DNA of 64,000 nucleotides from Branchiostoma lanceolatum (lineage: Eukaryota > Chordata > Leptocardii > Amphioxiformes > Branchiostomatidae): contig NC_089723.1 in the NCBI RefSeq assembly GCF_035083965.1, positions 4,797,501 through 4,861,500 of the forward strand. The letters are read 5' to 3'. The notes below the pieces were generated by a model. It was given only the letters and a program-made list of their open reading frames with translations, was not told where the DNA came from and made no database searches. Shown one piece after another: positions 1-64,000 of this stretch. The position numbers and the translations under genes were made by a program. Positions within the stretch are counted from its first letter, which is position 1, and every line of letters starts with the position of its first letter.

Positions 1-2
1 TA

Positions 3-1523
3 AAGGCGTCTGTTAAGGAAGCTGAGAAGAAGATGACAAACTTAATTCCCTCCAAAGAAGTAGCCATAAACAAAACCAATACGTATTTCCAACAACTTAT
101 CGACCTTATGCAAGAGCGTAGAAAAAAGATTTTGAGCCAGATTGACGAACAATGTCGAGCCGATGGCAAGGCTCTGCAGACCAAAAAGGAAGCGATAGAG
201 TTTGAGTTGGTCGGACTGACGAGCGCACAAACGTTCTGTCAACAAGCTGTGGAACACGGAAGTGACGTGCACATTCTGGAGGTGGGAAACCAAGTCCAAG
301 CAAGGATAGAAACTCTGCTAACAAAGGAACTGGACCTGGAGTCCAACTGGAGCGAGTTTCAGTTCGTAGAAAACACAGCTCTAACTGACTTTGCAGAAGA
401 AATTGGGAACCTTGGTGGTTTGCAGACGGACGTTGACGTATCGAAGTGTAAAGTTGTTGTAAAGCCGGCAGTCCAGGGGTTTCAGTGTGTCGCCGTTCTG
501 ACGACAATGAACAGAGACGGGCAGGCGTGTGTCACAAACAGCAAAGCGATCACAGCCAGTATGAAGGACCCTTCTCGAGCAAATGTGCCGACGAAACTTG
601 AGATGAGGAGTGGAGGAGTGTGGGAAATATCGTACTTGCCCAAGGTTACGGGCGACCATGAGTTAGAGGTCAAGGTCAACTCACAGCATGTGTCAGGAAG
701 TCCGTTTGGTGTTAATGTACAAAACAGGGACACCCCAGTGTTTACTATCGGTCGGGAGGGTAATGAGGTGGGGGAACTGAAATACCCGGAAGATGTCGTG
801 GTTGATAGGGACGGCAACGTTGCAGTGCTGGAGTACGCGAACAAACGGGTTCAGATATTTGACGCAAACAAAGGTCACTCTTTGAACAGTTTCCCCGTTG
901 ACGGCCAGTATACATACGGTTTTGATGTAGACTCCCACGGACGTTTCCTTGTGACGTCGTGTGGTGAAAATTACGGAACAAGACGTTATTCGCAGGAAGG
1001 CCAACTTTTGGACACATTCCAATCTGACAGTTTCCAAACCCCTCTTGGCCTAAAAGTTCTTAAGGACGGCCGCATGGTGGTGGCGGGAGGCCCACAGAAA
1101 CCGTGTCTCCTCCTGCAGCCTGACGGGAGCCTCATCCGGGAGATCGGCAAGGGGCGGTTGCAAGACCCAAGCTTTGTGACGGCAGATGAGTCACGTGATG
1201 TGCTGTTCGTCACAGATTACGGTGCACACAAGATTTGTGCGTTTGATTTTGACGGAAACTTCATGTTTGATTTTGGCAAGCAGGGTAAAAATGATGAGGA
1301 GTTTCAACAACCTCGAGGTGTAGCATTAGACCCGTTAGGTAACGTTATTGTAGGTAACGCAGGAGACGGCCGTGTGCAGGTGTTCGGGCCAGACGGAACG
1401 TTCATTCGGATTGTGGCAACAGTGAAAGGGAATTGTGCCGGTGGAGTCACACTGACTCCAAATGGTTGCGTAGCAGTAGCATGTTCGAAAGGACATTGTA
1501 TAGAACTTTACAGGTACATGTAA
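3..1523 (+). CDS. TRIM-NHL protein, tandem copy 1 (5' end outside window)
   Basis: The reading frame is open from the first bases of the window. It begins at a residue equivalent to about 221 of the full-length neighbours, so RING and B-boxes lie upstream and the internal ATG at 33 is not the start. What remains is the coiled coil, an immunoglobulin-like filamin domain and six NHL-type beta-propeller repeats with recurring D-G-N/D-G-R turns, ending at TAA 1521-1523. This is the domain order of class VII TRIM proteins (TRIM2/TRIM3/TRIM71 type), which are usually E3 ubiquitin ligases or RNA/protein-binding scaffolds. There is no intron. It is close in sequence to the two following genes; differences concentrate in NHL loops. 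Orthology to one vertebrate TRIM is not claimed. Confidence 0.9.
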   Translation, partial: KASVKEAEKKMTNLIPSKEVAINKTNTYFQQLIDLMQERRKKILSQIDEQCRADGKALQTKKEAIEFELVGLTSAQTFCQQAVEHGSDVHILEVGNQVQARIETLLTKELDLESNWSEFQFVENTALTDFAEEIGNLGGLQTDVDVSKCKVVVKPAVQGFQCVAVLTTMNRDGQACVTNSKAITASMKDPSRANVPTKLEMRSGGVWEISYLPKVTGDHELEVKVNSQHVSGSPFGVNVQNRDTPVFTIGREGNEVGELKYPEDVVVDRDGNVAVLEYANKRVQIFDANKGHSLNSFPVDGQYTYGFDVDSHGRFLVTSCGENYGTRRYSQEGQLLDTFQSDSFQTPLGLKVLKDGRMVVAGGPQKPCLLLQPDGSLIREIGKGRLQDPSFVTADESRDVLFVTDYGAHKICAFDFDGNFMFDFGKQGKNDEEFQQPRGVALDPLGNVIVGNAGDGRVQVFGPDGTFIRIVATVKGNCAGGVTLTPNGCVAVACSKGHCIELYRYM

Positions 1524-2160
1524 TACGGGTGCCAACAGTCAATAATCTATAGGAGCACCTGGTATGACATGGCATCTAGCCGTTCAGTTATTGGTTATCT
1601 TGTTGTCGCTCTTATTCTTTTACTTCGCCGTAAATAATGTGTCATTGTTGCTGTAGATTGGCAAAGTGCTTTCAGTGTTATTGAACAGATCCGAACAAGA
1701 ACTTGTACTCAGAGTCCTGTCGAGTTCATTGTAATAGGTCTTCTTCATTTATTATGTAAATTAAGTCTCAATTTGCATAATATGTCCTTCCTTATGTACA
1801 TTTCTGCATACTAAATAATAGATTTCATTGAAAGCCATCGTTCCTTTGTTCATCTATTCCCCTTGGAACACTGACAAAAACGCCCCTGCAGTTCCATAGC
1901 AAGCAGCTAGGGGGCCCAAACCTACACCACTTTTTCCTTACATCACAAACTATCTGCCTCCAACAAATCAAGACCATAGCACGTCCAGGTCAAAAGATAC
2001 AAAAAACGAATTTTCGAAACAAAAGTTCTGCTCTAGTACCAAGGTCACGTACCAGGTGGTCCAAAATCGACCTTGACCTTTGTCTTCCCAACACCTACCA
2101 ACATGCCAAATATCATCGTAATCCATCCAGAGGTTCTTCAAGTTATGCCGACTAAAATCA
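1524..2160. repeat. TRIM 3' flank plus dispersed repeat
   Basis: Bases 1524 to about 1800 are the 3' flank of TRIM copy 1 and recur after copy 2 at 4801 and, displaced, at 23976. From about 1800 to 2160 lies a dispersed repeat in minus orientation. It carries the marks 'acgtccaggtcaaaag', 'accaaggtcac' and 'aatatcatcgtaatccatcc', which also occur at 5160-5530, 47.3, 48.4 and 52.8 kb. Because it is present in front of copies 2 and 3 at the same distance, it entered before the tandem duplication. No gene is seen here. Confidence 0.65.
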
Positions 2161-2610
2161 CATACAAAATATCAACAGTTCGTTCATGAAAAGCTGATTC
2201 TCAGTTTACTCTGCTGCTCACGCACCAGTTAGTCACGCTCATGAAATGGGAGTATTCATGTACCGGTTAAAAGATGGTCGGGACATGTTCGGTGCATGTT
2301 CCGTGCCAAAGATAGGCGTGGTCTAAAAACTGGTCAGACTGCTCCCCAACTACAGCCGACCCCGGAGTCGGCTGGTTTTCGGGAGCCATGTTCGGCTATG
2401 CGTAAGCGGGGATTTACGTACAGTATGAAGTCAGCACCTACCAATGGCTGCTGTTGCGGTAAACACGTGACAAACACTACGTCACCGAAACTACCTTCCG
2501 AGAACCAGAACATCGAGTTTAATTCAATCTCCTACATCTCGATAAAAACGTCAGGTAAAGACTCGCTGAACAACAATTCACACGGACAAATACTATCGCC
2601 TTGAATCAAG
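2161..2610 (+). promoter_or_regulatory. 5' flank and leader of TRIM copy 2
   Basis: This 450-bp stretch directly precedes the ATG at 2611 and is nearly identical to 5531-5977 in front of copy 3. A GC-rich imperfect hairpin (agccgacCCCGGagtcggct) sits about 250 bp before the ATG. The promoter itself is inferred from position; no TATA box could be assigned. Relative to the copy 3 leader, a 9-bp block is present near 2530. Confidence 0.45.
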
Positions 2611-4800
2611 ATGGCAAGCAAGATGTCGACGGAAGATTTCGACGACCAGTTTTTGACGTGTCCTGTTTGCATGCTGCACTTCCGGGACCCCAGAATCCTG
2701 CCATGTCTGCAAACATTTTGTAGGGAGTGTCTGCAAGAACGGGCCACTAAACAACAGCCGCTGGAATGTCCAACCTGTCGGACACAGGTCAGTCTACCAG
2801 ACCAAGGTGTGAATGGACTCAGGACGAACTTCTACGTCAACAACCTGCTGGATTTCGCGGCCGTGAAGAAAGGGGCGGGGCCAGGTGTGCCGTGCCAGGT
2901 GTGCGAGGGGAATGTGGAGGGGTCAAAGTCTTGGTGTGCCGATTGCGCAACCTTAATGTGTGAGTCATGCGCGGCAGTACACCGGAAACTTCCAGCTACA
3001 AAAGACCACGAAGTTACCACCGAAGAAACACTTAAAGCAGATAGAGGTGTGAGCAAATTTCAGCGCAAACGGCACTGCCACAAACACAAGAACCAAGAGC
3101 TGGTTTTCTACTGTGAGAGCTGTAAAGATTTGATTTGTACAGCATGTACCGTGGTCGACCATCGACCGGGCAAAGATCACAATCCGATAGAAATCGCCAC
3201 TGTTGCTAAGAACAAGAAAGAAACCCTGCAAGAACTTCTTCGGCAGATAGATCCGCGTCTGAAGGAAATAAAGGCGTCTGTTAAGGAAGCTGAGAAGAAG
3301 ATGACAAACTTAATTCCATCCAAAGAAGTAGCCATAAACAAAACCAACACGTATTTCCACCGACTTATCGACCTTCTGCAAGAGCGTAGAAGGACGATTT
3401 TGAGCCAGATTGACGAACAATGCCGAGCCGATGGCAAGGCTCTGCAGACCAAGAAGGAAGCAATAGAGTTTGAGTTGGCCGGAGTGACGAGCGCACAAAC
3501 GTTCTGTCAACAAGCTGTGGAACACGGAAGTGACGTGCACATTCTGGAGGTGGGAAATCAAGTTCAAACAAGGGTAGAAACTCTGCTGGCAAAGGAACTG
3601 GACCTAGAGTCCAACTGGAGCGAGTTTCAGTTCGTAGAAAACACAGCTGTAACTGACTTTGCAGAAGATATTTGGAACCTTGGTGGTTTACAGACGGACT
3701 TCGACGTATCGAAGTGTAAAGTTGTTGTAAAGCCGGCAGTCCAAGGGTTTCAATGTGTCGCCATTCTGACGACAATGAACAGAGACGGGCAGGCGTGTGT
3801 CACAAACAGCAAAGCGATCACAGCCAATATGAAGGACCCTTCTCGAGCAAATGTGCCGACGAAACTTGAGATGAGGAGTGGAGGAGTGTGGGAAATATCG
3901 TACTTGCCCAAGGTTACGGGCGACCATGAGTTAGAGGTCAAGGTCAACTCACAACACGTGTCAGGAAGTCCGTTTGGTGTTAAGGTACAAAACAGGGAGA
4001 CCCCAGTGTTCACTATCGGTCGGGAGGGTAGTGGGGTGGGGGAACTGGACACGCCGGTAGGTGTCGTGGTTGATAGGGACGGCAACATTGCAGTGCTGGA
4101 GCAGGGTGAGCAGGGGAACAAACGGGTTCAAATATTTGACGCAAACAAAGGTCACTCTTTGAACAGTTTCCCCGTTGATGGCGAGCATCCATACGGTATT
4201 GATGTAGACTCAGACGGACGTTTTCTTGTGACGTCGTTGGGCAAAAATTACGGAACAAGACGTTATTCGCAGGAAGGCCAACTTTTGGACACATTCCAAT
4301 CTGACAGTTTCCGAACCCATCTTGGCCTAAAAGTTCTGAAGGACGGCCGCATGGTGGTGGCGGACGGCGAACAAGAGTGTTGTCTCCTCCTGCAGCCTGA
4401 CGGGAGCCTCATCCGGGAGATCGGCAAGGGGCGGTTGCAATGCCCAACCTATGTGACGGCAGATGAGTCTCGTGATGTGCTGTTCGTCACAGATTACAGT
4501 GCACACAAGATCTGTGCGTTTGACTTTGACGGAAACTTCATGTTTGATTTTGGCAAGCAGGGCAAAAGTGATGGACAGTTTCAACAACCTGGAGGTGTAA
4601 CATTAGACCCGTTAGGTAACGTCATTGTAGGTAACGAAGGAGACGGCCGTGTACAGGTGTTCGGGCGTGACGGAACATTCATTCGGACTGTGGCAACAGT
4701 GAAAGGGAATTGTGCCGGTGGAATCACACTGACTCCAGATGGTTGCGTAGCAGTAGCATGTTTGAATGCACATTGTATAGAACTGTACAGGTACATATAA
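2611..4800 (+). CDS. TRIM-NHL protein, tandem copy 2 (729 aa, altered RING)
   Basis: A complete intronless frame of 729 residues: RING 17-57, B-box 1 about 95-133, B-box 2 about 156-190 (CHKH start), coiled coil about 200-345, filamin domain about 375-470, six NHL repeats to the end. It belongs to class VII TRIM proteins, expected to act in the cytoplasm as ubiquitin ligases or scaffolds. Two RING residues are unlike the family: position 34, normally the single zinc-binding His of C3HC4, is Gln (CLQTFC), and position 44, the usual Trp, is Arg. Copy 3 keeps His34 and Trp44. Both B-boxes keep their Cys/His sets. A 3-residue GEQ insertion in the first NHL repeat, from a 9-bp tandem duplication near 4102-4120, explains 729 against 726 aa. 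Ligase activity is therefore doubtful. The start at 2611 is the first ATG in the frame and matches copy 3. Confidence 0.95.
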   Translation: MASKMSTEDFDDQFLTCPVCMLHFRDPRILPCLQTFCRECLQERATKQQPLECPTCRTQVSLPDQGVNGLRTNFYVNNLLDFAAVKKGAGPGVPCQVCEGNVEGSKSWCADCATLMCESCAAVHRKLPATKDHEVTTEETLKADRGVSKFQRKRHCHKHKNQELVFYCESCKDLICTACTVVDHRPGKDHNPIEIATVAKNKKETLQELLRQIDPRLKEIKASVKEAEKKMTNLIPSKEVAINKTNTYFHRLIDLLQERRRTILSQIDEQCRADGKALQTKKEAIEFELAGVTSAQTFCQQAVEHGSDVHILEVGNQVQTRVETLLAKELDLESNWSEFQFVENTAVTDFAEDIWNLGGLQTDFDVSKCKVVVKPAVQGFQCVAILTTMNRDGQACVTNSKAITANMKDPSRANVPTKLEMRSGGVWEISYLPKVTGDHELEVKVNSQHVSGSPFGVKVQNRETPVFTIGREGSGVGELDTPVGVVVDRDGNIAVLEQGEQGNKRVQIFDANKGHSLNSFPVDGEHPYGIDVDSDGRFLVTSLGKNYGTRRYSQEGQLLDTFQSDSFRTHLGLKVLKDGRMVVADGEQECCLLLQPDGSLIREIGKGRLQCPTYVTADESRDVLFVTDYSAHKICAFDFDGNFMFDFGKQGKSDGQFQQPGGVTLDPLGNVIVGNEGDGRVQVFGRDGTFIRTVATVKGNCAGGITLTPDGCVAVACLNAHCIELYRYI

Positions 4801-5530
4801 TACGGGTGCCAAGTTGCCAAAAGTCAATAACCTATAGGATAGGAGCACCTCGCATGATATGGCTTTGGCATCTAGCCGTTCATTTATTGGTCGTTTTGTA
4901 AACAATGCGTCATTTTAGACAGAATTAAATCGACGAATTAAATGTCTGTTGAGCTGTAACGTTGATGTATACCAGGGCCTTGTTATGGTGCAGTTCAGTT
5001 TCCCGTCGGTACTATCACTAAACAAACTCAACTGTAGATTGTGCTTTCAGTGTAATTGAACAGATCCGGACAAGAACTTGTACTCAGAGTTTTGTCGAGC
5101 TCATTATAATAGATTTTCCTCATTAATTATGTAAATCAGTCCCAATTTGCATAATCTGTCCTTCATTATGTACATTTCTGCATACTGAATGATAAATGTC
5201 ATTGATAGCCATCGTTCCTTTGTTCAGTTATTCCCCTTGGAACACTTTGACAAAAACGCCCCTGCAGTTCCAGAGCAAGCAGCTAGGAGGCCCAAACCTA
5301 CACCGCTTTTTCCCTACATCACAAACTATCTGCCTCCAACAAATCAAGACCATAGCACGTCCAGGTCAAAAGATACAAAAAACGAATTTTCGAAACAAAA
5401 GTTCTGCTCTAGTACCAAGGTCACGTACCAGGTGGTCCAAAATCGACCTTGACCTTTGTCTTCCCAACACCTACCAACATGCCAAATATCATCGTAATCC
5501 ATCCAGAGGTTCTTCAAGTTATGCCGACTA
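4801..5530. repeat. TRIM copy 2 3' flank plus dispersed repeat
   Basis: Bases 4801 to about 5100 are the 3' flank shared with copy 1 and with the orphan segment at 23976-24340. About 5160-5530 is the second copy of the dispersed repeat seen at 1800-2160. No further gene is seen. Confidence 0.6.
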
Positions 5531-5977
5531 AAATCACATACAAAATATCAACAGTTCGTTCATGAAAAACTGATTCTCAGTTTACTATGCTGCTCACGCA
5601 CCAGTTAGTCACGCTCATGAAATGGGAGTATTCATGTACCGGTTAAAAGATGGTCGGGACATGTTCGGTGCATGTTCCGTGCCAAAGATAGGCGTGGTCT
5701 AAAAACTGGTCAGACTGCTCCCCAACTACAGCCGACCCCGGAGTCGGCTGGTGTTCGGGAGCCATGTTCGGCTATGCGTAAGCGGGGATTTACGTACAGT
5801 ATGAGGTCAACACCGACCAACGGCTGCTGTTGCGGTAAACACGTGACAAACACTACGTCACCGAAACTACCTTCCAAGAACCAGAACATCGAGTTTAATT
5901 CAATCTCGATAAAAACGTCAGGTAAAGACTCGCTGAACAACAATAAACACGGACAAATACTATCGCCTTGAATCAAG
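5531..5977 (+). promoter_or_regulatory. 5' flank and leader of TRIM copy 3
   Basis: Almost identical to 2161-2610, including the GC-rich hairpin, so the two genes probably share the same promoter design. This is inferred from position and duplication only. Confidence 0.4.
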
Positions 5978-8158
5978 ATGGCAAGTAAAATGTCGACGGA
6001 AGATTTCGACGACCAGTTCCTGACGTGTCCAGGCTGTATGCTGCACTTCCGGGACCCCAGAATCCTGCCATGTCTGCACACATTTTGTAGGGAGTGTCTG
6101 CAAGAATGGGCCACTAAACAACAGCCGATGGAATGTCCAACTTGCCGCACACAGGTCAGTCTACCAGACCAAGGCGTGGACGGACTCAGGACCAACTTCT
6201 ACGTGAACAACCTGCTGGATTTCGCGGCCGTGAAGAAAGGGGCGGGTCCAGGTGTGCCGTGTCAGGTGTGCGAGGGGAATGAGGAGGGGTCAAAGTCTTG
6301 GTGTGCCGATTGCGCAACCTTAATATGTGAGTCATGCACGACAGTACACCGGAAACTTCCAGCTACAAAAGACCACGAAGTTACCACAGAAGAAACACTT
6401 AAAGCAGATAGAGGTGTGAGCAAATTTCAGCGCAAACGGCACTGCCACAAACACAAGGACCAAGAGCTGGTTTTCTACTGTGAGAGCTGTGAAGATTTGA
6501 TTTGTACAGCATGTACCGTGGTCGACCACCGGCCGGGCAAAGATCACAATCCGGTAGAAATCGCCACTGTTGCTAAAAACAAGAAAGAAACCCTGCAAAA
6601 ACTTCTTCGGCTTATAGATCCGCGTCTGAGGGAAATACAGGCGTCTGTTGGGGAAGCAGAGAAGAAGATCACAAACTTAATTCCCTCCAAAGAAGTTGCC
6701 ATAAACAAAACCAACACGTATTTCCACCAACTTATCGACCTTCTGCAAGAGCGTAGAAAGACGATTTTGAGCCAGATTGACGAACTATGCCGAGCCGATG
6801 GCAAGGCTCTACAGACAAAAAAGGAAGCGATAGAATTTGAGTTGGTCGGACTGACGAGCGCACAAACGTTCTGTCAACAAGCTGTAGAACACGGAAGTGA
6901 CGTGCACGTTCTGGAGGTGGGAAACCAAGTCCAAGCAAGGGTAGAAACTCTGCTGGCAAAGGAACTGGACCTCGAGTCCAACTGGAGCGAGTTTCAGTTC
7001 GTAGAAAACACAGCCGTAACTGACTTTGCAGAAGAAATTGGGAACCTCGGTGGTTTAGAGACGGACGTTGACGTATCGAAGTGTAAAGTTGTTGTAAAGC
7101 CGGCAGTTCAGTGGTTTCAGTGTTTCGCCATTCTGACGACAATGAACAGAGACGAGCAGGCGTGTGTCACAACCAGCAAAGCGATCACAGCCAATATGAA
7201 GGACCCTTCTCGAGCAAACGTTCCGACGAAACTTGACATGAGGAGTGAAGGAGTGTGGGAAATATCGTACTTGTCCAAGGTTACGGGCGACCATGAGTTA
7301 GAGGTCAAGGTCAACTCACAACACGTGTCAGGAAGTCCGTTTGGTGTTAATGTACAAAACAGGGAGACCCCAGTGTTTACTATCGGTCGGGAGGGTAATG
7401 GGGTGGGGGAACTGAAATACCCGGAAGATGTCGTGGTTGATAGGGACGGCAACATTGCAGTGCTGGAGCAGGGGAACAAACGGGTTCAAATATTTGACGC
7501 AAACAAAGGTCACTCTTTGAACAGTTTCCCAGTTGATGGCGAGAAACCATTCGGTTTTGATGTAGACTCAAACGGACGTTTTCTTGTGACGTCGTGGGGT
7601 GAAAATTACGGAACAAGACGTTATTCACAGGAAGGCCAACTTTTGGACACATTCCAATCTGACAGTTTCCAAACCCCTCTTGGCCTTAAAGTTCTGAAGG
7701 ACGGCCGCATGGTGGTGGCGGGAGGCCCACGGAAACCATGTCTCCTCCTGCAGCCTGACGGGAGCCTCATCCGGGAAATCGGCAAGGGGCGGTTGCAAAA
7801 CCCAACCTATGTGACGGCAGATGAGTCACGTGATGTGCTGTTCGTCACAGATCGCGGTGCACACAAGATTTGTGCGTTCGACTTTGACGGAAATTTCATG
7901 TTCGATTTTGGCAAGCAGGGTAAAAATGATGGAGAGTTTCAACAACCTGGAGGTGTAGCATTAGACCCGTTAGGTAACATTATTGTAGGTAACGTAGGGG
8001 ACGGCCGTGTGCAGGTGTTCAGGCCAGACGGGACGTTCATTCGGACTGTGGCGACAGTGAAAGGGAATTGTGCCGGTGGAATCACACTGACTCCAGATGG
8101 TTGCGTAGCAGTAGCATGTCCGAATGTACATTGTATAGAACTGTACAGGTACATGTAA
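5978..8158 (+). CDS. TRIM-NHL protein, tandem copy 3 (726 aa)
   Basis: A complete intronless frame with the same order of domains as copy 2: RING, two B-boxes, coiled coil, filamin domain, six NHL repeats. All eight RING zinc ligands are present, including His34, and Trp44 is kept. However, the residue before the second Cys (position 19), which is a hydrophobic E2-contact site in most RING fingers, is Gly (CPGC) where copy 2 has Val. The frame ends at TAA 8156-8158. Two bases after the stop the sequence leaves the flank shared by copies 1 and 2 and enters unrelated repeat DNA. The expected flank reappears 15.8 kb further on, so the 3' UTR and poly(A) site have probably been displaced. Expression would need a new poly(A) signal. 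Confidence 0.95.
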   Translation: MASKMSTEDFDDQFLTCPGCMLHFRDPRILPCLHTFCRECLQEWATKQQPMECPTCRTQVSLPDQGVDGLRTNFYVNNLLDFAAVKKGAGPGVPCQVCEGNEEGSKSWCADCATLICESCTTVHRKLPATKDHEVTTEETLKADRGVSKFQRKRHCHKHKDQELVFYCESCEDLICTACTVVDHRPGKDHNPVEIATVAKNKKETLQKLLRLIDPRLREIQASVGEAEKKITNLIPSKEVAINKTNTYFHQLIDLLQERRKTILSQIDELCRADGKALQTKKEAIEFELVGLTSAQTFCQQAVEHGSDVHVLEVGNQVQARVETLLAKELDLESNWSEFQFVENTAVTDFAEEIGNLGGLETDVDVSKCKVVVKPAVQWFQCFAILTTMNRDEQACVTTSKAITANMKDPSRANVPTKLDMRSEGVWEISYLSKVTGDHELEVKVNSQHVSGSPFGVNVQNRETPVFTIGREGNGVGELKYPEDVVVDRDGNIAVLEQGNKRVQIFDANKGHSLNSFPVDGEKPFGFDVDSNGRFLVTSWGENYGTRRYSQEGQLLDTFQSDSFQTPLGLKVLKDGRMVVAGGPRKPCLLLQPDGSLIREIGKGRLQNPTYVTADESRDVLFVTDRGAHKICAFDFDGNFMFDFGKQGKNDGEFQQPGGVALDPLGNIIVGNVGDGRVQVFRPDGTFIRTVATVKGNCAGGITLTPDGCVAVACPNVHCIELYRYM

Positions 8159-8364
8159 TATCATGTTACTGTTTGTGCTTCCTTCTGTTATTACAGGTTT
8201 GCGATAGCAAAACCTGTTCTGTTTTTGCATCCAAGGCAGGGGGCGGCCATGTTGGATGTGACCATTTTATTGGGAGGGATGTTTTTTCGCTTATGTTGGG
8301 TGTGACTATTTTGACGGAGGGGTGTTTTTCTTGCTAGTTTTCTTTTTTTGTTTTCTTGCTAATT

Positions 8365-11300
8365 TTTCCTAGTTTTGGGTTAGGTGTGACCATTTTGACC
8401 GGAGGGGTAGTTTTTGCCACTAATTTTAGGTGTAAGAGATGAATGTTATTAGTGTGGTGGTGTTGTGACCTTGCCGTTGGCACAAATGGACACAAGGCCC
8501 ACTGTACTAAAGGACGAGCAAGGTCCACTGAGCATCATGTTGTTGTGATCTTGTCGAAAAGTAAGGGACGACAAGATCCCCAACGATAGAGGGTTAATAA
8601 AGATTTGTTATTTAATGTGATGTTGGATTAGAAAGTGTTGGAATTGATAATATTGGGGGTGTTTTTTGTCGCTAATGTTGGTTCCCTATATTTTTCCTAG
8701 TTTTGGGTTAGGTGTGACCATTTTGAAGGAGGGGTGGTTTTTGCCACTAATTTAGGTGTAAGAGATGAATGTTATTAGTGTGGTGGTGTTGTGACCTTGC
8801 CGTTGGCACAAATGGACACAAGGCCCACTGTACTAAAGGACGAGCAAGGTCCACTGAGCATCATGTTGTTGTGATCTTGTCGAAAAGTAAGGGACGACAA
8901 GATCCCCAACGATAGAGGGTTAATAAAGATTTGTTATTTAATGTGATGTTGGATTAGAAAGTGTTGGAATTGATAAAATTGGGGGTGGTTTTTGTCGCTA
9001 ATGTTGGTTTCCAATATTTTTCCTAGTTTTGGGTTGGGTGTGACCATTTTGACCGGAGGGGGAGTTTTTGCCACTAATTTTAGGTGTAAGAGATGAATGT
9101 TATTAGTGTGGTGGTGTTGTGACCTTGCCGTTGGCACAAATGGACACGAGGCCCACTGTACTAAAGGACGAGCAAGGTCCACTGAGCATCATGTAATGTT
9201 GTGATCTTGTCGAAAAGTAAGGGACGACAAGATCCCCAACGATAGAGGGTTAATAAAGATTTGTTATTTAATGTGATGTTGGATTAGAAAATGTTGGAAT
9301 TGATAATATTGGGGGGGGGGTGGTTTTTGTTGCTAATGTTGGTTCCCTATATTTTTCCTAGTTTTAGGTTAGGTGTGACCATTTTGAAGGAGGGGTGGTT
9401 TTTGCCACTAATTTTAGGTGTAAGAGATGAATGTTATTAGTGTGGTGGTGTTGTGACCTTGCCGTTGGCACAAATGGACACGAGGCCCACTGTACTAAAG
9501 GACGAGCAAGGTCCACTGAGCATCATGTTGTTGTGATCTTGTCGAAAATTAGGGACGACAAGATCCCCAACGATAGAGGGTTAATAAAGATTTGTTATTT
9601 AATGTGATGTTGGATTAGAAAGTGTTCGAATTGGTAATATTGGGGGTGGTTTTTGTCGCTAATGTTGGTTTCCAATATTTTTCCTAGTTTTGGGTTGGGT
9701 GTGACCATTTTGACCGGAGGGGTGGTTTTTGCCACTAATTTTAGGTGTAAGAGATGAATGTTATTAGTGTGGTGGTGTTGTGACCTTGCCGTTGGCACAA
9801 ATGGACACAAGGCCCACTGTACTAAAAGACGAGCAAGGTCCACTGAGCATCATGTTGTTGTGGTCTTGTCGAAAAGTAAGGGACGACAAGATCCCCAACG
9901 ACAGAGGGTTAATAAAGATTTGTTGTTTAATGTGATGTTGGATTAGAAAGTGTTGGAATTGATAATATTGGGGGGGGGGGGGGTTTTTGTCGCTAATGTT
10001 GGTTCCCTATATTTTTCCTAGTTTTGGGTTAGGTGTGACCATTTTGAAGGAGGGGTGGTTTTTGCCACTAATTTTAGGTGTAAGAGATGAATGTTATTAG
10101 TGTGGTGGTGTTGTGACCTTGCCGTTGGCACAAATGGACACGAGGCCCACTGTACTAAAGGACGAGCAAGGTCCACTGAGCATCATGTTGTTGTGATCTT
10201 GTCGAAAAGTAAGGGACGACAAGATCCCCAACGACAGAGGGTTAATATAGATTTGTTATTTAATGTGATGTTGGATTAGAAAGTGTTGGAATTGATAATA
10301 TTGGGGGGTGGTTTTTGTCGCTAATGTTGGTTCCCTATATTTTTCCTAGTTTTGGGTTAGGCGTGACCATTTTGAAGGAGGGGTGGTTTTTGCCACTAAT
10401 TTTAGGTGTAAGAGATGAATGTTATTAGTGTGGTGGTGTTGTGACCTTGCCGTTGGCACAAATGGACACAAGGCCCACTGTACTAAAGGACGAGCAAGGT
10501 CCACTGAGCATCATGTTGTTGTGATCTTGTCGAAAAGTAAGGGACGACAAGATCCCCAACGATAGAGGGTTAATAAAGATTTGTTATTTAATGTGATGTT
10601 GGATTAGAAAGTGTTGGAATTGATAATATTGGGGGGGGGGGTTTTGTCGCTAATGTTGGTTCCCTATATTTTTCCTAGTTTTGGGTTAGGTGTGACCATT
10701 TTGAAGGAGGGGTGGTTTTTGCCACTAATTTTAGGTGTAAGAGATGAATGTTATTAGTGTGGTGGTGTTGTGACCTTGCCGTTGGCACAAATGGACACAA
10801 GGCCCACTGTACTAAAGGACGAGCAAGGTCCACTGAGCATCATGTTGTTGTGATCTTGTCGAAAAGTAAGGGACGACAAGATCCCCAACGATAGAGGGTT
10901 AATAAAGATTTGTTATTTAATGTGATGTTGGATTAGAAAGTGTTGGAATTGATAATATTGGGGGGGTGGTTTTTGTTGCTAATGTTGGTTCCCTATATTT
11001 TTCCTAGTTTTGGGTTAGGCGTGACCATTTTGAAGGAGGGGTGGTTTTTGCCACTAATTTTAGGTGTAAGAGATGAATGTTATTAGTGTGGTGGTGTTGT
11101 GACCTTGCCGTTGGCACAAATGGACACGAGGCCCACTGTACTAAAGGACGAGCAAGGTCCACTGAGCATCATGTTGTTGTGATCTTGTCGAAAAGTAAGG
11201 GACGACAAGATCCCCAACGACAGAGGGTTAATATAGATTTGTTATTTAATGTGATGTTGGATTAGAAAGTGTTGGAATTGATAATATTGGGGGGTGGTTT

Positions 11301-11935
11301 TTGTCGCTAATGTTGGTTCCCTATATTTTTCCTAGTTTTGGGTTAGGCGTGACCATTTTGAAGGAGGGGTGGTTTTTGCCACTAATTTTAGGTGTAAGAG
11401 ATGAATGTTATTAGTGTGGTGGTGTTGTGACCTTGCCGTTGGCACAAATGGACACAAGGCCCACTGTACTAAAGGACGAGCAAGGTCCACTGAGCATCAT
11501 GTTGTTGTGATCTTGTCGAAAAGTAAGGGACGACAAGATCCCCAACGATAGAGGGTTAATAAAGATTTGTTATTTAATGTGATGTTGGATTAGAAAGTGT
11601 TGGAATCGATAATATTGGGGGTGGTTTTTGTCGCTTATGTTGGTTCCCTATATTTTTCCTAGTTTTGGGTTAGGTGTGACCATTTTGACCGGAGGGGTGG
11701 TTTTTGCCACTAATTTTAGGTGTAAGAGATGAATGTTATTAGTGTGGTGGTGTTGTGACCTTGCCGTTGGCACAAATGGACACAAGGCCCACTGTACTAA
11801 AGGACGAGCAAGGTCCACTGAGCATCATGTTGTTGTGGTCTTGTCGAAAAGTAAGGGACGACAAGATCCCCAACGATAGAGGGTTAATATAGATTTGTTA
11901 TTTAATGTGATGTTAAATTAGAAAGTGTAGGAGAC
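8365..11935 (+). repeat. 328-bp satellite, 11 units
   Basis: The anchor gaatgttattagtgtggtgg recurs at 8441, 8767, 9095, 9429, 9756, 10089, 10417, 10746, 11075, 11403 and 11731, spacings 326-334 bp. Each unit carries two inverted repeats: gaccttgc...gcaaggtc, and a perfect 10-bp stem gatcttgtcg/cgacaagatc with a 12-base loop. A G-run after 'gataatatt' varies from about 4 to 14 bases and causes most length change. A diverged lead-in lies at 8225-8360 and a degraded partial unit at 11930-12030. Short frames inside units are chance products of repetition. Confidence 0.95.
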
Positions 11936-13960
11936 GTGATCTTAAAGAACATGGCAGTTGTGGTCTTGTCAGAAATGTAGGGACGACAGCCAGAAAAACC
12001 ATGAACGATTAGTTTGTTTAATGGTGAGATGGCCAATTAGCTTTTAGAATAAAATTAAGTCAATTTTGAAATGGTGAATACTTAAGACCCTTTCCTTCTT
12101 ACAATAGAGAATGGCCGATGTATAAATACGGTTTCTTTTAGATGCCGATTTGAAGACGACCACATCAAGGATAAAGAAATGACACAGAGACAAGGATTCC
12201 CGCATACTTACCAAGGGAGACGTAAACGTTATAACACTGACTGATTGTGACTTCATAATGTTGGCTTACTACGATCCTTACTGAATGTCTCTATTGCTTT
12301 CTTGACCTTAACTTCCTAGTTTTACAAATCTCTCGTCTCCTGTTTTACTCTGCTCACACAACATTGATTACTTTATCTCTTCGCTGCATTTCACTTAAAC
12401 AAATGAATAACCGTCAAAGAATTATAGCACAACAATAGCAGACTAATTCTAAAGTAACCGTTCCATGTTTGGTAAGGAGTTGCACTGTAACTTCTTGGAC
12501 GTAAGTTACGGAGTGAAATGTTACTGCAGCTTGCAATTGCATACACATTTGTATTGGGTTTCTACCATTCGTACATCCGGTTTGATTTGAACTGTCGTCG
12601 ACGAGGTTAATCACCTGTATTTTCTTTCATAACGTTATACATGCAAAATCAGCTTCTAAAAGTTGCACACTAAAATAAACAACAAATAGACAATACGTAT
12701 TCGTTTGAATCAAATAAAGTGGACAACATGTGCACGCCAGTGTGTGGATTCTCTAAATCGTGTCAGGTAATGTCTGGTTGTAACAGCACAATCATGTAAC
12801 ACGGCTCTGATGCTGGTCCGGCAGTGGAAGGTCTCCGGCGACCTCCCCTGCTGCGGTGAGAGTCTGTGTGGGAAATGGCCAGATTGTTCCAGGCCTGGAT
12901 TGTTCCTCCCTAGTGCACGTGGATACCGGGTGCCCCGGATGACCTTGTAGGCCGGTATAGGTGACCTGTGCAGGGATCGAGGAAAAAACGTACAGAAACA
13001 TATCAACCTGAATGCTCTCTTCTTTGGTTCTTGTCATCTCTGAAGACGGTAGACAGCTTCGGTCGATTTAACCTCTTGAATTATTGACTTGAATTAGACT
13101 ATTCCAAAATCATGATTGGCTTTTCTTTCTCAAAGTAGTTGGCGGTGGCGTGTTAGTCATGTAGTTGCTAGGTCCTACAGCCACAGGGAAACAAAATTTA
13201 GAATGTATGTGACACTGATAAGCTGTTTGACATATTTCTTAGTACCTACGGATATGGCGTGTTATACTTACTTCAAGGTTTTCGAGTTCGATTTAAAAAA
13301 AATAGGGCTCGAAATTCGCATTTTAGTACAGGTAAAATTGTACTAATTTTATCTTTAGCTAGGAAAACAACATTTGGAGTTGAATATGCGTGAAACTAAT
13401 AATTAAGCAATTTCACAATTTTGGGTCCCTAGGAATTTGACCTCTCTTATCCTGTAACTAAGGTGAGTGAAGAGTGTACGTGTAGGGCTCAAAATCTGCA
13501 TGCTAGCACAGGTAAAATTGGAGTTGTGCAGGTAGTTTTGACGGACTTTTACTAATTTAGGCCCCCATTCCGTTGAGTTATCTGTGAAATCTTTGGTCGC
13601 TCATAAAAGGTTGCTGACATTTGAGATTTTGGGTCGCCGTAGAGATTCCACTTGAGCACGTTTTCCAGGAGTTCGGCACTCTCACGGCGATCTGGTCAAT
13701 TTTACGTTTTTTTAATGGTATTTATTATATCTTCGAATTATTGTTTTATTAATTACAAATCTTTATAAGTATTCATAAATGTTTCTAACAAAAGGAAATA
13801 CGAGAATTCTATGTTTCAGAAGTTGTTCTGATCATTTGCAAACATTTCGAAAGTGACTGTCAAAAGAGATCATTTTTTGAATAGATTTGAAATATAGATA
13901 GCCAGATAGGTTTATTTCATATTTCGAAATATTTCGAACTAAAGATATGGGTCATTTGCC
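11936..13960. other. No gene seen
   Basis: About 2 kb of A/T-rich unique-looking sequence with only short open frames that lack recognisable domains, convincing splice signals or a second copy in the window. The GC-rich patch 12780-13000 was checked on both strands and gave nothing recognisable. Confidence 0.5.
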
Positions 13961-14509
13961 CCCCGTAACCGTGTTGTGACTTGGAATGGGGTCCTTATGT
14001 CGCCGTGAGAGCGCGGCGAAAGCGCCGTCCAAGTGGAATGGGGGTATAACTAATACTTTAAGAATTGGACGAATGCGACGTATCCTTTTTTTCTACATTT
14101 GTAATTATGTTGAGCCCAACATACTGTTTGACGCAATATATTGTGTTCGTATGGTTTCTTTCTCCTGTCAAATCTTGTAATCGACTCAGCTCGGTCGTCC
14201 CTGCACCAACTGAGCTGAAATTTGGTATACATGTAGAGTGGGTAAATACCCTGGGAGCCTTTTTAATTTTTTTCGATATTGACCTTGAAAGTGATTTTAT
14301 TGAGGTTTTTCTGACCAAAAACGTACATTTTGGCCTCCTGTGCTCTGGAAATACATCCAAATGACCTTAAATTTGCTATGGTGGTACATTGAACAAATAT
14401 TTAACCCTCATCCGACCGACACATTTTTGCGACGAATCTGGCCGTATGGGGTCCAAATGGACCCCATTTTGCTTTGCCCCCTAAATATATTTCTGGTGGA
14501 TCTTATTAT

Positions 14510-15960
14510 CTTCGCCGAGTACTAGTACTCGGGGAAGATTATGTTTTCGGTTGTAAAATCTGTTGGGTGGGTCTGTATGTATGTCAGGAGCATAACTAAA
14601 AAAAAAATCAATGAATCTTTATGATTTTTGGTAGGTGTGTAGTGGCTGTGCAAAGGAAGGTCAAGTTCGAAAATGGTTCACCTTGCGTTTTTCAACAGTA
14701 CTGTAGCGGACTTTGAATTTTTTGTGTTTGTATGTAGGCAAAAAAAAGTGACAGAAACGTTGATGGATCTTCATGATTTTTTGCAGTTGTGTAGATGTTG
14801 TAGAAACGGAGGTCAAGTTCAAAAATGGTTCCCCTGGCATTTTCCGTCGGTACTGCAGCGGGCTTTGTGTGTATGTGTATTTGTATGTCGCCAACATAAC
14901 TCGAGAAGCTGTCGATGGTTCTGCATGATACTTAGTGGGTGGGTAAGGTTTACAGAAAGGAAGGTCAAGTTCGATAATGGGCCTTCTAGCGGGTATCTAA
15001 AGTATTGCAGCGGAGCTTCAAAGTTTGGGGTGAAATTTTCTGGAGGCACCAGGTTCATTATTTTTTTATAGTGGATGGGTCTTGGGGCAGGGAACAAGTG
15101 GTGTAAGTTTGGGCCTCTTGACTACTTGTTTTGAGCTGCAGTGGGCCTTTATGTATGAAACCTTGGAGGAGGATAACTCACGCAGGGTTTTGTGTATCTT
15201 TATTGCTTTTGGTACGCAGGTACCTTAGGTGATGATTAACATAATGAAATGTATAGTATGCAAATTGGGACTTCATTTACATAATTAAATAGAGTAATGT
15301 ATAATCCCATTGAAAGCTGTTACTCGACCTCAATTCAGGGACACTTGGAGGATTGCCTGGCTTGGGATCTAGGTCACCCAGCTGTGTGCCAGCTGTGCGC
15401 CCTTCATTTGGTAATAACTCAAGAAGGGGTCAATGGATCATCATGATTTTTGGTTTGTTAATAGCTTAAGTTATAATTTGATTTAGATAGAGGGTGATGC
15501 ATATGGGAGCCAATACGCATAATTGATGAGGAAAAACCATAATTCCATAGTGGTCAATGGCAGGAATTCGATACTTGTAGCATCTGAAAGTTCATTAAAC
15601 TTGTTACATATATCAGCACACTCTACACATATACTAGTCCTGTACCACCAAATGATTTTTAACACTATCTAGACTGGACTCATCCCCCCCCCAGCATAAC
15701 TTCCAAATGGTATGGTGCATGATCAAATTTGCAGCGGGTGATAAGCATGTAAATATTAATCACTCTCCATAATAAGCCTTGATTATTTGGCGAAGATAAA
15801 GTGTTCGTGGAACTCTAGTTGTAGGTATTGTGCACATCCTGTTTCATTAGTCTATGGAGAATATTTTGACAAGTTTTAGTATTGATGATTAATGCTCATT
15901 ATCATAATTCATGCAAAAAATGAGGAGAACCGCATTTTCCTTTAACCATATATCTAGACT
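14510..15960 (+). repeat. Dispersed repeat fragments with short internal periods
   Basis: Repeated phrases 'catgatttttggt', 'aggtcaagttcgaaaatggt' and 'cataattaatgag' occur at irregular spacing. The same vocabulary appears at 18.8-19.9 kb, 39.5 kb and 53.5 kb. No coding potential was recognised. Confidence 0.5.
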
Positions 15961-16830
15961 GGGGGGACTAAAAGTGCAGGAGCCAACTTTGGCATCGTAT
16001 AACTGCCAAACTACGTATGCTAGCACTACCAAACTTGGTGACTTTTCCTAAAATTTTGTTGGCCACAGTTCCATGATAATAGTTCAAGTTTATCATTTTT
16101 CCTGTTGCCATGGCAACGGGTTTCTGACACAGGCATTTTATACAAAAAGTCACCAATTTTTCAAGAACAATGATATTTCTCAGGTTTTCTTGCTCAACCA
16201 CACTAGTTTTCCAACATGTATAACATCATATGTAATTAGATGTAACTTTCATGATTTATCATTCATAAGTTATGCTAATTTGATGACGTAATCGCTCAAA
16301 ATCCAACATGGCGGACAAGACGATTATTTTAGGTATAAACAGGCTTTTTGCCTTCAAATTCGTCACTACCTGGTATTTTCTTAACCAGAAACATTCAGAT
16401 TAATGTTTCCAGTCTCTTTCTTTTGTGATTTGGGGTCATAAATGGAAAAAATGTATTTTAACATTTCAAAATGGCCGATCCAAGATGGCGGATCCCAGGG
16501 ATCGCTAACAACACATGGCGTCATTCTATGACGTCATTTTGACGTCAACGTAATCGCCATTGACGTTGTATGCCTTGGCATACCTTAGAATCAATAATAC
16601 ACTCTATTTTGTTTAATACCTTTCGATATTACGGGACTTTCCTATTTAGCCTATAAAATCACATCGATGACGTCATAAATACGTCATATTACTTCATAAC
16701 GTCACTAAATTTACAGAAATTATTAAACTTAACGTGAACATCACTCCATGCAAATTTGGTGAGGATGTATTATACCGTTTGGATGTTATGAGGAATTTCT
16801 TTCAAATTACATAATAAACAATGTGAAATC
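15961..16830. other. No gene seen
   Basis: A/T-rich sequence with several 'tgacgtca'-like and 'atggcgga' words near 16260-16680 but no open frame, splice pattern or known RNA shape that could be supported. Confidence 0.4.
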
Positions 16831-17452
16831 ATCTGGGGTCCGTTTGGACCCCAGCGGGCAACACGCACACTTTAGAGTATAACTTCCGCAAAAATTGGCC
16901 AATCCCAGTGAAAATTCCTCAGGAGTTGTAAGACATGTACATGAACAAACTCATAGAATGATTTTTTTTCTCCGACGAAAAATGTTGATATGGCACACAT
17001 TCAAACACGCCTGGGGTCCAAACGGACCCCATACGGTCGGATGAGGCCATTCGCACTTTCGGCATACAATACTTCGAAATACGATTTTAGAGGGTGTTTT
17101 GGGAAGAAGATCGGTTATTTTCCTCAGATGGGGTCACTGACCTATAGGTCACATCTTTATTCATCTGGCCGGGTTGACTTATTCGGTCAGCCAATGAGAG
17201 AGTGCAGATTTATCAAGCTCAACCTGATTGGTTGAAATAGTCAATTTAATTAGGGGCACTACTAGTACTCTGACAGGTGCAGACACAACTTCACTACTCC
17301 CTGGCTCACATCCTTGTGTTGTACATGTAAGTTATTGTTGTGTCCTACTGAAGTTGTGTAAGTGCAGTTGAGAAGGTTAAAACTTTTCTGGTGGTATTTG
17401 TCGACACACACAGTGTTTTTCTTCCGTGAATAGTTTCATCAGGTTGGTAAGT

Positions 17453-18078
17453 CACTGAAGGAAAAGACTCTTTTTACACAACCAAGGGATTTATTCAACC
17501 GACGTTTCGGTGACCCTCTGTCACCTTCTTCAAGGCAATTCTGACTGGTTCACATAGCAATGCAGCACAGGTGTTGCTGCTTATACATATTAATGAGATG
17601 CAAACGCAAAATATTTACATATGTACAAACACAGGGATGACATCACTATGCGGTCCCAAACGTACAGAAGTGTAACACATACACAACTACATATCGATAG
17701 ACTAACACGTTGGATTAAGGAGTCTGTATGGATCAGGAAATCCGCTCCAGTCATGAACCGTGATGAGGGGGATATAGACTCAGTCACGTTTGGGACCGCA
17801 TCCTAAAGAAATAATCGTTGCATTGTTTGTTGATCGATATGTAGTTGTGTATGTGTTACACTTCTGTACGTTTGGGACCGCATAGTGATGTCATCCCTGT
17901 GTTTGTACATATGTAAATATTTTGCGTTTGCATCTCATTAATATGTATAAGCAGCAACACCTGTGCTGCATTGCTATGTGAACCAGTCAGAATTGCCTTG
18001 AAGAAGGTGACAGATGGTCACCGAAACGTCGGTTGAATAAATCCCTTGGTTGTGTAAAAATAGTCTTTTTCTTCAGTG
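17453..18078. mobile_element. Foldback element with 247-bp inverted arms
   Basis: The arm 17453-17699 is repeated inverted at 17833-18078 with few changes, around a 133-base centre. Outer ends read CACTGAAGGAAAAGAC and the inverse. Each arm contains 'gaaggtgacag...gtcaccgaaacgtc' when read outward, a stem followed by GAAACGTC that resembles half of a hammerhead core. No frame longer than about 60 codons exists, so it is non-autonomous. Confidence 0.85.
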
Positions 18079-18780
18079 TTTTTCTTATTTTAACACTGCA
18101 TGGAAACAAAGATTTCTACAAGTTTGCAAGCTTGGACATTATGGTAAAACCTGACATTTCTTCGCTATGTACACGAATTTTCTACCCCTCTGTCACCAAG
18201 ATTGGACACGAGTGCGCACAATAGTGCACAAAAAGTATCCAACGTTTCCCACCTTAGGAAACATCCCGTGTCGGGACGTTGACATTAACATTAACAAATT
18301 ACAATAGAGAGTTGTGAAGTGCGTGAAAATTTACGTTGAGCAAGGAGGCCCTTGCTTTGAGTAGTTGTTTAAAGTTTTTGGCTAAAAATGACGTAAATCA
18401 GTAAGAATATTCAACCTTCTTACGTAAACCCCTGTTACATGTCTACACTATCGGGCCGCGGGGAAGTCTTGAATATCGGCGGTGATCAATAGCGCATTAA
18501 ACAAAATGTGTGGCGTAGCGTTGTACTAGAAAAATAATAGCATATGAATATGGGTGCCTGGCAGAGCCCATCCATGCATAGGGTTTCAAATTGGGAGAGA
18601 TCCATTTCTGACTGGTCAATTCAATCCAATTATTTATCCAAATACCAACATTGCAGACATACAACAAACTTTAGCCTCTATGCCATAGTCGCTTTTTGCG
18701 TGGGGAGGGAAATGGGCGAAACATGTTGCATTTGCTCCCGCAAATGTTGCCTTTCTAGTTACCTTCGTCGACGAATGGTT
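18079..18780. other. No gene seen
   Basis: Mixed A/T-rich sequence between the foldback element and the next repeat field. No domain, splice pattern or repeat copy could be assigned. Confidence 0.4.
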
Positions 18781-19960
18781 TCGTCGACAAGGTTATTCGA
18801 TGGTGCTTGTCTGTGTGTCTGTTAGTGAACAGAATAAGTCGAGAACGCCTGGATGGTTTGTTGTCGTAGTTGGTGTGTCGGTGTGTATGTGGGAAATCTC
18901 AAGATGATTAGATTTTGGGCGAAGTGTTTTGCATAATTAACGAGAAAAGTGTAAAAATGTGTTACATTGTATGCTGAAGTATGTGTACGTGTGTCGCTGT
19001 GTTTTCCAAGGCGTCATGCATAGGGCAAGGAGGTCCTGAGGGGTCATGTTGAGGGCAGGAAACGTCAGTTACACAAATTGGCTGTGAGCCAGCTGTAGGC
19101 ATAATGGTAAGGTAGTCTCCAAGCAGACCTATGGGTTGGCTATAGCAGGGGCAGGTTTTGCTTCAGACTGTGAAAGGAAATTACTCAAGAAGGGCTTGGT
19201 GGATGGTCATAAATTTCTGTGCATAGCTTGAGTGCTGATGTACATGATTAGATACTTATTATGCAAATCAGTATCTAATTTGCATAATTAATGAGGAAAG
19301 TTTATACATCCATCAATTTCCATGATAGGACTCTTAAACATGTGACATATGTAACTGAGGAAGAGAGAAATATTAATAGATATCAGCTTTGCAAATGAGA
19401 ACCTCATTGACATAATTAATGAGAAAAACTATAACTCGAGATGGTCTTGATGGATGGTCATGATTTTTGGTATGTAGATAGCTTACGTGATGCTTTGTAT
19501 GATTGGATGATAATTATGCAAATCAAATTCTAACTCGCATAATTAATGAGGCCATTTTAAAAATCTGCTGTGTTCCATGATATGACTATTCAAATATGTG
19601 ACATTTGTAACTAAGGAAGAGAGGAATGTTGATAGACAGGAAATATGCAAATGTGGGCCTAATTAGCATAATTAATGAGAAACTACTATAATTCCATACT
19701 AGTAAATGACGGCAATTTCATACTTGTGGCATTAGGAAGTTGTGTGAATGTGAACACCATTGAATCAAATTATGCTAATAAGGAGGGAGCTTATTTGCAT
19801 AATTGATGATAAATGTTAGCATAACCTTCTTTGTTAAGCTCATAGTCATAACAAGGAGGTTTGGACAACTTATGTTATTTGGGTGAAGAGGGTCAACTGG
19901 TATGATTGATGATTGATGAAAAACACTCCTACTACGTCAGTCATAAAGGTCAAAATCATT
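18780..19960 (+). repeat. Dispersed A/T-rich repeat with 'cataattaatgag' modules
   Basis: Starts near 'tgtctgtgtgtctgttagtgaacagaataa' and then repeats modules containing cataattaatgag at about 18.93, 19.28, 19.41, 19.54, 19.66 and 19.80 kb, with 'ggatggtcat' phrases between. It shares words with the repeat at 14.5-15.9 kb. Confidence 0.55.
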
Positions 19961-20004
19961 TGACGAAGGTATGAGGTCGTAGAACTCTTGTTTTTTATGT
20001 TTTT

Positions 20005-20680
20005 TACACGTGGACAAATGCGACGTATCATTTTTCTACATTTTTAATTCATCTTCAGCTAATTCTACAATTGTTGGGGGTTGAGGTTTTCAAACGTGGA
20101 CAAAGGAGATGTACTGGAATTAGTTTTGGAATTTTTACGTTTGTCAGGCGTAAAATGTTAATACGTGGATTATACATGCGACGTATAATTTTTTCTAACT
20201 ACAAAACTAATTCTAAATTAATTTGTCGGGGGGGGGGGTGGTGCACATTTTCATACTTGACAAAAAGATGTACTAGAATTGCATTTCTGCGTTTTTCGGG
20301 CATATGATTTATGGTTTTCATACGTGGACGATGGGACGTACTGTTTTCTTGTACATTTGTACTTTGTCTTCAGTTAATGCTACATTTGTCGGGGGTGAGA
20401 TGTACTGGAATTAGTTTTGGAATTTTTACATCTGTCAGGCGTATGATTATCATACGTGGACGAGTGCGACGTATTATTCTTTTGTACATTTGTAGTTTTT
20501 CTACTGTAACAGTCTACCTTTGTCGGGGATGTAGATTTTTAAACGTGTTACGTGTAGAAAAAAGTTGTATTGGAATTAGATCTTATACGTGGACATGCGA
20601 CATACTAGAATTAGTTCTGGAATTTCAACGTTTGTATGGCACATGATTTTGAAACGTGGATGCATGCGACGTATTTCTAA
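20005..20680 (+). repeat. Degenerate tandem repeat ('acgtggac...gcgacgta')
   Basis: The words 'tacgtggac', 'gcgacgta', 'ggaattagttttggaattt' and 'tttgtcggggg' recur seven, five, three and four times with variable order and spacing. This is an old, scrambled tandem array. The short frames in it are not supported as genes. Confidence 0.6.
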
Positions 20681-21590
20681 ATTCTAGGCTGCTAAGTTAA
20701 GATACCATGAACTAACTTGAAGGTAGTCTCCGTTACTCCGACTCTACCAAAAATGAATTGCTCATTTTTCATCAAACCTAAAAAGTTTCAATAACACTTT
20801 TAACAGCCATTCTGAATATCAAACATACGTCGAGATGGTTTCGAAAATGGCTACTTGCCGAAATCTCTACCTTGCCATGAAAGGTATATCTGAAATGACC
20901 ACGAAAGCGTAACGTTAACATTAAAACTGAAAAGACCTACCTGCACAAAAACAGAAACAGACGCCTCTTACCTTGGTTCTGCACAGATCGGCTCTGGTGT
21001 TACTTGTCCTTCCAGTCTCAGAATCTAAATTTCCATAGTAGAGTCCTGTCTGCGGAACGTGGAACAACTTTTCCTGCCTTGGAGATTAATGAACAAACGT
21101 CTGGTGTTGCTATTTTCAAACAGTCCATATTCTTCAGTCTCTTTTGGCCGTGCTTCCCCGTGGCGTTGTTGTTTCCACTGCTGACATGGGGGTGATACAT
21201 CCCTTCTTGCTCACCATGTTGTCACAACTTTCGATTAGAGGTTAGAAATCTCCATATTATCGCTAGAAATGAGTTCTTTTCTAACACAAGAAACGCCCTT
21301 TGTTCTCATACGTCTAGACACTGTGGCCACGGTACTAGACTGACTGCAGCTGTGTCCGCCCACCAGACGAGTACCCTGTAACTGATACTCCCATGGGTGC
21401 ATCCATGTTGATGTGCCTGCAGAAGTCATTAAGCCTCGGAAACAGGGCTTAAAATTGATACCCAGTCAAAGTTTCCATCACAATGCCACCATCCCAACTT
21501 TGCTAACATGTCATACCATTTGTAGTCTATATCTATATACTATATTGCCTAAAAGTCCTAAAATATGGTCAGAACAAGATGTAACATTGA
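20681..21590. other. No gene seen
   Basis: Unique-looking sequence. Short frames of about 60 codons on both strands around 21000-21430 lack any recognisable motif and have no paralogue in the window. Confidence 0.4.
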
Positions 21591-21593
21591 CGA

Positions 21594-23125
21594 TGGATTA
21601 AGGGCAAGGGTAACGGATTAAGGGCTAGGGTAATGGATTAAGGTTATGGTGACGGATTAAGGGTAAGTATGACAGATTAAGGGAAAAGGTGACGGATTAG
21701 GTTATCGGGTGACAGATTAACGGCTATGGTGACGGATTAAGAGTTATGGCGACGGACTAGGGGCAAGGGTGACTGATTGAGGGCAACCACTGTGAGGGAT
21801 CAAGGCTTTCGTGACAAATTAAGGGTTATGGAGACGGATTAAGAGCAAGGATGGATGATGAAGGTCAAGGGCAAAGGATTAAGGGCCAGGGTGACGGATT
21901 AAGGGATAAAGTGACAGATTGAGGGTAAGGATGGCGGATTAAGGGAAATGAGTACAGATTGAGGGTAAGGATGGCGGATAAGGGGAAATAATTACAGCTT
22001 AAGGGAAAGGTAACGGATTAAGGACTAAGTTGACAGATTAGATTAAGCGAAAGGGTGACGGATTAAGGATTGTGGTGACGGATTAAGGGCAAAGGTCGCG
22101 GATTAAGGGCTATAATGATGGTTTAAGGGTGATGGTGACGGATTAAGAGCAAGGATGGCCGATGAAGGTCAAGGGCAACGGATTAAGGGCTAGGGTGACG
22201 GATTAAGGGATAAAGTGACAGATTAAGGGTAAGGATTGCGGATTAAGGGAAATAAGTACAAATTATGGGAAAGGGTAACGGATTAAGGGCTAAGTTGATG
22301 AATTAAGGGTAAGGATGGCGGATTAAGGGAAATAAGTACAGATTATGGGAAAGGGTAACGGATTAAGGACTAAGGCGACGGATTAAGGGTAAGGATGGCG
22401 GATTAAGGGAAATTGTTACAGATTAAGGGCAAGGATGACGGATTCAAGAGGAATGATAACAGATTAAGTGAAAGGGTGATGGATTAAGGATTGTGATGAC
22501 GAATTTAGGGCAAAGGTCGCGGATTAAGGGCTATGGTGACGGTTTAAGGGTGATGGTGACGGATTAAGGGGAATGATGGCTGATGAAGGTCAAGGGCATG
22601 GGATTAAGGGCTAGGGTGACGGATTAAGGGATAAAGTGACAGATTAAGGGTAAGGATTGCGGATTAAGGGAAATAAGTACAAATTATGGGAAAGGGTAAC
22701 GGATTAAGGGCTAAATTGATGAATTAAGGGTAAGGATGGCGGATTAAGGGAAATAAGTACAGATTATGGGAAAGGGTAACGGATTAAGGACTAAGGCGAC
22801 GGATTAAGGGTAAGGATTGTGGATTAAGGGAAATTATTACAGATTAAGGGCAAGGATGACGGATTCAAGAGGAATGATAACAGATTAAGTGAAAGGGTGA
22901 TGGATTAAGGATTGTGGTGACGGATTAAGGGCAAAGGTTGCGGATTAAGGGCTATGGTGACGGTTTCAGGATGATGGTGAGAGATTAAGAGCTATGATGA
23001 CGGGATAAAGGCAACGCTGAGGGATTAAAGGCTTTCGTGACAGATAAGGGGCAAGGGTGACAGACTTGGGTCTCTGCTGACATATTAATGTTTATGATAA
23101 CGGATTGAGGGAAATAGTGACGGAT
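21594..23125 (+). repeat. 21-bp minisatellite with 421-bp higher-order repeat
   Basis: About 70 units of roughly 'gtgacggattaagggcaagg' run without interruption. A higher-order block of about 20 units repeats: 'gattaaggattgt' occurs at 22061, 22482 and 22903, exactly 421 bp apart, with the same series of unit variants in each block. A truncated earlier block lies at 21837-22140. Confidence 0.9.
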
Positions 23126-23224
23126 TCACTTCACAAATCACCATGCAGCGCAGATGACAGCTTCCTCAAATAATGTACATCTTTGTCTAAGCTTCTTGCA
23201 CACCATATTGCATGGTAATATATC

Positions 23225-23335
23225 GTTACTGTATTCTGCAATCCTGCTTGAAAGATTTCTTAACAAAAACACCACTGCAGTTCCGTAGCAAGCTGCTAAG
23301 GGAGCCAAACTTACCCCACTTCTTTCTTACGTGAA
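23225..23335 (-). repeat. Fragment of the dispersed repeat found upstream of TRIM genes
   Basis: The stretch 'aacaccactgcagttccgtagcaagc' (shown broken here: aacaccactgcag, then ttccgtagcaagc) matches 1876-1905 and 5250-5285. Confidence 0.55.
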
Positions 23336-23779
23336 ATTCAAAAGTGGGGTAATTATGCAAAAGGTTTTAGTGAAAATGTTCTTTTCAACTGAAGGTACCA
23401 CCGGAAAAGTACATTCTCCCAAGGGGGTGGGTTTTACAAAAATATTCCATTTCAGAACAGTCAGTTTTTAAGATTTTGCAGTAGATAGAAATTAAGTGAA
23501 ATATGACGTATTTTAACTACTTACTTTATAACTGCTACCTTTCTAGTTATGTTCATTTTCCCCCACATTAATTACACTGAAACGCAAACCTGTTCATATT
23601 TGCTGAACAAGCTAATATTTATCTCTAGTATTTCATTCAATTTACACATGTACGTATGTACATATGCTCCTGTATGTGAAATTCCTGTTTATTTGCATTT
23701 ATGATTACATGTACCCAACTTAAGTTCGGAGTTCATACTTACGTTAATCCACCTTTTGTATGTTATATATTTATTTATT

Positions 23780-23971
23780 TACTCCACCTTGTGTATGGTC
23801 TGCTTTTAGTCGATGATATATGTTCATCTCTGTACTTCTGATCTTTTGTTTATGCAAATAATGTAACCTTATATGGTGTCTTATAAGCCCGCATGGGCTG
23901 GGCGCATAATGGCGCAAGACACGTTAAGAAATTTTCATTCATTCATTCATTCATACATTCATTCATTCTTT
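23780..23971 (+). mobile_element. Non-LTR retroelement 3' tail with ATTC repeats
   Basis: A short 3'-UTR-like sequence ends in 'gcgcaagacacgttaag' followed by about a dozen ATTC units. Tandem tetra- to octanucleotide tails are typical of CR1/L2-type LINEs. The tail stops exactly where the TRIM flank resumes, so target-primed insertion at this point is likely. The clade is not resolved. Confidence 0.45.
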
Positions 23972-24340
23972 CATATAATACGGGTGCCAACGGTCAATAA
24001 TCTATAGGAGCACCTGGTATGATATGGCTTTGTGTTCTAGCCGTTCATTTATTGGTAGTTTTGTTGTCGATCTTATTCTTTTACTTCGCAGTAAGAGCTT
24101 CGCAGTAAATTGTGTGTCATTTTAGACAGAATTAAATCGTCGAATTAAATGTCTGGGGTTATAACGTTGCTGTATACCAGGGCCTTGTTATGGTGCAGTT
24201 CAATTTCCCTTTGGTATTATCACAAAATAAACTCAGTTTCAATGGCTGTATCTTGGTTAAGTGTTTTCATTAAATTGTACAGATCCATACTTGTACTCAG
24301 AGTCCTATCGAGCTCATTATAATAGATTTTCCTTTTGATT
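23972..24340 (+). other. Orphan TRIM 3' flank
   Basis: Begins catataatacgggtgcc and follows the sequence after the stops of TRIM copies 1 and 2, including 'taggagcacctggtatgata' and 'gtataccagggccttgtta'. It contains AATAAA near 24228 where copy 2 has AACAAA. It most likely belonged to TRIM copy 3 before the 15.8-kb insertion. Confidence 0.75.
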
Positions 24341-24344
24341 TGTA

Positions 24345-24575
24345 TTATACCCAATTAAAAAAAGGGTAAAGCATGATGTATTTTCAAGTAGCTAGTGGTA
24401 GTGCAATGCGGCCTCGCCACGGCTCGCGTTTTTGGCAAAGCACACCGGGTCACCCCTACTCTTCTCGATAAGTGTGTTGGGTTCTTTTACGCGCAGAGGT
24501 TTGACGCTTGAGGCTCATGCCCGAAGCTCCCTCATACACGGGGCCGCCGGCTTTACGTCACCATCCGAAATGACG
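24345..24575 (-). mobile_element. 5'-truncated SINE body, same family as 28232-28575
   Basis: Read on the minus strand it matches the body of the SINE at 28.3-28.57 kb: 'gacgtaaagccgg', 'ccccgtgtatgagggagct', 'gtaaaagaacccaacacac', 'gtaggggtgacccggtgtg'. The tRNA-like head is missing. The 150-codon frame starting at 24432 is an antisense reading through this SINE and is not a gene. Confidence 0.7.
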
Positions 24576-25470
24576 AATGCAATCCCTTACAATTCCCTGT
24601 TTATTCAATGTATGAGAAGTAGAGATAATCTAACTTCCGCATTACCCTCGGTCCCAGTCGGGCTGGTACCCAGGGTTATACGGAATGCACCGTGTTGTGT
24701 TCTATTTGTATCTAACACTACAGTTTGTGTTCCTTATACCTCGGCTGCTTCACAAGATCGTAGGCGGAAATTTCTAGTTTCCAGGACCCAGTTAACCAGC
24801 TGTGATGTCTGGGGGTCGGAGGTCCCCCCACTGTTCTGTAGAAGCTCTTTCACTCCAGGCAGTCTTCTCCACAGGGATTTCTGAATGAAATCATAGAAAC
24901 AGTGGGGTTTAAATATGATTATATTATATGTGCATGATTTTTGTACCATGCAAACTGGGAAAGAATGGCATGTATGTACAAAGGGACATATTATGACGAA
25001 TTGTAAGTTGGCAAATTTCATTAAAGGAAGTGCTCAAATGTGCAAGACAAAAAGAGAAGACAAAGGATTACTAATATGTAATCTATCATCAACAATGACA
25101 ATGTCCATACTGATGAAAATTAAATGAACTGCTATTATATCATATTTCACACTGTTCATTGTGTCGTAGTACGTTTCTTCACACTCACGTACATGCTAAC
25201 AGTCCCACTGTTCAGCCAGAATCTTATTGGACTTGTGACAGCTAGTTGGGAATCAGTCTCTTTTCCCTTAACGTTTCCCATATGTAAGAATTGAACTTCC
25301 CGCAAAGTTCAAGTGCTGACCTCCCCTACCCTTGTCCTCATCAGAGGTCGTATGACACTGCTTCACTCATAGGTAAGCTGTGCTGTTTATTTATAGCTAC
25401 TCACACGTCAGAGGTACAACTTTGACAATCCGCAGGCCGCATTCCGGTTCCTCAACACAATAGGTATGCC
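24576..25470. other. No gene supported
   Basis: A minus-strand open stretch at about 24734-24885 has exon-like composition but no recognisable domain and no convincing partner exons. Nothing else was found. Confidence 0.35.
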
Positions 25471-25600
25471 ATTTCAGGCAAAAGTGACTGCATGACCGAT
25501 CAGCACTGCAAGTCTTTAACATTGCCGTCCATTTTGTCGCAGAGGTAAGGTAACATTTTTGCTGCAAATTCTAAATCTCCGAGAAAGCTACCTCCTATCG
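25471..25600 (-). repeat. Third copy of the 42.2/45.9-kb unit end
   Basis: Read on the minus strand it matches 42150-42290 and 45866-45970 ('tgttaccttacctctgc', 'gacttgcagtgctgatcg'). It marks the left limit of the inverted duplication that carries the multicopper oxidase genes. Confidence 0.65.
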
Positions 25601-25922
25601 CTGTGATCTCGAACTTGGTTTGCCTTCGGGCCCAGGTTATGTTTTCGTTGCCGTTTGTGGGTTAATGTTTGTAGACAGCATATCTCGAGAAGCTTGGATT
25701 ATTCTTATAACATTCCGTATGTGGGTAAGAGTCAGCAAAGAGAGGGACTTGATTATGGACTGTAAGTCAACGAAAGTCGCTGGTTTTGTGCTGGTGTTCC
25801 AGTTTCAATGGTCAAAAATGTCGACCACTGGGCAACCAGTGCAAAAACCACAGCTAGAACTGGAATCGAGTGCTGACTTACAAAAGTTACGGGTTCGGCA
25901 CTTTGCTTCTTTGCTATGTGAC

Positions 25923-26094
25923 AGCCTCTACCAGGCTCCACAGGTCGATGGAAAAATAGTAGAAATTGGCCAAATAGACGGATAACATACTAACAGGTCG
26001 CAAACTGTAGCGGACCAACTCCTCTGGCATGTTATCCGTCTATTTGGCCAATTTCTACCATTTTTCCATCGACCTGTGGAGCCTGGTAGAGGCT
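25923..26094. repeat. Near-perfect 66-bp inverted repeat upstream of the plus-strand oxidase
   Basis: Arms 25923-25988 and 26029-26094 match with one difference around a 40-base spacer. It lies 230 bp before the first coding exon of the plus-strand multicopper oxidase. It could be a MITE or a local cruciform; no target duplication was identified. Confidence 0.85.
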
Positions 26095-26541
26095 AGGGGA
26101 CAGTGTCAATGCTTCTGTGTCTTTTCTTTCTCTCTGTCTGGGTTGAAACATGCGTATCCAAGATCGTAGTAAGGGACACTACACGAAGGACATCTCAATA
26201 ATCCTTACAACTACTAGTATTATGGATCTATCTGTCCAGAATGTGCTAGACTCCTTTACTGACCAGAGGAAGATTATGGTTATATGGACATATATATATA
26301 ACTTACAACCTTTTTTATCCACAGACCAAGAATGCCTGGGCCCAGGACCAGCGGTCTCGGCTTGGTTGCCTTGCTGTGTATGTTAGTGCTGCCAGTAGAG
26401 GGTGAGATATGTGGAGACGCCGTGTGCAGCTATCGGTTTGTTGTCAGAAGGGCTCGAACCATGACTCACACCCGGACAGTTCAGGGTTGGGAACAAAATA
26501 ATCAGGTAGGACCTCAGGATCCATGTGCAAAATACAGTTAA

Positions 26542-27688
26542 AGGCAACCAAAGCAATATTAGGGCCCAAAATATGGAAATAAAATGTAGAAATCTTCATG
26601 GTAATGACATTTACTAACCCTATTTAGCACTTTTGCGTAATAACTTCATACTTTGAGCATTTCAAAACCGCGCAAAAACGTGCCGTATGATGATTCCCTT
26701 AGTTTCGCGAGCCAACAAAACCCCTGGCGACGATTTTCAGTGAGTTCTCACATCACAACGACGTCGTATTTTTACATGATGTACATCGCTATACATTGTG
26801 ATAGTGTTGTTTGAACTAATCATGTATAGAAATTACAAAATAGATTGCCTTTCAAAATCCGATTTTCGGGCCCTAATGTTGCTCGGATTTCGGCAAACAC
26901 AAAAAAATCTGTCAGCAAACTTCTCTAGCAAACAGTCGTCAACGTTTTTTTTCTCTATATATCATTATCATTATTTCTATATATTCTCTAGGCTTTGTCC
27001 TTGGAATGGGTCTTGTGATAAACTGTGCGCACAATGCCTGCCCTAGGTGGGCTTTACGTGTCAGCTTGGGTACACACGGTCTTAACACGGCATATATGCA
27101 TGGCACCCGTTTGGCATGAACAGACGACAAAACGTCGTCCAACCATTGGAAGTCTTTCACTAAGAAAATAAAGGCTTTGACTTGACTTGACTTGAACTGT
27201 AAGGAAATAAAACCGAAGGATGATGTGGAGGTAAACACAAGTGAAACTATTTGCATCACACTGGAGAAGTCCCCATAACAACAGACCGAAAACCAAATGC
27301 CTGCTTTACTTAATGTGACCTTCCGACCATTTCAGTGTTTACTGACACACAACCTTATAGGGCCCGAAAATTAGATTTTGAAAGTCAATTTATTTAGTCA
27401 TTTCTATACATGTCATGATTAGTTCACGCAACACTATCACAATGTATTGCGACATCCAGGATGCAAAAATATGATGTTGTTGTAATGTGAGAACTCACTG
27501 AAAATCGTTGCCGGGGTTTTTGTAGGCTAGCGAAACTAAGGGGATCATCGGATATCATGTTTTTGCACGGTTTTAAAATGCTTAAAGTATGAAGTTATTA
27601 CACACAGTGTTAGTTTATGTCACTACAATAAAGATTTCAGCAGTTTTTAAATTTCAATTTTTTGTCACTAATATTGCTTTGGTTGCCT
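26542..27688. mobile_element. TTAA-flanked foldback element in oxidase intron 1
   Basis: Arms of about 335 bp (26542-26880 and 27358-27688) are inverted copies; ends read AGGCAACCAAAGCAATATT and the inverse. TTAA flanks both sides (26538-26541, 27689-27692), as for piggyBac-type or other TTAA-specific transposition. The centre holds a separate retroelement-like tail, aataaaggctttgacttgac, at about 27168-27190. No transposase is encoded. Confidence 0.75.
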
Positions 27689-28231
27689 TTAATGTGTGAA
27701 ATGTTGTACAGCTCTATAAAACAGGGGATGACAGAAAGATTGAATGTTTTGTGTATGTACATTTCAATATGTTTGCATAGGATTATGTGCCAAAGAAGGC
27801 TGTCTTTGCAAACTAGCAGTGCAGAGTACCGTCCCGGAACTTAATTTGCGTAGTTACAATAGAATTCATCATTAACAGGTCTCCATCACCAATGACGGCC
27901 ATCTTGAACTCTTCACGACCTTGACCCTTGACCTTCACCGTGATGACGTCAATGGCACACGTGTTTCAGCAGATGACGTCATCACAGCTGACGGTGTGCA
28001 GAGAAACGTCATTCTGGTGAACGGCCAGTTCCCGGGACCTGCTATAGAAGTCATGGAAGGAGTACAGGTACAGCTAAGTTGATTAGAGTTCCACGACCTC
28101 ATACCTTCGCCAAAGTTCCATAACCTACGTCACACATTATACTAGATGCTCATTGATTACGTAAACATGGTCTCATTTGCATCATTGACACCTTCCCCCA
28201 TACCAAATATATATAATATTATGTATCTTAA

Positions 28232-28575
28232 AGCGTGTCCGCGTGGTGTAGAGGTCTGCGCACTCTGCCTCTCACCACATCTGGTTCAAATTCCGTGGAG
28301 CCAGCGGCCCGAGTTCGCGCCCAGGCACGACTGGAAAAGATGCGCATCGTCCTATCGGAGGGGGACGTAAAGCCGGCTGCCCCGTGTATGAGGGAGCTTT
28401 AGGGCGCCAATCCTCCACGTAAAAGAACCCAACACACTTATCGAGAAGAGTAGGGGTGACCCGGTGTGCTTGGCCAAAAACGCGAGCCGTGGCACTACCA
28501 CTAGCATTGCACTACCACTAGCTACTTGAAAAAGCATTACGCTTCACCTCAATTGAGGATGCCTGCTTTACCCTT
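28232..28575 (+). mobile_element. tRNA-derived SINE in oxidase intron 2
   Basis: The head reads 'gtccgcgtggtgtagaggtc' and '...ggttcaaattcc', which resemble RNA polymerase III A and B boxes. The body (gacgtaaagccgg, gggtgacccggtgtg) is shared with the truncated copy at 24345-24575. It is not a functional tRNA: the cloverleaf is not closed. Confidence 0.65.
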
Positions 28576-31436
28576 ACTATCATAAAGATCTATACTCAGT
28601 TGCTCAAGTTGTGCTGTCCACAAAATCACCTACAAACGACACTGATATCGTAACCTTCTTTGCTCATCTATTTTACCATCGTGACTCTCACCCTAACGCT
28701 TTAGGCCAACAGTAGTTATCAATGATGAGTAGTTGAATACTTTTAACAAGAAAAGCATGTGGAAAAGCACATTTGAAATGAGAATCTTTGTTATTCTTAT
28801 ACTTTATTCAGGTAGCTGTCACAGTTGTCAACCAACTAATGACAGATGCCATCACCATCCACTGGCACGGTCTGCACATGCGCAGTACGCCGTGGATGGA
28901 CGGGGTCCCATCCGTCATACAATGTCCCATCATGCCTCACGAGAGCTTCACCTACCGGTTTCGCGCGTTCCCTGCAGGGACGTTTTACTACCACTCCCAC
29001 ATGAGCAGTCAGATGGCCGACGGACTCTTTGGCGCCCTCATCATACATAACAGGTGCCTGCACTTTTTGTTGCGTCCAGAACCGTGCTTTATCCAGAACC
29101 GTGCACAGGCACAGTTCTGGATAGTGCCTGGGGCAAGGGACGTTAGAATTTTTCTCTTCCCTTTCTTGAATATTCTTATTTCAAGAAAATTTTGTAAGAA
29201 AATACTTTTAAAGAATTTCTTAACTCGTGGACAAAATGTGTTTCAAACACAGAATTTTTTTTTTTCTTCTTTTAATTAATAAACTTTTTTCTGTGTATAA
29301 GGAGAAACAAGAAAAAAATATATCTTTGATAGTGTAAGAATCAAAGTCATCTAATTACGGTTAAAATATTCCTATGTCCAGCTGCACAGTATAAAGCAAG
29401 ATGGTACGTGCCTTTGCTTTGTTTTTAAACTCGACGATGGTTTTGTTTCCAGTCAGACAACCATACCTTCTTTTCCCCTCCTGTTGAATGACTGGTATCA
29501 CGAGGAAGCGGAGACTCTGGATATCGCCAGCAAGTACAATCTTTACCACAGCGGTGCCGGGCAGTTCGAATACGATGAACCTTCAAGAGGGTTTTCAGTG
29601 GACGGCGTAGAAATCACTGCTCGTCAGTTTGTCTCGGCCTTGATCAATGGACGCGGAAGGTACAAGTCAAACAAGGCACCTCTGTCTAAATTTACCGTGG
29701 AGGAGGGGCAAAAGATTCGCATAAGGTTGATCCACGTTGGAGGTGATCACACCTTCAAAGTTTCTATTGATCAGCACGCGCTTCGCGTGCTTGCCTCTGA
29801 TGGCCACGACATCAACCCGCTGACATCATTGTGTCACCAGGGGAAAGGTACGACTTCGAGGTTGACACCAGCGCATCTCCTGACTTGTACTGGATCCGGG
29901 CAGAAACTCTTCGGGAGGGAACCTGTGTGACGTGTTCGTTTTTCTCCGAAAACATTACAATCACGCCTGATGACATTGTTGAGGATACCAGAGCGGTGCT
30001 AATCTACCAAGGCACCTCTTCAGATGAAGATCCAACGTCTCAAGCTCGCGAGTGTACCCCTGAAAACCCCTGCATTTTTCTTAACTGCCCATTTGAAGGA
30101 TATCCGGAAGACCGTCATATAGTCTGCATCAGCATTGCCAACACCAGCACCCAGACATCACCCCAGGACGACGCAGCTGAAGACGACGATGTTGAGGAGT
30201 ATTTCCTGAACTTTGGATTCCATGTGGGCTCCAACATCAACGGGCATCGGTTTCTTCCTCCGACTGCGCCGCTTTATCAATCTCCACGCACCAATATGAT
30301 CATCCCGTGTCCGCTAGAGAACTGTGAACAGGGCTGCAAATGCACGCATATTTTAGACTTGCCCTTCAACAAGACCATCCAGCTTGTTCTAGCAAGTTAT
30401 CAAGGGCCGAGGTTTGGAAACGCGCATCACAACATCCATATTAATGGATACACCTTTGATGTCCTGGCAATGGGGTATCCTAGTCTCGATAGGACTACAG
30501 GTAAGCTATGAGGAATAATAATTATTTTGTGGTGGATTATATGTTTTGAAAATAAATGCTACATCTTTATTTCTCTCAGACAAAGAAACAAGATAACAAG
30601 AGTCTAGGCAAAATGGTCTGTTTGTAGCAGAGGGGTTTTTCATGTTTCTCAACATTTCTCTAAATGAAGAATTCGTTACGATTCTGTTTAGGGGTCTTCA
30701 AGGACAGCAATCCCGATGTTGTGTGCAGTAATGAGAAATGCACTACCGTCACATGGCGCCAGGGGTCGCCTTCCTTCAATGTGAAGAACGCACCACAAAA
30801 GGTCACAGTCTTGATGCCAGCCCACGGATACACGGTTGTCCGATTTAGGTGAGGCAATTAGCATATGGTATAGCTGAGCTGGCATATGATACCACTATAT
30901 TTGCTATGATGACTTTTAAGTCTCAATTCCTACCACTTACTCGACATTTTCTCATAGAATGAATCCATGATGGAATGCTGACTTTTTTTAGGTCTGACAA
31001 CCCTGGTTTCTGGTTTCTCCATTGTCACCAGTCCATGCACCTTGCCGAGGGAATGGCCATGGTGCTGAACGTGGCAGCTGACCGCCACCCAGCGCCCCCT
31101 AGCGGCTTTCCCAAGTGCGGCAACTTCAGCTGGAGCGAGGAGGAGTACGAGGCTGCCATGTCCGGAGCCTGGCCTCCTAATCAAAAGGTTTATCGACGTG
31201 CTTCTATATTAGAGTTTTCACTTTGCTCCAATAACCGCATTTTCCATCATGGCTCATGTTTACATCACAGAATAAACGAAGAATTCCCCTGACTTCCTAA
31301 AACTATCAACATACTAGATATCATTACAATCCACCCATTACATCCATTGAATTCACTGCTCAAAGTATGTGGGAAAACGAATGCATACACACCCAAACTA
31401 GTAGACTCTTCCATTGACCCCATGACCTGAAATGAC

Positions 31437-31720
31437 TGTCGACACAGTACCAACTTTTAAAATGCTGTTAGGTTGTTCATAACTTCAGGTAAGATGGGAT
31501 CAGGATGTCTTTGTTCACTTGCCGTCGATTTAGATAAGAATAGTTGTAATCTTAATGGTGAATTCCTTTCGCTATTATATTTAACTTTTGTTCTGAACAC
31601 AAAGTAGTTATGTAAGACGTAACCTGATTGGCTGACAGCTAGCTTCCCAGCGAACTTTGTGGGTTTTCCTCAAGATGAGCTTGTGGTAAGTCTCTGATTG
31701 ACTAAAAAGCTGTTTGTTGG
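31437..31720. mobile_element. 284-bp insertion in intron 6 of the plus oxidase
   Basis: The sister intron reads 'gaaatgacgccac' without interruption; here TGAC is doubled (31433-31436, 31721-31724) around 284 bases. The right half, 'cgtaacctgattggctgac', is related to 50636-50830 in a FAXC-like gene intron, so the element is dispersed. Confidence 0.55.
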
Positions 31721-32079
31721 TGACGCCACGTGCACTAATACCCCAAACCTTTGTTCATTAGAGCAGGGCTGATCTCAGGAGCGCATTTGCCGAGCGGAAT
31801 CAGGACTACTAGAAGAAGTATGTATTATCAGTTACCGCAATGTTAGTAGATGGGAAGGGTCTGGTCGTGTTCAAAGAATTTTACTTTTATTAACGTAAAA
31901 TGATTAACATTTGCCATAGGAGCCGGCGCGACATGAGACGTGGGAGCTGGTGGTTGCAGTACTGGGATCAGCTGCAGGTGGCGCTGCAGTCGCGGCAGGA
32001 CTGATGATGTTGCTGCAAAAGAGGAGAAACTCTAAAAACCACGATTTGAATTAGCCGAAGGACGATGATTTTTTTTTAT

Positions 32080-34070
32080 TCAAAGAAGAATCAAATACAT
32101 GAACAAAGACAAAGTGGCGGCTAACTCAAGTTGTGCACAACTTATATTATAGCCGCCACTTGTACAGTATGGAAACAAGATGTTTGACGACACACTAAAA
32201 CATGAATGACAGATGTAAACTAGTTGGTGTGAGTCCAACACCCCCCCCCCCCCAGTGGAAAAGAAAGTGAAAGAACACATATAACTAAAAGCGTTTAGTT
32301 GCTAAGACATAATCTTGGACAGCTAACATGATATTATAGTTAATGCTAGAAGAAATAATGGAACTGCCACGTAAAATCAAAAGTTGTTTGGCATTATCAG
32401 ACATGGTGTTGAAATTAACTATGTGTTCAAGGATCCCAGAAAGCTTACCGAAGAGGACTGAACGCTGGTAAGGCCACAGCAAGTAATTTTTATGGATGAC
32501 ATCAGCGCGCTCATTAATTTTCGCCAGATTTCTATAAAAAAAAACAAGAAATTTCATTGCCCTTGGACGGTGGTCAACATGCCAAAAATTGGCAAATATG
32601 CCTTGCATTATATTATATAATGTCCTTGGTTGTAGTGAATCTAGATGTATACACAAGGTGTTTCATTGCATATGAATACCCAGACTGGTGTAGTTGCTTC
32701 AGGTACAACAAGCTCTTTTCTGTATTTGTTGTAGTTAGTCTATTGAGATGTATACACATCTACAAGGACATATTTACTGTTGAACCGAGGAGGTTTTATA
32801 TTATATATGAAACCTCATTGGTTGAATACAGGAATAAAAGACCTGTTGGTCGTGATATCATATTTTGTTGCCTCAATTCTTGTTTAACAAGATTTATGAT
32901 CTCAAAATTTGAAAATATAGGAATCTTGTTTTTTATTGGCCTGCCTTGTTTTTTTTTGCCCTATCTCATTAATTTCGGAGTCTGAGGAGGATGTCATCCA
33001 TAAAATTTACTTGCTGTGGCCTAAGTATATATAGGGCAATGTAATAGGTAATGACTGATCGTTTCGTATGGACATCCGCAGCTACATGCTGGGCTTGCAA
33101 CAAGACCCCGTGTAAAAAGACTATGGTTCAGGCTGTAGGTGCCCATACGAAGACGAGTTATGAGAACACAGGAATAACGAGAACCAATGGTAAAATGGTT
33201 ACATTTGGCGGGGCGTACAGATTTAAAAAGATGTGTACGAAATTCTAAATAGTCAAGAGAACGGAAAGTCAAACTCAAATTGTTCCAACTGGTGATGGCA
33301 TAAGGAATGAAGGACTTTTCAAAAAGATTAGTAGAAAATTTGATGGTTCTCAAGTTTTTACTGTTTCTCAATTCGTAGGTACATGTCTCAGTAATTGTGT
33401 AAGGAAGCAAAGTAACAAGATCTTCACGAGTGCATCCGTTTACAATATTATGAAATAGTAGAAGGCGATGAATATGACGCCTGTCGGACAAAGTCTCCCA
33501 GCCGAGTTCTTGAAGAGTTGAAGTGTATGCTGACCCTTTAACAGCACCGGACACAACGAGGGAACAATGATATTGTAGTCTTTCGACAAGGTCAGATTCC
33601 TCGATTGTGCACCCGTGCCAGACAACGTCAGCATACTCTAATAAAGAGCGTATAAAAGACTTGTATATTTTTTCTAAAACATGGCGGGGTAATTTGAATT
33701 TTAAAGCACTAAATAGGTTAACATTTTTTGAGGATTTAGAAACAATACTGTTTATATGATGGTGCCAAGACGTATTGAAGCTGAAAATGACCCCAATATG
33801 CTTGTGACTAGAAACTGACTTTATAAGAGAATTATTTAGAAAAAGAGGAGGGTGGACGCTGCGGATTCTTTTAGAAGTGAAACAAATTTCTTCAGTTTTG
33901 GCGGGGTTTAGTTCCATCAACCAGTTGGTAGACCATGAATGAACTTTTTCCAGGTCTGAATTAAGTGAGGCCGCGGCGTCAGTTGGGCTGTCAACAACTT
34001 GAAGAAGTGAGCTGTCGTCAGCGAAGAGAAAAAGGCTGGGAGACGAGGGCGATGATTGAATGCACATAGT
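32080..34070 (-). mobile_element. Non-LTR retrotransposon (LINE) ORF2 3' half, broken
   Basis: Minus-strand frame 34067-33021 encodes part of a reverse transcriptase with the catalytic F-A-D-D box near its start, thumb-like sequence, and a terminal C-x-C-G...H-x4-CP motif as in CR1/L2/Jockey-type LINEs. The last part of the protein continues at 32656-32285, ending ATKRF, after an insertion of roughly 300 bp and loss of frame. The 5' end is truncated at a TATC microsatellite (34100). It is inactive. Confidence 0.8.
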
Positions 34071-34137
34071 TATGAAAAGAAATACCCAAGATTTATATCT
34101 ATCTATCTATCTATCTAATCAGTACCCCCCCCCCAGA

Positions 34138-34530
34138 GGACAAGAAAGCAAAAGAACTCGAAATCGAAGATGAACAACACTTTATCCTAGATTGTCCACG
34201 ATATCATGATAAACGCTCAAAGCTGTTCAATCTTCTTTCCGCTTGCTCAACAGAATTTGATACATTCCAGTCTATAGATAAATTCAAATACATTCTAGAA
34301 GGAGACAACCCTTACTGTGTACAAATAGGTAAATATATCAAAGAATGTTAAGATCTTAGAACTAGTAGTGTAAGTGATACGTTAAACTCGACATGGTTGA
34401 AGTATTCATATACTTGTACGTATGTCAATCATTTTGTATACCATTTATTATTGTTTCCATGTATAGTTTTAGATGACCTTACGAAAGTCGCTGTACTTTT
34501 GTTTGTGTCAATAAAGATTTACATCAGATT
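34138..34530 (+). mobile_element. LINE 3' end fragment, plus strand
   Basis: Encodes E-x-HF-x-LDCPRYHDKR... up to a stop near 34350, the C-terminal end of another LINE reverse transcriptase, followed by a 3' UTR that ends 'gtgtcaataaagattt'. A small piece related to the minus-strand LINE end follows at 34536-34610. Confidence 0.65.
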
Positions 34531-34749
34531 TCCAATATAACTAAAAATGTTTGGTTTCTTTGATATAGTCCTTTGTCGCTAACATAATTTTTCAGTTAAT
34601 ACTAGGAGAACTAAGTCTGCATCTTGCAATTCGAGAATTTCAGCCACTGTGTCGCCGTGTTTTCTATTAAGCACGACTTCTAACCAGACATGGCAGACAT
34701 CTCACTTAATGTCGATATCAATATAATATAACCATGCCCATTACACACA

Positions 34750-34955
34750 GAACATGCTCCAGTTTCACGCACATGAAGTCCTCGGATTCCTGACTTTATA
34801 GCTGCCGTGGCCGATAGGTACAATGTGTTGCTCACTGTACCTGTCGGCCACGGTAGCTATAAAGTCAGGAATCCGAGGACTTCATGTGCGTGAAACTGGA
34901 GCATGTTCTGCCGACAGGTACAGTGAGCAACATATTGTACCTATCGGCCACGGTA
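34750..34955. repeat. Compound palindrome A-B-A'-B'
   Basis: Arms 34750-34822 and 34836-34908 (73 bp each, two mismatches, 13-base loop) form one hairpin. The following 34909-34955 is an inverted copy of 34804-34850, which spans the inner arm ends and loop. The result is two overlapping inverted repeats that can fold in alternative ways. Confidence 0.9.
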
Positions 34956-35044
34956 CATAGCACCACATCAATCACTTCCTGCCTAGCTGCACTCAATTTG
35001 ATAAACAAACAAACAAGCCTATACGTTGCTTGCACAGATGTGAC

Positions 35045-35340
35045 GTCGGCGTGGCGTAACGGTTAAAGCGCTGAACTCGGAACCAATAGGTCCCGAGTTC
35101 GATACTCACCATGCCCCGACATTGTGCCCTTGGGAAAGGCACTTTACACGACTTTCTCTGACGGGCCACTTAGGCTAATATGTTAAAATGTGTACCAAAA
35201 AACACACTACGGATTTGGTGCGCCAATGTGCCAACATCTGCACATTCACATCCACCAAGAACGGTTAATTTCTTAAGGGGGTTTTGTGTACTTTTGCAAA
35301 AACGAAAGTGCATACCAAGATGCAGGCAGCCACTGGGCAC
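35045..35340 (+). mobile_element. tRNA-derived SINE
   Basis: The head 'gtggcgtaacggttaaagcg' and 'gagttcgatactc' gives A- and B-box likeness. The body contains 'cccttgggaaaggcacttta', a central domain widespread in animal SINEs. Located 170 bp beyond the stop codon of the minus-strand oxidase. Confidence 0.7.
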
Positions 35341-35509
35341 TAAGCGATATAAAACAGGAATGACTTTGTTATAAGTTTAGCAGTTTTCCCCCTGCTTCCT
35401 GGTAACATGTATCTTATCTTCTCTAAATTCTCTTCAGAATTAGAAATGTAAGTTAAAAATCTTTGGTATTTCTTTTCAGAATTATGTGCATTCAATCTTC
35501 GTCCTTCGG

Positions 35510-38500
35510 CTAATTCGAATTCGAGTTTCTCCTCTTCTGCAGCCACATCATCAGTCCTGCCGCAACTGCAGCGCCGCCTGCAGCTGATCCCAGTACTGCA
35601 ACCACCAGTTCCCACGTCTCATGTCGCGCAGGCTCCTATGACAAATAGGAAGTAAAATTCTTTTGACACGACCAGACTCTTCCCATCTGCTAACATTTTG
35701 GCAACTAGATACCAGTCTCCTCCAGCAGTCCTTATCCCGCTCGGCAAATGCTCTCCCGAGATCAGCCCTGCTCTTATGAACCGAGGTTTGTGGTATTGGT
35801 GGCGTCATTTCAGGTCATGGGGTCAATGAAAGAATCTACTACGCCAAAAATAATTACTCAAGCAACTGGATAAAATTTTGAAACAGTCAGACGTTTCAGA
35901 CAGCATCCACTGTCTTTCGTCACATCATACTACCTGGATGTCTAACTTTCATCAACGTAAAGAATCTACTAGTTTGGGTGTGTATGCGCTACATTTTGTG
36001 GTTCCTCCTTATACTTTGACTAGTATAATCAATGGATGTAATGTAATGATGTTGATAGTTTTAGGAAGTCAGGGGAATCCCTAGTTTATTCTGTGATGTA
36101 AACATGGGCCATGATGGAAAATGCGGTTATTGGGGTAAAGTGAAAAGTATGCTCATAACTCTAATATAGAAGCACGTCTACAAACCTTTTGATTAGGAGG
36201 CCAGGTTCCGGACATGGCGGCCTCGTACTCCCCCTCGCTCCAGCTGAAGTTGCCGCACTTGGGGAAACCGCTAGGGGGCGCTAGGTGGCGGTCTGCTGCC
36301 ACGTTCAGCACCATGGCCATCCCCTCAGCAAGGTGTATGGACTGGTGACAGTGGAGGAACCAGAAACCAGGGTTGTCAGACCTAAAAAAAAGGGGCAACA
36401 TTTCATCATGGATTGACCTGCATTCATTCTATAAGAAAATGTCGAGAAAGTGGTAGCAATTGAGAAGTTATCATAGCAACTATAGTGGACTTTCCCTTTT
36501 AACACGGATCGAATAGCCCTGACTTCCGGCTCAGGTGCACCATGTTCTAATAGATCTCTTGCCAATTACAGCGGGGATTTTGAATTTCCCGGGACCGTGC
36601 ACCAAAACGAGGCTGCCGTTGGTGCTCACTACGTATAGGCCTCGTTTAAGTGTACAACCCTGAAATATTCAAAATGGCCACCGTAAATGGCAAGATGTCT
36701 ATTGCCTCACCTAAATCGGACAACCGTGTATCCGTGGGCTGGTATCAAGACTGTGTCCTTTTGTGGTGCGTTCTTCACACTGAAGGAAGGCGGCCCCTGG
36801 CGCCATGTGACGGTAGTGCACTGCTCATTGCTGCACATAACATCGGGATTGCTGTCCTTGAAGACCCCTAAACAGAATCGTAACGGATTCTTTATTTAGC
36901 GAAATTTGATTTTCATCAAGAACATGAAAAACCCTTCTGCTACAAAAATACCATCTTGCCTAGATTCTACTCTTATGGGGACAAATAAATGTTTCTTTGT
37001 TTGAGACAAGTAGCTTTTATTTTAAAACATATAATCCACCACGAAATGAATATTATTCCTCATTGCTTACCTGTAGTCCTATCGAAACTAGGATACCCCA
37101 TTGCCACGACGTCAAAGGTGTATCCATGGACATGAATGTTGTGATGTGCGTTCGCAAACCTCCACGTTTGATAACTTGCTATAACAAGCTGAATGGTCTT
37201 GTTGAAGGGCATGTCCAAAATATGCGTGCATTTGCAGCCTTGCTGACAGTTCTCTAGCGGACACGGGATGATCATATTGGTACGTGGAGATTGGTAAAGC
37301 GGCGCGGTGGGAGGAAGAAACCGATGCCCGTTGATGTTGGTGCCCCCATGGAATCCAAAGTTCAGGAAATACTCCTCAACATCGTCGTTTTCAGCTGCGT
37401 CGTCCTGGGGTGATATCGGGTTGTTGGTGTCGGCAATGCTGATGCAGACTATATGACGGTCTTCCGGATATCCTTCAAATGGGCAGTTAAGAAAAACGCA
37501 GGGGTTTTCAGGAGTACACTGGCGAGGTTGAGACGTTGGGTCTTCATCTGAGGAGGAGCCTTGGTAGATTAGCACCGCTCTGGTATCCTCAACAATGTCA
37601 TCAGGCGTGATTGTAATGTTTTCGGAGAAAATCGAACACGTTACACATGTTCCCTCCCGAAGAGTTTCTGCCCGGATCCAGTACAAGGCAGGAGATGCGC
37701 TGGTGTCAACCTCGAAGTCGAATCTCTCCCCTGGTGACACAATGATGGCGTCCACTGTCAGTGGGTTGATGTCGTGGCCATCAGAGGCAAGAACGCGAAG
37801 AGCGTGCTGATCAATAGAAACTTTAAAGCTGTGATCACCTCCAGCATGGATCAACCTTATGCGAATCTTCTGCCCTTCCTCCACGGTAAATTTAGACAGA
37901 GGTGCCTTGTTCGACTTGTACCTTCCACGTCCATTGATCAAGGCCGAGACAAACTGACGAGCAGTGATTTCTATCCCGTCCACAGAATACCCTCTTGAAG
38001 GTTCAGCATATTCGAACTGCCCGGCACCGCTGTGGTAAAGATTGTACTTGCTGGCGATATCCAGAGTCTCCGCTTCCTCGTGATACCAGTCATTCAACAG
38101 GAGGGGAAAAGAAGGTATGGTTGTCTGACTGGAAACAAAAACCATCGTCGAGTTTAAAAACAAACCAAAGGCACGTACCATCTTGCTTTGTACTGTGCAT
38201 TTGGATATAGGAATATTTTGACCGTTAAGGGATTACTTTAATTCTTTTGCCATATATGCATATGAAGATGCAGCGCAGGCAGAAAATTGTTTAGACGTAT
38301 CTGGAAAAATACTTAATAGAAGTCTAATGTACTTTTATTTCCCTTACTACAAAGGCTACGGATGTCATATTTGAGATGTAGGTACCTTTAGGAAAGGTCA
38401 GAAAACCTGGCCATAAATTATGCTACTTTGGGCCTTATGCATAATTTTTGCATATCCCTTACCATAAAAGCTACGGATGTCATATTTGAGATGTAGGTAC

Positions 38501-40633
38501 CTTTAGGAAAGGTGAACACACCTGACCATAAATTATGCTAATGCAAAACTCGTTAGCATAATTTATGCAGAAACTTTATAATACCCTTACAGTCAATGCT
38601 AAGGATGTCATATTTGAGGTGTAGGTAATGGGAGGGGAATATCCTGCATTTTCCCGAAAATGTTGCCTTTCTAGTTAAAATAGCATTACTATTGGGTAAA
38701 AAAACGGCAGACTTTGAACAGTACAATGCATCATTCAGAGAGAAGTGCACGTACCTAGTATGTATGATGAGAGCACCGAAGAGTCCGTCGGCCATCTGAC
38801 TGCTCATGTGGGAGTGGTAGTAAAACGTCCCTGCAGGGAACGCGCGAAACCGGTAGGTGAAGCTCTCGTGAGGCATGATGGGACATTGTGTGACGGATGG
38901 GACCCCGTCCATCCACGGCGTATTGCGCATGTGCAGACCGTGCCAGTGGATGGTGATGGCATCTGTCATCAGTCGGTTGACGACTGTGACAGCTACCTGA
39001 ATAAATTATAAGAATAACAAAGATGCCTATTTCAAATGTGCTTTTCTCCATGCTTTTCTTTTTAAAATTATTCAACTACTTATCGATGATCACTACTGTT
39101 GGCCTAAAGCGTTAGGGTGAGACGGTGAGAGTGATGGTAAAATAAATGAGCCAAGAAGGTAACGATTTCAGTTCCGCTGGTTGGTGATTTTGTGGACAGC
39201 ATAACTTTACAACTGTGTATGGATCTTTATCATACATATATTTTGTGTGGGAGAAGATGCAAGATGGCGGAAAATGGACACTTCTGATTGTTGGCCTCCT
39301 TGTGACTTTTTATGTTACTGCAATAGAACTTCGGTTTGTGATATTTCATCCTCGGACTTGCTGTGGTCATGATCCTTTGAAGGAAGATGGCTACCGGACT
39401 GCAAAAAAGTTGTATGGTTTGGGGGCCCATAACAGTATATTTTCTGTTTTGTAGTTTTGTTTGACATTTTGGAGTAGGATAACTCAAAAAGGGGTTGATG
39501 GATTTGGATGATTTTTGGCATGTAGGTACCTTAGATGATGTTTTTTTTCACGGTATTGTAAGGCCAGTGTTGGTGGCCGCTTCTGGGCACTGAACTACGT
39601 GGAAAAGATAAGAAGATAGCGGTGTACGTTTGTAGGATTGTGGGTTGTGTTGGGTGGGAAATACCCCTAGGAAGAGAGTTCCATATCTTAGCAGTGCTGG
39701 GAACGAAGATATTGATTGCTATAGAAAGACTTTGAGACAGGTATTAGTAATGCGTGACTGGTAGATTAGGGAACTTTGGCGAAGGTATAAGGTCGTGGAA
39801 CTCTAATCAACTTTGCTGTACCTGTGCTCCTTCCATGACTTCTATAGCAGGTCCCGGGAACTGGCCGTTCACCAGAATGACGTTTCTCTGCACACCGTCA
39901 GCTGTGATGACGTCATCTGCTGAAACACGTGTGCCATTGACGTCATCCCGGTTACGGTCAAGGGTCAAGGTCGTGAAGAGTTCAAGATGGCCGTCATTGG
40001 TGATGGAGACCTGTTAATGATGAATTCTATTGTAACTACAAGACAACAGGCTCCTGTACAGCGGCCAGCAACTGAGGTAACAGGCTGGTCAAGGGTTAAA
40101 TTTAAAAAGGTGTTTAGTTATTGTTGACTGTGCCACTGATTCAGCCATGTTGATTTGATTATATGGATGACATCCTCTGGGAACCCCAAAAACTGATGCG
40201 AGCGTATGAATAAAAAAACGTTCGGACAAAAAAAGTTGCCTTCATTATATATGAAATCTACATGGTCAGGAAGGTTCAACAAATGAATAAACACATAATA
40301 TGGTGCGCGTACAGTACGATAAATCATTTTTATACTGAAAGCACTATTCCAATCTACAGCCATTGAAAGTGAGTTTGTTTTGTGATAGTACCGAAATTGA
40401 CTTTGGAATTTGCTTTGGCAGACTACAATATTACTATCCGTTTCCCGAAATATTTTGCTTGGGCAATTGTGCAATCTACAGTGTGGTCAAGAAGCCTGAG
40501 GTCCTACCTGATTATTTTGTTCCCGACCCTTAACTGTCCGGGTGTGAGTCATGGTTCGGGCCCTTCTGACAACAAACCGATAGTTGCAAACGGCGTCTCC
40601 ACATATCTCACCTCCCACAGGCAGCACTAACAT
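35510..40633 (-). CDS. Laccase-like multicopper oxidase, minus copy (body intact)
   Basis: Coding exons on the minus strand: 40633-40508, 40010-39822, 38996-38755, 38128-37071, 36867-36711, 36381-36186, 35772-35713, 35635-35510; all phases close and give 717 aa from the ATG at 40633. Copper ligands are complete: HWH 122-124, HSH 166-168, H-N-I-H-V-H-G 515-521, H601-C602-H603, H607 and M612 (type 1 site). A hydrophobic stretch about 685-707 followed by KRR predicts a C-terminal membrane anchor, so the oxidase domain probably faces outside. Known relatives oxidise phenols, catechols or iron. Oddity: 18 bases containing the ancestral ATG are missing; the frame is open upstream of 40633 to the exon border at 40670, so the true start may lie in an earlier exon, or translation starts at the inner Met with a shortened signal peptide. 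Confidence 0.88.
35841..35958 (-). mobile_element. 118-bp insertion with hammerhead-like core and 12-bp target duplication
   Basis: Inserted in intron 6 of the minus oxidase and flanked by aaagaatctact on both sides (35829-35840, 35959-35970). The plus copy has the empty site (minus-strand reading tggaagagtctact near 31405). On the minus strand it carries TGACGA, a six-base stem (AGACAG/CTGTCT, loop TGGATG) and GAAACGTC, the layout of a hammerhead ribozyme with minimal stem III. The conserved C before TGA is G, so self-cleavage is doubtful. Hammerheads of this shape are known from Penelope-like retroelements. Confidence 0.7.
38340..38640. repeat. Three-copy tandem repeat in oxidase intron 3
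   Basis: The phrase 'ggatgtcatatttgagatgt' occurs at about 38358, 38476 and 38603, each followed by 'aggta', with 'ccataaattatgcta' between. Period about 118-127 bp. The end 'gttgcctttctagtta' also occurs at 18745. Confidence 0.7.
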
Positions 40634-40694
40634 ACACAGCAAGGCAGCCAAGCCAAGACCGCTGGTTGGTCTGTGGATAAAAAAGGTTGTATGT

Positions 40695-40925
40695 TATAGG
40701 GGAGGTCCCTGTAGCTCAATTGGTAGCGGCTTCGCAGTTGAGCCTCCTGTTTCCAATTAGTTAGTAACTGGGAGACCCCGGATCGAATCTGGGAAGGGTA
40801 TTCTTGTCGGGGCTGCACCGTCTTTCGGAAGAGACGTAAAATGGGGGTCCCGTGTTCGAGGAGGTGCCTAAAGTGCGTTACAACAACCTCATTATTCAGA
40901 AATGGATACCTACTGGCTGTCATAA
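40695..40925 (+). mobile_element. tRNA-derived SINE beside the oxidase first coding exon
   Basis: The head 'tgtagctcaattggtagcgg' and 'ggatcgaatctggg' resembles A and B boxes, and the body 'gtctttcggaagagacgtaa' is SINE-like. Its near edge is about 25-30 bp from the 3' splice site of the minus-strand oxidase exon at 40670, inside the polypyrimidine and branch-point zone. Confidence 0.65.
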
Positions 40926-41274
40926 TACAACCTGGTTAATTTAGGGAGCACACCCCAGTTTATTACTCCGGGAAGGAGGATGACCTCCTGACGGGAGTAT
41001 TGGGAATGCTTTTGTTTGCACGTTCGCAACCAGAACTCACGTTCCCGTCGTCGCATTATATATTGGTGTATAACTTTGCATGTCGTTTGCCAGGCTTGGC
41101 GCGGTGATGCACGATGTCTTTGTTACACAGTAACTGCTTTTATCGTCAATGCAATATCGTAATTGCACCCCTATTTTGACGCGCATGTCCTACTGCCCTT
41201 CCTTAGAGGCTTTAAATCCGTTCCGCATCGCTTAATGTCGTAAGCAGATACAGGGTAGTTTTTTTCTTTACTTG

Positions 41275-42590
41275 CTGTGATCGTATCGCCACATTGTAAA
41301 GTAGACAACGTGCATCACCCCACTCAACGTAGCAAACAACATGACAATTTACAAACCAATGTGGCAACGGGAATTGTGAGTTCTAGCTGCGAACATGTAC
41401 AGAGTGACCTCCAGTTTGTGTATAAGTACAGTGCCCAGTCGCTGCGCGCATATGGGCGCACAGGGCAGGGCGGTGCACTTCGACGCACAGTGTGAAAATT
41501 GGAAATCTCTGGACCTTCAAACTTACAACACTTGGACCTTTAAACTTACTACTATCCTACGGACCCTTGTTTAGGGTTTCAATTGGAGGCTGCGCACACT
41601 CAAGTCTAGGTACTGTCTCTCCCAGGGAAGTATTCCGAAGTAAATCAAGACGATCTTGGATACGTACGTTCCAACCCAGACAGAGGGAAAGAAAAGACAG
41701 GGGAGCATTGATACTGTCCCCTAGCAAAGGAGTGCCGAACCCGTAGCTTTTGTAATTCAGCACTCGATTCCAGCTATGGTTTCTGCACTTGTCGCCCAGT
41801 GGCCGACCTTTTTGACCCTTGAAACTGGAGCACCATCACGAAATCTGCGACTTTCGTTGACTTGCAGCTCCCAGTCTTAGCCCGGGACCCAACCCCCCCC
41901 CCCCTACTTTGCCCCTGAGGGGGCTATATTTGGGGGTATTATATGTACATGTAGATGTATATGTATAATCAAGTCCTTCTTTATGCCGACACTTACTCAG
42001 ATACGGAATGTCATAATAAAGATAATCCAAGCCTCTCGAGATATGCTGTCTACAAACAAACATACCGACAGACGACAACGAAAACATAACCTATGGGCGA
42101 AGGCAAACCAAGTTCGAGATCACAGAAATAGGTGGCAGCTTCCACTGAGATTTATAATTTGCAGCAAAAATGTTACCTTACCTCTGCGACAAAATGGACG
42201 GCGATGTTACAGACTTGCAGGTAATGTTAAAGACTTGCAGTGCTGATCGACCATGCAGTTTGTCTGAAATGGCGCCTACCCTGTGCTGTACCTACTCTGT
42301 TGAGAAACCGGCATTAAACCTGGAACTCGCCCGTCAACGGCAGTGAGTTGTTATTTTGGTGGGTGCTGCGAAAATGGATAGTCTGTGTCCCGTTCTTCTG
42401 TTACACAAGTGCAGGCATATACTATAAACAAACTCTTTTGACACAGGGAAATCTGAGACGTTGCATGACTGAAGTGGCAAGAATAAAGGCATCTTTTGTT
42501 CGGGTTGTTTGGAGCTAACATGGCTACCGTACACTGCAAATATATGACGTTTGTAATCAAACTGCGAATCATTATCTTCATGAAAAATGG
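41275..42590 (+). repeat. Duplicated unit, copy 1
   Basis: Almost identical to 43865-44773 plus 45864-46305. It begins 'cttgctgtgatcgtatcgcc', contains 'gtgcccagtcgctgcgcgca' and a C-run (41890-41901), and ends near the stem 'atcttcat...atggagat' of the dispersed family. Frames of about 70-85 codons are conserved between copies, but this follows from near identity; no protein family was recognised. Confidence 0.75.
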
Positions 42591-42689
42591 AGATATTGTT
42601 TTGGATATGTCTGTGTATGTATCAGTCTGTGTCTTTGTGAAAGTTACATGTAAGTATGTTATTGGACGCTATTCCATCTTATGAGTTGA

Positions 42690-43700
42690 TGGAACATATG
42701 GCCTTCCATAGGAAATGTACACGTCAAAAACAGCTAAATTCTTTTCACTGCATTTTGTGTGAAATTTGTAAGTTTAAAACCTGTTTCATAATTTTTTTTC
42801 TGTCATCATAGATCAATGAAGAGGATATGAGAAGTGCAAGCTAAAGAGGCTCAGCTTAGACCAGAAAGTCGGCTGGATTCTACAGTTGAGACAACATGAA
42901 ATAAAGAGCTTTGATGTCACTGATATATATTTATTGTTGTTTGAACGGGCAAACAAAACGTTCCTTTGACAAAACCTGTTGTATGGATTTTAGCAATGAA
43001 AGCGTGAAACGGTGTACTATGTGTAGGATGACTGGCAGTGTACATTTTTATTCTCAAATGATTGTCAAACCTTCACAGACCAGTGTAAATATCTCAACTG
43101 CGGAATGACATTGTGCACCAAATACTGAATATAATAACAAATTCAGGTATGTGTGCTGCTAAAACCTAGTCATGGGATGGAGAAAAAAGTTGTTTTAGAA
43201 ATGTACATATGTAGTAATTATTGATTTGATGTGAATTTGGTAATAATCGTAGCCAATGTTACTGTTAGTTTGTAGATTTAATTAAGGGTGATACACCTTG
43301 CAATATTGAATGTTGTTCTATTGGTAAAATACAATTTTGCTTCAATGAAGACAATGTTGCATTGTTTTTGCAGAGTGGGACTTTTCACCAATGCATAAGA
43401 ATAGTTTAACATGCAGTCCTTCTACTTTCAGTCTTTGCTGATCACACAAACTTTCACTGCCTCTATAAATGTGTGCTGGGTCATGTTCATTATATTGTTT
43501 CACTTCTACTATCAGCTACCTCCATACATACTAATAAACACTCACATAGAATACTACCAGCTAGTTGATTCTTAATATGATATCTGAATGACACTCCATT
43601 TTATGTTCAGATATTTGACCATATCACATTTTCTGTCTTTCTAGCTATAGCTGTAGATTTTATCCTGGGGTACCTGGAAAACAGGCCACAGTCTAGACAT
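42690..43700 (+). pseudogene. Displaced last-exon fragment of the coiled-coil gene
   Basis: Matches, in inverted orientation, about 61690-60430 including the end of the last intron, the terminal exon and 3' flank of the gene at 61492-63337. The splice acceptor (tcatag/atcaatg, 42812) is kept but the frame stops early at TAA 42842-42844, where the parent continues for 13 more residues. Intronic sequence is present, so this is a genomic fragment, not a processed copy. It now separates the two copies of the 41-46 kb unit. Confidence 0.7.
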
Positions 43701-44773
43701 ACGATGTATTGGCAAAACAGATTAATGAACTGGACTAGCCATAGATGCTATGGACGGGTGCTTAAGACATCCTTTGGTTCTTATCTGCTGTCCAAACAGT
43801 CAACCAATCCTTTTGCGATTTCTTTCCGTATGCACGTATATTTGTTTCAAAAGTCTTTCTTTACTTGCTGTGATCGTATCGCCACTGTCACATTGTAAAG
43901 TAGACAACGTGCATCACCCCACTCAACGTAGCAAACAACATGAGAACTTACATACCAATGCGGCAACGGGAATTGTGAGTTCTAGCTGCGAACATGTACA
44001 GAGTGACCTCCAGTTTGTGTATAAGTACAGTGCCCAGTCGCTGCGCGCATATGGGCGCACAGGGCAGGGCGGTGCACTTCTGCGCACAGTGTGAAAATTG
44101 GAAATCTCTGGACCTTCAAACTTACAACACTTGGACCTTCAAACTTACTACTATCCTACGGACCCTTGTTTAGGGTTTCAATTGGAGGCTGCGCACACTC
44201 AAGCCTAGGTACTGTCTCTCCCAGGGAAGTATTCCGAAGTAAATCAAGACGATCTTGGATACGTACGTTCCAACCCAGACAGAGGGAAAGAAAAGACAGG
44301 GGAGCATTGATACTGTCCCCTAGCAAAGGAGTGCCGAACCCGTAGCTTTTGTAATTCAGCACTCGATTCCAGCTATGGTTTCTGCACTTGTCGCCCAGTG
44401 GCCGACCTTTTTGACCCTTGAAACTGGAGCACCATCACGAAATCTGCGACTTTCGTTGACTTGCAGCTCCCAGTCTTAGCCCGGGACCCAATCCCCCCCC
44501 CCCTACTTTGCCCCTGAGGGGGCTATATTTGGGGGTATTATATGTACATGTAGATGTATATGTATAATCAAGTCCTTTTTTATGCCGACACTTACTCAGA
44601 TACGGAATGTCATAATAAAGATAATCCAAGCCTCTCGAGATATGCTGTCTACAAACAAGCAAACCGACAGACGGTAACGAAACATAACTTATGGGCGAAG
44701 GCAAACTACGTTCGAGATCACAGCGATAGGAGGCAGCTTCCACAGAGATTTAGAATTTGCAGCAAAAATGTTA

Positions 44774-45863
44774 ACGTTGGGTAACCTAAATTCGGGATTT
44801 TTCCGATAATGGTTGACTGAAATCAATCTAGCAGAACAATAAACCATCCTTTTTTTCTATTATTCTGTCAGTATCATGTACTATCTTTGCACTAATCATA
44901 TATATGGTAGATTTTGTCTCTAGTCGTGCTGACACCATAATATTTCAACTTGAAACTACCGTGCGCCGCACGCACAATTGTGGTGCTGTCGGACAGGGGG
45001 GCACATTAATTCGGGAGAGAAGATTCGTCTTGAATATCTTACCGCTAATCACATTTTATACAGCAGCTATTCGTTCTATCCTTGGCTTGAGGAGAGTGCT
45101 ATGGATATAGACGTGTCCAAGTAAAAAAAATACACGAAGAAACGGCCGTACCGCACACATCAGGCCAGTTCGGGAACAACCCGTGTGTTGAGTCGGTAGA
45201 ACTTCACTCAAAGTCGGCCCATCGTCATCATCGGGCAACGTGTAACGTTACATTATTCATGGGAAGTTAGCTGGATGCCGTAGCAATGGTAATACTACTA
45301 TGTCCATGTGTTCCTTGTTGTGTTAGGAGCAAACTTTGAGGAAAATATCTTCCTCAGTCCACTATCCCACGCAACATTTAGACAAAAAAGTGTTCCTCAC
45401 AAACCTTTGTCGTCTGCTTGACAACAGGATTCTGGTTAACAATATGGCGGCGGGAAAATACACGTGCCGTAGGTTGTAGCAACAGAGAGGAGTTTTGATG
45501 ATTGATCACACTTAGAATATAGTTGCAGGTTAGCAAAAGATATTGTAATAAGTTGTCTTATAAATAATTGTGTTTAGCAGGCAGGAGATGTGACATTCGT
45601 CTTATAAACCAGCGAACAACCGTGCTGGGTGATTCTCCCACGAAGCCCCCAGACTCTGTCAATAAGGGACGGAGAGTTTTTGACGTCGCCAACTTCTAAT
45701 GCATGGTTATCGAAGCTTTTCAGCCAGTGTTCTGAATACGTTAGTCTATCTGCTTTGCATTGCTGGCGTTATAACTGATTTTGCATGTAGCACATATCCC
45801 TAAATACCCCGTTTTCGAAAAATCCCGACTTTAAGTACCCCACGAATTTAGGTTACCCAACGT
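44774..45863. mobile_element. 1090-bp TA-flanked DNA element with ACGTTGGGTAACC ends
   Basis: Ends are ACGTTGGGTAACCTAAATTCG-like and its inverse, with TA on both sides (44772-44773, 45864-45865). The paralogous site 42171-42180 (tgttacctta) lacks the element, as does the copy at 25546-25560. TA duplication is typical of Tc1/mariner-type elements. No transposase frame exists. The two ends differ inside the first 21 bases by short insertions. Confidence 0.8.
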
Positions 45864-45883
45864 TACCTTACCTCTGCTATAAG

Positions 45884-46243
45884 ATGGACGGCGATGTTAC
45901 AGACTTGCAGGCAATGTTAAAGACTTGCAGTGCTGATCGACCATGCAGTTTGTCTGAAGTGGCGCCTACCCTGTGCTGTACCTACTCTGTTGAGAAACCG
46001 GCATTAAACATGCGGAGTGGCAAAGTTTTACATCAGACATATGTTTGGAACTCACCCGTCAACGGCAGTGAATTGTTATTTTGGTGGGTGCTGAGAAAAT
46101 GGGTAGTCTGTGTCTCGTTCTTCTGTTACACAAGTGCAGGCATATACTATGAACAAACTCTTTTGACACAGGGAAATCTGAGACGTGGCATGACTGAAGT
46201 GGCAAGAATAAAAGCATCTTTTGTTCGGGTTGTTTGGAGCTAA
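45884..46243 (+). other. 119-codon open frame, function unknown
   Basis: Opens with ATG just beyond the 1090-bp element and contains two Cys-rich patches. The copy at 42204 loses the frame after about 45 codons and the copy at 25.5 kb is truncated, so conservation does not support coding. No domain was recognised. It may be a chance frame in a repeated unit or a first exon remnant. Confidence 0.15.
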
Positions 46244-46322
46244 CATTGCTACCGTACACTGTAAATATATGACGTTTGTAATTAAACTGCAAATCATTAT
46301 CTCCATGAAACATTTTATTATC

Positions 46323-46560
46323 GGAACCTGCAGTGTTCACTAGAAATTATGTAATGTTATGCTTGGAACCTGCAGTGTTCACTTGAAATTATGTAATGTT
46401 ATGCTTGGAACCTGCAGTGTTCACTTGAAGTTCGGTCGACTTTGATTGTGCTGTGTTTTGATTGATTAGTATCATGAACTTGATTGTGCTGTGTTCTGAT
46501 TGATTATTATTATGAACTTGATTATGCCGTGTATTGCTTATTGATTATTGTGGTCAATCA
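46323..46560 (+). repeat. Two short tandem repeats (42 bp and 38 bp)
   Basis: A 42-bp unit starting 'ggaacctgcagtgttcactt' occurs 2.6 times (46338-46440), followed by three units of about 38 bp starting 'ttgattgtgctgtgtt' (46440-46555). Confidence 0.85.
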
Positions 46561-46825
46561 TGTGTATCAGTGATTTGGGTCTTTATTTTGACTATGTTTA
46601 TTGTATGCAAGTTAGCTGATGATGTAACGTTATGCCATTGTCAGGATATTCTGTTTTATGCTTTGCTATATTTTGTTATTTTTTATGTATTGTACATGTA
46701 TTGATTGTAGGATGTATCATCCAGTCCCCCATTGTTTTGCAACTTTTATTAAATAGTTAGTTAGCTTAGTTTTCTAAGGTTAAGTTAAATGATGCGGGAG
46801 CATCATTAAGCGTGCCGGGGGGTGG

Positions 46826-47227
46826 TGTAACAGGCGTCATATTAGCGTAGGACGGCCGGGGTCACGGGTAGGGGCCACGTGACACGGGCGCGTCCTGACG
46901 TCAGCCTGACCACGCTCGCGTAGACCCGCCTCCCGAAAATATGATAAAGGTCGCGGGACACCGCCTTGAGAGGCAGTCTTCATCATGTAAGATTAGAGCA
47001 GAGATCGTCTCGCTGTCATCTTCTATACTCGCCGGTTAGAGTAGCATCATTTGTCGTCCGTCCACTTCTGTTCATGTATTTGTATCTTATTAGTAACTTC
47101 CTACATTCCTTTATATCCTTGCATCCATTGTGTGTTGTCGACAGCAGTATCTTGAATAAAGTATCACATCAAACTGTAAACCGAACCGAGTCTTGGCAAT
47201 ATTTTGTGAGAGCTTCGTGTGGTGACA
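46826..47227 (+). mobile_element. Probable LTR (Ty3/gypsy-like), 402 bp
   Basis: Begins TGTAACAGGC and ends GGTGACA. It is preceded by a purine-rich 'gccggggggtgg' run that could be a polypurine tract, and contains AATAAA at about 47155. It would then be a 3' LTR whose internal region is lost. No gag or pol frame is present nearby. The class is inferred from layout only. Confidence 0.45.
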
Positions 47228-47285
47228 GCACATCGTAAACGTAAGAATAATAGCCCAAGTCCTACCCAAAAGACCATCTTGTCAC

Positions 47286-47319
47286 ATCTCCATGAAAAAT
47301 GGAGATATAGTTTTGGGCG

Positions 47320-47354
<35 letters not shown>

Positions 47355-47780
47355 GTGTCTTCGTGTTTGTGTTTCCGGACTACTGTAGTCAGCATAACTC
47401 AAGAACCTCTTTATGGATTACGATGATATTTGATATGTGGTCGCGTATTGTGAGGCCGAAAGTCAAGGCCCCCTGGTATGTACCTTGGTACTGCAGCAGA
47501 ACTTCCGCTTTTCTTTCTTTTGACCTGGACGTGCCATACATACCATGCATGGTTTTGATTTTTTGTGTCAGATAGCTTGTGATGCAATAAAGAAGTGGTG
47601 TCGGTTTGGGCCCCCTAGCAGCTTGCAGGGACGTTATAGTGAAAATCTTCTAAGGATAATAACCGAACAAAGGAACGACGGATTTCCATGATATTTAGTA
47701 TGCAGTTAGCTAAGACAGAGATGTACATGATGAAGTGCTAATTATGCTAATTGGGACTTCATTTGCAAAACTAATGAGGA
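47286..47780 (+). repeat. Dispersed repeat with terminal hairpin, plus orientation
   Basis: Starts with the stem ATCTCCAT/ATGGAGAT (47286-47306), then a CTGT microsatellite, 'tagtcagcataactcaagaa', 'ttggtactgcagcagaact' and 'gacctggacgtgcc'. The same body in minus orientation precedes the TRIM genes. Confidence 0.7.
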
Positions 47781-48172
47781 CAATCTATATTTGCAGTGTT
47801 TTCCATTACAAGATTCAAATACATGTACATGTAAGGTTCCGGGTCGGAGTTCATGTCATTCTAAACATCTACGTGTGCGATCTTGTAATTCACACTGACA
47901 CAGCCTCTTTACTTATTCATCATATCATCTATTATCTATATGCATCAATGGTTGATTATAGGTTACCTTCATTCAACATTAATCTTTTAGTCCTTTAACT
48001 GCTTAGCATCCTTCCTTGTTTAACTTATGATTATTATTACATATGAATTTCATGTCAATCTATACATGAAACCTCCATACAACCAACAGTTGATGTTACA
48101 GGTGTAATTTTTCTTTTCAGAGGAATTGTTCTGAAATTACCTTAACTACAGATATAGGTACAGTTTTGCTAG

Positions 48173-51100
48173 TCAGCTGGTCCCAGTCTGGCCAATAGCG
48201 GTTCTATTGCGGTTGAAGTAGGCCTGAAGGTTGGGGCAGTCCACAGTGACAAGCCTTTCCAGGTAGATGCCGGGGAAAGCACAACAAGCCACCGACAGCT
48301 GACCGAACGCTGCTGCATCCACCTCAGTAGGCTCATCGCCCATCAGGTAAGGTTTGGTACCTGGACAAAAAGCAAAAAAAAAAGAAAAGCTATCTGCCAC
48401 CCAAAAATCAAGCACGTCCAGGTCAAAAGATTCAAAAACGGAAGTTCTGCTGCAGTACCAAGGTCACAAACCAGGGGTCCAAATTTGACCTTGACCTTCG
48501 GCTTCCCAACATCTGCCCACATACCAAATATCATCGTAATCCATCAAGAGGCTCTTGAGTTATGCTGACTAGAGTAGTCCGGAAACACAAACAGACAAAC
48601 AAACACACAGACACACCTAAAACTATATCTCCATTTTTCATGGAGATAATAATTGAACTACACCGTTACATTGTTAGATGAGAAGAGCTACCCCACATAC
48701 TACTAGAATTGACCTTAACTGACGTCTTCCCAATACCTTAGTAATCCACATACCAAATATCATCACAATTCATCCAGAGGTACTTAAGGTGTGCTGACCA
48801 ACATATCTGGAATCACAAACAAACAGACACACGCAAACCAATACCTCCATTTTGTCATGGAGGTAATGTGCTGGTGCTCTTCCTGGTGTGAGTGCAGTCC
48901 AGACTTTCACAACTCGTACTTTCTGTACATGACTGGTGTATTACACTAAAGGACGTTTACTGGTCATGTGAAACCAATAGTTTAACAAATTTAAATGGAA
49001 ATCTTTGTTGACACAACAAAAGTGCAGCGACTTCCGTAAGGTCTTCTACAACTATACATGCAAACAACAAACAATGGGATACAAAATAATTGACCTACGT
49101 ACAAGTATAACAAGTATATGAATACAGTACTTCAACATGTCGAGTAAAGGAATCGGTGATGACATGTAGATTATTCAAAGGTTTCAATCCGAAAATGTAA
49201 GTAATATTTACCCAGAAAATGTGAGAGAGCCTTGATATCCTTCTCCAAGATGCCTTCTATTTCGTCCCTGGAGTAGCGCCCGACGCCATGAGTCCACAGT
49301 TTCCGCCTCACATTGCTCCTGGCAGACCTCGTCAGGAGGAACATGATGATCCTGGGAGCTGTCCAGGGAGCCACCACTTCCTGCAGCTTGTCAATGTTAT
49401 TTATCCACCTGTTCCGGACACCACCCCTACACAGCAAAACCACACATTAGTTTAAAGATTATCAGGACATTGTCTTAAAGGCAGCATTTCAAGTTTTCTG
49501 TGATGTAATACTGTATCCTCGTCCTCATGAGAACCTGACTTTGGTTAGTGACTTTCTCTCGGATGGTATGTAAAGCCGGATGCTCGCTCCCGGTGTTGAA
49601 GACGGCCACAAACCAAGAAAGGTTCCACCGCACTAGGGGTCCGTCTCGGTGTGATTGGATCAAACCTCACCATTTGGTCTTACTCAGCTTGTACTTGCAG
49701 TGCAACCCTGGTACTTACAGCACAACTCTGGTACCATATATGTAACGTTACGTACCAAAACGTGTTCTCCTCCAACATCTTAGTGAAGGCTCTACTAACA
49801 GCCTTATCTGTATCACTCAGGATCTGGTCCAGGTCCACGCCTTTCTCCCTGTTCAGGAACTCTATGATGAGACCAGAGTCTCCCATGGCTTCGCCATTGT
49901 ACTCTATCCACGGGACTTTTCCCTGCGGATGCAATGTTTTAGAACTCAAGTTGAACTCTACGATATTCTATCTACAAAATCAAAAGTACAGTCAAACCTG
50001 CCCAAGAAGACCTGTTAGGGGGCTGATAAAATCGGGTCTATGTGGACTGGTGGTTACTGTAGACAGGTTCTTGTTGCTTTTGCCGATAAAAAATTATCTA
50101 AGGGACCACCAAAAAGTTGTCACAATAACCAGGCGGTCCTTATGTAGGGGTGGTCACTTGTACAGATTTCACTATGATAAATATAAGAGTTATGAAGAAA
50201 AAAGTTGGTCACTACAACTTATTAATAGATTACCACTCACACGGTCATACCAGACATTATCTTAAGCAAATATATTGAGACACTCTGATCTACATTTGTG
50301 CTAAATTTGATTGACAGAAAAGAATGGCGCTCGACCTATGAATGCATGGTCATGGCCGATGAGTACTAGCCTGACTAAATCGCACTCCTATCGGCCTGTC
50401 CGACCGACCAATCTCTTGAGGGAGGGGTCACGATCAGCATAAACAGCGAGAGATCACCCTCCTAAAAGCAGGACCCCTATCGCTCGATTCGTTGGCTCGC
50501 TCGCGTAGAGGCCCTGCTCTTAAGCCCCGGTAGACACGGTTCTGGCGACGTTATTGACAGTTGCGCTGCCTCATGAATAATTAATGAGCTATCCTTATCT
50601 GGCCCAAACCTTGAACCCAAAGTAACGATGTAAGCCGTAACCTGATTGGTTGATAGCTTCCCAGCGAGCTTTGCGGGTTCGCTTCAGATGAGCCTGAGCA
50701 AACCCTCTGATCGGCTGAAAGCTGTTTTAGTGGCGACGTCGCCAGAACCCAGAATACCGGCTCGGAAAAGCAGGGCCCCTACTCGAGGTAACAAACCGAG
50801 CTATAGCGGCCCTGCTTTGAGGAGAATATGTAACATAGGCTATAATGGGGATAACAGCAATGGAAACATGATCAATTGAAATCAAAGTTCCAATCTTTTT
50901 TTGTGTAAAACTAGGTTAAGTTTAAATATAATTAAGATATAATGTAGGCAAATCCAAAGCTTCAGCTATGTTTGTATTTGAATTGAAGAGTAGAGTAGAG
51001 TAGAGTAAAACCACACTACTAAACGTTTTGCGTACACACAAACCTTTGGGCCCATACTCAAACCATACACGGTCTCGTACGGAATATCAGCCATACGCAG

Positions 51101-52257
51101 ATATGTCTCCAGCTTCATACCGAACGGACTCAGGCATGGGATCGCCTTCACGGGTGGCCATGTATGGTAGTACACTTATCCTGGGGAAGAAAATTAGAGG
51201 GAATTTAGACATTAAAAAAACAAAGCAACGATCTTATGCAATTAATTATGCAATTAACATTTCTACTGAACGTAGAAACATGAGTCTAGAGTAAAATTAT
51301 AACAATCTTTTTACGTTATAGTATCCGAACGTTCCTTTGCAATTAGCCTTCGGAGGAGCAAGGGTGCCCTCCGATTACTACCGGGGCTCCTACAATCTCA
51401 CTACCCTTTTTCCGGGTGCATGCCCGTAGCCAGCTGCAGGGGGGGTTCGGGGGGTTCAGAAGAACTCCCCCCACAGGCTTGAAGGTCCACTTTCACAGGC
51501 TTGAAGGTCCACCTTTCAATGTTCAAGATTTTTTTTCAAGGCGGACTTATTTGTATCACCAGCAAGGCCACAGAGGCAAGAATCCTAGAAAAAAACTGCT
51601 CACTTTGTCTCTGATTTTCCCTCTGAAACCCTTTCAAAAACACAGGAAGTGGCCTTTCAAAATTAAAGGTTCAATTTTTGAACCTCGAAGGTCCGAGGGT
51701 TTTTTTCAAGGTGGACTTATTTGTATCACCAGCGGGGCTGGAATCCAAGAAAAATTGCTCACTTTGTCTTTGATTTCTTTCTTTGAAATCCTCTCAAAAA
51801 CACACGAAATGCCATATCAGAAGGTTCAATTTTTACAATTTTCCGGGGGGCATACCCCCGGACCCCCTGTGGCGCTCGCTGGTCCCTCAAACATTAAAAA
51901 GACCCCCCCCCCCATCAAAATCCTGGCTACGGGCATGGGGTGGAGTAGCAACCGTTGGTTGACCCCTGCATGGGGTTTGGGCCAAACTCCCTGCCTTTGC
52001 GCCACGCCGACGCCACAATGCGATTCAACAGTAGCCTTACCTGGCGTAAACTCTGACCTTGACTTGACTTTGTTCCTCCTCTGTCCATCCGTACCCCAGA
52101 CGGTCCGCAGCACCGTTCCGACAAACAGCACAGAGCCGCCGACCAGGACAGCCTGGCCCGGAGAGAGTTGGGTGGGGTCCGTGAACAACAGTAGAGCTGA
52201 AGCTTGGAGGGTCTCATACAGGGCAGCTAGCGCTCCCTGGGTACTTCCTAGCAACAT
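48173..52257 (-). CDS. FAXC-like protein (failed axon connections / metaxin-like GST fold), five exons
   Basis: Minus-strand exons 52257-52041, 51174-51044, 49922-49756, 49426-49212, 48360-48173; phases 1, 0, 2, 1 close exactly and give 305 aa. An N-terminal hydrophobic segment (about residues 35-52) is followed by the thioredoxin-like half (PCLSPFGMKLETYLRMAD, then GKVPWIEYNGE) and the all-alpha half ending with YLMGDEPTEVDAAAFGQL, all hallmarks of the FAXC/Fax branch of the GST superfamily. Fax is needed for axon development in Drosophila; the vertebrate biochemical role is unclear, and these proteins lack a proven GST activity. Human FAXC is about 100 residues longer at the C-terminus. The acceptor of exon 2 is 'ggataag/tgtac'; the nearer 'ccag' would give an immediate stop. 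Confidence 0.9.
48395..48870 (-). repeat. Two copies of the dispersed hairpin-ended repeat in FAXC-like intron 4
   Basis: Minus-orientation copies end in the stems at 48627-48647 (atctccat/atggagat) and 48843-48864 (acctccat/atggaggt). Bodies contain 'aatatcatcgtaatccatc' and 'gcacgtccaggtcaaaag'. The second stem shows compensating changes on both arms. Confidence 0.7.
49923..51043. other. Intron 2 of the FAXC-like gene with a GC-rich dispersed repeat
   Basis: Contains about 50330-50830, rich in 'aaaagcagg' and 'ggccctgctt' words in inverted arrangement. Its part 50636-50760 is related to the 284-bp insertion at 31437-31720. No exon is supported here. Confidence 0.5.
51419..51937. mobile_element. 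519-bp element with CATGCCCGTAGCCAG inverted ends
   Basis: Left end CATGCCCGTAGCCAG and right end CTGGCTACGGGCATG, flanked by GGGTG on both sides (51414-51418, 51938-51942). Inside are two direct repeats of about 180 bp ('gacttatttgtatcaccagc' at 51545 and 51713). It sits in intron 1 of the FAXC-like gene. No transposase is encoded. Confidence 0.75.
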
Positions 52258-53220
52258 TTTCACTAAACCTTGAAGTGAGTATCCTAGGTTTGAATAACTT
52301 TTAAAAGTAATGAAAGTAACTGCTGGGCACGAACAGGACAGTATCTGCCTTATCCCTTATTGGTGGGACCATCATGTGACTCGTGGGTTTACTTAGTTCA
52401 GTTTGCTACTTTGCCCCTCGTGGGGTCATCTGGGGGCAATCTGAAGTTGAAGTTGACTTTAAGCCTGCCTCTCAAGACACTCTTCCCACGTATAGCTGTT
52501 CTTCGCGTACTACTCTTCGCAAGCAAAGACCCAGTCATCTCATCTGATCATCAGAACTTCGCCAGCTGATGGAAGACAGGGCCAAGTTGAGAAGGAGAAC
52601 CCATGTTGACATCGCTAGGTGTCAAGGGTAACATTAAAGTGCCAAGGTTCATCTAGATGGATCATCTAATCGTGGAGTAGCCGCCTTGCGTATGGGCTTG
52701 GAACTGCACGATCGGCCTATTGTGACGGTCGCTCACCCGTCAGGTTTTGTGCTCCGGTCGCCAGAAGTGGTCCTTTGATTTTTTTCACGGAGATATTTTT
52801 CTAAGCGTGTCTGTGTGCGTGTTTGCGTGTGTGTTTGTGTGTGTGTCCGGATGCTTGTAGTCAGCATAACTCAAGAACGTCTGGATGGATTGTAAAGATA
52901 TTTGGTATGTGGGTAGGTGTTGGGAGAACAAAGGTCAAGATTGATTTCGGGCCCCCTGGTAAGTGACCTTGGTACTGCAGCACAACTTTCGTTTTTGTAT
53001 CTTTTGACCTGGACGTGCTGTGGTCTTGACTTACTGGTGGCAGATATTGTGTGATGTAAGGAAGAAGTGATGTAGGTTTGGGCCCCCTAGTAGCTTGCTC
53101 TGGAACTGCATGGGCGTTTTTGTCAAAATGTTCCAAGAGGAATAACTGAGGAACGATGTAGTTAAAGGACATCTATTTTTAGTATGCAGAGATGTACATA
53201 ATGAAGGGTAAATTATGCAG
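52258..53220 (+). repeat. FAXC-like 5' flank and dispersed hairpin-family repeat
   Basis: Bases 52258-52770 are the upstream region of the FAXC-like gene with no second gene seen. About 52780-53215 is a plus-oriented member of the dispersed family ('tcacggagatatttttc', 'gtcagcataactcaagaacg', 'gacctggacgtgctgtgg'). Confidence 0.55.
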
Positions 53221-54655
53221 GTTACCCTGTTTGTTTACAGTACCAGCTTTGAGTTCAATGATCGATTGCCACTGAGAGGGCCGTACGTATTCAGCGCCCA
53301 CTGTGTTTCAATATGACCCTATCCACGATATTCATGCTATAGTTTGCTTATGTTTGTGACTTTTTTGCATTAAACTTAAACTTCAACTATTCCATGAGCC
53401 TACCTCATATGCATGAGCGATTCAGTAACCTCAATGCCGTATTTGCATGAAAACATTAACATGGACCCAAAGTCGTAGATAAAGGCACTCCATAATAAGC
53501 CTTGATTTTTTGGCGAACGTAATGTGCTCGTGGAGCTCATTTTTTTAAAATTTTTGGAATCGGATGAAACTTGATGCACGCGCGGATATCATCCATATAA
53601 TCAAATCAACAAAAAAACAGGTGAACTATTTATTGCATGAGTATGATGGAAGGAGAATTATTGAACTTTACAGTGTGACTACAACTACGAGTGTGCCCTT
53701 GGTTTCACTACGTCATGACCACCAGGTTACTGCATCGATTATGCTAATGAGGTAGGGGTCGTATCAAGAGTTGTAATCAAATGCAAAAAAAAATGTCACC
53801 AACACAGGCAAATTACTTCGTGAGTATCGTGGAAATGTCACTAGTGGAACAAGAGAGGAGTTTACAGCGTGACTTCAACTAAAACTGTGCCCTTGGATTC
53901 ACTACGTCATAGGTCATGACGATAAAGTTACTGAATCGGTTATACCAATGAAGTAGAAGTCAGTTGTAGTTAAATGCAAAAATATCCCCAATATAGGCAA
54001 AATACTGAATGAGTACCATGGAAAGAGAACATCGGAACCAAGAGATAGGTTTACATCGCAACTACAACAACAAATGTGTCCTTGGTTTCACTACGTCATA
54101 GGTCATGACGATCATGTTACTGAACAATTATGCTAATGAGGTAGGGCTCATGTCAACAGTTGGAGTTTAATGCAAAAATATCACCAACACAGGCAGACTA
54201 TTGTATGAATGGCATGGAAAGGGGATTATTGCAATTTGAGCGTAACTACATCTACAACTGTGTCCTTGGTTTCACTACTTCATAGGTCATGACGATCATG
54301 TTACTGGACCATTATGCTAATGTATGAATGGCATGGAAAGGGGATTATTGCAATTTGAGCGTAACTACATCTACAACTGTGTCCTTGGTTTCACTACGTC
54401 ATAGGTCATGACGATCATGTTACTGGACCATTATGCTAATGACTTAAGGTTCAGGTAACATGCAGTTTTAGTTTAACACAAAAACGTCACCAATACAGAT
54501 AAACTACTGCATGAGTATCATGGAAAGGGAAATTTTGAAATAATGGGATAGTTTATGCAAACGTTTACAATACAGTGAGCGCTGAATACGTACGGCCTTC
54601 TCCATGGCAATTGACCATTGACCCCAAACCTGGTCCTGTAAACAAACAGGGTAAC
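53221..54655. mobile_element. 1.4-kb element with ~100-bp inverted ends upstream of IFIT-like gene 1
   Basis: Left end GTTACCCTGTTTGTTTACAG (53221) and right end CTGTAAACAAACAGGGTAAC (to 54655) are inverted, and the match extends about 100 bp through 'gggccgtacgtattcagcgc'. Between them lie five tandem modules of 119-195 bp, each with 'cactacgtcataggtcatga' and usually 'attatgctaatgag'. Two modules starting at 54202 and 54321 are almost identical (period 119). The right end lies 123 bp before the ATG at 54778. Confidence 0.8.
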
Positions 54656-54777
54656 GCTTACTTAAACAAACATGGTTTCACCTTCGCTGCCGAAACTACG
54701 TACGCATATGAGCTGAGAATTTCCCCACTATTTCACAAGATTTAAGAAGAAGGCTAGAGGATCAGAACACCGCCAGT

Positions 54778-56466
54778 ATGAAGAGCGACTTGTTGCAAAA
54801 GCTTCAGGAGTTCCCGAGTCCGTTTTTCTGGGACTTGAACGAGTCGATGTACGAAAACGTGCACGAGAAATTGAGCAAGTGGACATGTTCTGATGCCGAC
54901 CGACTTGCCTGGCAAAACGCCATGGCCTTCCTGTCGTACGCTCGGGATAACGACTCGCTACAGGCCCGCAGACAGTTTCAGGAGGTTCTAAAGGAAGACC
55001 CGGAGAACCTCGTGGCACTGACCAGTCTAGCCTACATAGATGTTAAACACAGCGATGTGGAAAGCGCAGAGACTACGCGGAGGGCGTTGGCGGAACTGAA
55101 AGAGTCGGGAGGTGAAACTCAGGTTCAGAAGAGGTGGGCCGCCGCCATGTTTGAGAAATCGTTTTGCCTGACTCGATTTGGCCTGTGGCGATATAAAGAG
55201 GCTCAAAGTTCTATTGAAGAAGCTCTCAAGTTCGACAGTGACAACAAGGAATGGCTAAAAGCGGAGACGTTCCTGCTGACTAAACAGGCGTTGTCCCGAG
55301 TGAATTATGGTGAAATAAAAACTTTCCTGGACCAGGCAGCGGACAACGTTCTCAAAATACAGCAAATTGAGCCCGGAAGTGGAGAATCTCTTTGCATGAC
55401 GGCCGAACTGTTTGAGGCCGCTGAAAGCAGATGGCAAGGTCGAAGATGGATGAAAGACTACAAGCGCAGAAACCCGGACCAAGGTCTTAATCCAACTGTG
55501 CTATACCAACAGGCTTACGAACTTTGTCCGACCAATCAGCACATTTGCCGCCAGGCAGTTCTTCACTTTAAGGCAACACGTAAATGGGAAAAGATGGAGG
55601 CAATCCTCACGAAGGCTCTCAAAGACTTTCCCAAAGACCATCTTCTTTACCATCAGTATGGCCTTCCGTACTTCATTCCGTTTTCACTAGCTGTCGGGGA
55701 GGCAAAGAAGGCCAAAGGCAAAAGAAAGAAAGAGGCCCAGGCAAGTGCAAAGGTCAAGATGGCATCCGCCTCCTTGCCTAAGGCAGAAGAGTACCTGAGA
55801 GAGGCACTAAAAATCGACTCCCTGTTCACGCGGTGCAGGGTCTGTTTGGCCCAGTGCCTGTACTATCAAGGTAAGGTTCCGGAGAGTTGGCAACAGTTTA
55901 GTATCGCAGCTGAAGATGCCAGACACAACAGGAACAAAGTAGAGACAAAAAGGGAATGGGCCAAGCTCCTGATCCAGGAAGGGAATGAATTGGGAGCACT
56001 GATGCGGCTCTGCGAAGCACTGAAGTTTGAGGGTCAGACCGGTGCACCGGTCTACCGCGGGTTGGACAACGCTCTGAATAGCTGGTGCAAACTTGACCCA
56101 CGCGACCTGAAACCTATCCGAGTTAGGGCGGCGTTTGCACTAGAAGCAGGAAACGAAGACAACGCCATCGAATACTACAAACAAGCCCTTAAGATCGACG
56201 CCGACGACATCCACAGCCTGATAGGCTTAGGAAAGGCGTACTGGAAGAAAGGCAAAGAACATTTCGAAGAAGCCAAAGAGTGGCTTGAGAAGGCTTCTGG
56301 CCTGGGAAGTAACGAAGCAGACGACAAGCTCACTGAACTGGAACTAGAGATGATGCAGCTAGAAGAGCAGAGTGGTACAACAACCCCCCCTCGTGAGAAC
56401 TTGAGCTATGGAACTACAGAAAGACCACACACTTACGAGAACGAGTTGAGTGATTCAAATGGGTAA
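54778..56466 (+). CDS. IFIT/TTC22-like tetratricopeptide protein 1 (562 aa)
   Basis: A single-exon frame made almost wholly of helical TPR units. Clear ones lie near residues 58-95 (RRQFQEVLKEDPENLVALTS), 130-170, 240-290 (LYQQAYELCPTN), 335-385 (AEEYLREALKIDS) and 445-520 (AIEYYKQALKIDADD). The N-terminus, with FFWDL and a conserved NAMAFLSYA helix, resembles the IFIT and TTC22 start. IFIT proteins of vertebrates are interferon-induced and bind viral RNA or translation factors; TTC22 is uncharacterised. Lengths (IFIT about 470-500, TTC22 about 570) fit either. A charged Ser/Thr/Glu-rich tail follows the last repeat. It is near-identical to the gene at 58304. Function as an antiviral factor is inference. 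Confidence 0.88.
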   Translation: MKSDLLQKLQEFPSPFFWDLNESMYENVHEKLSKWTCSDADRLAWQNAMAFLSYARDNDSLQARRQFQEVLKEDPENLVALTSLAYIDVKHSDVESAETTRRALAELKESGGETQVQKRWAAAMFEKSFCLTRFGLWRYKEAQSSIEEALKFDSDNKEWLKAETFLLTKQALSRVNYGEIKTFLDQAADNVLKIQQIEPGSGESLCMTAELFEAAESRWQGRRWMKDYKRRNPDQGLNPTVLYQQAYELCPTNQHICRQAVLHFKATRKWEKMEAILTKALKDFPKDHLLYHQYGLPYFIPFSLAVGEAKKAKGKRKKEAQASAKVKMASASLPKAEEYLREALKIDSLFTRCRVCLAQCLYYQGKVPESWQQFSIAAEDARHNRNKVETKREWAKLLIQEGNELGALMRLCEALKFEGQTGAPVYRGLDNALNSWCKLDPRDLKPIRVRAAFALEAGNEDNAIEYYKQALKIDADDIHSLIGLGKAYWKKGKEHFEEAKEWLEKASGLGSNEADDKLTELELEMMQLEEQSGTTTPPRENLSYGTTERPHTYENELSDSNG

Positions 56467-57400
56467 AGTTTGCAGGGTGCGACAAAAGGATACAGCTCAC
56501 CCCAGCCATGATCAGTGGGACTGTTAAGCGACTCTGCAGAAACTAATCAGAAATCAAACTTTCAATGACATCTGAAACAATTGAGTGTGTATGCGGAAAC
56601 AGGTCGCAAAAGAACTGCTCTACAGTTTGAACGACAGACACAAGAATCAAGAGATGTGGTAGGCATCCGTCCATCTCATGAGATGATGGTAGTGTTGTGA
56701 AAAGATATAGGTCAGTTAAGCCCTGATTATCTTTTGAAAGGCAGAAACCATTTTCACAGAAAGGATGAAATGAAAAAAAGAGTGTTAAAGTTCACCCAAA
56801 AAAAATGGCCAATGCAATTGCACCAATGAAGTGAACCAGTGCATTGACCTGTATCTAGATGCATGTAGAATCTAAATGATTTACATTACTGTTACATTAT
56901 AAAGACAACAAATCTAATTTATGGTATACATGAAAAATTGACAATTCCTGGTACTCTGTGCAGCATCAACTAACTAGTTTGTTATGTGTTTCTTTACGAT
57001 AGCAAGTTCAGAGGATAGAGTGAAGCAATAGTATCATGTAATTGACCTTATTGTAATCAACATGGCCCAGTTTACAATGTACAAGTTGATTGGAATATTT
57101 GAAAAGGAAGTTTGGGAATTGACGATGGTACAGAGTTCGAAAGCCATGAAAATTATATTTTTTTGTGGTACATTTGTACCTCTGATGAAAAATATTCCAT
57201 TCTGTGAAGACAAAAAACACACCCCAGTCTTCTTTGAAGCAGAATTATATTCACCAATAGAACAACATTCAACATCGCAAGGTGCATCACCCTTATATCT
57301 ACAAAGTAACATTGGTTACTAGTATTAAGCTTTGTACACCCTATGTACATAAGTGTTAAAAGTATGTTCAGCAACAACATACACCAAATTCACCTAAAAT
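56467..57400 (+). repeat. Shared 3' flank of the IFIT-like unit
   Basis: Matches 59993-60900 downstream of IFIT-like gene 2, including 'aagccctgattatcttttga' and 'tactagtattaagctttgta'. The last part is also related to the 3' flank of the coiled-coil gene copied at 43200-43380. The short frames on both strands are not supported. Confidence 0.65.
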
Positions 57401-57409
57401 CAATAGTTT

Positions 57410-58172
57410 CCACATAAAATGTCACCAACAGAGGCAAATTATTTCGTGAGTATCATGGAAATGTCACTATTGAAACAAGAGAGGACAGCGTGTCTTCAAC
57501 TAAAACTGTGTCCTTGTATTCACTACGTCATAGGACATGACGATCAAGTTACTGAATCGGTTATGCCAATGAAGTACTACCCTTGTGAGTTGTAGTTAAA
57601 TGCAAAAAATATCCCCAATATAGGCAAACTACTGAATGAGTACCATGGAAAGGGAACCTTGGAAACAAGAGAGGAGTTTACAGCGCAACTACAACAACAA
57701 ATGTGTCCTTGGTTTCACTACGTCATAGGTCATCACTCTCAGGTTACTGAACCATTGTGGTAATGGCGTCGGGCTCTCTCAATAGTTGTAGTTTAGGCTA
57801 AATGCAAAAAATGTCACAAACACAAGTTAACTACTGCGTGAGGACCATGGAAAGGGGATCGTTGAAATTTACAGCGTAACAACAACTGCTTGGTTTCACT
57901 ACGTCATAGGTCATCACGATCAGGTGACTAAACCATTATGCTAATGAGGTAGGGTTGAGCCAAAAAGGTTCACGTAACATACAGTTTTAGTTCAACGCAA
58001 GAATGTCACCAACATAGATAAACTACTGCATGAACATCAAGGAAAGGGAAATTTTGAAATAATGGGGGAGTTTACACAAACTTTTACGATACAATGAGCG
58101 CTGAATACGTACGGCCCTCTCCATGGCAATTGACCATTGACCCCAAACCAGGTACTGTAAACAAACGGTAAC
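57410..58172. mobile_element. Left-truncated copy of the 1.4-kb element upstream of IFIT-like gene 2
   Basis: Three modules with 'cactacgtcatagg' remain (57518, 57713, 57895) and the right end 'gtaaacaaacggtaac' closes at 58172, 132 bp before the ATG at 58304. The left inverted end is missing. The copy was therefore carried along by the gene duplication. Confidence 0.75.
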
Positions 58173-58303
58173 GCTTACTTAAGTAAACATGGTTTCACCT
58201 TCGCCACCGAAACTACGTATGCATATGAGCTGAAAATTTCCTCACTATTTCACAAGATTTACGCCTCGGTTGAAGAAGGCTAGAGGATCAGAACACCGTC
58301 AGT

Positions 58304-59992
58304 ATGGAGAGCGACTTGTTGCAAAAGCTTCAGGAGTTCCCGAGTCCGTTTTTCTGGGATTTGAACGAGTCGATGTACGAAAACGTGCACGAGAAATTGA
58401 GCAAGTGGACATGTTCTGATGCCGACCGACTGGCTTGCAAGAACGCCTTGGCCTTCCTGTCCTACGCTCGGGATAACGACTCGCTACAGGCCCGCCGACA
58501 GTTTCAGGAGGTTCTGGAGGAAGACCCGGAGAACCTTGTGGCACTGACCAGCCTGGCCTACATAGATGTTAAACACAGCGATGTGGCAAGCGCAGAAACG
58601 AAGCGGAGGGCGTTGGCGGAACTGAAAGAGTCGGGAGGTGAAACTGAAGTCCAAAAGAGGTGGGCCGCCGCCATGTTTGAGAAAGCGTTTTGCCTGACTC
58701 GATTTGGCCTGTGGCGATATAAAGAGGCTCAAAGTTGCATTGAAGAAGCTCTCAAGTTCGACAGTGACAACAAGGAATGGCTAAAAGCGGAAACGTTTTT
58801 GCTGACTAAACAGGTGGAAAGTCTGATGGCTCGAGTGAGTTACGGTGAAATACAAACTTTCCTGGACCGAGCAGCGGCAAACGTTCTCAAACTACAGCAA
58901 ATGGAGCCCGGAAGTGGAGAGGTCCTTTGCATGACTGCTGAACTGTTTGAGGCTGCTGGAAGTACATCCCAAGGCGGAGCTTGGTTGAAAGCCTACAAGC
59001 GCAGAAACCCTGACGAAAGTCTCGATCCATCCATCCTATACGAGAAGGCGTACGAACTGTGCCCGACAGATCAGTATGTTTGTCGACAGGCAGTGCTTCA
59101 CTTTAAGGCCGCACGTGACTGGGAAAAGATGGAGGCAATCCTCGCGAAGGCCCTCAAAGACTTTCCCAACGACCATCTTCTATACCATCAATATGGTCTC
59201 CGGTATTTCATTCCGTATGAAGATGCACTAGCAGAAGCAAAGAAGGCTAAGGGCAATGCCCATAAAGAGGCCGAGGCAAGTGCAAAGGTTAAGATGACAT
59301 CCGCCTCCTTGCCCAAGGCAGAAGAGTACCTCCGAAAGGGGGTAAAAATTGACCCCATATTCACACGTTGCAGGATCTGCTTAGCCCAGTGCCTGCTCTG
59401 TCAGGATAAGGTCGAGGAGAGTTGGCAACAGTTCCGTATCGCAGCAGAGAAGACCAGACACACCAGGAACAAAGTAGAGGCAAAAAGGGAATGGGCCAAG
59501 CTCCTGATCAAGAATGGGAATGAATCGGGAGCACTGATGCAACTTAGAGAGGCACTGAAGTTTGAGGGTCAGACCGGTGCACCCGTCTACCGCGGGTTGG
59601 ACAACGCTCTAAATAGCTGGTGCAAACTTGACCGACGCGACCCAAGGCCTATCAGAGTTAGGGCGGCGTTTGCACTAGAAGCGGGAAACGAAGACAACGC
59701 CATCGAATACTACAAACAAGCCCTTAAGATTGACGCCAACGACACCTGTAGTCTGATAGGTTTGGGAAAGGCGTACAGGAAGAAAGGCAAAGAACATTTC
59801 GAAGAAGCCAAAGAGTGGCTTGAGAAGGCTTCGGGCCTGGGAAGCGACGAAGCAGACGACGAACTCTTTAACTTGGAAATGGAGATGATGCAGCTAGAAG
59901 AGCAGAGTGGTGCAACAAGCCCTCCACGGGAGAACTTGGGCTATGGAACTACAGAAAGACCACACACTTACGAGAACGAGTTGAGTGATTAA
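58304..59992 (+). CDS. IFIT/TTC22-like tetratricopeptide protein 2 (562 aa)
   Basis: A second intronless gene of the same length as its neighbour 3526 bp upstream, same orientation, with TPR units at the same positions. The two proteins differ by scattered substitutions, including the region about residues 165-240 (this copy has VESLMARVSYGE), with insertions and deletions that cancel in length. The sequence stops at LSD-TAA where copy 1 reads on three more residues. Start and leader are nearly the same (agtatgGAGAGCGAC against agtatgAAGAGCGAC). The same family limits apply: IFIT-like by shape, no proof of RNA binding. No internal stops, so both copies are probably functional. Confidence 0.88.
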   Translation: MESDLLQKLQEFPSPFFWDLNESMYENVHEKLSKWTCSDADRLACKNALAFLSYARDNDSLQARRQFQEVLEEDPENLVALTSLAYIDVKHSDVASAETKRRALAELKESGGETEVQKRWAAAMFEKAFCLTRFGLWRYKEAQSCIEEALKFDSDNKEWLKAETFLLTKQVESLMARVSYGEIQTFLDRAAANVLKLQQMEPGSGEVLCMTAELFEAAGSTSQGGAWLKAYKRRNPDESLDPSILYEKAYELCPTDQYVCRQAVLHFKAARDWEKMEAILAKALKDFPNDHLLYHQYGLRYFIPYEDALAEAKKAKGNAHKEAEASAKVKMTSASLPKAEEYLRKGVKIDPIFTRCRICLAQCLLCQDKVEESWQQFRIAAEKTRHTRNKVEAKREWAKLLIKNGNESGALMQLREALKFEGQTGAPVYRGLDNALNSWCKLDRRDPRPIRVRAAFALEAGNEDNAIEYYKQALKIDANDTCSLIGLGKAYRKKGKEHFEEAKEWLEKASGLGSDEADDELFNLEMEMMQLEEQSGATSPPRENLGYGTTERPHTYENELSD

Positions 59993-60900
59993 GAGAAGCC
60001 TACAGGTGCTACAAAAGGATACAGCTCACACAAGCCCGATCAGTGGGGCTGTTGGGACCATTTAAGGCGATTCTGCAGAAACATTTCAGAAATCAAACTT
60101 TCAATGACATCTGAAACAATTGTGTATGCGGAAACAGATCGCAAAAGGATTACTCTACAGTGTGAACAACAGACACAAGAATCAAGAGATGTCATAGGCA
60201 TCCGTCCATCTCATGAGATGATGGTAGTGTTGTGAAGAGATATAGGTCAGTTAAGCCCTGATTATCTTTTGAAAGGCAGAAAATATTTGCACAGACAGGA
60301 TGGGGTGGAAGGGAATGTAGTATCAAGGACCAGATAAATAGCCAAGGAAATTGCATTAATGGAATGTACATGTCTACCATTGATCAGTACCGAGACAGCA
60401 TCTAAGGTTAGTCCAGTTCATGTTTCTGTTTTGCCAGGAAAACATATCACAGGTCTAGACTGTGAACTGTTTTCCAGGTACCCCTGGATAAAATCTACAG
60501 CTATAGCTAGAAAGACAGAAAATGTGATATGGTGAAATGTCTGGACATAATATAAATAATTTTAACAATATGTCATAAGTTATTATAATGAACATGACCC
60601 AGTACACATTTACTGAAAGCAGTGAAAGTTTGTGTGATCAGCAAAGATTGAAAGTAGAAGGACTGTAAACTTCTTCTTATCCTTTTCTAAATTGCACCAT
60701 TGATGAAAATGCCCACTCTGTAAAGACAATGCAACACAGTGTTCATTGAAGCAAAATTGTATTTCACCAATAGAACAACATTCAACATTGCAAGGTGTAT
60801 TACCCTTAATCTACCAACTTTGGCTACTAGTATTAAGCTTTGTACACCCTATTTACATAACTGTTAAGTATGTTCAGCAAAAGCATACAACAAATTCACA

Positions 60901-61491
60901 TCAAATCAAAACATATGTACATTTCTTTAACAACTTTGTTCTCCATTTCTTGACCATATTTCACTGGGTTTTAACCACAATAAGTGCAAATATGCATCTT
61001 TAGCAGTACACAGACCTGATTACATAATACAGCAAGTTGTGAGATATTATTTTACACTAAGCTGGTCTGTGAAGGGTTGACAATAATTTGAGAAGAAAAA
61101 TGTACACTGCCAGTCATCCTACACATAGTACACTGTTTCATGCTTTTATTGCTAAGGGCCCTGTCACACGTGTGCATATACTCTAGTGCGCATGAGTTGC
61201 GCATTAACATTTTTTAGGTACAGTTTGCGGGGAAGAAGTTGTTTTCTGCATTGACCCACCATTGTGAAGCCTAGTTATCGAACCAAGGAAATGACTTCTT
61301 GGGCTGATAACTTAATCTTGACCAAAAACATGTTGATACACAACTCATGCGGGCTTGAATATACGCACAAGTGTGACAGGGGCTTAAAATCCATACAACA
61401 GGTTTTGTCAAAGAAAATTTTTGTTTGCCCTTTCAAGCAACAATAAAGACATATCAGTGATGTCAAATACAGCTCTTTACTTCATGTTGTC
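60901..61491 (-). other. 3' UTR / flank of the coiled-coil gene
   Basis: Non-coding stretch beyond the stop at 61492, related to 42897-43200 in inverted orientation. On the minus strand 'gtctttattgttgc' follows the stop closely. No gene is seen. Confidence 0.5.
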
Positions 61492-63337
61492 TCAACTGTA
61501 GAATCCAGCCGACTTTCTGGACTGAGCAGAGCTTCTTGCACTTCTCACGCTCTCTTCATTGATCTATAATGACAGAAAAAAATCATGAAACATGTTCTAA
61601 ACTCATAGATATCACGCAACATGCAGTAAAAAGAATTTAGCTCTTTTTGAAGTGTAAATTTCCTATGGAAGGCCATAGGTTTCAATCAATTCATACCATG
61701 GAATAGCTTTCAAATAGAAACCATGCTTCAATTTCATGTTGCAATAAAAAGAGTTAATGAACGTTTGACAAACAAATCAGGAAACTATGCTGTGAAGCTG
61801 CGATGCTTCACTGTGAATTGAAATCAACTAAAAAGTTTGTAAACTTTTGCCAATTTTTCAAAAATAAGGCAACTATAAGGTTATGGAACTTTCCCAGTTC
61901 TTACCTTCACTACTGGTACCCTTCTCTCTTCTTCTTCTTCTTCCTTTTCTTCTCCCTCCTTTATCTCTCCATCACCTGGACCTTCCTCCTCTTCTCCCTC
62001 CTCCTCTTCCTCCTCCTCCTCTTCTGTCTCCTCTTCATCCATCCAATCTCTGCCTCTCCCTCTGTTGGCAGGTTTGAACAACTCTCGCTGTTTCTGTAAC
62101 ACATAAGAATTGGACAAATTTTTCAAATACTGTGATTCACTTTATCTTCAAGGTAGCAAAATTTCACGATGTTAGGAAAATTGACATTTTCATTGAACTC
62201 TTTGGTGGCGGAAAGTGATTTACAGAACGGTTGTGTTAGGGGATCATATATAATAACAACAGTTTTTTTCACCGTGCTGATGATAAGCTCAAGGTACAGA
62301 GGTGACCGTGAAAACAGTGAACATAAAGTTACCGTGAAAGAAACAAGAATTCCAGTACCCATTTTGATTAGTTAAAGTCCTTCCTGAACCAGATGGAGCA
62401 TAGGGCCACACAACTTTGTGCGATCACTACATTAGGACGCTAGTCCACTGGTAGCAGTGTGTGTTCAACAACCATACACTTTCTCAAATGCTGAGTGCTA
62501 AGTGGACAAAGATAAGTAGAGAAAGCAATATGTACCATTTTTTAAAGAACCTTTGGTATGACTCGGTTGGGGCTCAAACTCACGACCTGTCAACACATGG
62601 CAAACTTGCCATTGCACCAGCCATTGGATTAGGATGATACTAAATCCCTTAGCAGCAATCGATAAACAAAAGTACATGTTTGTCTGTGTTAGCTACTTTC
62701 CACCATATTGGAAACACTATGTTATGATATGTTATGTTATGTTCATGAAATACCAACCCGTTTGTCGTGAACCTTTTCAGTGAACATCTTCATTTCCCAA
62801 CTCTGCTTGGAGAGGTCGTGTTTTAACCTGCAGATAAAATACAAAAATATTATGACATTTTGAAAACACATAATCTTAACCAAGAATGACAGAAAGTTCT
62901 AACCTTCTGTTCTAACCCAAATTGTTTCAACAGAACATATAATTTGATTCGATTTGATTTATATATTTGACTGTAAAGAAAGTATACTGAACAATATACA
63001 AAATTCAATACAAACTTTCACAAAGCACATTGAGACCTTTATAACTAAAATACATATGAAGGCGTACACAAAACACAAGGACTAAAATACATAGAAAAAA
63101 ATCAACCAATACTAGCGCAAAACTAAAGCGCATATAAAAAAAATTTGCATGAGACTAATCTATATATAACATCATTAACAAAGTCAAAACTTGGGTTCAT
63201 ATCATAAAGTAGGTTACTAAGATTATACAAGTAGTCGTTCAACAGATTATATCATACTCACTTCTCAATCTGTTTGACAGCATCTCTTCTCTGTTTCTCT
63301 ATTCTCATCCTCTCTTGGGCAGTGATCTCACAGACCC
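61492..63337 (-). CDS. Acidic coiled-coil protein, last four exons (5' part outside window)
   Basis: Minus-strand exons 63337-63263, 62827-62758, 62093-61905, 61563-61492, with matching phases (1-in/2-out, 1-in/0, 0/0, 0/stop). They encode a charged coiled coil (AQERMRIEKQRRDAV; LKHDLSKQSWEMKMF), then a Glu-rich stretch of about 40 residues with few other residues, and a Ser/Arg tail ending SAGFYS. The style resembles axonemal or cytoskeletal coiled-coil proteins, but no family was recognised and no name is given. Earlier exons lie beyond 63337, probably past the window end. The final exon has a truncated copy at 42812. The Glu tract is encoded by imperfect GAG/GAA repeats and may vary in length. 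Confidence 0.8.
62390..62645 (-). mobile_element. Possible tRNA-derived SINE in intron of the coiled-coil gene
   Basis: Read on the minus strand, 'tggctggtgcaatggcaag' and 'gagtttgagccccaacc' resemble A and B boxes. The body has no second copy in the window, so the call is weak. Confidence 0.4.
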
Positions 63338-63452
63338 TGTAAATGATAAAAGTGATTTATGTACAATGTGAGAAAACATATCACTTTGAACTGCATAAGC
63401 AGGAAATTGTCTTGTCGATGAAGTCTAGACATCCAGGGTTCCAGGTAATAAG

Positions 63453-63590
63453 ATATGCCAAAAAACAGTTACTCCAGTAAATGTATACTATTTTGGAACC
63501 GGTCAGACTTTTCAGGTGGCATCCACTACCTTTCGCCAGTGACACAGACAATGCCACTTGAAACATCTGGCCATTTCCAAAATCATATCA
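63453..63590 (-). mobile_element. Second member of the hammerhead-like small element family
   Basis: Shares 'gccaaaaa..agttactc', 'tttgga/aac..gtcagac' and 'gcatccact' with 35841-35958. On the minus strand: CTGGCGA, stem AGGTAG/CCACCT around loop TGGATG, then GAAAAGTC. Two core positions differ from the consensus (A to G in CTGANGA; C to A after GAAA). A 32-bp inverted repeat (63492-63523 and about 63552-63583) surrounds it. Confidence 0.55.
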
Positions 63591-63599
63591 ACTTGCTTG

Positions 63600-64000
63600 T
63601 TTAACTGTTTTTGAGTGTAGAAAGTTGTCTTATTGTGCAAACACCTCTTCTGCACTGAAAATGTACAAGCTTATCAAGAGACATGGTTCGGGCAATCACA
63701 CAAGGGAAAGTATAGAGAGTTCTTGCTCAAGGTGTGGCTCTTTGTAAACTCATGACAGTTAACAATTATTTTTTCCCTTCAAAAGACTATGAATCATCAC
63801 AGTAGTGTGTCATACTATGTAATAGATGTTCTTTCTACCTAGGTGCTGAAAACATTCATGCCAATATTTTTTCTGGAAGTTGGCGTCCTTTAATGTTCTA
63901 CTAAGTTGTGCCTGTCCCTGGTGCTGAACAGCACTCACATAACCACAAGCAATGCTGTAGGTACCATTCTTACTATACTTGTCACAATCATTACAGTAGT
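63600..64000. other. Intron or flank, no exon supported
   Basis: A/T-rich sequence upstream of the first visible exon of the minus-strand coiled-coil gene. A short possible exon near 63930-63960 (minus) has splice-like borders but no support. Confidence 0.35.

Follow-up and report, generated by a model that had tools for sequence, protein, structure and literature searches.

The insertion and its empty site

The window analysed here, a 64,000-nucleotide stretch of Branchiostoma lanceolatum DNA, contains an oxidase gene and an inverted paralog of it, and one of the two copies carries a 118-bp insertion (35841..35958, here called A) that is absent from the other. The open reading frame adjoining the insertion site matches Pfam Cu-oxidase. 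Two blocks that are common to both paralogs and read as coding in frame flank the site, which therefore probably lies in an intron of the oxidase gene. Between the inverted oxidase copies there is also a 361-residue open frame (33021-34106, minus strand), which by eye resembles the end of a non-LTR reverse transcriptase and had no Pfam match at 1e-3.

Insertion A is bounded by two identical copies of the 12-mer AAAGAATCTACT (35829..35840 on the left and 35959..35970 on the right). Because an adenine follows both copies, the target repeat can be counted as 12 or 13 bp and the unit, correspondingly, as 118 or 117 bp. Pairs of random window positions had an exact 12-mer in common in 19 of 2,000,000 draws, a count that includes the window's own repeats. 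The empty site lies in the inverted paralog at 31399..31436 on the minus strand, as seen by blastn and in the sequence itself, and at ~31399-31410 this strand reads GGTCAATGGAAGAGTCTACTAGTTTGG, a single copy of the repeat without any insert, which differs from both copies at A in two of 12 positions. The left flank of A matches the paralog at 94.6% over 37 bp, down to 31400, and the right flank at 84.6% over 449 columns from 31410 onward, both on the minus strand. These are blastn matches; a MAFFT alignment of the two loci placed the left flank wrongly, the paralog carrying ~296 bp of extra sequence there (31437-31732, beside the empty site, and missing at 35801-35805). The initial annotation had described a 118-bp mobile insertion with an exact 12-bp duplication and a known empty site in a duplicated oxidase gene, and both statements are borne out. 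The empty site also indicates that A inserted later than the duplication of the oxidase gene.

Comparison with a relative described below divides A into two parts of opposite orientation. A pseudo-LTR-like arm occupies 35841..35922 with its sense on the minus strand, its inner boundary being uncertain by 1-2 nt, and a 35-nt tail (35924..35958, plus strand) is inverted relative to the arm. There is no inverted repeat of at least 12 nt within A.

Two further insertions in the window

We searched the window by blastn with a 142-bp stretch covering A and, besides the self match and short chance matches, recovered one cluster, at 63414-63613 and on both strands; the best match was 76.9% identical over 78 bp (E 5e-11). 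This cluster marks a 205-bp insertion, B (63414..63618), which consists of a one-sided tail of ~43 nt (~63414-63456, minus strand), an arm (~63457-63539, minus strand) homologous to that of A, and the same arm again in inverted orientation (63540-63618, plus strand), the 62-nt arms being 76% complementary. The 13-mers at its edges, AGGAAATTGTCTT (63401..63413) and AGAAAGTTGTCTT (63619..63631), resemble a target repeat and agree at 11 of 13 positions. Random 13-mers from the window matched at 11 or more positions in 11 of 200,000 draws, so that across the 45 x 35 offsets compared chance would yield ~0.09 such pairs, and the repeat of B is therefore not strong by itself. It is strengthened by the fact that its inner edges coincide, within ~2 nt, with both outer ends of A.

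The A tail and the B tail matched each other better than all of 2000 shuffles and all of 2000 window stretches, and profiles of the arm and the tail found no copy in the window beyond these two insertions (next best E 1.6 and 0.39). In sequence, A looks like B minus its first arm, with the tail joined, reversed, directly to one arm. The initial annotation had proposed to look for a Penelope-like element with the same ends, and B, with both outer ends of A and a target repeat of its own, supports this link. It had also named the case that A might be an internal fragment of a longer element with inverted ends; B does exceed A in length and is inverted, but A, with one arm fewer, reaches out to the same two ends as B and is therefore not an internal fragment.

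The third insertion, C, is 650 bp long (17424..18073) and comprises a tail (17424-17452, minus strand), an arm (17453-17707, minus strand), a spacer (17708-17823) and a second arm (17824-18073, plus strand). The exact 13-mer CAGTGTTTTTCTT stands at both of its edges (17411..17423 and 18074..18086), and because the first 5 nt of the right copy also fit the arm, the duplication measures 8 to 13 bp; among the 72 x 40 offsets compared, chance would give about 0.03 such repeats. The arms, 255 nt long and inverted, are 98% complementary, with a 29-nt extension at one side only. As they are still nearly identical, C looks young. A clear homology of C to A or B did not emerge: for the stretches that follow the core, 491 and 871 of 2000 shuffles scored equally well in local alignment, and the similarity of the tails was weak, with 22 (A-C) and 20 (B-C) of 2000 shuffles as good locally and 3 and 26 of 2000 globally. 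Judged by these alignments, C is an insertion of the same shape from a different family. For a derivative of a Penelope-like element, a location in AT-rich DNA would be expected. The target repeats contain nine A/T of 12 positions in A and nine of 13 in both B and C, against 57% A/T in the window, although three sites are too few for a preference to be read from them.

The window also holds two long palindromes, at 34748-34910 (163 nt, 93%) and 25923-26094 (~172 nt, 86%), which look like other mobile elements. Neither contains a hammerhead core, and none of the six motif places of the looser scan lies inside them.

The hammerhead-like core

The arm of A contains a hammerhead-like core at 35890..35923 on the minus strand (GTGACGAAAGACAGTGGATGCTGTCTGAAACGTC). 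Read from 35923 to 35890, its boxes follow the order GTGACGA, A, a 6-bp stem and GAAACGTC, and from this order a cut would be predicted between 35890 and 35889. Similar cores are found in the first arm of B (63506..63539, minus strand, with CTGGCGA and GAAAAGTC) and in the left (17501..17533, minus strand) and right (17998..18030, plus strand) arms of C. A box is damaged in each of them: C3 is G in A, as the initial annotation had noted, A6 is G in B, and C3 is T in C.

Using a strict motif that was defined after A, B and C had been seen (CTGANGA, A, six pairs, a loop of 4-8 nt and GAAANGTC, up to one mismatch being allowed in the first box and up to one in the stem), we found exactly four places in the window, namely one in A, one in a single arm of B and two in C, one per arm, and none in 200 dinucleotide shuffles. 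A looser version of the motif added two places outside the three insertions. A scan for the first box (at most one mismatch) with a stem of at least six pairs returned six places, where 20 shuffles averaged 0.7, and among the six were A and the mirror pair 17533-17505 and 17998-18026 in the arms of C; with the stem lowered to at least five pairs there were nine places, where 20 shuffles averaged 2.35, and these nine were mostly unrelated. The letters of stem II differ among A, B and C, yet 17 of 18 cells are paired, a weak observation given that it comes from three sequences with C counted once. The pairs were counted by hand, the automatic alignment of the four cores having set a one-base gap in the first box and not in the loop.

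The fold itself is less convincing than the order of the boxes. As a 118-nt unit, A folds no better than its shuffles (z -0.80 on the minus and -0.87 on the plus strand; on either strand 41 of 200 shuffles did equally well), and within the whole unit the pair probability of stem II is 0.07-0.08, although the stem does form in the 34-nt core taken by itself. In stem I, the four positions adjoining the core are unpaired and four further out pair. Rfam gave no match in the whole window at gathering score. With E up to 10 there were three matches in the A region (35700-36100), seven in C and five in B, all below gathering score and none of them a hammerhead; the best-scoring of these was mir-734 (E 0.017) in the B region, a match that follows the hairpin of B. 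Of the hammerhead-like fold first ascribed to A, then, the box order on the minus strand stands, and a fold of the unit better than shuffles, or one that Rfam recognises as a hammerhead, does not. In the Penelope-like element (PLE) PAc (Poseidon) of Anolis, the hammerhead was not cleaved without protein, and so a poor fold alone is not decisive; the C3G change, for its part, abolished cleavage of a PLE hammerhead (PMC11167929). Judged by its sequence, the motif of A is broken, and it was probably unnecessary for the jump of A.

We then considered where the core lies relative to the junctions. In A (35922-35924) and B (63539-63540) alike, the CUGANGA box has the inner junction at its 5' edge; the arms of C extend ~174 nt further upstream. 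The joint between the two arms of B, 63539/63540, corresponds to C3/U4 of the core, and the joint of tail and arm in A is at the same place within 1-2 nt, so that by our own reading all three arms of A and B start there. Because the joint in A falls on C3, the G at this position may be a junction base and not a point change. The C-to-G difference may thus be a product of tail fusion at the 5' edge of the core, as these two insertions suggest. The predicted cut sites after GUC (35890, 63506, 17501 and 18030), on the other hand, all lie inside intact arms and away from any insertion end or junction, which indicates that the RNA that was copied was uncut at those sites.

Origin of the insertions and a proposed mechanism

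PLEs carry a set of published marks, namely one-sided tails, inverted pseudo-LTRs, target repeats and minimal hammerheads (PMC3846280, PMC11167929, PMC7761336), and A, B and C fit this plan. Pseudo-LTR arms, often inverted head to head, are present in B and C, and A keeps a single arm. The optional short one-sided tail measures 35 nt in A, ~43 nt in B and 29 nt in C. A target site duplication is exact and accompanied by an empty site in A, exact over 13 bp in C and matched at 11 of 13 positions in B. A putative minimal hammerhead motif in the pseudo-LTR is suggested by the box order at four places, each with a damaged box. On this basis we consider it likely that A is a minimal non-coding insertion made by PLE machinery. 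Since no Penelope protein was found, this assignment rests on architecture: Pfam searches with five of the 17 window ORFs of at least 150 residues, and with one of 80 residues, gave no reverse transcriptase or GIY-YIG domain. Pattern scans for relatives in viral and prokaryote genome contigs returned none and are silent on copy number in the host. Among the papers listed by literature searches on hammerheads or foldbacks in lancelets and on lancelet Penelope elements, none has a title or opening abstract that describes the A/B repeat, which is weak evidence as to what has been published.

The closest parallels are the Pen families of Adineta vaga and the PAc element. The pseudo-LTRs of published PLEs are often accompanied by an adjacent inverted one, and one of the two bears a ~31-bp tail; the head-to-head junctions are palindromic, and in Adineta the target repeats measure 8-10 bp (PMC3846280, PMC8969392). 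The Pen families and PAc have in common with the insertions reported here inverted head-to-head pseudo-LTR arms, a one-sided tail of ~30-40 nt, a target repeat and a minimal hammerhead in the arm. The target repeats seen here, at 12-13 bp, are longer than those given for Adineta (PMC3846280). Solo pseudo-LTRs, comparable to the single arm of A, are also known; for Adineta, that report describes several without target repeats, and one insertion that formed without one (PMC3846280). Compared with the Pen and PAc elements, A differs in that its tail is inverted against a single arm, the second arm is absent and no coding part was seen. Most likely, then, A is a known type of element in an unusual minimal arrangement.

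Minimal type I hammerheads, which have no helix III, occur in PLE pseudo-LTRs and are dispersed by thousands in animal genomes (PMC7761336, PMC6155905). Like these dispersed motifs, A has a core without helix III and is scattered and non-coding (PMC7761336); unlike them, A comes with known insertion boundaries, a target repeat and an empty site, and its core lacks C3 and stem I.

Several other explanations were weighed against a PLE origin. The hammerhead-like core could be a chance hairpin in an ordinary insertion, as might be expected from the unremarkable fold of A, the lack of an Rfam match and the unrelated places found by the loose scans. The same strict box order nevertheless recurs in A, B and C, all of them inserted elements, and is missing from the shuffles, albeit with a motif set afterwards, and the letters of the stem vary while its cells stay paired; we regard such a coincidence as unlikely. 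Long inverted arms in B and C would also suit the remnant of a foldback or MITE-type DNA transposon moved by a transposase. This is quite unlikely, however, because the arms are not terminal at the side that bears the tail in B and C, A has no such inverted repeat, and the target repeats are long and unequal in length (12-13 bp, and 8-13 bp in C).

A metazoan retrozyme, which starts as a hammerhead monomer released from concatemeric RNA by cutting and inserts after circularisation and reverse transcription, would account for an element that is short, non-autonomous and non-coding with a hammerhead-like core. Target repeats of metazoan retrozymes, when present, exceed 4 bp (PMC7229834), and retrozymes may depend on PLEs for their mobility (PMC8969392). 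However, retrozymes are built of direct tandem repeats and carry canonical type I hammerheads (PMC7229834), whereas the arms here are inverted (B and C) or single (A), and A shows no tandem monomers, no canonical type I fold and no boundaries at a cut site. Its one core is broken, with G at C3, no stem I beside the core and no Rfam match, and the copied sequence is uninterrupted at each predicted cut site, be it in A, in the arm of B that has a core or in either arm of C. We consider a retrozyme very unlikely. The initial annotation had found an origin by self-cleaving, circular or concatemeric RNA attractive; given the inverted arrangement, the cut sites within intact sequence, the broken core and the lack of direct tandem units, we reject it for the A, B and C copies. 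Use of the ribozyme by some parent element is possible.

A further explanation stays within the PLE plan. A may have been inserted as a PLE-made, B-like hairpin and then have lost one arm by replication slippage, in which case the 118-bp form itself never moved. Long hairpins are prone to arm loss, and a two-armed form with the ends of A exists in B. Since the repeat copies of A agree with each other and not with the paralog, little time may have passed since the insertion, 12 bp being a weak clock, and nothing decisive speaks against arm loss. All alternatives considered, we give this history a real but minor chance.

Returning to an origin of A by PLE machinery, its products can be compared with what is known of PAc. 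The PAc protein cuts and extends both target strands, and reverse transcription begins at internal positions of the RNA; the tail spans the segment from one start site to another, and the ends of insertions coincide with these two sites (PMC11167929). Hammerhead mutants of PAc still insert in vitro, and cleavage may have a role at a later stage of the cycle (PMC11167929). We propose that a PLE reverse transcriptase with a GIY-YIG endonuclease, acting in trans, would cut both target strands ~12-13 bp apart, and that reverse transcription would start inside the element RNA at one of two points, where the tail has its outer end or where the pseudo-LTR ends. For A, this would give a ~35-nt cDNA of the tail only and a ~82-nt cDNA of the arm that extends as far back as the 5' border of the hammerhead core. 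The two cDNAs would be joined head to head, perhaps with an overlap of 1-2 nt, and the target duplication would result from repair. For B and C, each of the two cDNAs would run through an arm and so produce the inverted pairs, and in each case the hammerhead motif would be copied uncut.

If A is of PLE origin, two short cDNAs joined head to head are the simplest reading, which we favour with a little less than even confidence. Later loss of one arm of a B-like hairpin is nearly as likely on that premise, and self-priming or a template switch seems doubtful. We tentatively extend the idea to short PLE insertions at large, though we would sooner expect this extension to fail than to hold: they might arise from two independent target-primed cDNAs, one per end of a staggered cut and begun at alternative starts (the tail end and the pseudo-LTR end), which in the A/B family would stop at the 5' edge of the core, so that the core would act as a template end or stop and not as a ribozyme. 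Under such a two-ended mechanism, A, with a tail-only cDNA and one arm, would be its smallest legible product.

As to the way in which inverted pseudo-LTRs and one-sided tails arise in PLEs, one report favours self-priming (PMC3846280), while the PAc study demonstrated in vitro that both strands are cut and extended and left the later steps for validation (PMC11167929). Short non-coding copies with an exact empty site, such as A, hold both cDNA start points and the joining point within 118 bp, and a genome-wide set of A-like copies would directly test two-ended priming and any role of hammerhead cleavage in insertion.

Elsewhere in the window, self-blast revealed a tandem array at 8359-11932, with a period of ~329 bp and ~11 copies that are ~96-97% alike.
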